The notes beneath the pieces were generated by a model. That model had not been told where the DNA came from. It did not search any database and saw nothing but the letters and a program-made list of their open reading frames with translations. From Aotearoamyces nothofagi (lineage: Eukaryota > Ascomycota > Leotiomycetes > Leotiales > Tympanidaceae): a stretch of DNA of 64,000 bases. Of this stretch, positions 1 through 64,000 are shown one piece after another. Each line of letters starts with the position of its first letter. Positions within the stretch are counted from its first letter, which is position 1. The stretch lies in NCBI GenBank assembly GCA_015345905.1, contig JADDTR010000012.1:70578-134577 (forward strand), in the 5' to 3' direction. The position numbers and the translations under genes are program-made.

Positions 1-1900
1 TCGTGGTATCAACAACACAACTCCGAACCTGTCATGTTTCCCAGACTCTTTCTCCAGATACAATTGGTATCTCCAAGCCGAAGCCGAAGGAATCCTGGGA
101 AGTTCCAAAGATTCCCTTACGATGAACTGGCAAAGATGGGGTGCTTTCGCAGACGGTTGTTCAGCAGCTACGGGCTTCCCAAACGATGGCAACAAAGAAG
201 TTCTAGGTCAACACATCAACACAACACCTGTTGTAGAGGACATGATCCAAATCATCGAACGCCACGGCGAATGGCGCAATCTCCAAGAAGGCCCCTCCTC
301 GCTGACCTTCGCCAAAACCGAGGAGAAGCTTATCTATTGGGGCTGGTCCTACGGCACCCTCCTCGGCGCAACCTTCGCCTCAATGTACCCAACTCGCATC
401 TCCCGCGCCGTTCTTGACGGCGTCGTCGACGCTGAAAACTACTACCACACAACTCCCTTCAGTAGCATCCTCGACGCCGACGCTATCCTCGACCGCTTCA
501 CAAGCTACTGCTCCATGGCGGGGCCTTCCGTGTGCCCATTCTACCACCCCTCCGGCCCCTCGGCAATCCTCAACGCGTACGAATCCATCCTCGACTCTCT
601 CTACAAATCCCCTCTCGCAGTGCCCTCGTCGCCCACCCGCGGTCCAGAAGTCGTCACCTGGAGCGACCTCATGCTCATAATCCGAATCGCAATGTACCAG
701 CCGGTCTTCTTCTTCCCTCTCTTTGCCACCGTCCTCGCCGATCTCGCAGCCGGAAACGGCACGGTCATGGCAGACTTCAAGCAGTCTGGAAGACACATCT
801 CGTGTCCGCTCGGCGAGCATGGCAATGGAGGGAATTGTAAGGGAGAACGACTCTATGGTCATGAAGATGATGCTACCAACGCCATTCTCTGCACAGATGC
901 AAAGGATCTAGGAATGGTGGATGAGGACGGATTTAGGGAGTATTGGATGCAGTTGAGGAATACGAGTAGTACGATTGGCGATTATTGGGCAGGCTTGAGG
1001 TTAGGCTGTGTGGGTTGGAAGACGGTTGCGAAGTGGAGGTTTGATGGTATGTTTTGTCCTATTTTCTTTTCTTGTCTCCCTTCTCTATTTATATGTTGTT
1101 CTCCTCTTCCTCCTCCTCCTCCTTCTATTTTCTTCCCATCCCTATTGGGTGCACTGCAATCAAAATTCTTACTTTCTCATTTATCACACACTACAGCCAA
1201 GACCCTCACTTCCCATCTATTACACTTTGCACTAACATTCTACAATTAAAAGGTCCATTCAGCGCAAACACATCCCATCCACTCCTTTGGATTGGAAATA
1301 CCCTCGATCCCGTCACGCCATTACGAAGGTAAGTTATTTTTCTTTCACTTTTTCTCCCGTCTTTCCTACCCCTCCGTTATCGCTACCTTGATCAGGGTCC
1401 AGTCTCTATACACTAACATATCGTAGTGCCATCAAAATGTCTAGCGCTTTTCCTGGTTCTGTTGTCCTACAACAGGATTCTGAAGGGGTAGGTTTTGCTG
1501 TTTTGGTTGGATTCTATTCCCTTTCTTTACTATGTGCTTGTGTAGTCTTGTTTGGTGCTGCGATAGAGACTTCCTTTTGGAAATCCTCCCCTAAATCCCC
1601 TATCCTCGCTTCACTCGCTTGCTGGACCAGTCCCCTTCCTAATCCAGTCTTTGATTTCCACAGCTGACAAACCCATCTTTAATACAGCATACATCCCTCA
1701 CTGCCCCCTCAGTCTGCAAAGCAAAAGCCGTCCGAAGATATTTCCAAACTGGCATTTTGCCTGATCCATCGACTGTCTGTGATGCTGAGCTGAGGCCTTT
1801 TGGGCTGAAAGGTAGAGACGACATTGAGACAATTACTGCAGATGATAGACTTTTGTTGGACGCTATGCTTGGCATGGTTGGGAAGATGAAGTTTAGATGA
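1..1900 (+). CDS. TAP-like alpha/beta hydrolase, S33 peptidase family (3' part)
   Basis: This is the C-terminal part of an alpha/beta-hydrolase serine peptidase of the tripeptidyl/prolyl aminopeptidase-like (TAP) group; the reading frame is open to the window edge, so the start lies outside. The nucleophile elbow GWSYG sits near 345-360. The C-terminal half carries the Asp region (GNTLDPVTPL) and the His region (GHTS), with the TAP-like C-terminal domain in between. Four exons are supported: 1-1046, 1253-1328, 1427-1487 and 1688-1900. Each junction has GT..AG and restores the frame; the His triad residue is the first codon of exon 4. Family members cleave N-terminal residues or act as general hydrolases, and many fungal ones are secreted. 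The signal peptide cannot be seen here. Substrate unknown. Confidence 0.85.
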
Positions 1901-2052
1901 GATAATTCATGACAGGCGAACACCTAGGCCAAGTTCAAAACTGAACGTACACCTTTGCAACTTTCAACAATGCCCAGCATTGCAACTGCCACATCACGAC
2001 AACAGAAGCCACACGTACTGGCCTCTCCCTCTTGCACGTGACCGTCTATTCG

Positions 2053-2060
2053 TATATAAA
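2053..2060 (+). promoter_or_regulatory. TATA-like box
   Basis: A clean TATATAAA lies in the gap between the hydrolase and the small CaaX ORF. If it drives that ORF, the 5' leader would be about 360 nt, containing TCAATCAA repeats (2290-2305) and a pyrimidine-rich run just before the start. Long leaders are known for fungal pheromone-precursor genes, but the link is inference. Confidence 0.3.
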
Positions 2061-2445
2061 AGCAGCGCCCAGGTTCCGCACAAACATGGCCCAAGCCACA
2101 GCCTCGCGCCAATCACAACGGTCTACGTCATCGCTCCACTCCGCTCAGTCCAGCTCAGGATCTTGAAACCAGGGATGCTGGGGTGTGGGGATGTGAATAA
2201 ATACCTCCCAGCCTCCAGACCGAGCGAACGCTTCACAGGAACAAAACCATCAGCAATCCGCCATCCCGCACGGCAGAACAACGCCAGGCAATCAATCAAT
2301 CAATCAACCAAGCAACCGATCCCGATCCTGCAGTCGAAAACCAATCGCGCAGTGCGTATGCCCTACTCGCTCCCATGCCCATCCTCCTCCTTCCGCGTCT
2401 CATCTCCCCTACTCCCCTACTGACGGCTCCAAGGCCCGCATCGCA

Positions 2446-2607
2446 ATGTGCAGCGCCGCGCGCCCCTGCCTCGCGGACCGCAACGGCCCGGGCTCGTCGG
2501 CCGCGTCGTCGGTCGCGTCGTCGGTCGTGAAGCCTGCGGGCACAAAGTGTATCGAGTGCGATGGGTACGAGTGCTGCTGCATCCCTATTCCGTGCGTTGT
2601 CATGTAG
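2446..2607 (+). CDS. Small Cys-rich protein with C-terminal CaaX box (prenylated-peptide candidate)
   Basis: A 53-residue ORF starting at the first in-frame ATG after a frame that is open but ATG-less back to a stop at 2194. It has eight Cys (residues 2, 8, 35, 38, 43-45, 50), a Ser/Ala-rich middle, and ends CIECDGYECCCIPIPCVVM. The last four residues fit a CaaX box, and Met at X favours farnesylation. The Neurospora a-factor-type pheromone precursor is also very short and, as far as I recall, ends in the same CVVM, so a lipopeptide pheromone precursor is one reading. A small membrane-tethered palmitoylated/farnesylated protein is another. The Kozak -3 base is G. Longer ORFs overlap it in other frames and on the other strand, but they lack recognisable features. 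Not recognised with certainty. Confidence 0.45.
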   Translation: MCSAARPCLADRNGPGSSAASSVASSVVKPAGTKCIECDGYECCCIPIPCVVM

Positions 2608-2907
2608 AGGGGCTGCGAGCCGGTTGGGCCTGCGGGAGGCGATGGCGCGGGCTGGAGAGGGGTTTGAGGGCGTCTGTTTGTCGAGTACGCGGTGGCGGTT
2701 CGGATGATTTTATGATATGGCGGGGACGATGGGTAAAATTCTATACATCCTCTGGCATCAATACAGTGAGATGGGCATCTTGGTGTAACATGTCCTTGAT
2801 TGCAGGCTGTCTAGTGCTGCCCAGGTTGCTGATATTAACGCCTCGAAACACTATATCCAGAGATAACATGCCAGTTCTATGTGGGTATATGCTTGAATCT
2901 CAACCCG

Positions 2908-3754
2908 TCAACTAAACTCTTTGTCCAACTCATCCCACACGGCCTTTTCTTCCGTGTCACTATCAGTCTCCTCTATATTTTCCTGTCCCTTGCCTGCTTC
3001 GTTGGCAAGCTTCGCCTGCCCCAACCCAGTCAATAGTTTTTCGACCTTGCCCTTCATCTTCTCAATGCCCTCAGTCTCGCTCTTAGACCTAGCCAATTGC
3101 GCCTCCATCATTAGTATCAAACTTTCTCTTGCTTGATGTGGTCGATATTCGTTCAGGAGATGGTGGAAATTTATAAACAGCGTCCTGAGATCTTGAATCT
3201 TTTCAGCATATTGCTCGGGGTTGGCGCTCATGATACCCATGAGTTCGAGAAAATTGAGGAGCAGAGATTTTGCTAGCCGTTTCAGGATCAAGGCTCGGTC
3301 AAAGTGCGATTCGGAACCATCGCTGCTGGGTGTACTGGGTGGTGTGTATAGCTGTGCGATCCCTTGTTCCGCCAATGAGGGTAGAGCCTCGTTGAGCTGT
3401 CGAGGTAGACTGTCAGCACATTTCAAGATCCGTTTCAAGCATACGTAATACTACCAACTAGACACTTACGTTATATACATCACCAAAGTTCCTATATATC
3501 CCTTCCGTAGGAGGCTCTGGCGGTTGAAGAAAGCGCAATTCGGGGGGAAGGTCAAAGAGCCTCAAGGGTGGCTTTGACTGCTTAGCCAAAGGCTGGCCAT
3601 CCCTGGGAGAGGATTTAGAAGACGAAGCTTTGAGGTCCTTCTCGGCACGTAGAGCAGCGATACGGTCGAGGTTCTCTGATGTAAAGTGTTGGTAGAAAGG
3701 TGGTGGACTAGGAAATGCAGCTGCGAGCGCGTTTGGCTGCTGCTGTTCGGTCAT
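2908..3754 (-). CDS. MED7: Mediator complex subunit 7
   Basis: This is a 257-residue MED7 homologue, part of the Mediator middle module that bridges transcription factors and RNA polymerase II in the nucleus. Exon 1 is 3754-3470 and exon 2 is 3396-2908, with one phase-0 intron (GTAAGT..CAG). The N-terminus has the Pro-rich segment typical of MED7 (FPSPPPFYQHFT near residue 14, then a PPxPP run ending at the YRNFG motif). The second exon gives the long helical region that dimerises with MED21, including NFLELMG and the HQARE motif. The C-terminus is acidic. An in-frame upstream extension exists (to 3871), but the ATG at 3754 gives the usual MED7 start and length. It is divergent from the PAP2 gene at 4092. 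Confidence 0.9.
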
Positions 3755-4091
3755 CGCTGGGGATTTAACAGTAGACAGGTCGGTTATGTGTGGTAACGGC
3801 CTCAACCGCAGCGCGAACTTGGTGGTTGACGTGAAGACCAAGTTGTTGATGAGGTTCAACTCAAGCTTCAACGCGACGACAGCCGACAGAGATGTACGGA
3901 AACAGCCGAAGAGAGAGACAAGGCTGCGCTAAAGTGGCACCCGACGACGTCAGGCTCCATCTACCTGGGTGCCTCAGTCAGAAGACAAGATATCTCCAAG
4001 ACCATGACTTTCTCTACGATCAGCCTTGACCGTTGATATATCTACTTCCCTCGGCATGTAATTTTGATCTGCTCTCATCAATCGAGTCAAA

Positions 4092-5154
4092 ATGCCTGTA
4101 CCGAATGGTCGACGTGATAGTGGCCTCGCCACCAAGTCAGGCTGGATCGGTTCAGTTGTACGGTTCTGGCAGAGAACGTACGCTCCAGATTATATGGGCT
4201 TGGTTCTCCTTGCGGTTGCATATATACTGGTATGTTGTTCCCAGTTTCGGGGAATACTATACCACCTGCCAACATCTACAGCTTGAGTTCCTTGTGGAAC
4301 CTTTTCACCGCATGTTCACATTGGACAATATCAACTTGCAATACCCACATGCGCTGATCGAGAGAGTACCACTTTGTAAGCTTCTTTCCTGAAAATTTGC
4401 TCCCTTCTAATAACTATCAGCTTGGCTCTTTCTTTATGCTGGTGGAATACCCCTGGTTGTGATGGTTATTTGGATTGCCGTTTCCAAATCCGCTTTGCAC
4501 AAGACCCACGTAACAGTATTAGGATTCTTGATTGGGTGACTATCGCTCCAAGTTATCAACGAAGTCAGTCTAACCCTCTGCAGGCTCTTATTGACCTCTT
4601 TCGTTACGGACCTCGTCAAGAACGCAGTGGGCAGGCCACGTCCGGATCTCATCTCAAGGTGCCAGCCTAGAGACGGAACTGCTCAGCATGCTCTTGTGAA
4701 TATTGACGTATGTACGCAAATTGATCATCATGTCCTTCAAGACGGCTGGAGAAGCTTTCCTAGTGGCCACTCTTCCTTCGCCTTCAGCGGATTAGGATTC
4801 CTCTCTCTTTTTCTTGCTGGGCAGATGCATATCTTTCGACCAGAAGGAGATCTCGCACGTGGACTATTAGCGCTTGCACCACTTTTGGTTGCAGCTCTAA
4901 TTGCCATTAGCAGGTGTGAAGATTATCGTCATGATGTTTATGATGTGACGTTTGGTTCAATCCTTGGTATGACGATTGCATATTGGTCTTATAGGAGATT
5001 CTTCCCTCGTCTCAGGAACAAGTTTTGCGATATACCGTATCCCTCGCCAGCTACTATTGAAGGATTCACAAAGGTCAAGGATGACGAGGAAGCTCAAAGG
5101 CATGGCGCGAGCGCATTTACATTGGGCGATCACGATAGTGGCGATGAAGTTTGA
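4092..5154 (+). CDS. PAP2-family lipid phosphate phosphatase (DPP1/LPP1-like)
   Basis: A 305-residue integral membrane phosphatase that dephosphorylates phosphatidate, diacylglycerol pyrophosphate or related lipids, probably in vacuole, Golgi or ER membrane. Exons: 4092-4229, 4282-4375, 4421-4535 and 4584-5154; all junctions are GT..AG and keep frame. The three PAP2 catalytic motifs are intact: K128-x6-R135P136, P175-S-G-H178 and S225-R226-x5-H232-x3-D236. Exon 2 carries the N-terminal lipid-phosphatase signature PFHRMFTLDN. Several hydrophobic segments fit a six-helix membrane protein. The length is close to yeast Dpp1 (about 290). DPP1 versus LPP1 identity cannot be decided from motifs. Confidence 0.92.
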
Positions 5155-5220
5155 TCATAACTTTACTATAAGGATGTTAGAATAGTGCCATTATCTCATA
5201 ACGCATAAACTAGATGCAGC

Positions 5221-5755
5221 TTATTTCATCGCACCTGTAATCGCAGGCTCTCCAGCGTGTATGTATGCCAACGTCCCGTAGTCTACGTCATCGAGGCCTT
5301 TCCTTTTCATTCCTTTCATTAGTATAATATCGTCTAGCACCTTATATCCAGCTATTTCTGACGGTGAACCAGACCCTGTCGCGCATCTTTGTTATCCAAG
5401 GTGCCCATAAGAACCCTGCTGCGCCTATGCATATGCACTGCCCTCTTCAAAGAGAGGCTTTAGAGGCGCGCCAATATCTGTGCTAGGGGTGGAGACGTTT
5501 GCCACCCGGTGAGCGATCCTTCCAATCCCATATTTACCATGCTACCGAGGTGTCGAATGAGATGGATAGTTTCTGGCTTCTTCAGAGTCATGGCATCCTG
5601 GTTTCTTATCTGTAACCTGTCCTACTTGTTAGAACTTGAACAGTACTTCAGTATAGTCTACGTTCGGTTTTGTTTACCTCATCTTCTAGATGAATTTCTG
5701 CTGCTATAGCTGCTCGTCTAGCAGCCACTATATTCTTCAGTGCTAATGCGCTAAG
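5221..5755 (-). CDS. Possible small spliced gene or gene relic, unrecognised
   Basis: Between the PAP2 and PRE9 genes the minus strand holds protein-like stretches that can be linked by splice signals. First, about 24 residues (AARRAAIAAEIHLEDE at its end) begin after a CTAAT..TAG acceptor near 5742 and end at a GTAAAC donor. Then, after a CTAAC..TAG acceptor, about 45 residues contain TLKKPETIHLIRHLGSMV. A last exon, about 5375-5221, starts after a CAG, includes GYKVLDDIIL and DVDYGTLAYIHAGEPAI, and stops at 5221. Exon joins in the middle are not resolved and no initiator was fixed. I do not recognise the family. It may be a genuine small gene, a relic, or chance. Low confidence. Confidence 0.28.
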
Positions 5756-5894
5756 AATTAGTGATCATAAGGTAGTTGTCAAAGAATTATGATGGAAACT
5801 TGTACGCTTTATCGCGCGTGATTGGTCATATCATTTTATTTTGTATTTGTACAGAAGCCTCGACGCCGAAATCAATTCGAGAGTTCATGAGATT

Positions 5895-6794
5895 CTATGC
5901 ATCTATGTCCTCTGCCTTCGCAAGATCATGCTCCTTAAGTAATGTCTGAATCTCGTCTGCGCCCCAGAGGTGGTGGTAGATTCGCCCGTCCTTGGTCTTG
6001 CCTACCGTGGCAAACTCAACTATTGATTGATTAGTCAATACTCCGTGAGGCTATTGGGTCTACTTACTCTTCTCGCTGCTTAGCTTGGTCGAATCCATCG
6101 TCTTGCTCAACACTTTGACCGCCATTCCACATGCCTCTTTCAAATCACAATCCTCCTTGTAATCTTGCTTCAACAAACTCTGCGCACTTGCGTTATTCGC
6201 ACCCACGCTCGTTGCCTTCCACCCTCCATAGTTTCCGCTGGGGTTGCTCTGATACAGCTGGAACTGTCTTTGTGGATCGTAACCGGCATAGATGAATGAA
6301 ACACCAAAAGGACGAAGGCCACCATGCTGCGTGTATCCTTGCTTCAGGTCACATAATCGTCGCACAAGTTGTTCGCAAGGAATATCTTCGTTGTAGGTTA
6401 GGAGATAGCGTTGTGCGGCTTGACGAGCATAATTGATGAGGATATTGGCGTCGGAGACCATGCCTGCTACTGCGCAGATCATGTTGCTTCAGTTTGTCAG
6501 CATCGGATAAGAAGAGAGAACCCATCACACATACTCGTTCAAGATGTACAGCTTCTCGGCAGATGTGTCTTGTTCTAGAAGCTTGCTGGTGACCTTCCTC
6601 TCAGCTGCGAGGACGATGCCATCCTTAGCTAAGATACCAATAGCGGTGCCTGCATGGGAGATAGCCTCCAGCGCATATTCGACTTGATACAGCCGTCCTT
6701 CTGGTGAGAAGATTGTCGTCTACAGATATGTTAGCTCCCCGTTTAGGATGTGTAGCTAGGTTGAGCCTACTCGGGAATCGTATCTCCTCGACAT
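5895..6794 (-). CDS. PRE9: 20S proteasome subunit alpha type 3 (PRE9, PSMA4 orthologue)
   Basis: A 250-residue alpha-ring subunit of the 20S proteasome core. Four exons: 6794-6771 (only eight codons), 6719-6535, 6486-6068 and 6019-5895, all GT..AG and frame-consistent. The N-terminus has the alpha-subunit signature ([20 protein letters not shown] followed by VEYA), including the YDSR/FSPEGR gate region. The body matches the alpha-3 subunit (ILLAKDG-like, [27 protein letters not shown]). Alpha-3 is the one alpha subunit dispensable in yeast, but it shapes the gate. Length agrees with yeast Pre9 (258). It shares an upstream region of about 320 bp with the divergent URN1-like gene. Confidence 0.95.
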
Positions 6795-7112
6795 GGTTGT
6801 GGTGGTGCTTTGGTTGCGCTTCTCAGTTCATGTAGACTTGACTTCGGTTTGAGGGCAGCTAGAGAGAACGTTTAAAGAAGAAGATGAGGGCTGTGGTGTA
6901 TTTGAAAGCTGGCCTACGATGAGGTTGGAGCTTCCCAAGGCAAGCAGCTACGCGTGTAAGCTAGCGCTGCATAGTGCTGCTGCCTGAGGTTTCAAAATTC
7001 CATCTTAAATTTTGACGCTGATTTCCCGTGACATAACTACCGTTTTGGCTTCGCGTATAGCTACGACTATCGACTTTTACTCCTTATATCAACTCATTGA
7101 TATGCAGAGAAA

Positions 7113-9323
7113 ATGTTGAAGTCAACTCATAAGCCGTTAAACCAGCCAAATGCTGCTGCGGCTCTGCCAACAGGATGGACTGAGCACAAAGCTCCTACAG
7201 GTCAGTTCAAATTTCTCTTGTATATGTTGTTATGCTACACCCTTCATTCTTTCAAACTTTGAGAATCGACATATATCCATGTTACAAGCTTGATACTGTC
7301 GATTCGTGGTATAAAACAAGTACATAAAGATTGTTTAGGATGCAGTGTGTATTGTGGACGTGAACTCCTTCTCTTGTTTCTTAGGAGTTGTCCCCAAGCC
7401 GCGGTCCTCGCTGCCTTTGCTTGCTACTGCTTGCTTTCGTGTACGGAATGGACGTAGCCTATCTTTCCCGGGGACTGGTGGCTCCTAAAGATGCGAAACT
7501 CTCCTAGTGGGCTGTACCCACAATATGAATAATTCTTAGAGGATGTTCTTTTGCCTCCGCATTCCCGGGCATATTGTGCAGTAATATCACGAATCAGGGC
7601 GTGTTCGGATTCACATGTCTTCAGGTCACATGACCACATCCTGTTGATCCGATACTGACATATAATCTCAGGCCATACCTATTACTACAATGCAGCTACA
7701 AAACTGTCCACGTACACTCGACCAGTGGATCCAGTACAGGGTATTGCACCATCTAACCCCCACAGTGCTGCGCTCAGTCCCGTCATAAATTCTTCTCTTA
7801 GCTTTCTCGAATATCAATCCGTCAGAAGTATAGAACCAGGTGCTAGAGTACCTTCCGATAATTTTAATTCTCAACCCCAATTTGGAGCAGGCAGAGGAAG
7901 CCATCCAGTCCACCGAGGTGGTAGAGGTGGGTATGATCAGCAACGAGATCGTAGGCCACAACCCACGGATAGGCCCAAATCTAAACACGCAATACCGGGA
8001 TGTGAGCCATGGTTCCTTATCAACACCAAGCTCGGAAGAAGATTTGTGTATAATTCACAAAAGAATCAGAGTTATTGGCGGATACCGGAGAAACTGAAGG
8101 AAGGAATCCTTACCCTTGATCAACAGAGGATTAAGGAGAAAGCCGAGGCATTAACAGAGGAGAAAAGGTCTCTTCAGTTGCAATCAGCTCCAGGAGCAGC
8201 CGAAATGCCAGGATCTGTTAACAAGGAGGTAAATGCCAAGCTAGGAATTCAAGATGAAAATGAAGATAGTTCAGAGTACGAAGAAGTCGAAGTTACAGAT
8301 GACGAGGATGAAGAAAACGCTACTAAACGGCAACGTACCGAGGAGGCTGCTCCAGAGGAACCTGTTGAATTCAATGAAGATGACATTGCTTTCCAACTTG
8401 CTGCTATGGGTCAAGAATACGGTCTTGAGCAGGGCGAATATGACGATGGTAATATGGAGGACTGGGCAGAAGGAGCAGGGGGACTCGAGTTGTCAGAAGA
8501 TGATTCTGCAGCACTTTTCAAAGACCTACTGAACGATTCTGGCATAAACCCGTATAGTCCTTGGGACAAGCTTGTTGAAGACGGCAAGCTAGTCGATGAC
8601 ACGAGGTACACAGCTTTGACTAGCATGAAAGCGCGGAAAGAAGTTTGGGAGGAATGGACAAGAGAAAAAATAAAGTCCCTTCGAGAACAGCGCGCAAAAG
8701 AGGAGAAGAAGGACCCGAGTATACCATATTTAGCATTCTTACAACGGAACGGTACGCCGAAGCTTTACTGGCCAGAGTTCAAGCGCAAGTACAAGAAAGA
8801 GCCGGAGATGCGCGACCCTGGTCTATCCGATAAAGACCGTGAGAAGTGGTATCGAGAGCATATTAATCGATTGAAACTTGCACAATCGATCCTCAAATCC
8901 GACTTTTTAAACTTGCTGAAGAGTCAGCCAGCGTCTTTACTGAACAATTCGACCCTGCCGTCTCACTTGCCACCGGCTGTGCTTTCTAATATAAAATACA
9001 TTTCTCTCGATGCAACAACTCGAGATTCATTAGTCGAAGCTTTCATACCTACGTTGCCACCACCGCCAGAGGCTGCTAATGCCGAGGAAGATGAAGATGC
9101 TATTAGAGCGAGGATTGAGAGAGAACGTCGGCAAAAAGCGTTGGATGATCGACAGCGCCAGGTTGCTGAGGAAAAGCGTCGTCAAAGAAAGAATCTGGAA
9201 TTTGGAAAGGGTAGATTGCGGGAGGAAGAAGCTGAAATAGCGAGGGCCATGAATGTCAGCAAGAAAGGTTTAGCATCCCATCTAATACCTAGCGAAAAGG
9301 TAGATGCAGGCGGGCCATCGTAG
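7113..9323 (+). CDS. WW/FF-domain splicing protein (URN1/DRE4-like)
   Basis: A 579-residue protein with one N-terminal WW domain (about residues 19-52, GWTEHKAPTG across the intron into HTYYYNAATKLSTYTRP). It also has a second, WW-like segment (EPWFLINTKLGRRFVYN.. about 115-150), an acidic middle and FF-domain sequence (from about 318, KARKEVWEEWTREKI, and again beyond 390), then a charged coiled-coil tail. WW plus FF fits yeast Urn1 and fungal Dre4, which associate with the spliceosome; Prp40 would have more FF repeats. Exons are 7113-7200 and 7672-9323. The 471-nt intron is long for this window and splits the first WW domain; its branch site is TACTGAC. In WW1 the second signature Trp is Tyr. 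Confidence 0.85.
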
Positions 9324-9451
9324 CAACTTGGTGCATATTAGATGCACTCCAGGTACAGCATAATCAAACAAACATTAGACACGGCCCAATCTTAGGGACC
9401 ATTGTTAACTAAGCGGTATCTCTGTGGCTAGACCTTCAGGGAATGCTTTGT

Positions 9452-10435
9452 TTATCTGTTTAATCTGAAACCGTCCCAATCGTCATCATCGTCGTCGTCG
9501 TCGTCGTCGTCATCGTCCTCAATGCCATTTTCTTCAACCTTTAGAGACTCTGTAGCTCGTGCAACAGGAGTCATCCAATTTGTTGCACTCCTGACACCGA
9601 CTTTTAACCTTAATGCTTCCCTTTTCTCCTTTAACTTCCTAACCCTTTCTTCTAACTCCCCCATCTCCTCAAACTCGTCCTCCAACTTTCTAACCGCGTC
9701 CTCCTTATCACCCTCCATCTCAGCCTCCAGTCGTTCCTTTCTCTGAGAACTCTCCTCCTCCATGGACTTTGCAGCAAGCTCTGCAGCAGATATCGCTGGG
9801 GCACTTATGATTGCCTCTTTTGCAACAGGTGCTTCCGCAGCAGCTATATCAGCTTCAAAAGCTGCCCATTCGTCTTCGTCTACAGCTACAGTTGGAGGGA
9901 CGGTATTCGTTTCAGCGACTTTCGTCAAAGGTGTGGCTGGGCGCGAAGGTAGCTGAACTTCTTGTCCAACGCCTGCTGGGGAGCCATTTGTCGGTACTGT
10001 GGGTACTTGAGACTCTTCTAGGACACCCTCGTCGAAGAATCCCTCAGGCAAGCCTCCAGCCTTACTTCTTTTCCTCACGGCATCTTCTCCGTCATCCGCT
10101 TTTCGCTTCTTGCTGTGGACCTGTGAGGCTGCGTCTGCCGTGTCGTTTTCCAGGTCTGGCGGCGTAGGTTCATCAAGCTCTTCAGAGTCTCCTTCTTCAG
10201 GAAGAGATGCAGGAACAGGAACTCCAGGCGGCCTGGCTAAAGCCCCATCCCGTATTCTTTCCAGACGCATTGAATGCTGTGCAGATCTTAGATGGCCACT
10301 CCATAGCGACTCGCTCTTCAGCTGAATGTGGCAGACCAAGCACACGAGAGTACCTGTTGTGGAGTACGTGGCCTGCGGGTGGTTGATGCGGCGCTCTTTG
10401 CGCTGCTGACGAAGCAGCGACCGCACATCAGCCAT
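9452..10435 (-). CDS. ZNF830/CCDC16-like U1-type zinc-finger protein
   Basis: A 327-residue single-exon nuclear protein. A U1/matrin-type C2H2 finger lies near the N-terminus (C32, C35, H48, H54; spacing C-x2-C-x12-H-x5-H), right after a basic MADVRSLLRQQRKERR start. The middle is disordered with a basic patch (KKRKADDGEDAVRKRSK). The C-terminal third is a Glu/Lys-rich coiled coil, ending in an Asp run of 13 and WDGFRLNR. This order matches animal ZNF830/CCDC16, a pre-mRNA splicing-associated protein. RNA-related function is inferred from the family. The Asp run is encoded by a nearly pure GTC/GTCGTC tract at about 9482-9520. Confidence 0.8.
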   Translation of the reverse strand: MADVRSLLRQQRKERRINHPQATYSTTGTLVCLVCHIQLKSESLWSGHLRSAQHSMRLERIRDGALARPPGVPVPASLPEEGDSEELDEPTPPDLENDTADAASQVHSKKRKADDGEDAVRKRSKAGGLPEGFFDEGVLEESQVPTVPTNGSPAGVGQEVQLPSRPATPLTKVAETNTVPPTVAVDEDEWAAFEADIAAAEAPVAKEAIISAPAISAAELAAKSMEEESSQRKERLEAEMEGDKEDAVRKLEDEFEEMGELEERVRKLKEKREALRLKVGVRSATNWMTPVARATESLKVEENGIEDDDDDDDDDDDDDWDGFRLNR

Positions 10436-11038
10436 GCTGTCAGAGGAGGTCGAAATAATAATTGCAAATACGGTCGTTGACTGTGAGAAGCGCAGCGGTT
10501 CTGGGAGGGCTCCGCGTTGTATCTGGGAGAGTCACGTGGTACTCGCTTTAGCACCCTTGTCATCCCCGCTTTGTAGCTACGCAAGAAAGATCTCTCTGCC
10601 GAGATTCAGCCAGATTTGCTATCAAGTTCACCATCTTCACATTCGTCTCGACCCTTCAACAACATCAGGGCACGACACCACCGCCGCCATCCTTCAGGAC
10701 CAGGATAAACGACAATAACTGATAAGCCTATCGCGCTACTAACTTGTGTACAATATCAAATACACGGCCGGTCATCAGCGCATAAGTGACGCGACTCGGC
10801 TGTTGGTTGGATCATCAACAAACGCGACATCAAGGATTTAGAGGCGGGCACTGGAGAAGGCTCTAAACTGCTACCTGGATAACTCTCTTGTCTTTTCAAT
10901 TATTGTCCTCAGCACCATAGCTTGTCTGTAGAGCCAGTGACGCGTATGAACACCGCCTGCTTTGACCAGCCAACGCAATTGTAGAGCCGCCACCACGCGA
11001 TCTGTGAAGCATTGAAGAACTGAATCAGTATCCCCATC
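10436..11038. promoter_or_regulatory. Shared upstream region of the ZNF830-like and BYE1 genes
   Basis: About 600 bp between two divergent start codons. No ORF with coding character was seen. The half near 11038 is unremarkable mixed sequence. No TATA box or named operator can be claimed. Confidence 0.5.
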
Positions 11039-13670
11039 ATGGCCGGTAAGCATAGATCGCAGGCACTATACCCATTGTCGTCGTTCAATCCTGGGGCGCA
11101 TAGTGTGCATCGCACGCCTACCCTTGTTCGCAGGACTAATGATTCTTCCACTGCAGACGAACCTCGAAGATCTGTTCGCGCGACAAAAGGGCAGCACACC
11201 AAGAGTCTCGATCTACTCGACCAACCCGAACCTACCAAGAAGCGATCTTCTAAGAAGAATTCTAGTAAGAAAGCAACCTCGCAAGAGGTTGAAGAGGAGG
11301 AGATCATTCGCTGCATCTGCGGCGTCACTGAACAAGATGATGAATCTGATGAGGATTGGATCGCATGCGAGGACTGTTCTGCCTGGCAGCACAATATATG
11401 CATGGGCGTTACTACCGACATGGCAGTACTCGAGAACCTGAAATACTTCTGTGAGCAATGTAAGCCGGAAGACCACAAGGAGCTCTTGGATGCTATTGCC
11501 CGGGGAGAGAAACCATGGGAGGCACGACGTAAACTCCATGAGCTGGAGATGCAAAAAACCAAGAGAGGTGGAAGGAATCGCAAGAACAACAAGAGGACAA
11601 GCGACCAGAAGACAGATGTTGAGCAAAATGGCAAGACGAAAACACCAGATATTCAAGTCGAGGTCAAAAAAGAAAAGAAAGAAGCCATCAGTCGTACTGG
11701 AAGCACTAAGCGCAAGACGAGAGATGAGTCTCATGATGACCCTGGCAAGGTATGTGAAAACTGGCGTGTCAATTTGCCATGCTAATGTATATATTTGACA
11801 GAACAAAGTTCGCAAAGTCTCTACTCCAGCTGAGCCCGTTGCTCACCAAAGCAACACGCCATCCGATATCCCGGCAACAATAGCAGACCTCGACAAGACC
11901 CGACAAGGCGCAGCCAAGTTGATTCATAAGAATCTACACATCGCAATGAAGCATGCCCAGAAATCTGGGACGTTCCGAGGCGCCGATACAGAGCTGGAGC
12001 AACGAGCTATGCGGTTGGCCCTCGAGATTGAGCGGGCAACTCATGATACGTCTGTTACTCAGCAAGCCTATGTCAACCAGTGCCGTAAACTCGCTGCGAA
12101 CCTGAAGAGCAACCAGGACCTCTGTGACCGGCTACTATCGAAGACTCTGACACCCAGCGCATTCTCTACCATGACAGACGACGAGATGGCTTCGAAAGAG
12201 CTCCAAAGGCAGACCGCAGAGATGAAGGCTCGTGCTGATAAGCAGTCGATAATGATCACGGATGATGGTCCGCGAGTCAGGCGTACTCATAAGGGTGACG
12301 AAGTGATTGAACAAGAGAGTGTTGCGCCTAGTGATGAAATGCCTACAGCACGTCGACGGAGCATGTTAGATCCGAACGGAGGTATGGGTGCTAGGTCGCG
12401 CGAGAATTCTGTTGGTGACGGAGCTGAACTTCCTATGGACATTGACGACTATCGCTCGCACGACGACATCCGCGGCAACGTAGTTCCCTCTGAGCCGCTC
12501 AGTGTTAACACTCGCGCATCTCCGCCAGTTCGGAAGCCATCCGCTCATGTTGGTAACTTCGATATCAACAATGTATTCTCCAAAGTTCAATCGCCGACCA
12601 CTATGGCTCAGCCCGGCCGCAAGCCATCCGGGCAGACGCAGGCCCATAAGAACGGGCCAGGAGAGGATGCCGACATTGATAGATTACTCGAAGATGGAAA
12701 TGACTCGCCTCCGTACTCGCCCACAGAGTTTGATGCTGACCCCACCATAATCTGGCGTGGCAGTCTCCTCATGAACTCGGTAGCTGAATTCCCAGCTGTC
12801 GCTCGACATGTTGCAGGCGCAGACCTGAGTAGCATAGGTCCTGAACACGTTCCTTGGACGGATCTCATTCCCGAGCGCCTAACTGTTGCTGGCCGCATAG
12901 ACCCAGACAGAGCCACCGAGTATCTCTGCGGTCTTCGATACAGTTCACCAACAGACATCGTCGTGGTCGCACTGAGTCCTACCGGCGAGGCTGCAGCCGA
13001 GCAGTTCAAGCAACTTTTTGATTACTTCCACACCAAGAACCGATACGGGGTCGTAGGCAGCAAAGGCATCGCAAACGTCCGCGACACGTACCTCGTTCCC
13101 GTTCCTGCAGGCACAGGCACTGTTCCGGAGTTTCTCTTAAATCTGGACAACAACAAATTACCTGAGAACCGTCCCGAACCAATGATTCTCGTCACCCTGG
13201 TCATCCGTAACGAAATCCAACCTCATCCCGAGCTCGCGCGCTCTTATGACGGCAGCGGGAACGGCAGTCCCAGCGCTCCCTTATCGCACCCGCAACGCAC
13301 AGTATCGCAGAGCGGTGCCCCGGCCATGTCACCCATCGCGCCACAGGGACCCTTCACAACGCCTCAGGGCACACCATCGGGCGCACGCCAGAACCCCGAC
13401 ATGTTAGAGGCCCAACGCCGACAACGCATCGAGGAGCAGCGCCGCGGCGAACAGGTCGCAGCAGAGATCCTCGGCCCATTCATCTCGGCACCAACGGTCA
13501 GCTTCCTGATGCCACAGGCCTGGCAGATGCAGCCCAGCGAGTGGAAGATCATCAAGGAACTCTTCCAGCAGCAGCAGCGAAGCCAAGAGGACCTCACATT
13601 CTTAAGCCAGCTGCTGGAGCAGAGGAACGTACCTCCGCAGCCGCCTGCGAATACCCCGGGGCAGAAGTAA
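11039..13670 (+). CDS. BYE1: BYE1-like transcription factor (PHD, TFIIS central, SPOC)
   Basis: An 859-residue nuclear protein in two exons, 11039-11749 and 11802-13670 (GTATGT..CAG, phase 0). Domains in order: a PHD finger at about residues 90-142 (CICG..C-x2-C..H-x4-C..C-x2-C, with W in the H3K4me-binding position); a TFIIS-like central domain at about 263-390 (LIHKNLHIAMKHA and later EMASKELQRQ); a disordered linker; a SPOC domain at about 548-700 (IIWRGSLLMNSVAEFPA, and FHTKNRYGVV near its end); and a Gln/Pro-rich tail. The same trio occurs in yeast Bye1, which binds RNA polymerase II through the TFIIS-like domain at early transcribed regions. PHD, TFIIS and SPOC together make the assignment firm. 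Confidence 0.92.
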
Positions 13671-14544
13671 CGCGGTTGTCGGTCTGCTCTGCGTGGCGAA
13701 TCGGTTCTGCTGGGTGGCTCCTCTTTACGGGCCAGGCGTTCTGGACAGAGCGTGGCGTGTTTGTTTTTTTTGTCTCTTTTCCCCTGATGGATTACCGTAC
13801 CGTACCGTACCGTGGTCGACCTACCTCGTTGTCGGCCAACCAAAAATATATAGATACCACGCATGCTGGAGACTGCACGGCCCGCAGAGGCCGGTCAGGA
13901 TAAGGATCGCGATCCCCAGAGCCTCTCCCGCCTCTGCTCCTGTTCCCCCTTCTTGTCTTTTTTCTTTACTCTTCACATCCGTGTACATATCTACGTCTTC
14001 CCCCGAACTTATCATCCGATCCGAAAAGAGGGGGGAGGAGGGGCGGGAGAGGGAGAATGGAGCAGAATTCACGTTAATAGTAATATTCATCACACCGTAG
14101 TCGTCGTTGTGAATTTTGTGAATTTGTGAATTCGTCTACGGTCTCATGTGACGCTCACGTTGACGTTCTATTTTTCTACGTATATATGTATATTGCGCAT
14201 GCGTGCGTGATGCCACCGTGTGTGCGAAGACGAACCCCATCTCGGCATCCCCTCCTTTCCCTCCCCTGTCCCTCCCAGCGGCCAGAGCTCGAGCCCGGTA
14301 TGCAAATCGAGAGCCAGGCCAGGCCCGTATGCCGTGCTGCGGGTGTGCCCGTGCCCGTGCCCGTACCCGCCACATTCCAGCCAGCCGATGGGCCAGCTAG
14401 CCAACCAGCGGATCAGAAGGAGGAGAGGAGGAGAGGAGGAGGAGAAGAGCAGGAGGTCCCAGAGTCGAGAGGGGGGCTCGGGTCGTGCCACGGAGAGAGG
14501 GGATGGGGCTGGCCGCGGGTCCAGGTCCCTCCTTGGCACTCAGG
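13671..14544. other. Gene-free interval with (TACCG)n repeat
   Basis: About 870 bp between BYE1 and the RGG protein. It contains a (TACCG)4 run at about 13793-13814 and a purine-rich GGGGAGG stretch at 14030-14060. Further on are short GTG/CGTG alternations (14160-14220 and 14345-14370) and GGAGGA runs at 14420-14450. Long open frames across the GC-rich part look like composition artefacts. No gene is supported. Confidence 0.5.
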
Positions 14545-15978
14545 TCAGGCGTTTTCGGCCGATGCTTCGACCTCTTCGGCCCACGTGCTCTCGCCGAGTC
14601 CTGGCGATGGCTCGGGTGCGTCTTGCGGCGGTGCTGGCTGCGGTGCTGGCGCTGCTGGTTCTAGTGCTGGTGCTGGTACTGCTGGTGGTGCTGCTGGTGC
14701 TGCTGGTGCTGCTGGTGCTGCTGGTGCTGGTGGTGCTGCTGGTGCTGGGGTTGGCAGGGCTGGGAAGTCTTGCTCGCCGGCCAAAGGCCGCTGCTTGCCC
14801 GGGCCGTCTGCATGGCCGCCTCGCGCTCCTCTGCCGCCTCTGCCGCCCCGGCTTCGGGGTCCCTGCTCGCCGTATCGCCCTCTGCTGCTGCCCCTTCCGC
14901 CGCCGTGAGCGGGCGCTTCCGCCTCGTCGGCCTCGCCGCCGTACCTGCTCGTCGCCAGGCCTCCTCCGCCTCTCGTGCCCGCCACCCCGCCGTGTGCGCC
15001 TCGAGTGTACATCGAGCTGTTTCCCCTGCTCTGGCTGTCGACAATGTCGCTCTCCTGCTTCTCACTGTCCCACTCCCGCCCTCCCTGCGCCTTGATCTTC
15101 CTCTCCCGGTTCTTCGCCCGCTCCATGTCCTGCTCTCTGATGGCCTTGCGTTCCTCTGTTCTCTTCGCCGCCGCCTGCTGCTCCCTGTGCAGGAACGAGG
15201 CCTGGTCCTTCTCTGCTCGCGCATGTGCTTCTGTCTTTGCCGCGTTCTTGAGCTGCATGGATGCCATCAGCGACGCCAGCTCCGCCTCTGTGCGCTTCTG
15301 CGGCTTCGCCGGCCCTGTCGCGCTGCGATCGCCTCGCACAGACGGGATCCGCTGCTCGACATGGTCGGTCGCGACGGGTGCGGCTGCGGCAGCCGCGGCA
15401 GCGCCCTGGGCGGGTGGGGTGGACGCGGAGTCGCGCGGTTGCTCGGGTACCGGGGCAGGTTGCGGGGCGGCATCCTGCTTTGCAGGCAGGCCCGCGCCAT
15501 TGTGCCCTCCTCTCCTCCCTCTCCCGCCGCGTCTTGCGTTCTGGTGGTGGTTGGTGGTGGCGGTGGTGCCCGCGGGCTCAGTTGGCGGGTCCGCAGCCGG
15601 CGGTTGAGTTCGAGGCACGGCAGCGTCAGCAAGCTGGCGCGCTACGTCGACAGGCTCAGAGTCCACGGGCTCGAAATCGTCAGAGAACAGGTCGTCGGGC
15701 TCCCGGCTCTGCGCGAACAAGTCTTCGTCCATCGGAGAGTCGTGTGCGTCGTCGGCCCTTGGCTGTGGCTGGGTCCCCACGCGCCTCGTCTGGCGTGCTG
15801 TAGCAGCGATGGCGGCGGTGGATCTTCGCGGAGAGGTGGATGAGAGCTGCTGTCGGGGCTCTGTATGTCGCAGATGGGTTCCGGCTGGGCAGGTGGAGGA
15901 CGGGAACGACGAGATATCTGCTCGTTGCAGCTTCCAGCGCAGGATGTCGTTTTCGTGGAGGGTTTGGAGGGCCGCCAT
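14545..15978 (-). CDS. RGG-box, Ala/Pro-rich disordered protein (putative RNA-binding)
   Basis: A 477-residue single-exon ORF of strong GC bias. The N-terminus MAALQTLHENDILRWKLQRA is predicted helical. Then come an acidic patch (EDLFAQ..DDLFSDDFEPVD), a first RGG cluster (RRGGRGRRGGH), an Ala run, and a charged helix at about 225-300 (REQQAAAKRTEERKAIREQ). A second long Gly/Arg region follows (GGGRGSSRGRYGE, RGGRGGRGARGG), then the motif GEQDFPALP and an Ala/Pro repeat, with WAEEVEASAENA at the end. RGG boxes bind RNA, and the DFPALP motif recurs in fungal and animal mRNA-binding proteins. The role is inferred; the family is not identified. Several longer-looking plus-strand ORFs over it are mirror artefacts of the repeats. 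Confidence 0.65.
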   Translation of the reverse strand: MAALQTLHENDILRWKLQRADISSFPSSTCPAGTHLRHTEPRQQLSSTSPRRSTAAIAATARQTRRVGTQPQPRADDAHDSPMDEDLFAQSREPDDLFSDDFEPVDSEPVDVARQLADAAVPRTQPPAADPPTEPAGTTATTNHHQNARRGGRGRRGGHNGAGLPAKQDAAPQPAPVPEQPRDSASTPPAQGAAAAAAAAPVATDHVEQRIPSVRGDRSATGPAKPQKRTEAELASLMASMQLKNAAKTEAHARAEKDQASFLHREQQAAAKRTEERKAIREQDMERAKNRERKIKAQGGREWDSEKQESDIVDSQSRGNSSMYTRGAHGGVAGTRGGGGLATSRYGGEADEAEAPAHGGGRGSSRGRYGEQGPRSRGGRGGRGARGGHADGPGKQRPLAGEQDFPALPTPAPAAPPAPAAPAAPAAPAAPPAVPAPALEPAAPAPQPAPPQDAPEPSPGLGESTWAEEVEASAENA

Positions 15979-16035
15979 GTTGGAGGGCGTGCGTCGCCGT
16001 AGATGCCGGAGTATAGTTTGACCGGGCTGCGGACA

Positions 16036-16260
16036 TGATGCCAGCGCTTATCTCGTTGAGTTGGAAAAGATGAAGATGAAAGAAAAGACAAAGATGAAAT
16101 GATGAAGATGAAAGAAAAGATGAAGATAGAAAGAAAAGACAAAGATGAAAAGATGAAAAGAAAGGATGAAATGATAAAAAGAAAAGATAAAAAGAAATAA
16201 TAAAGAGATAAAATAATAAAAATTGAAATAATAAAGTAAAACAATAAAATAAAATGATAA
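16036..16260. repeat. Purine-rich low-complexity tract (GATGAA/AAAGA)n
   Basis: Immediately upstream of the RGG gene the plus strand is almost pure purine plus T: imperfect AAAGATGAA and GATAAAATAATAAA units. It grades into an AT-rich block up to about 16760, with many AGAGATAAA and CTATCTAT motifs. It marks the start of a gene-poor island. Confidence 0.8.
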
Positions 16261-17279
16261 AGAGATAAAGAGATAAAATATTACTAAATTCTACTAAACT
16301 ATTATTTCCTTATTTTCTTATCTCTTTATTTTCTATATACTATCTACTTCTATATTTAGAATAATTTATTTACTCTATCAAGAGATTTAAAAGTATAGTC
16401 TTCTTTATCAAAATAGAAACTATCTAGTCTATAGATAGTAGACTTACTCTAGAGTCTAGATATTCTTAGTATTAGCTCTCTAGTTTTATAACTAGATTAT
16501 ACTCGATACTATCTCTCTATCTCTATCTTATCCTATAATTTACTAGTAGATTTCTCTTATATTGAATAATAAAATAAGATAGAGATAGTAGAATAAAAAA
16601 TAGAGATAAAAATCTTGTAAAATAGAGATAAAAAAAAGATAAAGATTAAAGATACAAAGATTAAAGATGAAACAATAGCTATAAACTATAGAACTATAGA
16701 ACTCTAGAGCTATCTATCTATCAATCTATCTATCTACTATCAACAAATACTCCAAACAGCTAGAAGTATCCAACCGAGTATAGACCTGCTCTACTCTGCT
16801 CTCTATCACCAATAAGACGATCTGGTCTTGTCGTCTATATAATCTATTGGTTCGGTGTATATATATAAGGTAATCGGCCACTTTGCTAAAATCCTACTGG
16901 TCGGCTCTATACAGGGCTCCAGGGCTCCTTGGATTTTGCTGTAACCTTGCAGGCAAGGTTATATAATATAGTAGTTATATAATACAGTAGATATAAATAA
17001 ATGTTGGCCTTATATATAAGGTTTAGTCCTGTAATCTACTTGAGCTGTATGTATATAATATATTTTAGACACCGAAGGCAAGGTCTCACTTTTGTACAAC
17101 AACAGCAACAACAGTAGCCCCCCTGCCACTCTTACCAACCTCTACAATAGAGGAAGGTAAGTATAGCTCTTTCTTTCCCTTTCCCTTCTCTTTCCCTGGC
17201 TTTCAAGTAAGTTATAGATGCTAATGGTCTATATAGCACCAGAAACCCTCCTCCCTCTCTGCAAAGAGCCCTCTGAGCC

Positions 17280-17760
17280 TGCCTGTCTACCTTCGCCTGC
17301 CTGTCTATCTTTGCCTGCCTATAAGCCCTCCTATATCTGTAAGAAGATCCCTCCTCTACTGTTGTCTAAGTCTATCTGTAAGTAGACTCCTCCTCTACTA
17401 CTGCCCGAGCCTACTTGTAAGCAGACTCTTCCTCTACTGCCCGAGTCTATCTGCAAGCAGACTCTTCCTCTGCTGTCCAAGCCTGTCTGCAAGTAGATCT
17501 CCTCTTCCAGCAAGCTCGAGCCTATCTGTCTACCTTTGTCTGTCTACAAGCCTTTGTCTGTCTACAAGCCTTTGCCTGCCCGAGAGCCCTTCTATATCTG
17601 TAAGCCCTTGCCTGCCTGCAAGTAGACTCCCCCTCTGCTGCTGTCCAAGCCTGTCTACAAATAGACCTCCCCTTCCAGCGAGCCCTTGTCTGCCCGTCTA
17701 TAGACTCCTGCCTGCAAGCCCTTGCCCACTAGAAGCTATACCAGTATATCTAGCAAGTAT
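17280..17760. repeat. Degenerate minisatellite, CTGCCTGTCTA / CTCCTCTACTG units
   Basis: About 480 bp of diverged units near 45-50 bp long, built from CTGCCTGTCTAYCT, AAGYAGACTCYTCCTCTRCTG and CCGAGYCTATCTG. The minus strand stays open across part of it (17331-17513) and reads as a repeated RGxVxLQI pattern; that follows from the period and is not evidence for a gene. Confidence 0.6.
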
Positions 17761-18013
17761 ACTGCTGCCTCCTCCTCCTCCTCTACTACCTTCAACCCCT
17801 CCCTCGGTACCAGCTCTGCATGACATCATGTGATCTACAGACCTGTAACAGGGCTCAGGAGTCGCATGCAGGAATAATGGTGGGAATAACACAGCTCTGC
17901 ATCCCGTGACCTGCACTTTTATAACCAATCGCTTAAATTCGGCTAGGTGATCTACAAATGCGACAGTATATTATAGATATATAGACTAGGTTAGATACTT
18001 CGGGCCGTCTACT

Positions 18014-18014
18014 A

Positions 18015-18054
<40 letters not shown>
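18014..18054. repeat. (CTAT)n microsatellite
   Basis: About ten uninterrupted tetranucleotide units. Several other short-unit repeats follow within 1.4 kb. Confidence 0.9.
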
Positions 18055-18055
<1 letters not shown>

Positions 18056-18431
18056 GTTTACTCGCTTCCCTTCTTGCAGCTTGTAGTATAGTACAGCACT
18101 GTATAGTATAGTATCGACAGTGTCTGTTGCTATTGCTATCGCTATTGCTGTTGTAGCTACAGTTGCTGTTCCCCCGCCTATCGCTACTGTATTGTAGACA
18201 GCCTGCTAGGCCAAGCCAAGCTAGACTAGGCTGTTGCCTTGCCTTGCCTCGCCTTGCCTTTCGTCTCTGTTCTGTTCTGTACTGCTGCTGCTGCTGCCGT
18301 CGCTGTTGTAGTCGGTAATGATATATATGACGATTGATATATACGACGATATATATATAATCTATATTACACGACAGGATAATTATAGACTGTTCTACTG
18401 TATTTGGACACCTATATATACTGCTTGTATC

Positions 18432-18533
18432 TTTCTTCTACCTGTATACTTCTTCTACCTGTATACTTCTTCTACCTGTATACTTCTTCTACCTGTATAC
18501 TTCTTCTACCTGTATACTGCTTCAACCTATATA
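18432..18533. repeat. 17-bp tandem repeat, unit CTTCTTCTACCTGTATA
   Basis: Five to six head-to-tail copies; the first and last differ slightly and the middle copies look identical. Because 17 is not a multiple of 3, the open frames crossing it are read-through of all three phases and not a protein. Confidence 0.9.
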
Positions 18534-18753
18534 CAAGCAGGCTCGTATACACATATGACTACAGATCAGATCATACCGTGTCATATTACACCATATACAC
18601 GGCGCTGGCTGTCGACGGCCCTGGTGCCTCGTATGTATCGTATCGTCCGTGCTATCGCCCTATCGCCCTATCGTGCTATCGCCCCGTCGCCCCGTCGGTC
18701 CTACCCCGCTAGACAACAAACCCGGTGGCCTTGCGAGGCCACTCGTCCCGTCT

Positions 18754-18950
18754 CGTCTCGTCTCGTCTCGTCCTGTCCCGCTGCAGGGTGCAAAGGAACG
18801 GTACAGCTGTACGGTACAGCTGTACAGCAGGACCGCACTGCACTGGGCAGAACGTCCCGCCTCCTGCGCCCTGTGTCCTGCGCCCTGTGTCCTGCGTCCT
18901 CTATCCTGCGTCCTCTATCCTGCGTCCTCTATCGTGTGTCCTGGATCCTC
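18754..18950. repeat. Cluster of short tandem repeats (GTCTC)n and (CCTGCGYCCTSTGT)n
   Basis: A (GTCTC)n run at about 18754-18778 is followed by a GTACAGCTGTAC inverted motif near 18810-18825. Then come TCCTGCGCCCTGTG and TCCTGCGTCCTCTA units to about 18950. No gene is supported. Confidence 0.7.
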
Positions 18951-19022
18951 TATGCTTGCTACTCCTCCTGCACTCTATATCCTCCCTCGACATTGCGCCG
19001 GGCCTCGGAGCCATGCACTGCA

Positions 19023-19115
19023 TGTACATACATATACACATATACACATATACACATACACACATACACACATACACACATACACACATACACACATACA
19101 CACATACACACATGC
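19023..19115. repeat. (ACACAT/ACATAC)n purine-pyrimidine repeat
   Basis: Alternating purine-pyrimidine CA/TA hexamers over about 90 bp, followed by C-rich CCCTCCGCCC runs to about 19262. Such tracts can adopt Z-like conformations, but no function is claimed. Confidence 0.85.
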
Positions 19116-19325
19116 ACACATGCACTCTCCCAGCCACGTGTGCGTGCTGATGCATCGCCTCCTCTCCGCCCTCCGCCCTCCGCCCCCTCTCCGCCCCCCC
19201 TTCCGCCCCTCCTCCGTGCCCTCTCTGTGCGTGCGAGGCCGCCTCGTTTCGCACCCCCCCCCCATCACATGATATGCCAGAGAGGCCGCGGACCCGAGTC
19301 TTGACCCGGCTTGCAGCTGCCTCCT

Positions 19326-19369
19326 CGCCAATCGCCAATCGCCAATCGCCAATCGCCAATCGCCAATCG
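19326..19369. repeat. Heptamer repeat (CGCCAAT)6
   Basis: Six perfect copies in a row, each containing a CCAAT pentamer on the plus strand. See the finding on this array. Confidence 0.9.
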
Positions 19370-19399
19370 CGCCGCGGCATCCGTCCGTCGCGAGGCTGC

Positions 19400-21523
19400 A
19401 TCTCCGGCCTGGACTTCTTTGTTGGCCGTCGGCGCGAGGCAATTGGCGGACCGGCATCTGCCAGCTGTTTGTTCGCATTCCATTCTCGACATGTGACGCA
19501 GGGCGGACCCGCGAGTCTGGTTTGCCATGGTCCGGAAAATCCAACGTCGGTGGAGGCATGGCCTCGCGCCCGAGCTGCGAGTATAAGCTTGTCACGGCTC
19601 CCTTTGTTTGTTTTCGTGGCTGCAGACGGTCTCCATTCTGGTCTCCGGGCCGCTTGGCCAGGCAGCGGCCTTGTTTACCTGCTCAGATTGCTGCATCCGG
19701 CGAGATTGCCAGATGGCAACCTTTTTGGAGCGCGCGGCAGGGGGGGGGGGAGGCGAATTCGGGCAATCCAACATCGCTGCAGCAGCGATGTTTTCACGAC
19801 TCCCCAGCCTCTTCTACTCGGACTATGGGCGTGCACAATAATGCCTTCAAAAATTCAGAGGCTGCATAGGCTTGATCTAGGGATAATACAGTAGCCGATT
19901 GACCACGCGTCATATCTGCGGCCGAAGAAGACACCGTCAAAGGCTAGACGAGCTGGCATCTCCCTCCCGCGACGTTCTGGACGTCTTGCATGAGCGTTGC
20001 CACCAGAGGACCCGAGTCAAACCGGCTTTCCCTGCCCATAGAGCAGTAAAATCACTCACAGTTGATCGAGGGAAACCCGTCGCCAAGCGGCCCACCATGC
20101 GTCAGCAGCTCTTGCGGAACAGCTCGGTGATTGCAGGGTAGTCCACAAGCCTCGAGACGCATCCAAATAAAAGCCGTGTGTGATGTGACAAATTGACAGA
20201 GAATGTGACCAAGAGGGTAATATAGTTCCAATGCAAGGCGAGGCAAGCTCAACGAACCATGCTTATATGAGAGCCAGAAGCAGCTCGCCACGTCAGTCGG
20301 AGACAGCCTGCACACGTCCAGCATACCTAGTAGCAATAGCTTGACCGGGTGATTGTCCCATCAGAGAGAACAGAGGCGAGAGATTTCACCAATGCCGCTT
20401 GTCGTAGCCATCTCGGGGTCCTAGAGATTGGATAAGACCGTTCTTGCAGGTATTCGAACAACACATAGTTGCAACACCGGGCGTGTCTTCCACTAACCAT
20501 GGTATACCGAGCGTGGAGGAGGCTTCGGCGGACCGAACGGCACACCTTCACAGGGGTATCGATCTTGGGTGCATTATAGGGACGGACCTGTTGTCAAGTG
20601 TCGTTCGAATCAGGCATGCCATGCTGTGTTGCTGACACTTGTACTTGAATATAATGCGGCTCAAAATGAGTAATTCTTTTGGCCGTTCAGAGCATAGCCA
20701 ATTCTCTAACCCCAAAAAGGAAATGAAAAGGGTCCTCGAAGATAAATCCTAATATTGTGCAAAGGAGACTGGAGCCCAACCTGCTGTGGATGCCCAACGA
20801 TGAGGCAGTGGTGACAAAACGCGTAGCTATTGCATATGCAACTGTTGTGGAAAGAACCTTGACTCCCTTATCGTGCTGAGTAGTGATTGCTGGCCTCGGT
20901 GCCGCTGCAAGAGTAGTTCACTAGATCGTCTGCGAGGAATATCCGAGCCAGATAATCAGTCCCGTGCCCATTCAACAACGGGGGGCCGCATGGATGTAGA
21001 GATTATTATCCAGTCATCGAGCAGGCTAAGACGTGGCGAACTTAGTTGTAGTTGGAGAATGGGACGACGAGTCATAACGTGATTGTATGGCACGGGATAC
21101 TGCATATGCACATCCATAGAAGGAGGAGGTAGGCCTTGACCTTGTACGTATCCCACGAGGAAGGAGGACCACGAAGGCTTTCTCAATGGCTGATCCATCA
21201 GCCGTTGGATATTGCGATGAGGTGTCAATCCCACGCGCATGGGCATCGCCGGACGGAAACTGCCTTCCGTGGAGAGACGGGCCACTCGGGCTTCAAAAGT
21301 GGCCGCGCTTGGAAGATAAGCCCACGCAGAGGGCCTGCGCCGGGGCCTCCGGGCTTGCTCGCATGGGTTAAAAGCATGCTTTGTTTTGATGATCAGAACG
21401 TTCCTGCGAGCTTTGCTGGCTCAATACGAGCGGGGTAAAGGCATGCCTAGGAGGGAAGCCACTTTGTATCGTCAGTAAACATTCATCGTCACGGAGCTGG
21501 TGTTGAGCTCTCTTGCCCTGGAG
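19400..21523. other. Gene-poor interval
   Basis: About 2.1 kb in which I see no ORF with coding character and no recognisable RNA gene. It includes a G10 homopolymer near 19740 and a GTTTGTTTTCGTGG stretch. Short ORFs on both strands (for example minus 20052-20336) have no motif or splice context that I can support. Confidence 0.5.
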
Positions 21524-21530
21524 CATAAAT
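21524..21530 (+). promoter_or_regulatory. TATA-like CATAAAT
   Basis: About 250 nt before the ATG at 21778, followed by the pyrimidine-rich leader common before fungal start codons. Tentative core promoter. Confidence 0.35.
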
Positions 21531-21777
21531 ACCTGCCTCGTCTCCCTCTGAGCAGGTCCTCTCCACCTCTGCCAGCCTCACATTCAAACGTCGAGCCCTC
21601 GGATCAGCCGTATGCCCTTTCGATTCTCATAATCACTTCAACAGATCTCTCCCGTACCGAGCGTCCTATCCCCCATATAGTGAACCGCTTCGACTGCGTC
21701 TCAAGTCTTCGGTACGTTGGCACAAAGTCTGACCGGTACCAAGCCTGCTTACAGGAATACCAGAATCCCATATCAAG

Positions 21778-22110
21778 ATGTGCTTCTTCCAGCAGCAAGT
21801 CTTTGAGTGCGGCGACTACAAGTGGGGGCAATTTCGCCAACATTGTGCCAAGGAATACCGCACAGGCGAAACGTGCGGGATGAAGCTGGTTAATGACACG
21901 CAGCATGTGTCCGGGAAGTGTAGAATCTGTGAAAAGATTGACATCAAGTTGAATCGACGATACAAGGAGGTCGAGCGGATCCGACGATGGCGGACGGAGA
22001 AGGGCCGGAAGAACTCGATTGAAGCCTCCGAGGATGCCATTGCTGAGCTTGACGCCGAGATCGGCAAGCTCGAGAGAGACCGCGATGAAAAGCGCGCCCG
22101 ACTTAATTGA
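21778..22110 (+). CDS. Small conserved-type fungal protein with C-terminal coiled coil
   Basis: A 110-residue single-exon protein. The N-terminal half is rich in Cys, His and aromatic residues (MCFFQQQVFECGDYKWGQF, then C and C-x7-C, and later GKCRICE). It resembles small uncharacterised proteins I associate with Pezizomycotina, which begin MCF and carry a WGxFxxHC motif. The C-terminal half (about 60-110) is a highly charged helix (RRYKEVERIRRWRTEKGRK, then a Glu/Lys/Arg run) likely to form a coiled coil. The Cys/His set could bind a metal. The minus-strand ORF over it is a shadow. Function unknown. Confidence 0.65.
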   Translation: MCFFQQQVFECGDYKWGQFRQHCAKEYRTGETCGMKLVNDTQHVSGKCRICEKIDIKLNRRYKEVERIRRWRTEKGRKNSIEASEDAIAELDAEIGKLERDRDEKRARLN

Positions 22111-23223
22111 GTGGTGGGCACCTAGAGTTTCAAATGCTAGTGAGGAATAAGGCATGCTGACACCTTTATCGCAGAGGTTCCGCGTCACTCGCCGAGGGTC
22201 AAGTGGCTGCTTTGCGAAATATATGGGGAGGCTTTCCTGAGGTTTCTTTGCGTCAAGACCGTCGGTCGACGGTCGTGGTCTGTAACGGTCGTTTGGAAGC
22301 GGTTGGGGGGGATTGAACCGATGGATAATAGAACCTGGTGTGCGTCAAGATAGCCTTACTGCTTTATGATGAAACGATCCTATTGTATCCTAAGCCTCGA
22401 GATTCCCCAGCATGTGAGCCGTAACCGCCCATCAGCTCTGCCGAAAGGAGGCCCAGTGGAGGCCCAGTCGCCAGCCATACTGCACTGCAGCGCATCAAGA
22501 GGGCCGTCCAGGACGCGAGGCTGGCGCTTAGGCTGAACTCTGAGGTGAACGTGAACCCTCACAGCGTGCCGACTGATGCTTCTGTTGAGTGGTAAGGATG
22601 GATCTGTGCGGGCGGGCCCAGAAACATCCACACTCTCTGCCCAGAGGGCGAAGCTTCCCCGGAACAGGCGCAAGCTGGACATTGTCGGTGGGCAATATTT
22701 AGAGGATTTGGTTACTCGCTGGGACTGTTGTCATGACGGGCGGTCCCGTGACGGCCCAAGCGAGCTGGCGCTAAAAGGGTGCAAGGCTACGTGAAGGAGA
22801 GGGAGCAGGTGCGGGAGAGATTCATCGCCATTTTCGATCCCAGAAGATCTCTAGAACGAGGTCAAATGGGTATTTGTATTTTGGCCAGAAACAGACAGTT
22901 TGCTTACACGTCACAGGGCATACACGTGCACGATGCTGACTGGCTTCTACACCGTGCCAATCGAGAAGGCTCCTACTAGCGAACCTGCTTGGGCACTGCC
23001 TTCTTGCTGTGTTACTTAGATAATGGCGAATAGAAGAGAGGGATTGACCAAGAATACAATGAAATGCGTCGCCGGCAATTATGCAGCCCGATATTGCATC
23101 CAACCTCTGCATCTCCCAGGCGGGAGGAGGTGCCCATGAGAGGCGTCAAATGAAGTGCGGAACGCCTCTACGCCATCGCTATGAACCTTCCCACCGGGAA
23201 AGGCCTCTGAGAGAACGGGTGTT
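22111..23223. other. No gene seen
   Basis: About 1.1 kb without supported coding sequence. The plus strand has short open frames at 22576-22794 and 22779-22979, which overlap each other in different frames and show no motif. Confidence 0.45.
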
Positions 23224-23885
23224 TCACTTGATGCTGTTTTCCACTTCTGCGAAACCTCCTAGTAGCGGGGCCATTGCCTCTGTTTTGATGACTTGGACGC
23301 TTTTCAATGCCTCGTCCTCTTCGCCATCCGAGTGCCAGTCCACGGCTCCTGGTGGCAAACGGCCATATGCCGCATCCCCAGCTGTTTCAGATATGGTGTC
23401 GGTGGATAGCTTGGCCAGGACGTCTTGGTATTGTATGAGCCTCGCGTCCTGGCCGGAGAAAGGCGTGGCAGGCAGGCGCTGAAGATTCTGGGGGACCATG
23501 GCGAAGATGTCCACGAGGTGGCTATATCAGAGGGGGTGGTTAGCCTTGGAACCGTGCTGGGGCGTTGGCCCTGTTCAAACAGCGCAGGAATGCAGCGAGA
23601 GTAGGGGCAGCCTCACTTGGATGTTTGTGCTACAATCTTTTGCAGCGCTTCCGTCTCTCGCTGGACATCTTGAGGGTCTGCCAGCTGAGCGCTGGGGTTC
23701 TGGTCCGCGAAGCTGCCGTAGTTGGTGGCGTGAGCATCGTCGAAAAGTAATCGCGAGTTGTCGTCCTGGGTTTACGCAAGGACGTCAGCATATTCCCGCA
23801 AGATAGACAGCATAACGGGCAATCTAGGACCAACCTCGCGAGAGGGCGCTCGCTGTCGGCCGAGACAGGAGGAGCAGACTCCCAT
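23224..23885 (-). CDS. MEH1: LAMTOR1/Meh1 (Ego1)-like lysosomal adaptor subunit
   Basis: A 165-residue protein in three exons: 23885-23835, 23765-23617 and 23521-23224, with GT..AG borders and continuous frame. The N-terminus MGVCSSCLGRQR has Gly2 for N-myristoylation and Cys4/Cys7 for palmitoylation, as in the vacuole/lysosome anchor of Ego1/LAMTOR1. The DDNSRLLFDD..YGS segment follows, then a helical stretch (QRETEALQKIVAQTSNHLVDIFAM across an intron) typical of the LAMTOR fold, and an acidic C-terminus. In yeast Meh1 is the membrane anchor of the EGO complex that tethers Rag GTPases (Gtr1/2) and TORC1 at the vacuole. Short exon 1 carries the lipidation site alone. The first donor, GTTGGT, is weak, but the frame supports it. 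Confidence 0.82.
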
Positions 23886-24852
23886 GGCTGCCGTCAGGTG
23901 AAGGAGGCCGCACTGGTAGCACCTTGCAGCAGCGACAGCGACAGCGCTAGAAAGCAGCGCACAGGGAGTGCCGCAGTGATGCTGGGCTTCCCGTCATCAA
24001 CGCGCAGTAGGTCAAGGGAGCGTGGTCCAGCGAGGGTGATGAGGATAACGCCTTTGCATGTAAGGTCCGAATAATCGTGCTTCTACGAGCGCTTATGTGG
24101 GTGGACAGCGGTGCTGGCGGCAGGGAGAGCCAAGCTCGCGCTACGGAAGGGATGCCGGATATATTAGGCTTCAAAACCGCACAAACACGAACTCGGCGCG
24201 ATTATATCATCTCCACTGCGCTCTACAACATAGCCTCGACAGCGTCCGTTTGCAGCTCTTTGTATCCGAAGCTCAACGGTGCTTGGATTGCGGCATGCAA
24301 CATGAGGCCTTCGGTGCAGTATGCTGGATACGCGCTATCCTGGATCTCCTGAATCTTACCGCCACGACTCCAGTCTCCAACCACCCGTTTTCTGTTGTGA
24401 AGGATCGCCCAGTTTTCCAGGTAGGCACGTAGGGTCAGCCATCAGCTCAGACGGCACCGTCTGCGAGACTATCGAGAAGGTGTAAGCAAGGCTGCACTTA
24501 TCCGATTTCACTATTTCACTCCTGCTCACGATCGCTACAGCTTCAAATGGGTGTTGTCCTTTACCCCTTGCCTCTCTCCTTGATGCTAGACCAAAATTTC
24601 CTTTCAGGGTCACCAAATGAGCAAGTCACCTCAGTGAGACTTTCTGGACATCTCTCCAAGCCTAAATTCAGGGGCACACGCTGTCACCAGCCTAATCTAA
24701 TATGTCTGTTGCGAGGGAGGGTGGGTTCCCAGGGGCGATACCAGTGCTGCAAGGCTCTGCGGGATCTCTACGTCTGTCAAAGGCAATTAACTCCTTCAGT
24801 ATACCCTGTTTCCGATGTAGGTCCTTTGAAGTCTCTACAAGAAGTCTTCTGC
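23886..24852. other. No gene seen
   Basis: About 970 bp upstream of both the Meh1-like gene and the secreted repeat protein. Overlapping short ORFs in different frames have no supporting features. Confidence 0.45.
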
Positions 24853-24858
24853 TATAAA
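24853..24858 (+). promoter_or_regulatory. TATA box (TATAAA)
   Basis: TATAAA 140 nt before the ATG of the secreted Ser/Thr protein, followed by a C/T-rich leader with CATCAAC/CACTC motifs. The spacing suits a fungal core promoter. Confidence 0.55.
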
Positions 24859-24992
24859 GCAGGACGCCTCTGCCGTTGCTCTCTCTCACCATCCAAGCAT
24901 CACACTCCCAACTGTCTTCTCTCCCCGACATCAACCTTTTACACTCCTTTATCTTTTACTTTACACGTTCATTACTCTATCAGCCATTCACC

Positions 24993-25928
24993 ATGCGTTC
25001 TTGCATGGCAGCCGTTGCACCGGCTCTCTTTCTTCTTCTCACGCCCTCATTCGCCCAGCAGCTTCGAGGTCGTGATGACAACTGTCCCCCATCCTCGACG
25101 GTCACGGTCACGGTCACTACTGCTTCTAGCCCTACAACAGTCATAGCCACTGCTACTTCTGAACCTACAACAGTCACTGTCACTGCTGCTTCTAGCCCTA
25201 CAACAGTCACTGTCACTGCTGCTTCTGACCCTACAACGGTCACGGTCACTGCTGCTTCTGACCCTACAACGGTCACGGTCACTGCTGCTTCTGACCCTAC
25301 AACGGTCACGGTCACTGCTGCTTCTGAACCTACAACAATCACTGTTACAAGCATGGCGGGCTCAGTAACTGCAGCCGCCTCGATCAGCACAATCCTGTCC
25401 ATTTCTAGTGCTGGGGCGATTGCCAATTCCATCAACATGACCTCCTCATATGGTCTAAGTGCCTCAGAATCGTCGACCTGGATCGAATCCATTTCAAGCT
25501 GGGCAGCTGTCCGTCCATCAGAGACCAAGTCCAGTCAGTACACCACCTCAAGCGACGTAGCAGTCTTCTCTCAGAGCAGTGATGGGGTGCCATTGATGGG
25601 TTCTTCTGCTATGCCTACTCTTACCGGCGCCAAGACAACGATATCGACAGGCATTAATGCCGAGTCTGTAACCGAGCCGCCAAGTATGCCATCTTCCGCG
25701 CCTACAGGCATCACATCTGCTCCGGTCCCAATCTACAGCGAGTCAGCCGTCCTAGCTATCAACGGTACCGCCTCATTGCCATCCTGCCCAGGCGTTACAG
25801 GCTCGGTTATTTTCATCACCCTCACCAACACTATCGTCGAGACCGTCACCGGGTACGCACCACCCGTGTCGACTGCATCGATTGATGTCTCACGTGCTCT
25901 CAAGAGAAACAAGGCCTGGGCTTGGTAA
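24993..25928 (+). CDS. Secreted Ser/Thr-rich repeat protein
   Basis: A 311-residue protein with a clear signal peptide (MRSCMAAVAPALFLLLTPS, then FA-QQ). A mature region begins with a dibasic LRGRDD. Seven 11-residue repeats follow (PTTVTVTAASD type, residues 47-123), then a long Ser/Thr-rich stretch with several N-x-S/T sites and a Pro/Ser part. The C-terminus ends KRNKAWAW without a GPI-type hydrophobic tail. The ATG at 24993 is preferred over the upstream in-frame ATG at 24876, because the signal peptide starts there and the leader with a TATA box precedes it. Such proteins are usually heavily O-mannosylated wall or extracellular proteins. An antisense ORF across the repeats is a mirror artefact. 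Confidence 0.75.
   Translation: MRSCMAAVAPALFLLLTPSFAQQLRGRDDNCPPSSTVTVTVTTASSPTTVIATATSEPTTVTVTAASSPTTVTVTAASDPTTVTVTAASDPTTVTVTAASDPTTVTVTAASEPTTITVTSMAGSVTAAASISTILSISSAGAIANSINMTSSYGLSASESSTWIESISSWAAVRPSETKSSQYTTSSDVAVFSQSSDGVPLMGSSAMPTLTGAKTTISTGINAESVTEPPSMPSSAPTGITSAPVPIYSESAVLAINGTASLPSCPGVTGSVIFITLTNTIVETVTGYAPPVSTASIDVSRALKRNKAWAW
25131..25361 (+). repeat. 33-bp in-frame coding minisatellite, 7 units
   Basis: Seven 33-bp units, each encoding PTTVTVTAASx or a variant. The three central units look identical at the base level, while the outer units differ, suggesting recent expansion or homogenisation from the middle. Confidence 0.85.
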
Positions 25929-26812
25929 CGAACAACCCATCATGATGACAGAGATTACTTGATAAGAACTACAGCATCTGAACTGGACCGAAGCCATTTG
26001 GGCACAGAATTCTGGGTAGCGGCGCAGAGGCGTTACGGGACACGAATATGAGAATATGGAATATGAATCACGACTACGATTTGATGTAATGAGGGCTGGT
26101 GGCTGTTTCCTTTGCTGTGAGGCATAATGCATTGGGTTTATTTTAAAATCTTGGTCGAGATGGAATTAGAAATAGAAATATTGAACAAATCAAACAATCG
26201 CTTGTTATAATATGAAGAGTCCGGTTTTCTAATGACTGGATAGTGACGAAACTAGCTTTGGGAAGAGGCGGCCATCGAGGACCTTGTGCTGCAGGCAAGG
26301 GGCAATAGGTTGGCCCTTTCTAATACGAAGGGATGGACGGCTTCGGCACCTTTCCAGATGAGAGTCAGTACTGTAATACAACCCTAGGCTAGGTTGAGGC
26401 TTGGTAGTATCTGTCTTATACTCGATGTCGTGCCAGCCAGTTCTGTTACACTATTTCTTGAGAGGATTTCTATCGATACTTCACACACGGATATATGACC
26501 ACGCGTTGGCATATGGATTTATGCTGCCCTTACTCTGGGCATAGTGCTTGCAATCACCTACTCCTACAATATTTAACGACTGTAGGCGATACAGTATATA
26601 CTGGGAACACGGATGAGGAGTAATCAGGGACAAGAGCTGACACGTTTGCAAGTAGGTTTCAGCGACGTCAAGAGGCCGAAGGCACGCACTCTTGAAGAAT
26701 TGAATACCTACAGCAGCGTACATTGACTTTTGCAAGCCTATTCTTCAGTTGTTTCGGGCACAAGTTAATAGTCTATTCAATCGCATTTTACAAGTTACAG
26801 AGATGCCGGCCT
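25929..26812. other. No gene seen
   Basis: About 880 bp of mixed, AT-leaning sequence after the secreted protein. I found no coding stretch, RNA gene or repeat that I can support. Confidence 0.45.
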
Positions 26813-26821
26813 TATATATAT
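26813..26821 (+). promoter_or_regulatory. TATA-like TATATATAT
   Basis: About 120 nt before the ATG at 26941, with a CAAC/ACACATCCAACTC-type leader between them. Probable core promoter for the small Cys-rich gene. Confidence 0.4.
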
Positions 26822-26940
26822 GAATGCATATCTATGTCTTCACGACCACTTCCTCGAACACACATCCAACTCAGGTCCAGTCTCAGCAACAGAGCCATCT
26901 CATCCTTGCACTCCACAGCTCGCAAGGTTCACGTGATAGG

Positions 26941-27099
26941 ATGGCAGCCGCAGACCCCGGCAAGACTTTAGTCGACACCTTTGATAAGGGCTGGCAGTGC
27001 TGCAGCTGCGGAACGATAAACTACCGCGACGGTGGCGGTCTCTGGCATGGATGTGATGGTTGCGGTGCATGGCATTGCGGTACATGTGCTGATTTCTAA
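26941..27099 (+). CDS. Tiny Cys-rich zinc-ribbon-like protein
   Basis: A 52-residue ORF, MAAADPGKTLVDTFDKGWQ followed by CCSCGTINYRDGGGLWHGCDGCGAWHCGTCADF (quoted in two parts). Three C-x2-C pairs (CCSC, CDGC, CGTC) and a W-C/H-C arrangement suggest a two-site zinc ribbon, recalling RanBP2-type or small fungal zinc proteins. No signal peptide or membrane segment. An in-frame upstream ATG (26824) would add a 39-residue low-information leader; the later ATG fits the TATA spacing better. Function unknown. Its small size makes it uncertain. Confidence 0.5.
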   Translation: MAAADPGKTLVDTFDKGWQCCSCGTINYRDGGGLWHGCDGCGAWHCGTCADF

Positions 27100-27755
27100 T
27101 GTATCGGATGGCGTCTCGCTGGCAGGCCCAGTGGTGATCGTGGCGGGCTGCCGAGGGGCGGAGGGAAGTAGATAGGTGCCAGGCTCTCTCGAGAGTCAGT
27201 AAACGTTGCGTTCAGAACATGACTTGCTTGGCAAAAAATCATAATGCTGCCTGTGCCATGCTATTCTTGAAGATCATGTACGGTGTAGCGTCGGGAACAC
27301 AGTCAGTAGCTTCCCAGAAGGCTGGTATCCTGACTCTGTCGCGGTCCCGGGGCGCCATATTGAGACAGGAAGTTCTCGCACCCCGTTGGAGACTGGTATT
27401 CCTACACCAAATCTCCCTGCACAGCATATGAATTTCGACAGGAGTACGGAAGCTGCGGTGGTGTACGACGAGCTTGTTCGACAGCTGGCAAAGGCAAGAA
27501 TCGGGGAATCATGAGCTTGGCACTGGGAAGAAGTTGCTCCGCGGCGATGTATTTATTAAAAAATATTTGAGTTTTCTTAGGCTTGAGGTGTTGCTGGAAT
27601 AATAGATGTCTAGTTTCGGAATAATAAAGCATGATTGAAACATGTGCTTCCCTCTACAATAACCAACAGAAATCTTTATTTGACTTGAACTTCCCATACT
27701 TATTTTCGAAGCACTAAAGCTAGATTCGATTCACTATCTATACAACACAACACTG
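27100..27755. other. No gene seen
   Basis: About 650 bp between the tiny Cys-rich gene and the 3' end of GPI16. The AT-rich last 200 bp are likely the 3' flank and polyadenylation region of GPI16. Confidence 0.45.
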
Positions 27756-29597
27756 TCACTCCTTTTTCAGCTCCTTTTCGCCTTTCGGCTTCACAAACCT
27801 CTTTTTAAGCACCTTGATCCTCGCAAGCACCTTCAACCTCAACGCCTTAGCGTCCCACTTATCAGCCTCATCCGCGGCAACAAAGCGTCTCACAAGCAAG
27901 TTAAAGATACTCCCAAACGCTAATGCCATGACTGTACTGGTAAGAATGATGACGTTATAGGGCATACTAAAATCTGGCGTTGGTAGTGGTAATAGTAAAC
28001 TGGTCGTACGAATTTCGGTATTATTGCCAATCGTTATGACTGCAGATGGTACATCGAAGCCACGGTTGGCATCAGGCGGGTATTCGGTATAGCGAAGGAT
28101 CGCTTTCTCGAATTCATATGTTAGCACCACGGTCGAGTTGGCAGGAACTTGCATGCGAATTTCAAGTTGGGTGCCGCGTCGTCGATCGAGAGCTGGGCGG
28201 TAGTACATCTCTTTGATGAGGTCGCCAGATTGGCCGTTGATTTTGGCTTTCAGCGTATGTAGATAGAGCTTCATGAACCAAGGCAAAGATTCCATATACA
28301 CAAAGTCTACCACGCTGGTTGTTGAGGGGTTGGTTAGGATGGCTTGGACACCGCCTCGTTCTTGTCCATACCCAGTAAATGAACGCTCGGCATACAGCAG
28401 TGGTTGCTCGAATGGCACAACCTCTTTAAAATCTTGTGGTGGTAAGACCATCTCAAAGTCTTGGTCTGTCAATTTGAAGCATCGGATATAGCCGGATTCA
28501 TCCTTTCGCTCGATGGCACCCCCAGATGTGTAGACACTGCGAGCATGTGGCACATTGATACAGACAGATTCTGAATCCTTCTCTGATAATGGACATGAGC
28601 CTTTTAGGGCATGTCCAAATATTTGAGTCAGACTCCAGTCTTGGTCCTGAGCATTGTCCAGAGGGTAACAGGTATCATCTGATTGATATGGTTTTGAAGT
28701 ATCACATTTAAGCTCTTCGACTGCTACTGGACGAGGGATCGGATTGTCTATAGCTGTTAGCTAGATCCCACGCCACATTAGAAAATTACATACCACGAGG
28801 ACGTTTTGATCTTTGAATATCCAGTACCATATCAATCGTCTGCGTAATCTCCAATAAACAGTCATCGGATCCTTCAGGGCATACCGGTCTAACATCAATA
28901 GACATACTCTGCCACGACGCATCGAACAGCTTATGTCCGTCTAGCAAACTCGATATGCCAGTCTTACCCTTACACGGCAGAAGCTTCAAAAAAGGCGTTA
29001 GATTCTCCGTACACACCACTTCTCGTGGAAGTGTGCCATGCAATAGATGTAGATTTCCCAAAGTTGAATTTGCATGATCTCCGGCTGGCGTAAACGACAT
29101 TACAGGACTTATCGTTCTCGTAGAATCGATGAAGTTTAACGACGCGCAGAAGAGACCGGACAACGCATTCGTCAAGGTGAGCCATCTGCCGTCCGCTCTG
29201 CAAAGATCAGTATGAATTCATTAAAGATGCTGCGGGGACCCCACTCCTGATCTGTGTTGGCCTCAACCCAAGCCCAAATCTCCACGCCCGTTCCGCCCTC
29301 TTGGGCACCTCCCCACGGTCTCGCGCCCCAACTTTCAGCATCCCACCTGCCCAGACTAAATCTCAAATGCAGCTCTCGTGTACTCGCATGCTGAAGGATT
29401 TGCCCCAACGATCTAGGGAAATACCTGAAGTTTTGCTGCTCGAAGGCCGCACTTGTGGTGTTGCTGCGGAAGTTGAACGAGGCGAGCAGCGAGGATGGAG
29501 GTAGAGGCCGGAGGAGAAGCTGCTCGTGGTATTCGGCAGCAAGCCCAGTGCCATACAGAGCGCTGACAGCAAACAGTAAGAAGAGCAGTTTATGCAT
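27756..29597 (-). CDS. GPI16: GPI transamidase subunit GPI16 (PIG-T)
   Basis: A 582-residue subunit of the GPI transamidase, the ER complex that replaces the C-terminal signal of proproteins with a GPI anchor. Exons: 29597-29245, 29197-28794 and 28747-27756; two short introns (47 and 46 nt), frame kept. An N-terminal signal peptide (MHKLLFLLFAVSALYGTGLA) is followed by the PIG-T start (EYHEQLLLRPLPPSSLLASF) and the conserved SLGRWD..WGxxPWGG segment. The third exon has the VVHAR-like YTSGG region and the final hydrophobic segment (NVIILTSTVMALAFGSIFNLL), with a Lys-rich tail. Length matches yeast Gpi16 (610). It shares a 198-bp upstream region with LUC7. Confidence 0.93.
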
Positions 29598-29795
29598 GGC
29601 AGCTTTGCAGCTGGTGCTGGATTGGATCGGCTCAGCGAGAGTTCATGAGGTGGGCGAGGAGAGGCTGAGACTGACAACGTCGTCAAGCGCTAGCGCGAGC
29701 CTTGCCGCAGGGCTGAAATTTATCGCGGTAGCTCGGCCGTAAAGCTTCCTCACAATACAGAATTGTGAAGTCTTCACGACGCAAACGTAGGCAAG
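29598..29795. promoter_or_regulatory. Compact bidirectional promoter, GPI16/LUC7
   Basis: Only 198 bp separate the divergent start codons of GPI16 and LUC7, so the two must share upstream control sequence. No TATA box is apparent. Confidence 0.55.
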
Positions 29796-30770
29796 ATGGC
29801 GGCAGAACAGAGGAAGCTGCTTGGTACGCCTTTTAACCCTGTCCAGTGCTACTACCACTGTGCTCCAAAGCTCCTCACTTCGCCCTGAATATCTCTGTCG
29901 AAGCCTAGCTAACGCTCATCCTTTACAGAACAGCTCATGGGCGCTGGAGCCTCCTCCCGCGCTGCCCAACTATCTATCACCGACCCAAAAATATGCCGCT
30001 CTTTCCTAGTGGGCACCTGCCCTCATGACCTCTTCACAAATACTAAGCAAGATCTCGGGCCATGCCCAAAAGTGCACAGCGAGCCACTAAAGACCGAATA
30101 CGATGCCAACCCCGACAAAGCAAAGTACGGCTTCGAATACGACTACATGCGAGACCTACAGAAATATATTGATGAGTGCAATCGCCGGATTGATGCCGCT
30201 CAACGACGCTTGGAGAAAACGCCCGATGAGATCCGCCAGACCAACGCGTTGCTGAAGCAAATAAACGATCTAGCGAAAAGCGTTGAGACGGGTTTATTAG
30301 AGATTGAGGTTCTAGGCGAAGCTGCCGAAGTCAGTAGGGCCTATGAGGAGTTCTTTCGCATCAAGCAGGCGATGCAGACGAAGGGCGACAAGGAACGCGA
30401 ATTGAAAGCCCTCTCGGATACTAGTGGGCCGTCGGGTCATCAAAAGCTGCAAGTTTGTGATGTCTGTGGCGCGTATCTGTCGAGGCTTGATAATGATCGA
30501 CGACTTGCGGATCACTTTTATGGAAAGATGCACTTGGGGTATGCCCAGATGCGGAAGACATTTGAAGGATTGCAAAAGGACTTGAAGGGGCGGCCGCCGC
30601 CTGTGAGACAAGATGATGGGGATGGAAGTCCAGGTGGACGGGGGGGATACGATGGAGGCTATGGCGACGGCGGATGGGGACGTGGAGGAGGAGGATACGG
30701 TAGCCGTGGTGGTGGCAGAGGTGGTGGGTTTAGGGGCAGGGGTAGAGGCGGGTTTCGGGGGAATTGGTGA
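29796..30770 (+). CDS. LUC7: U1 snRNP protein LUC7
   Basis: A 289-residue LUC7-family splicing factor. Exons 29796-29823 (28 nt) and 29929-30770. The N-terminus MAAEQRKLLEQLMG continues across the intron. The first zinc finger is the CCCH type (C-x7-C..C-x5-H: CRSFLVGTC..CPKVH) and the second a C2H2 (CDVCGAYLSR..H-x5-H). A coiled coil lies between them (about 95-165), and the C-terminus is an RGG/GGY tail. LUC7 sits at the U1 snRNP/5' splice site and helps choose splice sites. The RGG tail in place of the RS tail of the animal proteins is usual in fungi. Confidence 0.95.
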
Positions 30771-30909
30771 TTACTGTTACTTTCACGGCGTCACTAGGAG
30801 GGCGTTAATAGGTATATACTGGCACAGCCATATACAGTCATCGAGAAAAGAGACTGTATTATTGTCTAAAATGTACCATTTCATTTGTCTCGTGAACCAT
30901 TGCCATTGT

Positions 30910-32834
30910 TTACTCAAGGCACATATTAAGCCTCTCACCTAGTAATTGCACCTCCGTCAAGGAGACATCCGCATCAATCTCTTCCATCTCTTTTCGTAGC
31001 TCGCCCCCTGGGAGCAGAGCCGATGCAATTCGTTCTTGTACAGCTCGGAGTGGACCCAGATAGATCTCACCGACAACACTGAACATACTTGATGGTACAG
31101 CATGTGTGTACGCCTCGCCACCTATGAAGATGATGAAATTGAGTACTGCCATATGAAAAGGGAAGCTTCGCTTTAGCTCTTCCAAGGATTCGGAAAGTTT
31201 GGCGTCAGCAAGAGCGGAAGTGTCTGGAAAGAGGTAAGGCTGAGTGGATGCAAGCGCAACGGTTGAGGAAAATACGTTCTCGGATTTACGCTCATGTGAG
31301 GTGATAATCTCCTCTTTTAACCATCCGACAGCAGATGCTTTCAGATTCTCATAGGGACAGTTTTCGAGAGTATCGCTAATGAAGGTCAGGCGTAATCTAT
31401 CGACAGGATGCGCGTGGAGAATTGATGATGTAAGTAGGTGAGCATGGTATCGAAGTGTTGGAGATGGTGTGTTGGCTGAGATGAGCGAAAGTGTCTGAAG
31501 ATGTTGCAGGAAGTCTTCGTCTTCTAATGGTCCAGATACAAATTTGTTGGAGTTCTCAAGCCAAAGTCCAATCGCAATGAGAGAGTCAATTGTACTCGGT
31601 GTTTCACTACCGATTGTTTGTGGGCCATCTCTGCCAATAAAGTGTTGGACAAGCTTTGCATGGTCGGGAAAGATGGTGAGACGTGGCAGTGACAACTTTG
31701 TGTCAAATAATACAGACGAGAATATTTTAGAAGTAACAAGGAAAAGCGATCCAGCATCTGATAGGGGTATTTGGTCAGGAGATGACGGATTATCCTCATC
31801 ATCGTCGTCGTCGGATTCGTCTTGTGTCGTAGATTTAGTGGCATTTATTGAATCAAAAAGGAATGAATAACCCTCCAACCCAATATCGCGTGCAAGAGCC
31901 TGGAAGACTTGTTAGCCGCTGCTGCAAAAATGGATCAGACTTGTAAGAAACTTACTAATAATTGGCCTACGACTATGTCTCGCTCCTGCAAAGCCGGATC
32001 TACTCTAAAAGCTTCCCCGAAGCTTCTTCTTCCCTTGATGACTTTGTCTGGCTCAAAATGCTCTTGGAGTCTAGCAGCCCATTCCAGACCATTTTCGGTA
32101 ATATATTCCTCCAGTATATGAGTAACAAAAGATTGCAACAGCTTCGTTTGGATAGCCTGTTCCTGTGGTTCTTCGGGGGTTGCTTCAGGATCTTCCGCGG
32201 AAGGTTCATTAGACTTAGTTAAATGTAGTGAGTTTGTACTTGCGATGCTAGACTTTCGATATGGTAACGACGGTCGCTTTTTCTCTGAAAGTGCGTGTAC
32301 AAATGCCACAACCGCATATGTAGCCTCGTTTGACGGTCGATAGGACGAAAGAATAGCCATAAGAGACGTAGAGAGGAATCGCGATGGGTATTTAGTCTTA
32401 ATGCGAGGATGTATGGTTGAGAGAAGAGATACTAAGAGGCAAAATCTCTCGATGTCTGAAGGTTCAGGTGTCTCCTTCTTGGTCTCTTCTGAGGTCGCCT
32501 TGGTCTCTTCCGAGGTTCCGTCAAGCTCCTGGCCAGCTTCTTCATCCAAGCTAAGCAACCTCAAGGACTCTGTGACCTGCAAAATAACCTCTCTGGGATT
32601 TCCCAGTCGAGAAATGGTGTTGAGACATGTTTCCGCGCCGGGAAGCGGAATAAGTAGGTGGATGAGGTCCCAGCCGATGTTTTGTGTCAATTCCACATCC
32701 TGAAGTATTTCGTTTAATTTGGGCAGGATGTCCGGCGACAGATGCGACTCGAGGATTGTGAGATACGTGAGATAATCGGTATTTGGTGGCAGACTCGCAG
32801 TAATAGCATCTACGGCTGATGTTGAGGAGGCCAT
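30910..32834 (-). CDS. YAP1-binding protein / DUF1760 (YBP1/YBP2, Alf4/glomulin-like)
   Basis: A 622-residue helical protein in two exons, 32834-31956 and 31899-30910 (GTAAGT..CAG, phase 0). The N-terminus (YLTYLTILESHLSPDILPKL) and the segment with NIGWDLIHLLIPLPGAE match the fungal family that includes YAP1-binding proteins Ybp1/Ybp2 and is distantly related to Alf4/glomulin. An acidic insert carries an Asp run (DESDDDDDEDNPSS). In yeast, Ybp1 supports peroxide-induced activation of Yap1, and Ybp2 has kinetochore links; which applies here cannot be told. Alternative ORFs on both strands are shadows. Confidence 0.82.
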
Positions 32835-33529
32835 GATGTTGGTTTCTGAAGGGGTCCGGAGTAGCGGGCTCTGAGTCCAAGATAATGTCGCGATAACGAG
32901 AAAGTCGCAAGGCTGAATCGTCAAGGCTGTGCCACATCGCTAAAGCCCAGAAACACCCCTCGTTGGAAAATCATATACTCCGAGACAACTGACGGGGAGC
33001 ATTGAGGACACTTCACGTTTTCGTGATTTTACATAGATTAGACGTGATAATATATTCAATTCTTCAACATCAGTTGACTGCCAATAGAGAGAACTGAATT
33101 AATGGGTAGTTACTCTTTGTCAGCCAACAGCAAAGTGGTGGTGAGGGAGACAAGGCTGGGCTTCAAAGAGCCACGCCAATTTCCTTGACCTCGGTCTTTC
33201 AACCTTCTTCCTCTCTCAACCTCAACATTCACGATCGCGACCTCATAACATCGCGATCACTGCCTGCCCTATGTTCCCACATGCTTATGAAGCTTTAGTT
33301 TCGAATGCAGCTCTTCCTCCGTCAAGCTCTTAAGCTTTGAGGAAGTCGCGTTCCTCAACAACCACGTCAACCCCGTTGGCCAATCGCTCACCAAAAACAC
33401 CTCTACACTGCGCATTTCATAGAGGCCAGTAGTGCGTCAAGTTTTAGTTTATTTGCGATAGGATCTCTTTTCTTTCTGCATACCCTCACAACTTCAAACC
33501 TGCACTCAATTCTCTATCCTACCGCAACA
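32835..33529. promoter_or_regulatory. Divergent upstream region
   Basis: About 700 bp between the YBP2-like gene and the disordered protein at 33530. The last 300 bp are C/T-rich with CTCAACCTCAAC motifs, as often seen in 5' leaders of Pezizomycotina. No ORF is supported. Confidence 0.4.
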
Positions 33530-34945
33530 ATGCCAATCGAACAGCAGACCTTCTTTCTAGCACCGACTACGCTAGCTCACTACGAGCCTAAGCCGCCGAT
33601 GACCTCGAAGAGAGCAAAGAAGCTCCATAAAGCAGCACAGGCAGTCCCGAGGATGTCGAAAGTAGAACGCCGACGTTTGGAGGAGGCGGAAATCGCCAAG
33701 CAGAATGCGGAACACGAGAGGTCTAGAGCCGCCGCAAGGGCGAAGGCTGGCAGAGAGAAGAAGGCTGAGAAAGAAAGGAAGGAAAAGGAAGAAAGAAGGA
33801 GAAAGGGGATGCCCGAAAAGAGCAAATGGGTCAGAGGAAGCCAGCCGACCATCAAAAGCTTCGTCAACATTAGGTTAAGCCAGAAGAGGACTCGAACGGA
33901 TATTGATGAGAACTCAAATGCCATTGAGAGTGATGTCAACCAGGGGGAGCCTTCGATGAAGAAACTGGCACCTCTACAGCTAAATTATGACGAGGACGAG
34001 GATGATGAGTTTGGAAATTTCCCATCACTCTCGCGAGATCTTCCAGACATCCTTGAGGTGATCGGCAAGTCCGTCAACATCCCCAAGTTCATGGAGATAC
34101 CAGTTAGGCAAGGTAGTCTAGAAAGCAAAGTGAAGGAATTTAGCGACTCGAGGATCAACTTCACACGGCCTATTGCTACCATTAACTCAATCACATCCGG
34201 CGCCTCGGTTGAGCTAAGCCATCGTCGTATGCTTCAACTAGACCCGCGGAATATGGGCCCTCCGCCTCTTCTCATTACCACTAAAGCCGCAACGCCTATC
34301 CCTCAATCAATCCTCGAGTTTCCTTATCCCTCTCAATCAGCCGACTCGATTGTTCCGCCTAGCACCCTTGCATTCCTCGAGACACACATGGACGACTTCA
34401 TGGAAAGCCCGTCACAACAGTTTCGGGAGATAGTGGAAGCATGGAACGAAGATGATATTCCCTCAAACACACAAGTTGCGCAAGAGATCAGTGTGGAGAT
34501 AAACCCCACAAGGAAGGCCCCGTTGCAGCGGCCAGTTTTCGAAGACGTACTCGTCGATATCAGCTTCTTGTCGTCACAAGACCTAGAGATCTCTTCGCAA
34601 GATCTTCGAGATATTGAAGCCCCAAGTAAAACTGCACCGCGAGCATCGGGATCACAGGAACTTGATCTCGGGCTAACCGAAACCACAGTCAACACTCCTG
34701 CCAAGGCTTCAAAGCCCAGGTTCTTCGAGGAAAAGGAAGAGGATCTCCTCCATGCTGCAATACATGAGAATTTGCTGCTACCCAACAAGAATTCACATCA
34801 GCGGAAGAGCCCTGAAGTAAAGCGAAAATTCGAGAGAGTCGTGTCAACGAAAAGCAACTACGAGGATGACGAGTTTGGCTTCGGGGACGAGATGGATGAT
34901 GTGCTGCTGGCAGTGCTAGACGAAGCAGAGAAGGAGAACCAGTAA
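33530..34945 (+). CDS. Disordered basic protein with PIP-box-like motif, unknown family
   Basis: A 471-residue protein, apparently single-exon. The N-terminal third is a very basic coiled coil (RRRLEEAEIAKQNAEHERSR and following Lys/Arg/Glu run). Then comes GSQPTIKSFV at about residue 105, which resembles a PCNA-interacting PIP box (Q-x-x-I-x-x-F-V). The rest is low-complexity acidic sequence. A C-terminal acidic helix (DDEFGFGDEMDDVLLAVLDE) closes it. A GTAAGC at 34943 followed by CTAAT and CCCCAG near 34991 would allow a last intron and a tail of QLRL; both endings are plausible. I do not recognise the family. A nuclear, replication-linked role is only a guess from the motif. Confidence 0.65.
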   Translation: MPIEQQTFFLAPTTLAHYEPKPPMTSKRAKKLHKAAQAVPRMSKVERRRLEEAEIAKQNAEHERSRAAARAKAGREKKAEKERKEKEERRRKGMPEKSKWVRGSQPTIKSFVNIRLSQKRTRTDIDENSNAIESDVNQGEPSMKKLAPLQLNYDEDEDDEFGNFPSLSRDLPDILEVIGKSVNIPKFMEIPVRQGSLESKVKEFSDSRINFTRPIATINSITSGASVELSHRRMLQLDPRNMGPPPLLITTKAATPIPQSILEFPYPSQSADSIVPPSTLAFLETHMDDFMESPSQQFREIVEAWNEDDIPSNTQVAQEISVEINPTRKAPLQRPVFEDVLVDISFLSSQDLEISSQDLRDIEAPSKTAPRASGSQELDLGLTETTVNTPAKASKPRFFEEKEEDLLHAAIHENLLLPNKNSHQRKSPEVKRKFERVVSTKSNYEDDEFGFGDEMDDVLLAVLDEAEKENQ

Positions 34946-35292
34946 GCTTTTCTGACGTTGGGAGAGGATGTCCACGAGCTAATTTCCCCAGGCTCAGGCT
35001 CTAGACTGTGGGCCGTCGACACTCTATCAGCAGATCCAGCCGGGATCCCATCGAACCTGTACTCTTCACAGGCGAATATTCAGCAACTCGGTCTAAGGAT
35101 TACTGTTCTGGGAAGCAGCGTGTTTTGCATTGAATGTCAGCGCAAGCAGTCGTTCGGGGCGTTTATGAAGTTACGGCGGTCGTTTTGTCCTGTGTTTAGC
35201 GGCATCGGAGGCATTAGCATTGCAGGCAGAGGTATAACATAGGCGTTTTGGTTTTCTCAGATCTTCATATCATGTGGGACAGGTATACGCAA
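34946..35292. other. 3' flank, no gene seen
   Basis: About 350 bp between two convergent genes. It includes the possible terminal exon of the upstream gene mentioned above; otherwise nothing supported. Confidence 0.4.
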
Positions 35293-36534
35293 TCATATTT
35301 GCGTGCTGGTAGCCTCAGGCTCTGTGGAATCATCAGCCTCTCCTTCCTCGTCCAACCCTTCTAATGGAAAAGTGAGAATTGCTGCAATGCCTCCCAATGC
35401 CTCCAGCCTCTTTCCACTCTCGTGGTCACTGCTTAGCACCCGTGCATCACCACCCTCCTCCTTGACCTTGTCTACCAATGTAACCCACCTCTTCCTAATG
35501 CCAATCTCTTGGCTTCGGAACAGCGCATTACTTATCAGCAGTACACCTCCTCCTCTTCCCACAGCGCCTTTCTCAACCGCCTTTTCAACCTCTGTAGGTC
35601 CATACCAAGCTCTTCCGTCATCTTTTCTCAGCAACGTCATAAAATCATCCATCAGCCTCGTCTCCCTTGCGTACTTGGTATCCTTCAACTTAACCAATAC
35701 CTCCTGGCTCTTCAACACCTCGTTCAAACTGTGCAAATGTCCCGAACTCGAATGCACGACGACAAAATTTGCCTTATTGGCAAGCAACGCCTTGTTTCCT
35801 GTTCTTGTCGCCTCATCCAAGATATACTTCAAGAAACCGGCCGCTGTAAAGCCTGGGCTGGCCAGCAGCAGTGGTCGCGGCTGTGTGATGTCTACATGTC
35901 GCAGCAGGGTCTCGAGCGTAATCTGATAGAATCGGGACAAGCCTTTATCGTGATCGCCAGCCCTTCCTGCTCGTTTTCGTGGAATACTTGACTCGACCCG
36001 CTGTTTTAGCACTGTCTGATGCTCTGTGATCAAGCAAATATTCGCCAGCCCTTCCTGCATCACGACAGCTGGTATGACACCCTCTTTGTCCTGCTTTACA
36101 GCCTCCTTAACAACATCCAGCGCGACGGAGTCCCAGCCCTCGCCTTTCTCAAGTGTAAAATTCCGCTGCAGTTCTAAATCCAGAGTATGGTATGCACCGA
36201 CCTTGACATGCTTGTTCTCCTCTGCGACGCGCCCACTAACGTGTAGTTGGCCGGCTTGCGCGTCAAAATCGACGGATGTTACGCGGATTAGAAGGTTGAT
36301 GTGCACGCGGGTTGAGGAGGTGGAGCCGGTGCTCGACTCGGTGGTTATGCGCCGGATGGCAGAGGCACGGAGGAGGTCAGAGGGCGCGATGAGATTGTAA
36401 GCGTGCCACTAAAGTGTCCATTAGCTGAGTCATGGAGGGAGAGCCGGAGTGTTTACCATGTCTTCTGGTTCTTCGGGGAAGAGTGTGATGGTGCCAGATC
36501 CATCACGCTCGATGTTTTGCTTGATGAGGCGCAT
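35293..36534 (-). CDS. DOM34: Ribosome-rescue factor pelota (DOM34)
   Basis: A 397-residue eRF1-like protein in two exons, 36534-36457 and 36408-35293 (GTAAAC..TAG, phase 0). The N-terminal eRF1_1/Sm-like domain (MRLIKQNIERDGSGTITLFP..EDMWHAYNLI) is followed by the central eRF1_2 domain, which lacks the GGQ of termination factors, and the C-terminal eRF1_3 domain (about 280-380, GGVLLISNALFRS). With Hbs1 it recognises stalled ribosomes and starts no-go and non-stop mRNA decay. The exon-1/exon-2 join falls inside the conserved DMWHAYNL motif, which makes the splice site certain. Length is standard. Confidence 0.95.
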
Positions 36535-37559
36535 TGCGTCACGTTGGATATAGAGACTCGAGTCTTATCGCGAGGATGCTCGTTACTAATCTAAGTCAAG
36601 CAATGCGGTTGGTGTCGGGTTTCGAGCGTGGAAGATGAGATGCTACAAAGTATGAATGTGTTGGCAGTAGTTTAATGGTCTTACTCGCTTGACATTTTTC
36701 AGCCTTGCGGGAAGGCTGAGGCAGTGACGTCGGCGAAGTTGTCAAGATCTAAGACTGCAAGACCTTTTTCTGGAAAATTATCCGTCAAGTCAAATTGACA
36801 ACTTCAATGGGCCCATCTATTTCTATGCTATTATCTTTGCAAAAGGAGACTAGTTAATGAAGTAGATTAAGATAATAATACGTTGAAACTTTAGGTGCAA
36901 AATTTAATAAGTTCAATAAATGCTGTCACCAATTATTTATCACTTGTAAATTATAAATAGTTTTCATTCAGTCTCTTGTAGCTGATAGACAAGTTGGTAT
37001 TAATAATTAAGGCAACCATTCTATATATTAAAAATTTAATAATAAAATAGATTATAACAATCCGATCACAGTGTAGAAAAGTCTAACGATATATGAAATA
37101 ACTAGTCACAAGGTATCCAGCTTAATTTCTATATAAGAGGCAGCTTCAGAAGTACTTCTATATATAAAAGAAAACCTATAATAGAAAATACGGCTCTGAA
37201 GAAAAAGTAGAAGAGTGTCAAAGTGTTGTAGTTGTAAAAGATAACGCTATGATCGAGCTCTCTGAGCTCGTTAAGTATATAAAGTTAAGCTATGAACAAG
37301 CATGTACAGAAGTTCATACAGCCTTGGGGAAGGCTATCCCAGAGGTATAACGATATCCCGTGACAACCAGCCCAGTACAGAAAAAGCACAGTGCCTACGT
37401 TGTAATACTATTAATATAAAGTGCCAGTTCACCGAATTCCTTCGCCTTCACCTTTATGAGGACCTTGATTTGTGCTTCGTATTCTGATACAATTTCCGTT
37501 GCATTCTCTAGCTTTCCCAGTATATACCACTGATCATGTCCCAGACTGTAACCCTTACA

Positions 37560-39960
37560 CCGTATAATGTACTGTTCGCTTATTCTGCAGACCCTATATA
37601 CTGTTCGTTTGTCCAGTAAGCGTTAGATTTCGTAGAAGTGGTTTGTGGGAGTGTTGCCTTGTATACAAATGCTTTCCAGCTGCAGAGATTGAGAACGGGC
37701 AAAGGGGTCGTGGATTGCAGTCTACCGATGTATACAATCACTGTAAAAGGTCCTATATACTGCCAGTGGAACTTCTTGATTGAAGCTGCTAGAATATTGT
37801 AGCCCTTGTACAGACAAAGGTAAGCCTTGTCATCGACTACAAGGAAAGTTGCTGTATACTTGCAGTTGTAATATAACTTTTCGGACATTGCAGCCAAATC
37901 GAGAGCGTCGATTACTTCAGTACGTGCTTAATAGAATGGGTTGTAGAAATCTACCCCAGCTGGGTTGATCGTGAAGCTTTTGTGTAAACCTATACATGAT
38001 CTCGTTTGGTGACTTATATATAGCCGCCGAGACTACGTTGTTGAGAGCGGCTATAAGTTGCAGTAGACAAGCAGGCCATTCTATAGGGTTCTCTAAACTT
38101 TGTGGATAGTACTGTAGGGCAACTCCGATGGTTGGTTCGAACTTATACTAACTCGTCCTTGCAGAAGAAGGGAAGTGATGCCCGATTGCTTAAATCAAGG
38201 CTCTCATTTTCGTTGAGGGCGGTTGCAATTTGTATATAGACTGGGTCAGCCTTGTAGTCTTTGCCGAGGCGTTCCTTGGACTCTGGAGAGAACTCAGCAA
38301 GCGTTATTAAATAGTTATATACTGATTTATAGCCGTTTATAAACTAGGATATTCGAAGTCAAGTTCTGCACCTTGATGAATCGACGGTATCGATTGCATC
38401 AATCGGGAGTGAGAATCTGGTATTGTAGGTGTTGTTCCTGCTCTGAAGAGTAACTGTACATCGAAGCGTTGGATGTACTCCCTCGTCTGGACCAGTCGTG
38501 TCAAGGAGCTAACAGGGAAATGGCACGACTCTGAATAATGTAAGGGAGTGTGTTGTAGGTCATGAATATGGATAAAACTAAAGAGCTAACTAGGCTGGGA
38601 TCTAGCCCTCTATATATATTCCTAGTCCCTGGAACTCTAACAAAACAATATTCCAAGTCTGTCTGCAAGATAGGTAAACTAGTAGATAGTAAATAACAAA
38701 CAATTGATGGCAAACAATCCATATAAAGGAAACAGAGAAACTACATTCCTTTGGACAAGACTCTAAGGTCTGTCCAAACAGCCAGTGTCCGATAACAAGT
38801 CGAAGGTTTGATCTTTCTGCTGAGACGGTTGACAGCGATTTCTTCTGCTATACCGAGTAATCGGCTTAGGAACATCACAGGTTCAATCTAGCTGAGCTCG
38901 AGATAGCCTTCACCGACTTCTAATTCGCTTTTGATATAGTAGAGTACTGCTCCAAATCCAAATGCCTTGGAAGCATCGAGATCAATAAATAATCGACGGC
39001 ATCTGACATCGATCAAAGTGTACCCAGTAAATAGGCTTTGACAGGAATTCTTGCACTATATGGAAATCCTTCGTCTCGCCTTCTGTAATGTCTAATAGAA
39101 GTGTAGTTGCTACGAATCGCTTGCATTGACTTCCCTGGACTGGGCCCTTCTGTAACAGTCTCGTCTTGCGTTCCTATAGTGGCCTAGTAACAGCAGCATA
39201 GATCTGAACGTATTGGTGCAGCCAGCCTGTTAATCCCAGGTATGTCTTTAAATCCTTAAGTGTTTGCAGGAAGCACAACTTAGCTATAGCTGCAAGCTTT
39301 TCCTGTGCTGTTGAGAAGTTCATTAAATCGATGTATTGCCCCGGTAGTTGGACAGTAGGAAATCCGAGGATGGCTTTCCCAGGCTTGATGTATATATCGA
39401 TACGCTGGAAGCATTCGAGGATTTTACGTAAGTGAGTATTGTATCCCTTGAGTGCTCTAGAGTATATAACGACATCGTCGATACATGCTTTTGAAAAATG
39501 AAAGGGTCTAAGGATGATATCGATTCGTCACCGGTTATATGACAGTAAGCTTTTGTATCCTATCCCTGCAACGTCGAATGATTATTGTCAATTACTGTCA
39601 GCTTATGTCTGTTCTCAGGTGCTATACACTACTGATAGAAGAAATTTGTACAATCGACCGCTGTGATAAAGGGGGAATCTGCTACATCTGCTATAATGTC
39701 TGTCTACAAGGGCAATAGGTAGACGTCTGGTAATGACCTGGTTGAGGCTGTATCTATCGATAACTGTATATCCTTTGCACTTCCCATTCTAAACCTTCTA
39801 TACAACGAATATCGGGAACAAGAACGGTGTATTTCCAGTGGTCTAGTCTATACAGCCTTGTTTGTATAAGAGGTCGAAGGTTGTATCAGCTGCTAAAATA
39901 TTGGATAGGATGGGATAGCTTAGATTGGCTTACGACTACAGAGGGATAAGCCCATGGTTA
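37560..39960 (-). mobile_element. Ty3/Gypsy LTR retrotransposon fossil (RT, RNase H, integrase parts)
   Basis: On the minus strand, in the expected pol order, there are remains of reverse transcriptase (about 39850-39300), RNase H (about 39100-38800), and integrase through its C-terminal end (about 38480-37560). It is broken by many changes (well over ten). No gag or clear LTR pair was found. A stretch at about 38500-38760 does not read as either neighbour and might be an insertion. Heavy C-to-T type decay implies an old copy. Confidence 0.7.
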
Positions 39961-40259
39961 CATTATATAAATGAGTAGCTGTTACAGCATCCTGTACCCT
40001 TAGTTTCAACACTCCCACCTCAGGGTAGAGTGCTCCTTTATGCACTCCTACTAGCTCCTGCTATATCCTTCTGAAGATTGTCGTGTTCTTTATCCGAGTC
40101 CCTAGTGCTGCTACTATAGCCTATATCTGATACAATATTATAAAGCACAGTACTGGCAGCTCTAGAGCTGACTGTACTGGAGCTGATTTGTACAGGCCGT
40201 ATATATTGTACTATTAACCCAAAGTTGCTCCAGGGCATATCACTTTATAGACCATGGCT

Positions 40260-40801
40260 CACTAGACTTTTGACCCTGGCTCCGGTGAGCTCCATGCATT
40301 TTTTTTCTTCAGTGTTCCCATCTCCCCAGAGCCAAACCTCTAAGCCCTTCATCTTCCGCTCATTTTGTAGGTCCTTGACCAGCTTCTGCAGCATTCATAT
40401 CAGGTCTCGGAGTACAAAAGGCTCTTCTATTGGGCAGCGGGTTTTTGCATTTGAGTCCCAGATCAGGAGGCGTGGTCCCTTGAACCTGCGATTTTCTAGG
40501 ACTGCTCCCCAGACATGCCAGTGCTCATTTGCCATACTTTTGTAGGCCTGCCTACCCTGGTTTTGGTCCCGGTAATGAATAGTCCTATCCTTGAGGTGTT
40601 CTTGTCTAGTAGTGTCTCCTTGAGCCAGGTTGCAAAGGTGTCGAGATTCTTTGTATTATGGAAATTTCTCCAGTTCTTCTTGGTATCTTTATCTTCAAAT
40701 ACCACTAGACTTGGATAGAGGTAGCAATGGTCTTCTGCTGTTCCAAAGCTGAGAAGCAGCGTCCATAGGTAGATACTGACTTCCTTGTTGCTGGCGTTCA
40801 T
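40260..40801 (-). mobile_element. Transposon-like coding remnant, family unassigned
   Basis: A minus-strand open stretch (40801-40496) of 101 residues, with SIYLWTLLLSFGTAEDHCY and a TKTRVGRPTKVWQM motif. Beyond it, to about 40260, more minus-strand coding-like sequence follows. It lies within the decayed island and has protein-like composition, but I cannot name the family. Its better preservation suggests that it is younger than, or less mutated than, its surroundings. Confidence 0.4.
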
Positions 40802-41001
40802 ATTAAGATCACCAGAATCAGGGACATCTAGGTTTTTTTGGCGAGATATCTACGAGAGGATCGGTGGCTTCAGCTGGCGTTTTATTTATAAAGTCTTTGG
40901 ATACAGTGGCAGCCCTGGATTTAGCAGTCTTTAACATAGTGATTGCAGAATTGTTGACTCTACTGTATTGTTGTAGGCTTGTAGCTATATTGATTCAGGA
41001 G

Positions 41002-41448
41002 TAGACTGGCCAACGGTCCGGTCCAGTCCGGTCTCGAGGGTAATTTGTAGACCGTTTCAAAGACTGGACCGTTTAGGTCTGGACCGGACCGAACTGTAAA
41101 TAAACGGTCCGGTCTCAAATAGAAAATAGAGACCGTTTCTAGAAACGGTCCGGTCCAGACTGTAAAGATCTGTTCTTAGAACTCTTATAACTATTTTTAG
41201 AAAAAGGATTTTATAACTTTCCTTGTCTGTATAGAACAGTAACACTCAACAGTAATACTCTTAGTATTAGAATTGTAAAAAAAGTAGTAATTAGAGTATT
41301 TAGAAAAGAAACAGTCTGAGATCTCTGGAACCGGACCGGACCATTTATTTACAGTCCGGTCTCAAGGACTATAATGTAGACCGTTTAAAAATCGAGGTGC
41401 TCAAAGACTGGACCGGACCGCTTTTTACAGTCTGGTCCAGCCAGTCTA
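41002..41448. mobile_element. MITE-like element with CCGGTCC subterminal repeats
   Basis: A 447-bp non-coding element with 9-bp terminal inverted repeats (TAGACTGGC ... GCCAGTCTA). Inside both ends there are many copies of GGACCGGACC/GGTCCGGTCC and GACCGTTT in both orientations, around an AT-rich core. Dense subterminal repeats are characteristic of non-autonomous hAT elements. A flanking 8-bp target-site duplication is not evident, so the family is uncertain. Confidence 0.6.
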
Positions 41449-42249
41449 GTTATAAGTACAACCTGGCTTGAAAGCTATTCCTTTCTATAGATTTTCAAGG
41501 TACGTCAAGAGTGTACCAAATCCAACAAAGGTATTGAGCTCTATTAGCCGTTAAACCCTAGCTCTAGACAAACCGATTTTAGAGTGATAGGCTGTTAAGA
41601 AGAAAAGAGAACTCTTCTCAGGGCCTCTACTATCGTCTCTATATTCAGTTACATTGCTGTAAAGAATCCAAATCTAGGTGCCGGAATATTAACCAACTTC
41701 CCTTTCAAGGGACGGTATACAAGTATACACTTTAAAAATGGAGACTAAGTAGAAGATGCTCTAATATAGCAGAGGTATATATATCTATATCGGTGAGATT
41801 TCTAATACTTATACTGCAGAGGTCCTCATTGGCCAATAGATTCTTGGTCAATTGGCCTGGTATCAAAAGCGACATTTTTTATATTTCCAAGGGGGGACCA
41901 GGGTAGAATTGTCTAAAATTCAGCTAGAAGGACCCTGGATACCTAGAGAATAGACTGATACATTGAAATTTCTAAAGCAAACAAGTTCTGGTTGTTGAAT
42001 ATTTTATTCTAGGAATTTGGATAATTATTCATTTTTCCGATAGAAAATTAATCCTAGGTCTCCAGCTAAATTTATAAGCTAGGGGCTTTGGCTTGTTAGA
42101 GCAGCTTTTATAGAAGGCTTCTCCTATATTAGTAGACCCTTTAAGGTATATAATTAGCTCCTAGGTATCTTTATAGTTGTCTTCCTACTAAACTAGGTAC
42201 TCAAAAGTGCTGTTACCTCTTCTAGAATCGATGACTCCCTTGACCTTAT

Positions 42250-43565
42250 ACTCTTGTTTATCCTTATTATTCTTCTACTGGTCCTCTATACTGTTGTTGT
42301 TATAAAACCCAGCCTGCACTTCGATTGGAGCTGTTGATTCCTCTAGCTTGGAGATATAAAAGACATCATAGAGTCTCAATCTACCTCGATGACCTTAAAT
42401 AGGCCGATCTTCCAGTGGTCGAGTTTGCAAGATAGTCAGAGAGATTCTATATCGTCTGTCCAGAGTATAATCCACCTACTTCAAAACTCTTGTTGAGGTG
42501 CTTCTGGTTCTAGTACTTTCCTATAGTAAGTCTTGCTTTCTCGAGTGGTTCTATAAGCTGCTTGAAGAGTTCTAGCATCTTATTGGTATATGCCGTTGCT
42601 GCTGGTTCCTCCAAGAGTTCCCCTGGTGCTTCTGGAAGGATCTGGCTTCGAGGTTTCTATCCTTGATTAGTATAGAATAGGGCGACTTTCGTGGCAGAGT
42701 TCTGTAATCTATTGTATACAAATTCTCCCAGCGGGAGCCAAGTGTTCCAGTCCTTCTGCTTATAAGAGCAGTAGAATTGTAGGTAGGCCTCGATGGTAGA
42801 GTTGAGATATTTGGTCTAGCTATTACGCTGTAGATAATAGGCTGTTGTAGATAGCTGTTCTATCCCAAGGCGCTGACAGAGGTAGGCCTAGCAGGTATTG
42901 ATGAAGCGTCCGTCTCTATCGAATACAATATTATCAGGTATACTATAAAGGCGAACAACATCGTCAAGGAAGAGGTCTGCCGTCTTTCTAGAATTGAGGC
43001 CCTTGATCGGTATTAGGCAGAAGTGTACCATCTTGGTCAAGTGGTCTACTATGACTGCTATCCCATCCTGTCCCTTCTTGGTTCGTGGTAGGTTAGTGAT
43101 GAAGTCGTTATCTACTCTGCTCCAGCAAGCTGTAAAGACAGGGAGTGGAGCCAGGCGTCTGTACTTCTTATGTTTAGAAGCTTTGTTTCTCAGGCATTTC
43201 TGGCAGCCCTTAATATATCGTCGTATATCCTGTTCCGTCCCTGGCTAGATTGATGTCTCCCTAAGCCGCGTCAGTGTCCGGCTAGGGGATCATCATGCAC
43301 CTGCTCGAGTGCTTCGATTTGCAACGTTGCTGGGATATACTTACATCCCTCAAAATAGAGGTCGCCAGCCTGCCATGACTATCCCTCGGGAAGGGGACCG
43401 ATTCACTGCATCGTAGATGTATGTAATAGGGTCAAACGTCAGATCGTCGTCAGTCGCGGACAAGGGGATATCGTCGTCGTCCTTAGACATCTTGCAGTCG
43501 GCCCGTCTTGATGGGACATCAGCTGGGTTCTTTGCCCAGTAAGAGGGAACCTGTAAATGAACCAC
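42250..43565 (-). mobile_element. Second Ty3/Gypsy fossil (RNase H end to integrase)
   Basis: Minus-strand remains, from the RNase H/integrase linker (43565-43350, with NPADVPSRRADC) through the zinc-binding and catalytic integrase region (about 43250-42450). It is broken in many places. The linker part is in better shape than the fossil at 37.6-40 kb, so it may be a younger or separate insertion. No LTR pair found. Confidence 0.65.
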
Positions 43566-43848
43566 AGGGCAAGGTGGAGGTAGGGAGGTGGGGGCTTGGA
43601 CATGATCTGGTCAGAAAGCTAAAGAGCTAAGAAGGTATGGGATAAGCCCACTATCTATAGGCCAGGAGATGTCTGCCACGACAAAGAAGACTATAATTCC
43701 AAATACAGAAGATAGAGAGATAAAGATAACAAACAAACATGCAAGCAAATAAGCAAGTCGGCATATTCAGGAGGTAGCTTGACATCCCGCTTCTCCTTGG
43801 AGGCAAAGCCAGGCTCTAGAAGGGCGAGGGGTGCGGTCCCGCTCCTGT

Positions 43849-43896
43849 TCTTATCGTTATCGCCTTCTTATCGTTATCGCCTTCTTATCGTTACCG
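43849..43896. repeat. 17-bp tandem repeat, unit CTTCTTATCGTTATCGC
   Basis: Three copies at the edge of the transposon island, about 135 bp before the GT71 start codon. Confidence 0.8.
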
Positions 43897-44030
43897 CCTA
43901 GCGGCTATGGTTGGTGAAGCCTGAGGCCTCGGTCTCAAAACAGACGCCAGAGAAGTTGAGGGGAGAACCGTCGACTGCCAGATCGCGAACGACAGAGGAT
44001 CATGACGCAGACCCGGCTGCAACGCCCGCG

Positions 44031-45503
44031 ATGCAATACAAGCTGCGCGTGACGCGCGCCATCTTCGTGGTTGCGTTTCTGTGCTCTGGTCTTTACCTGT
44101 ATACCTCTCACAGGCTCCCTACGAGCTTGACCGAGGCTGCTGCTTCTTACTACCGCCGGCCAACGCCAGATACAACAGGCTCTTCCTCGAAAGCCGTCCA
44201 GCTCTTCTGGAGCCGCTGGAGCACGATCTTCCACGATGCGCGTCCCCGTATAACGCCCATTGCCCTGCGAGGCAGTGCGAACACGGTTGCTGTATCGCTC
44301 GGTGACGCTGGCCCGCGAGAACTACCGAAGAACCGCGTACTGAACTCCGAATCAGACATCGAATCCCTACGTGCATCGCATGCAGTACTGCTCGAGAAAC
44401 TGGTGGCGGAAGATGCGGCAGCGGACATATTCAACGGCACCGGTGTAGTGACGGTGGGAGGAGGAGAGTACTTTGGGCCTGCGATCATCGGGCTGCACAT
44501 GCTGCGAAAGACTGGCAGCACCCTTCCCGTCGAGATCTTTGTAGCAGACGCGAGCGAGTACGATCCGAGCCTTTGTGAGGATTATCTGCCGAAATTTGGG
44601 GCGCGCTGTCTCGTCCTCAGGGATTTTCTTGACAGAATCGCATCGGAAAGCTTTGAGGTCACTCATTACCAGCTCAAGTCTCTTGCCATGCTCTTCTCGT
44701 CCTTCGCCGAAATTCTCTACCTTGACAGTGATAGTATTCCCCTGGTCAACCCTTCTGAATTATTCGATGCCGAACCCTACGAATCCAGCGGGCTCGTCAT
44801 TTGGCCTGACTTTTGGATCGCTACAGAATCTCCTCTTTTCTATACCATAGTTGGCCTACCTGCCTTCCCCACCGATCTACCAAAAAGCTCAAGCGAGGCT
44901 GGGCAACTGTTGATCAACAAGAGAACCCATCTCAAGACACTTCTCTTGGCCAATTATTACAATATCTATGGCCCAGATTATTACTATCCTCTACTGAGCC
45001 AGGGTGTACTCGGCCAAGGAGACAAGGAAACATTCATGGCTGCTGCTCTGGTAACAGGCGAGTCATACTACCGTGTTGCAACAGGCGTCGTATCTGTCGG
45101 CCGCCAAACCGGTCATGCATTCAAGATTAGCGGCATGGTGCAGCATCACCCGTCCGAGGACCTGCTCCATAACGGAACTCCGGGCGGCAGCACCAGCGAC
45201 GAAGCAGAGTCAGCTAAGGTCCGGCCAGCATTCTTCCATGCAAACACACCAAAGATGAATGCAGGCCATCTGGTGGACGAAGGTGATCTGTTTGCTACTG
45301 ACAAGAAGCGCCTGAGATTGTGGGGGTCCCAGCAGGACCAAGAGAAGCAATTTGGGTATGATTTGGAGAAGGAGGTGTGGGAGTTACTTGTTAGGACGGG
45401 CTGTGAGCTGGAGCAAGTTGTTCCGGAGTGGAAGGGCCGCGAGAGGATGTGCGCGAGGCTTGAGGAGCATCGGAAAGAAGTGTTCTCAGGTAACGGATTA
45501 TAA
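44031..45503 (+). CDS. GT71 alpha-mannosyltransferase (MNN1/MNN2 type)
   Basis: A 490-residue type II Golgi membrane protein. A short basic cytosolic tail (MQYKLRVTR) is followed by a membrane anchor (residues 9-25, IFVVAFLCSGLYLY), a stem, and the catalytic domain. That domain starts near GTGVVTVGGGEYFGPAI, with the DxD metal motif D232-S-D234 in ILYLDSDSIPL and the GT71 pattern QLLINKRTHLKTLLLANYYN. These enzymes extend N- or O-glycans or wall mannan with GDP-mannose. The frame is open upstream to about 43911 without an ATG, so an upstream exon is possible, but the ATG at 44031 gives a complete anchor. It sits 250 bp after the transposon island. Confidence 0.85.
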   Translation: MQYKLRVTRAIFVVAFLCSGLYLYTSHRLPTSLTEAAASYYRRPTPDTTGSSSKAVQLFWSRWSTIFHDARPRITPIALRGSANTVAVSLGDAGPRELPKNRVLNSESDIESLRASHAVLLEKLVAEDAAADIFNGTGVVTVGGGEYFGPAIIGLHMLRKTGSTLPVEIFVADASEYDPSLCEDYLPKFGARCLVLRDFLDRIASESFEVTHYQLKSLAMLFSSFAEILYLDSDSIPLVNPSELFDAEPYESSGLVIWPDFWIATESPLFYTIVGLPAFPTDLPKSSSEAGQLLINKRTHLKTLLLANYYNIYGPDYYYPLLSQGVLGQGDKETFMAAALVTGESYYRVATGVVSVGRQTGHAFKISGMVQHHPSEDLLHNGTPGGSTSDEAESAKVRPAFFHANTPKMNAGHLVDEGDLFATDKKRLRLWGSQQDQEKQFGYDLEKEVWELLVRTGCELEQVVPEWKGRERMCARLEEHRKEVFSGNGL

Positions 45504-46210
45504 AACTGTATATAAAGCGTCAGGATTTATTATACGTCAGCGGCATGCGTAATATACGCACAAGTTCATTAGAATTTAGAAGCATACAATCTAATAAATA
45601 CATCACCAGTTTACTACTGCACCGCAAACAGATCTAGTGCAAGAAGCGTCTCGGAGTAACTTGCTCTGGATTATTCTGTCTAGTTCTATCAAACATGTAT
45701 AACTCTAATTTTCTCTATTTTCTCTATAAGCCTGTAATGGGAGCAGCAAGCCAATCATGTCACATGTGACGATCTTGGCAAATGACTTTCAGGCTTTCCC
45801 TTTCATTGGCATTGGAATCATAAGCCCAGCAATGTGTTACAGCATGCGCGCCCAGACCCTGGCACGGCATATTTGCCTACAACTATCTACCTGTCCCTAT
45901 CGGCTGCGTGTGCTCCTGCCAAGAGGCATTTCGCAGCATGCAACCAAGTCCAACGGAAAACAGAACGGTACTTGATTATGTGGAATGCGATGATATGTCT
46001 AAACCCCTATATTCATGGTACGGAGTACTCATTTGTCCCTCGTTTGCGGCGTTTACGGCGTAGTTGCTTTTCTCCGAGCCGCGGCTCTCTCTAACACCCG
46101 TCTCTTATCGCCGTTCGATGCCACGATTACTCAGGCAACCTCCCGCTTGTCCTGTCGTGGCGCAACAGTGCGACGGCTATATAATCAACGCCGGCAGGAA
46201 TAAGGAAATG
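45504..46210. other. Intergenic, no gene seen
   Basis: About 700 bp, AT-rich in its first 200 bp. Overlapping short ORFs at 45757-46264 are in different frames and show no motif. Confidence 0.45.
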
Positions 46211-46217
46211 TATAAAA
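46211..46217 (+). promoter_or_regulatory. TATA box (TATAAAA)
   Basis: 80 nt before the aldo-keto reductase start, followed by a CCCCCTCTTCCCCC leader. Well placed for a core promoter. Confidence 0.6.
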
Positions 46218-46290
46218 CCCCCCTCTTCCCCCTACCAACGCCTGAGCTCTCCAACTACCACTGACGCATATGATCCTCTGCCCCAGAGCC

Positions 46291-47432
46291 ATGGCGAAAC
46301 TCACGATTAATTCGACGTTGCGGATGCAGTCGGGCTATGAGATACCGATCCTGGGCTATGGTGTAGGTCGACGTCTCACCGGGCAAGAGAGGACATGCTG
46401 ACAATGATAGGTTTACCAAACGTGTGCAAGAACCGCATCTGCGTGGCGGATGATTAACTGATGGTTGGGTGTAGTCCTGCAGATATAACTGAAGACGTCG
46501 TTTCGCATGCTTTCAAACTCGGATACAGACACGTGAGTTCAGACAATTGATTCTTGTGGAAGTCTCCGATTTCTTGCCCAGTCGAGTCGACCCCTCGTTT
46601 CCTTGGCTCCTCGCCCTTTCTCATCAGCTCAAAGCAATACCTTATACTGCCCAGGTAGACTCTGCTGTCGCTTACCACAACGAAGCCCCTTCTGCTGCTG
46701 CTATCCACAAATCTGGCCTCCCTCGGTCCTCCATCTTCTTCACAAGCAAGATCCCTTCTCGCAAGCTAAACTATGCCAACACTGCTGCCCAAGTTGACAA
46801 GACTCTGCAAGACACCGCTTTGGGCTACATTGATCTCATGCTAATCCACGCACCCTACGGCGGGCGGGAAGGGCGCAAGGGTGCATGGAAAGCCCTTGTA
46901 GAAGCCCAAGCTGCAGGCAAGATCCGCAGTCTCGGCATCAGCAATTATGGCGTTCATCACCTTGACGAGATGGAGGCCTACATGAAAGAGCTCGAACAGG
47001 AGGGTAGGGGGAAGGGCGGTAGGATCGACGTGGGGCAATGGGAACTGCATCCGTGGCTCGCGCGGGATGATATCGTGGAGTGGTGCCGGAAGCGGAACAT
47101 TGTAATCGAGGCATACTCCCCACTGGTCAGGGGAGAGAGGATGGGGGAGAAGGCCCTGGGGCCATTGGCAGAGAAGTACGGCAAGAGCCCAGCCCAGATC
47201 CTGTTGCGATGGAGCTTGCAGAAGGGCTTTGTGCCTCTCCCAAAGAGCGTCACGAAGAGCAGGATTGAAGAGAATGCGAACATCTTTGATTTTGAGCTTC
47301 TGGATGACGAGATTGAGAGCTTGAGGACGGGAGTGTATGGTAAGTTGTCTGCATACATCGCCGATATACACACGCTCACAAACCACAGAGCCTTGCTGTT
47401 GGGATCCTACGATATCAACTCTCGAGCAGTAA
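46291..47432 (+). CDS. Aldo-keto reductase
   Basis: A 289-residue NAD(P)H-dependent reductase of the AKR superfamily. Five exons: 46291-46362, 46411-46421 (11 nt), 46475-46532, 46655-47339 and 47389-47432; all junctions keep frame and give an unbroken AKR sequence. The catalytic Asp and Tyr are in HVDSAVAYHNE (D and Y), the Lys in FFTSKIP (K) and the His in LMLIHAPYG. The cofactor region has WSLQKGFVPLPKSVTKSRIEEN. The C-terminus EPCCWDPTISTLEQ is a plausible AKR tail. Likely substrates are small aldehydes or ketones. TATA-driven, with its own promoter. The microexon encodes only VYQ and part of T. Confidence 0.9.
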
Positions 47433-47719
47433 CACTAGCCGTAGCTGTTGGGTTATGCACGCTATGGATTTAAGCATCGTCGCCGTCTTTATTCGTTCGG
47501 CCTCTTCTCTAATTGCATTCGTATCCTCTATCACTTACCAATAAATCATATGATGTACTTTCCACGGTCGAATTTTAACCTCTGGACGACTATATCTTCG
47601 TTGGGTTGCTGGATAGATTTTGCTTTCGATCATGATTCGTGAATGAAACTGTCCTATTTCAACATCCAATCAAAGTACAGCAAAAATTGCCATGTTTTCT
47701 AATATTTGCCGCAGACCAC

Positions 47720-50700
47720 TTACTTGACCAACTCCCTATCCAACAAATTCTCAAAGCACTTTTCCGTAGCCTCATGTTCTGCACCCATGACCCGCCCAAA
47801 CCCTACAGCTGCTTCCTTGAACAACCCTACCGCCTCTACCTCTTTCCCCATATTCCTCAGGGCCCTTGCTGTCCTTGCAATGCTCCCTAGAGTCGTTGGA
47901 TGCTCGTTACCAAGACTGAACCTGAACCCTTCCATTGCCTGTTTATAGGAGGGCTCTGCCTGCATTAGTAGTTTCTGCTTCGAAACCACCCTTTCTTGGA
48001 CGCCTGCAGTTTGTTCCTGGTGCCGTGATGTGCGACTGGAGAGAAGTTTCCCTTCTCCGGTAGCCAGATCAGTGATACAAAGCGCGAGATTGGTGACGCA
48101 TTTAAGCGTGGCAGGATGTCGTGGTCCTAAAACTCGTGTCATAGCCAATATTGCCCATTCGTGCCTTGCTTTCAGTGCCTTTAGTGCCTCGATGTGGTCA
48201 CCTGCTGCGGCTTGTAGTATCAGGCGGTTGATCTCCGTCTCATGGTTGTATGAGATCAGGGAGTCTGGATGTTCAGCACTTAGAGCTTCGGTTCGTAATT
48301 TGCAAGCTTCTGCAATGAAACGCTTTGCTTCGGGAAGTTGGCTGGTGTTTTCTTGTCCGCTGAGTACGATAGCACGGTGATCTAGTGCAGCGAGCCGTAA
48401 GGGGTGTTTATCGTGTAGAGCTGAGGACAAGGACTGGAGGCATGATTTACTAGTTTCATCTGCAAAGGAGCAACCGTTGAGGCGGCGAAGGACATTTGAG
48501 AGTTGATGCAAGCTGCTAAGGGTGTCGGGGTGTGAAGGTCCAAGAGTGCTATTGCGGATAGACATTATATCTCTGTTGGCCTTTTCGGCGAAAGTATAAT
48601 TACCCATTTCCATTTCAATGAGTGCTCTGTCACTTCTCGCCTTCAAAATGACTGGATGTGTGTCGTTCCATGTCTTGGAGAAGCCGTCCACTGCTTGATT
48701 TTGTAGGTCCGAAGCAGTTCTGAACTCTCCCATTGCAAGAAGTATCATTGCTTTGACGCTCACGCTTTCGAAAATATCTGGATGCTCAGACCGCAGGATC
48801 CTTATTCTACCATCCAATGAAACTTGGGCAAATTTCAAAGCTGTCTCATACCGACCATGTTTCATAAGAGTTGATGCTAGTCCAATAGCGGTCGCTAGGG
48901 TATCTGGATGATCGGCGCCGAGGATAGACTTCCTGCCGTCGTATGCCAACTCATACTGACTTAGAGATGCCGATATCTGGCCGTTATACTCCAAGGCTGA
49001 AGCATAGTCGTGGATGGTAGCAAGATGAACCTGATCTTGTAAGTTTCCAGAATTCTTCTGATTCGAAATTTCCTTTGCTTCTGTGTAGTGCTTTAATGAT
49101 TCATAATATTTTCCTTCGAATCTCAACAAGAGTGCCGAAATTGATTTTCCTAATACCGGATCGTGCTTGAGAAGGCGATCTTTCCAATCGTTGTAGAGCC
49201 TTCGAGCCTCTGTAATCTTCCCTTGTCGGATGATGATAGCGATCAAGTGTTTTATAGTGGTCAGCGTTTCGAGGTTGATCTGTCCTTCTGGAGAGTTTCG
49301 TAGTCTCAAGGCTATATATAGAGGCATTTCTGCTGCAGCAAAATCCCCTTTCTGTTGCAAGGCAACAGAGTCCGCAAAATACAAGGATGCAGCAATCTTT
49401 CTTGTTTCGACTGACAGGGTTTCTTCTGGAAGACTTTGAAAGTTCTCCAGTATATACTCAGTGCAGCGCCGCTGAGGACTACTATGATCAGAATCTTCGA
49501 TGTTAAAAGTCGACACAGCCTCTAATGCTTCCCTGACAAGGTTCTCGTCTTGTGTACCCCTCTTTTTGAAAGCAAGGTATACTAAGGGATGTACAGAAAA
49601 TGATGAATCACTCTCTGTAAGTAGGAAGTATGCCTTAAGCGTGCCCAAGGATATTAGCGACTGTCTTACTGATATTACAGAGACGGGAACCCTATAGCCA
49701 CCCAGACAGCACATAAAGAGCAGTAGTCGAGCTGCCTTTTCATCGAATGCTCCTAGTTGATTAAAGTCCACGATACCCTCTTCGATTGCATATTGACGCG
49801 TGTCATTAGGCAATGTCCGATAGCCGGAAGTTAAGCTCAATAGCTCTACCTGCGTATCTTGGTTTTGTCGAAAAATGTCAAGATATTGTGCAACCGTCAA
49901 ACAATTAGCATTGATGAATGCACCAACTTCGGCCATGGCGAGCGGGTGATATGCGAGGAACTGAGCAAGTTCGTCCAATTCTCGTGGAGATGTCGAATTG
50001 CTGATTTCCTTTCCGAGATTTGTACTTAAAAGTTCAGAAAGCACATGCTCTGTACTCGGCACACTGATCACACTGTTTGGGGGAGAAAATCGAAGGGCGG
50101 TTTTGCGATTCCGTGTAATCAGGATTGTAGATCCATGTGAAGGTGAAGGGATCTCGTCTGCAAGGCATCTTGGGTGCTTGCCACCGGGAATGTCCCTAAA
50201 GAGGAAGTCTGCGTCTTGTCCTGTATCAATGACAAGGATCCAAGGCCCCGAGCGTTTGCTGTTAAGCCATTTATACACGGCCTGCTCGTCGTTGTCACCG
50301 TCCGCTAACGGCGGGAAACCAGCCATCTTGGAAATAATGGCGCAGGTTTCTGACCACTGCTCATAGGTGCTGGCGTTGATCCAGAAGGCCGAGATATCAC
50401 TTTGCCTATCTTTCATTCGATATAAATGCTCCAAAACGAGTTCTGATTTTCTAAACCGGTTAGCAGAGGCAAGATCATAGCATAAGAATCTCAACATACC
50501 CGATACCCCCAAGTCCAGCTACAGCAAGGCGGTTATATCTCGGCAGCACATCATACGAAGCTAGCTGTTCTAACTGAGATGATCGGCCTATAAATTCTGG
50601 ATTACGAACTCGAGGTACCATGAAGAATTGCGGCGCATCTGGCTCAGCTGAAGCCGTCTTCTTATTAGAACCCTCCACCCTAGGAACTTCGGCATTAACA

Positions 50701-50804
50701 CTGTCTCGCTTTTGTGCTGCAAACAAAGAGAGTTCTACGAAGAATGAAGCAATTCTCGAAATGAGGTCTGTGACGTGTGGTGGTTCGGCTGCCATATCTG
50801 CCAT
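47720..50804 (-). CDS. NB-ARC/TPR protein (fungal NLR-like)
   Basis: A 1011-residue STAND-class protein. Exon 1 is 50804-50500 and exon 2 is 50450-47720; the intron (GTATGT..TAG) lies inside the P-loop. The sequence is AVAGLGGIGKSELVLEH, a Walker A of NB-ARC type. The Walker-B-like strand is WILVIDTGQDAD and the sensor segment GSTILITRNR. Then come a winged-helix part (about 330-420) and about ten TPRs of the kinesin-light-chain type (each with an LGxxHPDTL signature). The N-terminal domain is short (RIASFFVELSLFAAQKR). Fungal proteins of this plan act in non-self recognition or signalling. The ATG at 50804 follows a stop in frame, but an upstream exon cannot be excluded. Confidence 0.85.
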
Positions 50805-52177
50805 GTGAATTCTGGTTGTAGAATTAGATATCAAGTGGCGACTGTGGTGATACCGGCAGCTTTATGCATACGCCGAGGGTGAGAGCCAGCCTCATACCAG
50901 CCCAATCGGGCTGCAAATACTGCTATTTCCAGAGAGCGTCGGGTATCAGCTTTCTGACTCATACAGTGTTACACCATTGTGCACAGCTTCCTTCGAGTCG
51001 TCCAATATACCGTGAATAGCGAGGTGGTTGCTATGATGAGCTGTCAGACTCGGGGGCAAGGCCGAGTTTTTCGTCGGTTCATGCCAGGATATAGGAACAT
51101 ACAAACGAGACCTCGAGGGACGCCCAAAGGCGATATTTGTAGTTGATATAGCTACTCCAAATAAATAATGGATACCCAACATCCCTCGTCGTATACTGCG
51201 GAAACTCTTGAACAGGCAGACTACTGGTGGTAGGCGGTCGGGACCTCCAGCCGCGTTGTAAACCGCCCACTTGATATATGCCCAACAAGCTCATACGAAT
51301 TCCGACCACCTATTCTGGAGTTTAAGGAAGAGACTCTAGAGCTGAGATGGGCCAAACCGGGCAACCCTCTTGATCCGACACCCGGTTTCCTCGTACGAGT
51401 CGAGCCGAATTGAGTTGTGTGCTGCGAGAGGACATAAAGCCTCTGTATTGGGCGAATGTTGATACTCGGAATCATCCTGGGCATGCGAGGTTCGGCATTA
51501 CCATTGATTGCGCCCACTGGGTGAGGGTGCTATGCTGTCTCCCAGTAAGAGTTCGGCTGATGCAGCCGGTGCAGCACGGCACAGAACATGATTGTTGCGA
51601 CCGCGATTCAGCTGCGCTGTCGACCGCAGCTGGGCGTACCTTCCACTGCCTTGCCTGCTACACCGGAAGGCCGATGTAATGTGATGTGATGGATGTGATG
51701 TGATGCGATGTGCATTGTCGTACCCGGCGAGTCTCATTCGCCGTTGGGCGCAAGGCACCTCCCGAAGCAAAGTGCAGAACGTCGCTGGATGGGCCCAGTG
51801 TAGACAAGCATCACTTATAAGAAAGAGAAGCCGACTTTTTGTTATAGGCCTTCGACTGGACAGTATATCCCGGCGCATGAAAAGACTCACGGTGATGTAG
51901 CAAGCACCGCGCAGCATACGGCTTCGAACAGTATTGCCCTAGACAGGTCTACAGCCCTGCTCCCCTTCAGCATAGAACCGGCGTCAGGACCAGCTGCGAA
52001 TGATTCCCAGGATGCCCTTCATGCCATTCTCATGAACCACCTCCCTCTGTCCCACGCTGCGGCTGAGGCATGCTGGGCAGCGCATGCGCCTGCCTAAGCA
52101 CCCAAGGAAGGGCCTCTTGAATATAAGGCGGGAGTCTTTCCAAGGCCTGTTTTCCGTTGCGGCTGCTCTTATTCAAA
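50805..52177. other. Mostly non-coding; possible extra exon near 50.9 kb
   Basis: About 1.37 kb without a firm gene. The minus strand at about 50960-50840 reads SLEIAVFAARLGWYEAG with good coding character and could be an upstream exon of the NB-ARC gene, but I could not join it in frame. A short (GATGTGAT)n repeat lies at 51676-51715. The remainder has nothing supported. Confidence 0.4.
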
Positions 52178-52247
52178 ATGCCTGGGCTCTTAGTCTTTAT
52201 GATCTTCCTGTCTCCAACACTTGCGCTTCTTCCCGACTGAGCTGCTC

Positions 52248-52829
52248 ATGATGGTGTCGGGCATGGCTCCTGCTTCTGTGACATCGACAACCTGGCCGTC
52301 TGGTGTCCTGGCGACAGCAACAGCAACAACACTTCTAGATGACTCGCTGCAGCAGAGAGCGGCTGCTTCGCCCGCCTATGCCGTTACCTTGTCCATCACG
52401 AGAGCATATACGACATATACCACGGTCGTTATTCTCGGTGGCAGCATGACTGCCGATTCCCTACCAGCTACAAGTGCTGCCTCTACTCCCAGTAGCAACA
52501 CCGATACTGCTGTTGCCGCCAGTACTGAAAAGGCGCCGCCGTCCCACAACGTCCTGATCGCCGCAACGGTCGGTACAGTCTGCGCCCTTATCTTCCTAAT
52601 TGGCCTGATGTACGTATGCTATATCCAGCGGCGCAGATCGAAATACTATACCTCTACCACAACCACTCCCAGGAGCAGCAGCAGCGGCAACAGCGGCTAT
52701 GGGCGGAGACCAAGACCATCAACGAGAAGAGTCAGGGAAGTGCCGCTGCCACCGCCCATAGCACCGGTAAGAGGTGGGCGGAGAGGACTCTTTGGGCGAC
52801 AGGTCCAGCACGGCCTTGATGACGACTGA
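52248..52829 (+). CDS. Single-pass membrane protein, Ser/Thr-rich ectodomain
   Basis: A 193-residue frame from the ATG at 52248. A Ser/Thr/Ala-rich ectodomain is followed by one strong membrane segment at about 101-126 (VLIAATVGTVCALIFLIGL). Then come a basic stop-transfer QRRR and a cytosolic tail rich in Arg, Ser and Pro (RPRPSTRRVREVPLPPPIAP). The layout resembles fungal wall-stress-type or SKG6-like proteins. No signal peptide is in this frame. A good signal peptide (MPGLLVFMIFLSPTLALLPD) starts at 52178 but is in another frame and stops at 52240. Either the real gene has a small undetected feature, or the frame was lost. Unknown function. Confidence 0.55.
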   Translation: MMVSGMAPASVTSTTWPSGVLATATATTLLDDSLQQRAAASPAYAVTLSITRAYTTYTTVVILGGSMTADSLPATSAASTPSSNTDTAVAASTEKAPPSHNVLIAATVGTVCALIFLIGLMYVCYIQRRRSKYYTSTTTTPRSSSSGNSGYGRRPRPSTRRVREVPLPPPIAPVRGGRRGLFGRQVQHGLDDD

Positions 52830-53269
52830 GACATCGAAACCTCAACTTCACCATGCATCCGCTATTCAAATCACGATCCCTCGCCACGGTGCAACTTCAA
52901 GGGCGGTGCCGCTCCTATACCTAGACTTCTATTCGTATTCTCTGTGTATAAACATTTGTATGAAAAATCAAAGCAGCCTTGCTATTGCTTGGATATCGAA
53001 TCCTTGTGTTGATGTTGAGATATATGTAATATGTTGTCTGAGAGCTTATTATAATAAGCTTAGAAGTCACAGTCCTGAGCCCACCAATAGCTCTAACTAA
53101 GATATGGAATTCTCTATCCCAAATATAATATCTAACATAGTATCCAATATCTATCAGTGTATCAAGAACACCTATAAATCACCTAACGCCCGCTTAATTA
53201 TATGACAACAAAGAAAACGATTGTCTACACCGAAACAAAGATGTCCATCCTCGATTTCGGCAATGGCTA

Positions 53270-54298
53270 TTACGCCTCGGTAGACATATAATCTGCCTCG
53301 CTAGACATGCAATCTGTCAACTGAACCGAGCCATCTTGGCCATCCTTCTTCCTGTGGTTTTGTGTCTCTGCCCAAACCGGCTGAGTGATGTTAAAGATGC
53401 CAATAGCAACCACCATCAACACACCGTCTAAAACAACAAAGTAGACCTCTGTCGTCATAAGATAACCCGTCCAGCCTCCGAGGAGTTCAACAGTGCGATA
53501 AATGCTTCTGGTCACCACACAAACCATGCTCAAGGTCGAGCCGGCCATCAGCCACTTTATTTTCCTCTCCTTGACAGCCGCGACACGGAATTTCAGCGCA
53601 CGGAGCACGACGAAGATAAACAAGACCGAGAAAACGATGATCGAGGCGAGCTGGAAGAGTACACCTGCAACCATGATATGGGTGCCTTTATTAAGCTCGG
53701 CCAATGGGACTGGCGACTGCTCGTAGGCGACCGCTGCCATCCCACCGCCTATGGCTTGTACGACTAGCGAGATGATATCCATGCTGCAGAATATGTAGAG
53801 GTAGAAAGCCGGCGAGAGCGGCGAGGTTTCGCGGCCGAAGAGAAGGATGAGACGTCCGAGGATGACGTAGGTTCCTGCGGTAATGAACGCAGGTGCTGAG
53901 AGGAGAATGTTAGCTAGACACGAATCATGAAGCTGGAGTGGGTGGCGAAGGCGTACCTAGGATCAGCGTGACGATCTGCATCAAGAACGGGGTATCTTGG
54001 TATGGACATTCTGCAGACCACGTCCTCCCCACCCACCCAATAAGTTCGGCTGGTGAGATGGTTAGTGACAGGCATCCAAGCAATCGAGGACATGCATCGA
54101 CCTACTCAGGGCGCCAACAGCGAAGACGATCTGCCACCAGACTCGATAGCGCACCGAGACGGAGATGTGCAAGAGGAGCGAGAGGCCGAAGAGGACGCAG
54201 AAGGCGATGCCAGCGCCTAAGCTGGGCGTATAGCCATACGAGGGCTCAGTGGCACCGTCGTAGGCGACGCAGGCTGTTCTATCAATGGAGGCGGCCAT
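53270..54298 (-). CDS. RTA1-like seven-helix membrane protein
   Basis: A 303-residue protein of the RTA1 family (lipid-translocating exporter / stress-related). Exons: 54298-54106, 54049-53957 and 53895-53270, with GT..AG junctions and continuous frame. The N-terminus has the YGYTPSLGAG motif, and later segments include ELIGWVGR, PFLMQIVTLI, AGTYVILGRLILLFG, MDIISLVVQAIGGG and VVTRSIYRTVELLGG. Seven hydrophobic helices fit. Yeast relatives (Rsb1, Rta1, Pug1) affect sphingoid-base or sterol-drug sensitivity. Cytosolic tail Asp/Ser-rich. Substrate unknown. Confidence 0.92.
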
Positions 54299-54433
54299 GG
54301 CCAGAGAACAGGGAAAGTCGGGCAGAGATGGAGAGATGGATGGATGGGTAGATAGACAGACAGCGTGCTTGGGTACGAAGAAGAGGCAAGGGGATCCCTT
54401 GGCGCCGGGGATTGGGGAGTGGGAACGGAAGAG

Positions 54434-54640
54434 GCGGAAGAAGAGGAGAGGAGAGGAGAGGAGAGGAGAGGAGAAGAGAAGAGAGGAAGGGAAAGGTGGA
54501 GGGGAAAGGAAGAGGGAGAGGGAGAAGGGAGAAGGGAGAAGGGAGAAGGGAAAGGGCGCGACTCAAGCTCCAGAGCAGGTTGCGTTGCGGAGGGGGGGAG
54601 GAAGAGAGAGAGAGAGAGAGAGAGAGACGAATCCAGATCG
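54434..54640. repeat. GGAGA/GGGAGAA purine tract and (GA)n
   Basis: A nearly pure-purine plus strand upstream of the RTA1-like gene: (GGAGA)n and (GGGAGAA)n units, followed by a (GA)12-like run near 54606-54628. Long open frames on both strands here come from composition. No gene. Confidence 0.8.
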
Positions 54641-55029
54641 GGTCTGCAACTCGCCGAGGGCCGACAGCTGTTGGCCGGAGGGCTGGAGGGATCAAGGTAC
54701 CGCAGGTAGTACAGTACAGTACGTAGAGCAGGGGCTCGGGGGAACTATGCTCCGATGCGAAGACCCTGGGAGCCGGGCTCTGGAGGCTGAGCCGTATGGA
54801 CAGCGTGTAGATCGAAGATGGCGCCGTCTTAGGGGCCTTTGGGAAGAGCATCGCCATCGCATTTCGCATTCCGCATTCCGCATTCCTCCAGAGATTTCCA
54901 TAAACCCGCTGTTCTCTGCTGTGGCGTGTCGCTACCCGCCGGAAGGGGGGCGTTAGGGAGCTGCGGGAGGCTCCTTACTCGCCGTGGCACCCGTGCGTCG
55001 CCGCGCATGGGCTGATCAGGATGACTGAC

Positions 55030-55175
55030 ACGACGCGCGCTGCGCGCTACACGCTACACGCAACCAGCGTGCGTCAGGTACAGTACAATAGGTACTCTAC
55101 AGTGGACACGGTACACGGTACACGCTACACGCTACACGCTACACGCTACGCTACACGTTATGCTACACACTGTAC
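55030..55175. repeat. (TACACGC)n-type repeat cluster
   Basis: Repeated ACACGCTACACG and GTACACGG units, preceded by CGCGCGCTGCGCG and followed by TATACTATAC runs up to about 55205. Likely slippage-prone. The next kilobase (to 56061) has no gene that I can support. Confidence 0.75.
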
Positions 55176-56061
55176 TGTACAATACTATACTATACAATAC
55201 TAATATACTTGTACCTTGCATCGTAGGTCCCTACCTCAGGGACCAGGTACATACCTAAGCTGGTACCTGAGGTAGCCTGGCGGAAGGTCGCCAGTAGGTA
55301 AGTAGTGTAGCAGGCAGCAGGCAGCAGGTAGCCGGAGGGCGTGGGCATCCGCGAAGAAGAAGAAGCAGAAGAAGCAGAATGCCGTCCTCTCCTTTTCACG
55401 GTCGGTCTGGATCCGGCGCACGTGCTGCGCTGCGGGCCGCGGGCACGCCATTGGCTGCTTCGTATACCCTCCCGATTGCGGCCAAGCGCCCGAGATCCAG
55501 CCGTCGCTGGAGGCAGCAATGGATTTCCTCTTCCTCCCTCCCTCCGTCCCTCTCCCCCTCTCTCCCTCGTTCTGTAAGCAGAAGGGTGTGTCTAGAGAAG
55601 CAGAGATTTCTTGCCTGGCCGGCAGGTACTGTGAAGCACAATACAAGTGCCCTCGTCCGGCCACAAAGCACCCCGTCTGGTGGGGCATTTAGCCGTCCTG
55701 GCAGCGCGCGCGAAGCACAGAAGTGCGGTGCATCTGGACCCAAGGTAGACGCCGTCCATGTTGGATTGCTGGAATACTGGAATACCGTGGCTGTACACCG
55801 CAGCACACACGTGGTACAGTGAGAGGCAAGTCTGTTATACTAGTCTTTTACAGCAGGGGCTAGGTATAATATTATACATCTAGTATGTCTGGTATATCTG
55901 GGGTCGGGGAGCTCTTAGATGGGCTCACTCCTCCTGACGCACCGCAACAGTCGTCCTTTTGCCCAATTTGCTGTGCCACCACCCTATAGAACTACTAATC
56001 GCCAGGTTCTGTCCACCCGCCACGATTCGCTTGGGCTTGGATTCTGCATCTATTGCTAGCA

Positions 56062-57111
56062 TCAGATCGCCTTCAGATCCATCGCCTCGTAGAACCCCTG
56101 CATCTTCCACCGCAGACTTAGGAACCACTTCCCGACGCCCGGATCAAAGGCATCGGCCGACCACCACTTCTCGTGCACACTTGTCACTCCTCCATCGATG
56201 TCTTCCTGCTTCGGGTACCTGATATTCCACGTGCTCGGCAGCCGCTGCCACGGCATCGCGCCCTCGAATCGGTGGGCATAGTTCAGGAGATTCTGCTCCA
56301 TGAATTGTGAATCAAACTGGTTTGGTATCGACAGTACCGAGAGGTAGTACTGGAATAGCTCCCTGGATGGCGAGCATATGAAGAAGCCGCCGTTTGCGAT
56401 GGTCGACACCTTGAAGTCGTCGAAGTCGGGAGGGTATTTGTGCTTGTGGCCTACTTCTGAGACCCCGCCCATCACGTAGCTCTTGGGCAGTGGTGCTTCA
56501 TCTGGTTGTGGTGTGATTTCCGTCGATGTCTGTTGCCGCTGTGCTGCAGGTTCGTCAAAGATGCCATCGAGAGGCTTTCGCAGCATTGAATCGCCGTCGA
56601 TGAACAGCACTCGGGAGTATTCATCGAGTTCCCAGACACGCAGTTTCACCATTATGTCTTTCCACCGATCTGATAGTGGCTTCAGCCAGTCTTGCCCTTC
56701 GTTGACATGCTCAACCGGAATCACTCTCGCGCCGTCCCTCGCAAGGCGGTCACGCTTGCTTTGGGATACGTCGGGAGAGGTGATGACCACGAATGGGATT
56801 GATTTCTGGCTGCGAGTCTCAGGATCATGGAGTATCTGGTATCCCAGAATACGCGTGGCTACGAAATACACGTCATCGTCGTCAGGCTTTCCCTCCGTCC
56901 TCACGTTGTTCCCAAGCCATGTCACATAGGCAAGTTTCTCCGCAGGTGCTTCAGAGCCTCCCGATGATGAAAAGGTTAAGCTCTTCGGGAACCCAAAGTT
57001 CTTATCTGGGAAGGTGGAAATAGAGTAATAGTCCTCAAATGCAATGAGCAGCCAAAAGAGGAGTACGAATGCGAAAATGGTAAATAGTTGCATCCGTCGT
57101 GGAAGCCCCAT
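56062..57111 (-). CDS. GT8-like glycosyltransferase, type II membrane protein
   Basis: A 349-residue enzyme. The ATG at 57111 (A at -3) is chosen because the longer frame opens only with a GTG codon. An N-terminal anchor (residues 7-24, LFTIFAFVLLFWLLIAFED) is followed by a luminal domain of the GT8/glycogenin-like fold. It has AYVTWLGNNV, ATRILGYQILHD, PFVVIT, the DxD motif D172-G-D174 in VLFIDGDSML, ANGGFFICSPS, and DSQFMEQNLLNY..WQRLP..WNI. It is close in plan to fungal alpha-N-acetylglucosaminyltransferase-like proteins (K. lactis Gnt1 type). Sugar donor cannot be told. Next to the acyltransferase and GT25 genes. Confidence 0.82.
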   Translation of the reverse strand: MGLPRRMQLFTIFAFVLLFWLLIAFEDYYSISTFPDKNFGFPKSLTFSSSGGSEAPAEKLAYVTWLGNNVRTEGKPDDDDVYFVATRILGYQILHDPETRSQKSIPFVVITSPDVSQSKRDRLARDGARVIPVEHVNEGQDWLKPLSDRWKDIMVKLRVWELDEYSRVLFIDGDSMLRKPLDGIFDEPAAQRQQTSTEITPQPDEAPLPKSYVMGGVSEVGHKHKYPPDFDDFKVSTIANGGFFICSPSRELFQYYLSVLSIPNQFDSQFMEQNLLNYAHRFEGAMPWQRLPSTWNIRYPKQEDIDGGVTSVHEKWWSADAFDPGVGKWFLSLRWKMQGFYEAMDLKAI

Positions 57112-57819
57112 TTTACCATGTATTTGATGGATAAATAGTTGAAAGGTCACGGAAAAGCTTCAAGGTGTTCTCGACCTGAAAATCCAAAGGTGGATATCGG
57201 GAAGGCTGGCAATCCGTGCAGTCTTAGAGACAGAGTGGGTGTTCCGTCTCTATCCCCTAGACGGCTCTGATAGTACCTACTGAAGAAGACTTAACTTAGA
57301 ACAGTTAATTGATTGATAGAGAAAGACGGCCTGCAATGTTAATCTAAAAAGACCGGGCTTGGCTGCTTCAAGACATGTTATCAGACGAAAAAGCAAAAAT
57401 GTTGGCAGATCTAGAAGGAGAGAGAGATTTGGGTTGTATCAGTTGTGGATAAGGCGAAATGAGAAAAGTGATAAAATGATACATCACTGAGGCGTCTGCG
57501 GCTGACAACTTACAAGCTACCCTGACTCAGTATTTATGGCCGCTTTAACGCCCTTGCTTTTTCCTCCGGTACTACCCACTACGAACTAATCCTTCCATTG
57601 ACATCAATAATTTTTATTAATATTATAGGATCCTGGCCTCCTTTTGACTCTACTAACTATGCGCTTCGGAGCGACCCGGAGTGACTATAAAAAAAGGTCA
57701 AGCTCGGGGAGTCTGTCTGTGCCCTCTCCTATACCCGCCAAGCCGACTCTTCGTGGGAATATCTACAGATGAATACGGGCCAAACCCTTTCATAACTCCT
57801 GTGGGATACCATTGCAGCA

Positions 57820-60666
57820 ATGTCTCCAGTCATTCGAAGAATCTGTCTACCTTGTACACTCGGCCGGCGACCAAAGGTCTGGTCGACAACGCCGCCGCCA
57901 TCAACACTATATCTCAACGGATTGCGAGGTCTCGCTGTTTTCTATGTGGTGCTCTATACGCTTCTTCGAGATACCGCGAATCAAACTGGCAGCTGGGGTC
58001 ATGGGTTTGGCATCCCAGTTCTTTGTGCTGTGTCCGGATACGCATTATCATACAAACCCGTCCAGCAACTTCGCAGTCAGTCATGGGACGAGTTACTCTC
58101 CACACTGACTTCTTATGCCTTCCGCCGGTTCTTGAGAATCTTCATGCCCGCGGTGGTCACGACCATATTTGTTCTGGTCATGATCCGGATGAACCTTTAC
58201 GAATTCGGCCAGACCACGCGCTTTCGACAATTCCGGGTTAAACGCTTCCCGACCTTTCATGAGCAACTTCTTGACTGGTTCAAGCAGTGTTCTGAGTTGG
58301 TTTGGCCTTTCCACTGGACACTACAACCTACTCCATATGTGGAAGCCTTTTGGACATTACAGGTCATTTTTCGATGTTCAATGGTACTGTTCTTGACAAT
58401 CACTGGGCTGTCTAGGACCCGTGAAACAACACGACTATTCCTAATCATGGGATTTATGGTGGTTTGCTATCAGTGCAACCAAGCAGAACTCTTTTCTGTC
58501 ATCGGTGGGCTTTTGATGGCAGACGCAGATTTGAAAACCGAAACACAGCAAGTGAGGTTTGCGTCGAGCTTGAGGAACAGAAAGACAATTTGGTTCTGTT
58601 TCAAACACTTGTATGGCTTGGGATTCATACTCGGGGTATTGTTGCTACTGTTGCCAAACAAGTGTCCGAAGACCACCGTCCAGGTGGGGATATGTTCAAT
58701 GGTTTCAAAACCCCAGTTCTGGCAGCATACAGGTGCGCTCCTGGTGGTGTGGACGGCGGGAAAATTAGCGGTAACCAAAACATTACTGAACGGCGCCGCG
58801 GTACAGTATCTCGGCGACATCTCGTACTCAATATACCTGGTCCATCTTCCTCTCATCCAGACTGTCGGATATCGCGTCGCATATCACATCAACGGGCCGC
58901 CAGTGGAGAGATTTTCCATCCTAAATAGCCTCCGAGTCGCTTTAAGTACGGTAGTCATTGGGTACATTATCATCTTCGTTGCCAACAACTTCTGGAGATT
59001 TATCGAGACACCACTTATTAAAGTTGTAAGAGGGATTGAATCAAAGTGTGCGGCAAATATTCCAGCCTTGCCTCTGCTGCCAGCTGCTCGAGAGACGGAA
59101 GGTATGGGGAATGGTGCAAAGGGGCTCGATCAGTTTACAGCAGCTGAAAAGCTGGCCGACGGAGATCGATTCTCAGTGCCTGTCTCATATAATAGTTCAA
59201 AGGGGCTAGTATGGCAGTTGCCTGGCTTTGTCCCAAAGCCTCTCTCTGACGCCAAAGTTGGAGTCCAACAATTCATCTGGTCGATGCTCCCAAGATCGTT
59301 GACTGAGGCTAGAGCAACAGCCTTGCATGTCGGCTGGTTGATGCTACCCAGCTTCATTCAAGACTGGCAGTCTGTTACCCCAAAAGATAAGAAAAAGCTT
59401 CACCCAACAGCTTGGCTCGATGGTCTTCGCGGCTTTGCTGCCTTGTTCGTCTTCTTCTATCATCTTGTCTATGCCTTCCACCGCAGTAACCTGCGAGGCT
59501 ACGGCTTGGACAGCAGAAACCTCTATCTGGTGCAGCTGCCATTCATCAGATTGCTCTATTCCGGCAGGACCATGGTGTGCGTCTTCTTCGTAATATCGGG
59601 ATATGCGTTATCAAGCAAGCCGTTGCGGCTTATCCGCGATGGTCGATCACAGGCCCAGCTTATCCAGACCATCTCGTCGTCCCTATTCCGCCGTGGCGTT
59701 CGACTATTCCTACCTACCCTTGTGTCGACATTTGTCACCATGGTTCTAGTCCACTGCGGTCTCTTTGAGCTCACTCGAGAGGCATCCGAGAACGCCGCCG
59801 TAATACCTGGATCCCGCGAGGTGCACACACCCCGGTTTGAGACCTTCAGCGAACAATTTGTCGACTGGATCAGACACGGCCAGGCAATGATGTCGCCGTT
59901 CACCTGGCGCAACCACAAGAACTTCTACGATCTCCACCTGTGGACCATCAACGCCGAATTCCGCGGCTCGATGGTCATCTTCCTGTTCCTTCTGTGCTTT
60001 GCAAAAACACGAAGCTCCATCCGCATCTCTGCCCTCATGTGCATCAACGCCTACCTCTGGATCTATCTCGCATCGCTCGTCAACATGTTCCTCCTCGGCA
60101 TCCTCGTCGCCGAGCTGAGCCAAATCCAAGCCTCACGCGCCGTCGGGCGCAAACCCGCACAGAACAAAGCTGCAAGTCGCTCCCCACCGAGGCGCGCCAT
60201 GGACGTGCTCCTCTTCATCACCGCTCTCTTCCTGGCCTCGGAGCCCGAGCGCTCCCCGGAGCTGACACCCGGATACATGACCCTGTCGCGGATCTGCTCC
60301 CAGCAGCACTTCTGGTACGAGCTCGGATCTGTCTTTCTCGTCTGGGCCGTTTCCAACTCGCCCGATGTCCAGCGGCTGTTCACGAACGCTTTTGCGCAGT
60401 ACCTGGGGAACATCTCGTTCGCACTGTACCTCGTTCACTACAGCGTCATCCACACATTGGGCTACTGGCTTATTCCTGCCATCGGGAGCGTCGTCGGCGC
60501 CAGTACGAGCCTGTATCTGTACGAGTTTGCCTTCTTTCTGGGCTGGGTTGTTGTTACTCTTGTTTCGGTTTGGGGGGCCGATGTCTTGTGGCGCATGGTG
60601 GATATCCCCAGTGTGAAATTCGCAAAGTGGCTGGAGATGAAGTGTTTGGTTCCTGGGCTGAAATAA
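57820..60666 (+). CDS. Tandem double acyltransferase-3 protein
   Basis: A continuous 948-residue frame with two full acyltransferase-3 modules. Module 2 (about residues 525-935) has the intact start D534-G-L-R537-G with H548, giving the R-x10-H motif needed for O-acyl transfer, and ends YLGNISFALYLVH. Module 1 (about 28-400) has N33-G-L-R36-G but Thr47 where His should be, and ends YLGDISYSIYLVH. The membrane helices number roughly 20 in all. The family moves acyl groups to sugars or other hydroxyls across membranes. A linker (about 410-525) separates the modules. Module 1 may be a catalytically dead partner. The gene stands alone, divergent from the GT8-like gene and convergent with GT25. 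Confidence 0.88.
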   Translation: MSPVIRRICLPCTLGRRPKVWSTTPPPSTLYLNGLRGLAVFYVVLYTLLRDTANQTGSWGHGFGIPVLCAVSGYALSYKPVQQLRSQSWDELLSTLTSYAFRRFLRIFMPAVVTTIFVLVMIRMNLYEFGQTTRFRQFRVKRFPTFHEQLLDWFKQCSELVWPFHWTLQPTPYVEAFWTLQVIFRCSMVLFLTITGLSRTRETTRLFLIMGFMVVCYQCNQAELFSVIGGLLMADADLKTETQQVRFASSLRNRKTIWFCFKHLYGLGFILGVLLLLLPNKCPKTTVQVGICSMVSKPQFWQHTGALLVVWTAGKLAVTKTLLNGAAVQYLGDISYSIYLVHLPLIQTVGYRVAYHINGPPVERFSILNSLRVALSTVVIGYIIIFVANNFWRFIETPLIKVVRGIESKCAANIPALPLLPAARETEGMGNGAKGLDQFTAAEKLADGDRFSVPVSYNSSKGLVWQLPGFVPKPLSDAKVGVQQFIWSMLPRSLTEARATALHVGWLMLPSFIQDWQSVTPKDKKKLHPTAWLDGLRGFAALFVFFYHLVYAFHRSNLRGYGLDSRNLYLVQLPFIRLLYSGRTMVCVFFVISGYALSSKPLRLIRDGRSQAQLIQTISSSLFRRGVRLFLPTLVSTFVTMVLVHCGLFELTREASENAAVIPGSREVHTPRFETFSEQFVDWIRHGQAMMSPFTWRNHKNFYDLHLWTINAEFRGSMVIFLFLLCFAKTRSSIRISALMCINAYLWIYLASLVNMFLLGILVAELSQIQASRAVGRKPAQNKAASRSPPRRAMDVLLFITALFLASEPERSPELTPGYMTLSRICSQQHFWYELGSVFLVWAVSNSPDVQRLFTNAFAQYLGNISFALYLVHYSVIHTLGYWLIPAIGSVVGASTSLYLYEFAFFLGWVVVTLVSVWGADVLWRMVDIPSVKFAKWLEMKCLVPGLK

Positions 60667-61398
60667 CAGGACAGGACACTCCGAATTTCTTTCAAATAAT
60701 TAACATGTAAATAGATAAGCCTTTCTGTAATCGGTCAAGAGATCTTTGGTTATATATATTTATGTTCTTTGTTGAATTCTGAGGGCCAGTACCGGTCAGT
60801 CAGTGGAGTCAGTGCCTCAAGGCACTTGTGGGAACTACCTTGAGTGGTATTCCTAACAGCCTGTAACTTAAGTATCAAGTAATACAAAACACTGCAACTT
60901 ACAACTACGTGCATAAGTGCAACATTCTTCCTAACGAACAAGCTACTAATATTATTATTACACCAGACTGTCTAGCGATGACTGGTCGAAGCGGGGTCAT
61001 GAACATGTTGAAATATCTGTGATCCCGAGACTTCCAGTCTTCGACAGAACAATAGGCTTCCGAAGCCATTGAACAGATACGATCCGAGAGTTAATCTGGC
61101 AAAGAAGGATGGCATTCTCGGAGCCGCCGTCTAAATGACTGCCTCTAATAGGACCCTGCGCCGGAGATACTGATCACCTCTAATTTCTGCTACCCCTCGA
61201 GCCTTCCTGACCTGTAGAAGCAGCAATCTCGAGCCGATCGGGATACTGCTCGGTGGGTTCTGCAAGCAGGGCAAATAGACCAGCGATGGCCTCTACTCCA
61301 TAACCATTGTGTAAAAGAGAAAGCTGCATTAGATAGTTAAATTCTTCATGTCTTTCGTATCCATATCAAATCTGCTCAAATACTGCTCCTAGCTCGCT
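60667..61398. other. Intergenic, no gene seen
   Basis: About 730 bp between the acyltransferase and GT25 genes (convergent), with no supported coding sequence. Confidence 0.5.
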
Positions 61399-62644
61399 TC
61401 AGTCCGGGGACATCTTCTCGAAATAAAACCTCTCGACGTCCACGCCCGCCGTCTCGTTCGGGTAGGTCCACTCCCTCAAATGAGCCCTAGCGCTCTGCTG
61501 GATGTGGGTTCCGCTCATCCCAATCTCGCGCCTGCTCAGATTAGAATCCATCTCCTGCAATTTCACGTCGGAATCCCTCGAGGTACCCGTCCTCCATTGT
61601 CCCATCAGCGGCGGCGTCACCATAATTCCAGGAATCTTTCCTGATCCCGTCGCTCGCTGATACTCTTTATCGATGGGCCCGTCGAGGTGATCGAGGCCGA
61701 TCTCGTAGAGCATGCGCCGTGCACCTTGGAGTGTTACGGCGTAAGCGGAGGTGCAGAGCGGATCTATCACAGATGGGATTAGTTGCGTCTCGAGAGGCGA
61801 TACTCGGATTGAGAGAAGCTCTTACTGTGTGCTCGGTGTATCAAGCGTTGTCCGTTCTCTTCGACGCCGTACAACTTTGCATCATCCACAACCCACGATA
61901 TCTGATTCTGCCACGGAGAGACCGTCTCATCATGATAACTAACCACCGGCCCCAATGCTTCGGGTTGGGCATTGTGACGACAAGCACCGATCCACAAGAA
62001 CATCCAACCCCGCCCTATATTTCAAGTCATCAACTTTTGTTCTTATTATGCATCTTTCATGGAACCCAAACCAACATACCATAGGGATTCGCCGAAGTAG
62101 CATCAGGCAGGTGTTCTGATATACCAGCCAGTTGATCCTTGATCCGAATATCCCAATCAATATCCGCTTCGAAAACCAGTGCCGTTTCAATGCGCCGCTC
62201 TACGATCAAGCGCAAGATATTCATGTGGGCACGCCAGCATCCCAGCTCTCCTCCTGCAACGTTAATGATCCCATCTCTGTATCTACCGTCTGGGAGAGTT
62301 TTCTCGAGGATTGTGTCCTTGTCCACGCCATCAATAACTGTGATGTCAATCTCGGAGTAGTATCCTAGAAGTGCTACGGTATCCTTTTGATCGGTTCGTC
62401 TTGAGGAAAACCCAATGTCAGTATACAGCAGATTAAATAAGAAGAGTGCAAAGAATTCCTACTGGGGAAGCACAGTCATGAACACCTCGCCAAAGCCTAG
62501 AGTGCGATTTCGTGCTGCAGGACCAGCAGAGATGGAATAACGACGGAGCGTCTCTATGCTTGTACTGGTCTGAAAGCCTTTAGAGAAGAGCCAGAGTAGA
62601 AGCAGGCAGCTTAATCTGATAATCCATGTTCGTTGCTGTGTCAT
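61399..62644 (-). CDS. GT25 glycosyltransferase, type II membrane protein
   Basis: A 351-residue protein in four exons: 62644-62463, 62399-62080, 62014-61826 and 61763-61399, with GT..AG borders and continuous frame. An N-terminal anchor (RTWIIRLSCLLLLWLF) is followed by the GT25 fold: VLPQRTDQKDTVALLGYY (the LP.R.DRR-type start), GGELGCWRAHMNILRLIVE, the acidic motif FEADIDWDIRIKDQL, RGWMFLWIGACRHN, and CTSAYAVTLQGARRMLYE. GT25 enzymes include bacterial LPS galactosyltransferases and fungal relatives. The product is unknown. The acceptor before exon 2 (CAAG) and the GTAGGA donor are less perfect but give the expected motifs. Confidence 0.85.
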
Positions 62645-63776
62645 TTTGGTCCCTAAAGTCTTGAAATCGAAAGAGATCTAAATGTGTTTATTAAAGCCTT
62701 GGATATGGGAGAACCCATCAAGCTTCGTGCGTAGATATCCTGATTTGCATCACCACCAGGCCCGGACATTACTTACTGTCCAACTCGAAAATTAGGAGCT
62801 GCAAGTATAACGAGCCTATCCCAAATGTAGTATCATGCTGTTGTATTTGGCCAGGTACTCTCCAGACATCGCTGTCGATGGCCAAAAAGCAGCAGGTGGT
62901 GTCGCCGCAGCTCTAGTGCTGTGGCTGATGCGAGTCCCTCTCAGCTGTCAACTGATAAGATATCTTCAGCTCAGGCCATAATTTGCAAAATAAGCCTTAT
63001 TCCCGATCTAGCAAGACGTCGCATGAGCTTATGGTTGCGGGCGCGTCCATCCGCGCGGGAAAAGAAATTATATGATTTTCGTCTATGCAGTGGCGCTTAT
63101 TTGTGTCCTGGGGTTCAGTCAATAGGACTAGGAACAGCCTTCGGGCTAGAATCATGTCTTCAAACAGCCTATGGGTGGCGGGAAATGGTTTGTCCTCTTG
63201 AGTAGACTCAAACCGCTAGCTTGCTACCACCTAGAACTTCTCGATCTAGCTATTTCTCATCCTAGAGCGTCTAGGGTGTCTATTTCTGGCGCTCCGACAT
63301 AGATACCTGATCATCTTGGCAATGCCTCAGCCAAGACCCTGGAGGAAGAGATACACAAGAGTAGAGAGGCTGATTACCCCTTACCGATAAAGCCGCGCGC
63401 AACCCGTCCTAGAGGTTGGAGCTGATATCATGACTCAGATCATGGAAGGCGTCGTATCGTATTTTCTTTTCTGTGCATTATTTGCCGCTTTTACTTTTCG
63501 TCGACGAGAAGGATTGTGCTGTAACCCTGGGCCAACATGCAGGCAAAAGTTCTTATCTCAATGGCTAGACTGAAGCTGACCGGCGTTGATTTATGGCTTT
63601 GCTCTTTGGCTAACATATCTGCATTCGCTCGATCTCTCTCAGATGGACTGATTTCTTTCTATACATCCGCCCAGATAATCAAAATTATCAACCCATCAGT
63701 ACCATCATTTAGAAATACTCCCTAGGATACAGCGGAAACACAGAACACTCAGTTGTTCTCCCTTATACAAGGAACG
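62645..63776. other. Shared upstream region of GT25 and transporter genes
   Basis: About 1.1 kb between two divergent genes. An ORF at 62921-63205 has no motif, and its composition looks like chance. No RNA gene seen. Confidence 0.45.
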
Positions 63777-64000
63777 ATGGACAGAGCCGGCAGACCGTCC
63801 GTCATGGGCAACGTCACCAGTATCCTGTGTATATTGTAAGCATATCATTATATCATCATCTGCTTCGTCATGAATCAACTAACGCCGAAATAACATACAG
63901 AGCTTGGGTCTTCCTCAGCTGTATTGTTATAATCTTCAATAAATGGATACTCGACCGCTTCCCATTCTCGATCACTCTCACAACCTGGCATATGCTTTTC
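63777..64000 (+). CDS. TPT / nucleotide-sugar transporter family protein (5' part)
   Basis: The start of a membrane transporter of the triose-phosphate/nucleotide-sugar family. Exon 1 is 63777-63835; exon 2 begins at 63901 and runs off the window. The first 53 residues include the first membrane helix with AWVFLSCIVIIFNKWILDR and SITLTTWHMLF, which is the conserved first-helix pattern (NK, T-TWH) of the family. The family carries nucleotide sugars or sugar phosphates into the Golgi/ER. The rest of the gene and its substrate are not visible. Confidence 0.8.

Follow-up and report, generated by a model that had tools for sequence, protein, structure and literature searches.

Does a 53-codon open reading frame of Aotearoamyces nothofagi, with a Cys-rich tail and a CaaX box at its end, encode the precursor of an a-factor-type lipopeptide pheromone, a small lipidated protein that stays in the cell, or no protein at all? 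The frame lies in a 64-kb stretch of contig C12, hereafter called the window. By the account of PMC10569646, no a-factor gene had been identified before that study in any filamentous ascomycete other than Sordariomycetes. The original prediction had called the a-factor poorly described in Dothideomycetes. This agrees with the literature that we found, as the open-access papers searched contained no report of an a-factor gene in that class.

A cysteine-rich frame with a CaaX end

Translation of the window on the plus strand gives MCSAARPCLADRNGPGSSAASSVASSVVKPAGTKCIECDGYECCCIPIPCVVM followed by a stop codon, with GYECCCIPIPCVVM as the C-terminus (Table 1). The position, length, Cys-rich character and CaaX end given in the original prediction were thus reproduced. 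The frame is also hidden under others, as had been noted, being overlapped by plus-strand ORFs at 2375-2530 and 2561-2707 and by the antisense ORF of Table 1. Six of the eight cysteines of the peptide fall within its last 20 residues, and its Ser/Ala/Val part is encoded by a short GC-rich repeat. An a-factor precursor is expected to be short (<100 residues) and to carry a CaaX or CPaX box at the stop codon; here, 53 residues end in CVVM-stop.

Table 1 Features of the candidate locus and its flanks, in positions of the window
Feature	Position	Strand	Basis or remark
Alpha/beta hydrolase gene (part of gene)	122-1246	+	
TATATAAA, possible TATA box	2053-2060	+	One of 5 occurrences on this strand in 64 kb
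Possible 5' untranslated leader, rich in A+C (limits approximate)	2190-2351	+	Composition
Possible 5'-leader intron	2352-2433	+	Donor GTGCGT at 2352 or GTATGC at 2356, branch CTGAC at 2420, acceptor AAG ending at 2433; consensus match only
Antisense 64-aa ORF, main rival frame	2409-2603	-	Shares third codon positions with the plus-strand ORF; no Pfam match
Candidate CaaX lipopeptide precursor, 53-codon ORF	2446-2607	+	Translation (ATG at 2446, stop ending at 2607), rarity, single genome match
Gly-Tyr (GY) near the C-terminus, codons 40-41	2563-2568	+	Translation; motif reported in the text of PMC10569646
Cys-Cys-Cys, codons 43-45, possible palmitoylation or metal-binding residues	2572-2580	+	Translation; putative role
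CVVM, predicted farnesylation (CaaX) box, codons 50-53	2593-2604	+	Translation
Med7	2911-3450	-	
PAP2 phosphatase	4543-5151	+	
Proteasome subunit	6060-6482	-	

The genome (25.48 Mb, 55 contigs) holds one full match to the peptide. We attribute a second match, on contig C21 (E 0.21, 33% identity over residues 3-45), to chance. Searches of Pfam, PDB sequences and NCBIfam returned neither a family or structure match nor a homologue with a known membrane role, the latter counting against a retained membrane protein. Relatives were also absent from viral and prokaryotic contig collections, as judged by protein scans and degenerate C-terminal DNA patterns. This weighs against an a-factor-type precursor, although collections that hold viruses and prokaryotes say nothing about fungi. 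The C-terminal letters did not occur in open-access paper text.

How easily could such a frame arise by chance? Among the 515 ATG ORFs of 20-100 residues in the window, this ORF alone has a strict CaaX end (C[VILMAT][VILMA][MSQAC]; two ORFs with a looser box) and it alone has at least six Cys in the last 20 residues. We simulated 64-kb windows by Markov models (200 each at orders 1, 2 and 5), which were trained on the window alone and judged by criteria chosen after the peptide had been seen. They contained 0.59-0.73 CaaX ORFs each, so that a CaaX end by itself is unremarkable and a random origin gains some support. The same windows contained 0-0.005 ORFs ending in CVVM, 0.03-0.08 with at least six tail Cys and 0.005-0.01 with both a CaaX end and at least five tail Cys. 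An order-3 simulation of 912 Mb, likewise trained on the window and scaled to 25.5 Mb, predicted 11.1 ORFs of 45-64 residues with a CaaX-like end, of which 0.39 would carry GY among their last 20 residues and 0.084 at least five tail Cys. A 25% cut for S+T in this simulation was our own; the peptide misses it at 24.2%, and the resulting count (0) was not used. Unlike the CaaX end alone, its combination with a Cys-rich tail is not unremarkable, and the rarity of GY, Cys-rich tail and CVVM together argues against chance.

The genome was then scanned for C[ATVIM][VIM]M-stop, a survey of boxes ending in M, with other last residues outside it. It returned 63 sites (36 with TAR, 27 with TGA), and the pattern read backwards as a control gave 24 with TAR and 4 with TGA. 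Nineteen of the 63 terminate ATG ORFs of 20-100 residues. Some of these are last exons, including those at L024 and L029, which match Ras, and at L040, which matches G-gamma. GY was present in the last 20 residues of two of the 19, namely the candidate and L058, the latter ending a 218-codon open frame; GY together with a Cys cluster was confined to the candidate. A Pfam scan of nine of the 15 frames open for more than 100 codons, plus L040, matched five of the ten (Sel1 repeat, MINDY deubiquitinase, Sec10, leucine-rich repeats and G-gamma). The genome scan for the box evidently works, because it recovered Ras-family, G-gamma, MINDY and Sel1-repeat ends, and CaaX proteins are known or have been proposed among proteins of these kinds. 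Prenylation is argued for in the text of PMC12561907 for CSR-3/Skt5, to which the Sel1-repeat protein of this genome is linked by protein kind only, and in PMC11847538 for Miy1, a MINDY-kind protein. The exocyst Sec10-like protein (L026, 1504-3015, minus strand) has a frame ending in GIGCVIM, a CaaX box.

Two other ORFs from the scan are small CaaX candidates in their own right, both starting with MC and both with no Pfam match. The first (L006, ending at 1515, plus strand) has 71 residues, is Cys-rich and ends in TTFCVVM; the second (L045, ending at 1501, minus strand) has 99 residues with Cys and His among them and ends in DVPCVVM. Relatedness to the 53-residue peptide was not detectable for either, as 200 and 44 of 500 shuffles, respectively, reached the score. 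At 34 of the 63 sites, the box ends neither an ATG ORF of at least 20 codons nor a long frame. Visual inspection of three of these 34 (GYCVVM on C32, L064; GNQWCTVM on C10, L031; CVVM on C45, L009) for a concealed last exon revealed none that was convincing.

Mating genes and known a-factor precursors

To place the candidate within the mating system of the fungus, we consider the genes found elsewhere in the genome. STE3 and STE2 are each represented by two adjacent matches, on C13 and C6, respectively, and we read each pair as a single gene with two or more exons. A Ste24-type protease match and an ICMT match are also present. A second ICMT match (L077, G000:C19:368188-368388, minus strand; 35.9 bits) contains four in-frame stops and possibly represents a decayed or intron-split methyltransferase. 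According to the text of an ABC-protein survey (PMC6071951), every fungus surveyed has one Ste6-like gene, Dothideomycetes included. The alpha-factor model PF04648, which also matches in two of 14 control genomes, gave no genome match above cut-off, and this counts against an a-factor-type reading.

An SLA2-like gene (I_LWEQ, ANTH) stands beside an HMG-box gene on C10 (L072, G000:C10:357500-367400; features at 338-2941 and 7774-8963). Two frames match halves of the HMG box, with 31.8 bits (cut-off 25.4) and 23.7 bits (below it), and are separated by an intron-like gap. This suggests that the gene is MAT1-2-1 and the locus probably MAT1-2. By the filamentous-ascomycete convention, as worded in PMC6562746, MAT1-2 is the a-factor-expressing type; if the HMG gene is MAT1-2-1, the strain would therefore belong to that type. 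For Aureobasidium, PMC4227064 describes homothallic MAT loci at 70-500 kb from SLA2, whereas the HMG gene described here adjoins SLA2. In the frame preceding the HMG box, an ANGxx unit is repeated 14 times in a row. Between SLA2 and the HMG gene, a MAT-alpha (PF04769) match of 25 bits, below the cut-off of 28.1 and with an in-frame TAA (L012, 1501-1701, minus strand), is perhaps a MAT1-1-1 remnant in a MAT1-2 strain.

The candidate itself lies between the alpha/beta hydrolase and Med7 genes. Several Sordariomycete a-factor genes, by contrast, adjoin those for cyanate lyase and EBP2 as reported in PMC3068285. Neither was found among the flanking genes compared here, which speaks against an a-factor-type gene; the literature found makes no claim of such synteny outside that class. 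Elsewhere in the window, an isolated fragment of eukaryotic LSU rRNA is present at 41462-41754 on the minus strand (model 1543-1841 of 3401, 143 bits). The GC content of that region is 38%, compared with 50% for the window, and it may be a decayed rDNA insertion.

Sordariomycete a-factor precursors, among them those of M. grisea (sequence given in PMC3068285), C. globosum and N. crassa (MFA-1), are small and without repeats, and each ends in a single CaaX box of the CVVM or CVIM type; the candidate shares all of these traits. However, the M. grisea precursor has 26 residues and one Cys, as opposed to 53 residues and eight Cys here (PMC3068285). The h-type precursor HPP1 of T. reesei, described in the same text, is likewise small with a terminal prenylation box, but it has three (L/I)GC(S/T)VM repeats and Kex2 sites, whereas the candidate has one box and no repeat, and so lacks the motif repeats that define the h-type.

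The closest likeness is to the Leotiomycete putative a-factor (the BCIN_13g03330 family), with which the peptide was compared by text description. In the text of PMC10569646, this family is reported from at least 111 species, with 45-64 residues, an S/T-rich N-terminus and GY near the C-terminus in 87 of those species. Its ends are mostly CTVM, with CVVM, CIVM, CTIL, CSIM and CSVM as further variants. The candidate falls within this description in size, in its GY (residues 40-41) and in its CVVM, although the commonest end in the family is CTVM. Serine and threonine make up eight of its residues 1-33 (24.2%), a proportion for which the text of PMC10569646 gives no numeric threshold, so that the agreement in this trait is loose. 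Hydrophobic N-termini and the lack of a signal peptide are named as marks of a-factor precursors in the text of PMC13037118; the mean hydropathy of the peptide is -0.29 over residues 1-16 and 0.49 over residues 17-33. No proven a-factor is known to carry an extra Cys beside the CaaX Cys, and the additional Cys of the candidate therefore count against this assignment.

The processing route that we propose is modelled on yeast a-factor biology. Lacking a signal peptide, the precursor would be synthesized in the cytosol and farnesylated at Cys50. Rce1/Ste24-type proteases could then cut off VVM, and the ICMT (Ste14-type) enzyme would methylate the new end. Trimming of the front would leave a peptide of about 11 residues, GYECCCIPIPC-farnesyl-OMe, which a Ste6-type transporter may export and which STE3 may sense.

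Together, the frame with its motif, its rarity in the window, the simulations and the genome scan, the fit to the description in PMC10569646, the STE3, STE2, Ste24-type and ICMT matches and the HMG gene beside SLA2 argue that the frame is a genuine small gene, present once in the genome, whose product is a CaaX peptide precursor of the a-factor type, comparable in kind to the Leotiomycete putative a-factor. We put the probability of this tentative reading at roughly 0.38. It is unlikely that the candidate is also the missing a-factor of the fungus's class, i.e., a Cys-rich lipopeptide pheromone precursor in an apparent MAT1-2 strain with STE3, which would extend the a-factor beyond Sordariomycetes and Leotiomycetes, with a mature GYECCCIPIPC that has extra Cys and perhaps a second lipid.

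Export or retention of the lipidated product

The Leotiomycete family itself raises doubts about a role in mating, and these were voiced by the authors of PMC10569646. In the text of that paper, expression did not depend on mating type in three species and was undetectable in one of them, and where no functional STE3 is present, 11 of 12 species had kept the gene. It was strongly conserved in the Sclerotiniaceae and identical in 19 of 20 Botrytis species. These published data count against an a-factor-type precursor and in favour of a genuine small protein, farnesylated at Cys50, probably palmitoylated at Cys43-45 and kept on the inner face of a membrane, neither exported nor a pheromone. Alternatively, the CxxC and the Cys triplet of such a protein could bind metal.

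Ras-type hypervariable ends are dual-lipid anchors with a Cys close to the CaaX Cys. The CCC of the candidate, located just upstream of its CaaX box, resembles them and favours retention, but the peptide has only 53 residues and lacks a GTPase or other Pfam domain. Also in favour of retention, N. crassa CSR-3 is described in the text of PMC12561907 as dependent on its CVVM end for function, with prenylation suggested rather than shown there. CSR-3 relies on the Cys of this box to be fully functional and, when calcium is low, to be recruited to fusion points, but not for its usual localization (PMC12561907). The two further small CaaX ORFs (71 and 99 residues) without Pfam match fit a retained protein as well. 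On the other side, the GY, the size and, more loosely, the serine-rich front fit the a-factor description of PMC10569646.

We therefore regard a retained membrane protein as possible, if doubtful. The evidence between export as a pheromone and retention is nearly balanced, with family resemblance favouring the former and the Cys cluster together with the Leotiomycete expression data (as given in PMC10569646) favouring the latter. The a-factor-type interpretation of the original prediction is thus partly supported: the Leotiomycete text description and the STE3, STE2, Ste24-type and ICMT matches speak for it, whereas the pheromone role is weakened by the published Leotiomycete data. The other option of that prediction, a small double-lipidated membrane protein, corresponds to the retained protein considered here.

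Strand and coding signals

If the CaaX end is accidental, the frame would be open only by chance, in DNA rich in GC, and the gene, if there is one, would be the antisense ORF. GC occurs at codon positions 1, 2 and 3 of the candidate in 28, 34 and 46 of 53 codons. No such excess at the third position is seen in the sequence leading up to the ATG (19, 21 and 17 of 30, starting at 2356) or in that following the stop (24, 20 and 21 of 31, to 2700). The confinement of the excess to the ORF supports an a-factor-type gene, in a frame not chosen blind. The bias is significant (Fisher p 0.0003, again for a frame not chosen blind) and persists at p 0.005 when the Ser/Ala/Val stretch is left out, which argues against chance, even though the GC-rich repeat that encodes this stretch is itself in favour of it. 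Ranked by third-position bias among 246 ORFs of 40-100 residues, the candidate is 5th and the antisense ORF 8th. As their third positions are common to both, the bias does not separate the strands and lends support to the antisense ORF as well. The latter has GC1, GC2 and GC3 of 0.66, 0.53 and 0.84, with GC1 above GC2 as is more usual.

Codon usage is uninformative or slightly against the candidate as coding. It scores -0.034 without its stop, no better than the -0.032 of the antisense ORF's frame, and the best of the six frames is another antisense frame at 0.04. Base shuffles gave p 0.04 for the candidate, and a synonymous-codon comparison against local composition gave -9.3, which argues against coding.

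The plus strand is nevertheless favoured, though not settled. TATA-like and intron-like features and the ATG align on it; the coding scores do not separate the strands, and upstream of the antisense ORF, too, there is an A+C-rich, leader-like stretch. An A+C content of at least 0.715 over 130 bases occurs at two places on the plus strand of the window, one of them the possible leader at 2190-2351, and at four on the minus strand, one of which runs from 2591 up. The intron-like segment has a pyrimidine content of 74% over 2356-2433. Its removal from 2352 or 2356 to 2433 would eliminate the ATGs at 2358 and 2375 and leave those at 2086, 2175 and 2191 in the leader, three upstream ATGs that weigh against an a-factor-type gene. 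The antisense ORF has no Pfam match. Overall, we regard a chance frame as rather improbable. Far less credible is a longer spliced protein of 116 residues from the ATG at 2175, whose frame would run stop-free into the CaaX ORF with an intron at 2352-2433, since its 59 extra codons resemble an A+C-rich leader with CAAT repeats, its unspliced frame has no Pfam match and the donor at 2356 breaks the frame.

With all readings that use the CaaX end taken together, a real gene at this position is quite probable. Its best reading is a farnesylated mini-protein of the Leotiomycete putative a-factor type, for which a pheromone function is possible but unproven. As a similarly built candidate from a further genome, the frame offers a concrete tblastn query across Dothideomycetes and Eurotiomycetes, and it also supplies a synthetic lipopeptide for testing on the STE3 receptor of A. 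nothofagi. If the gene proves to be conserved but unrelated to mating, it would point to a lipidated mini-protein that is widespread among fungi and whose role is still to be found.
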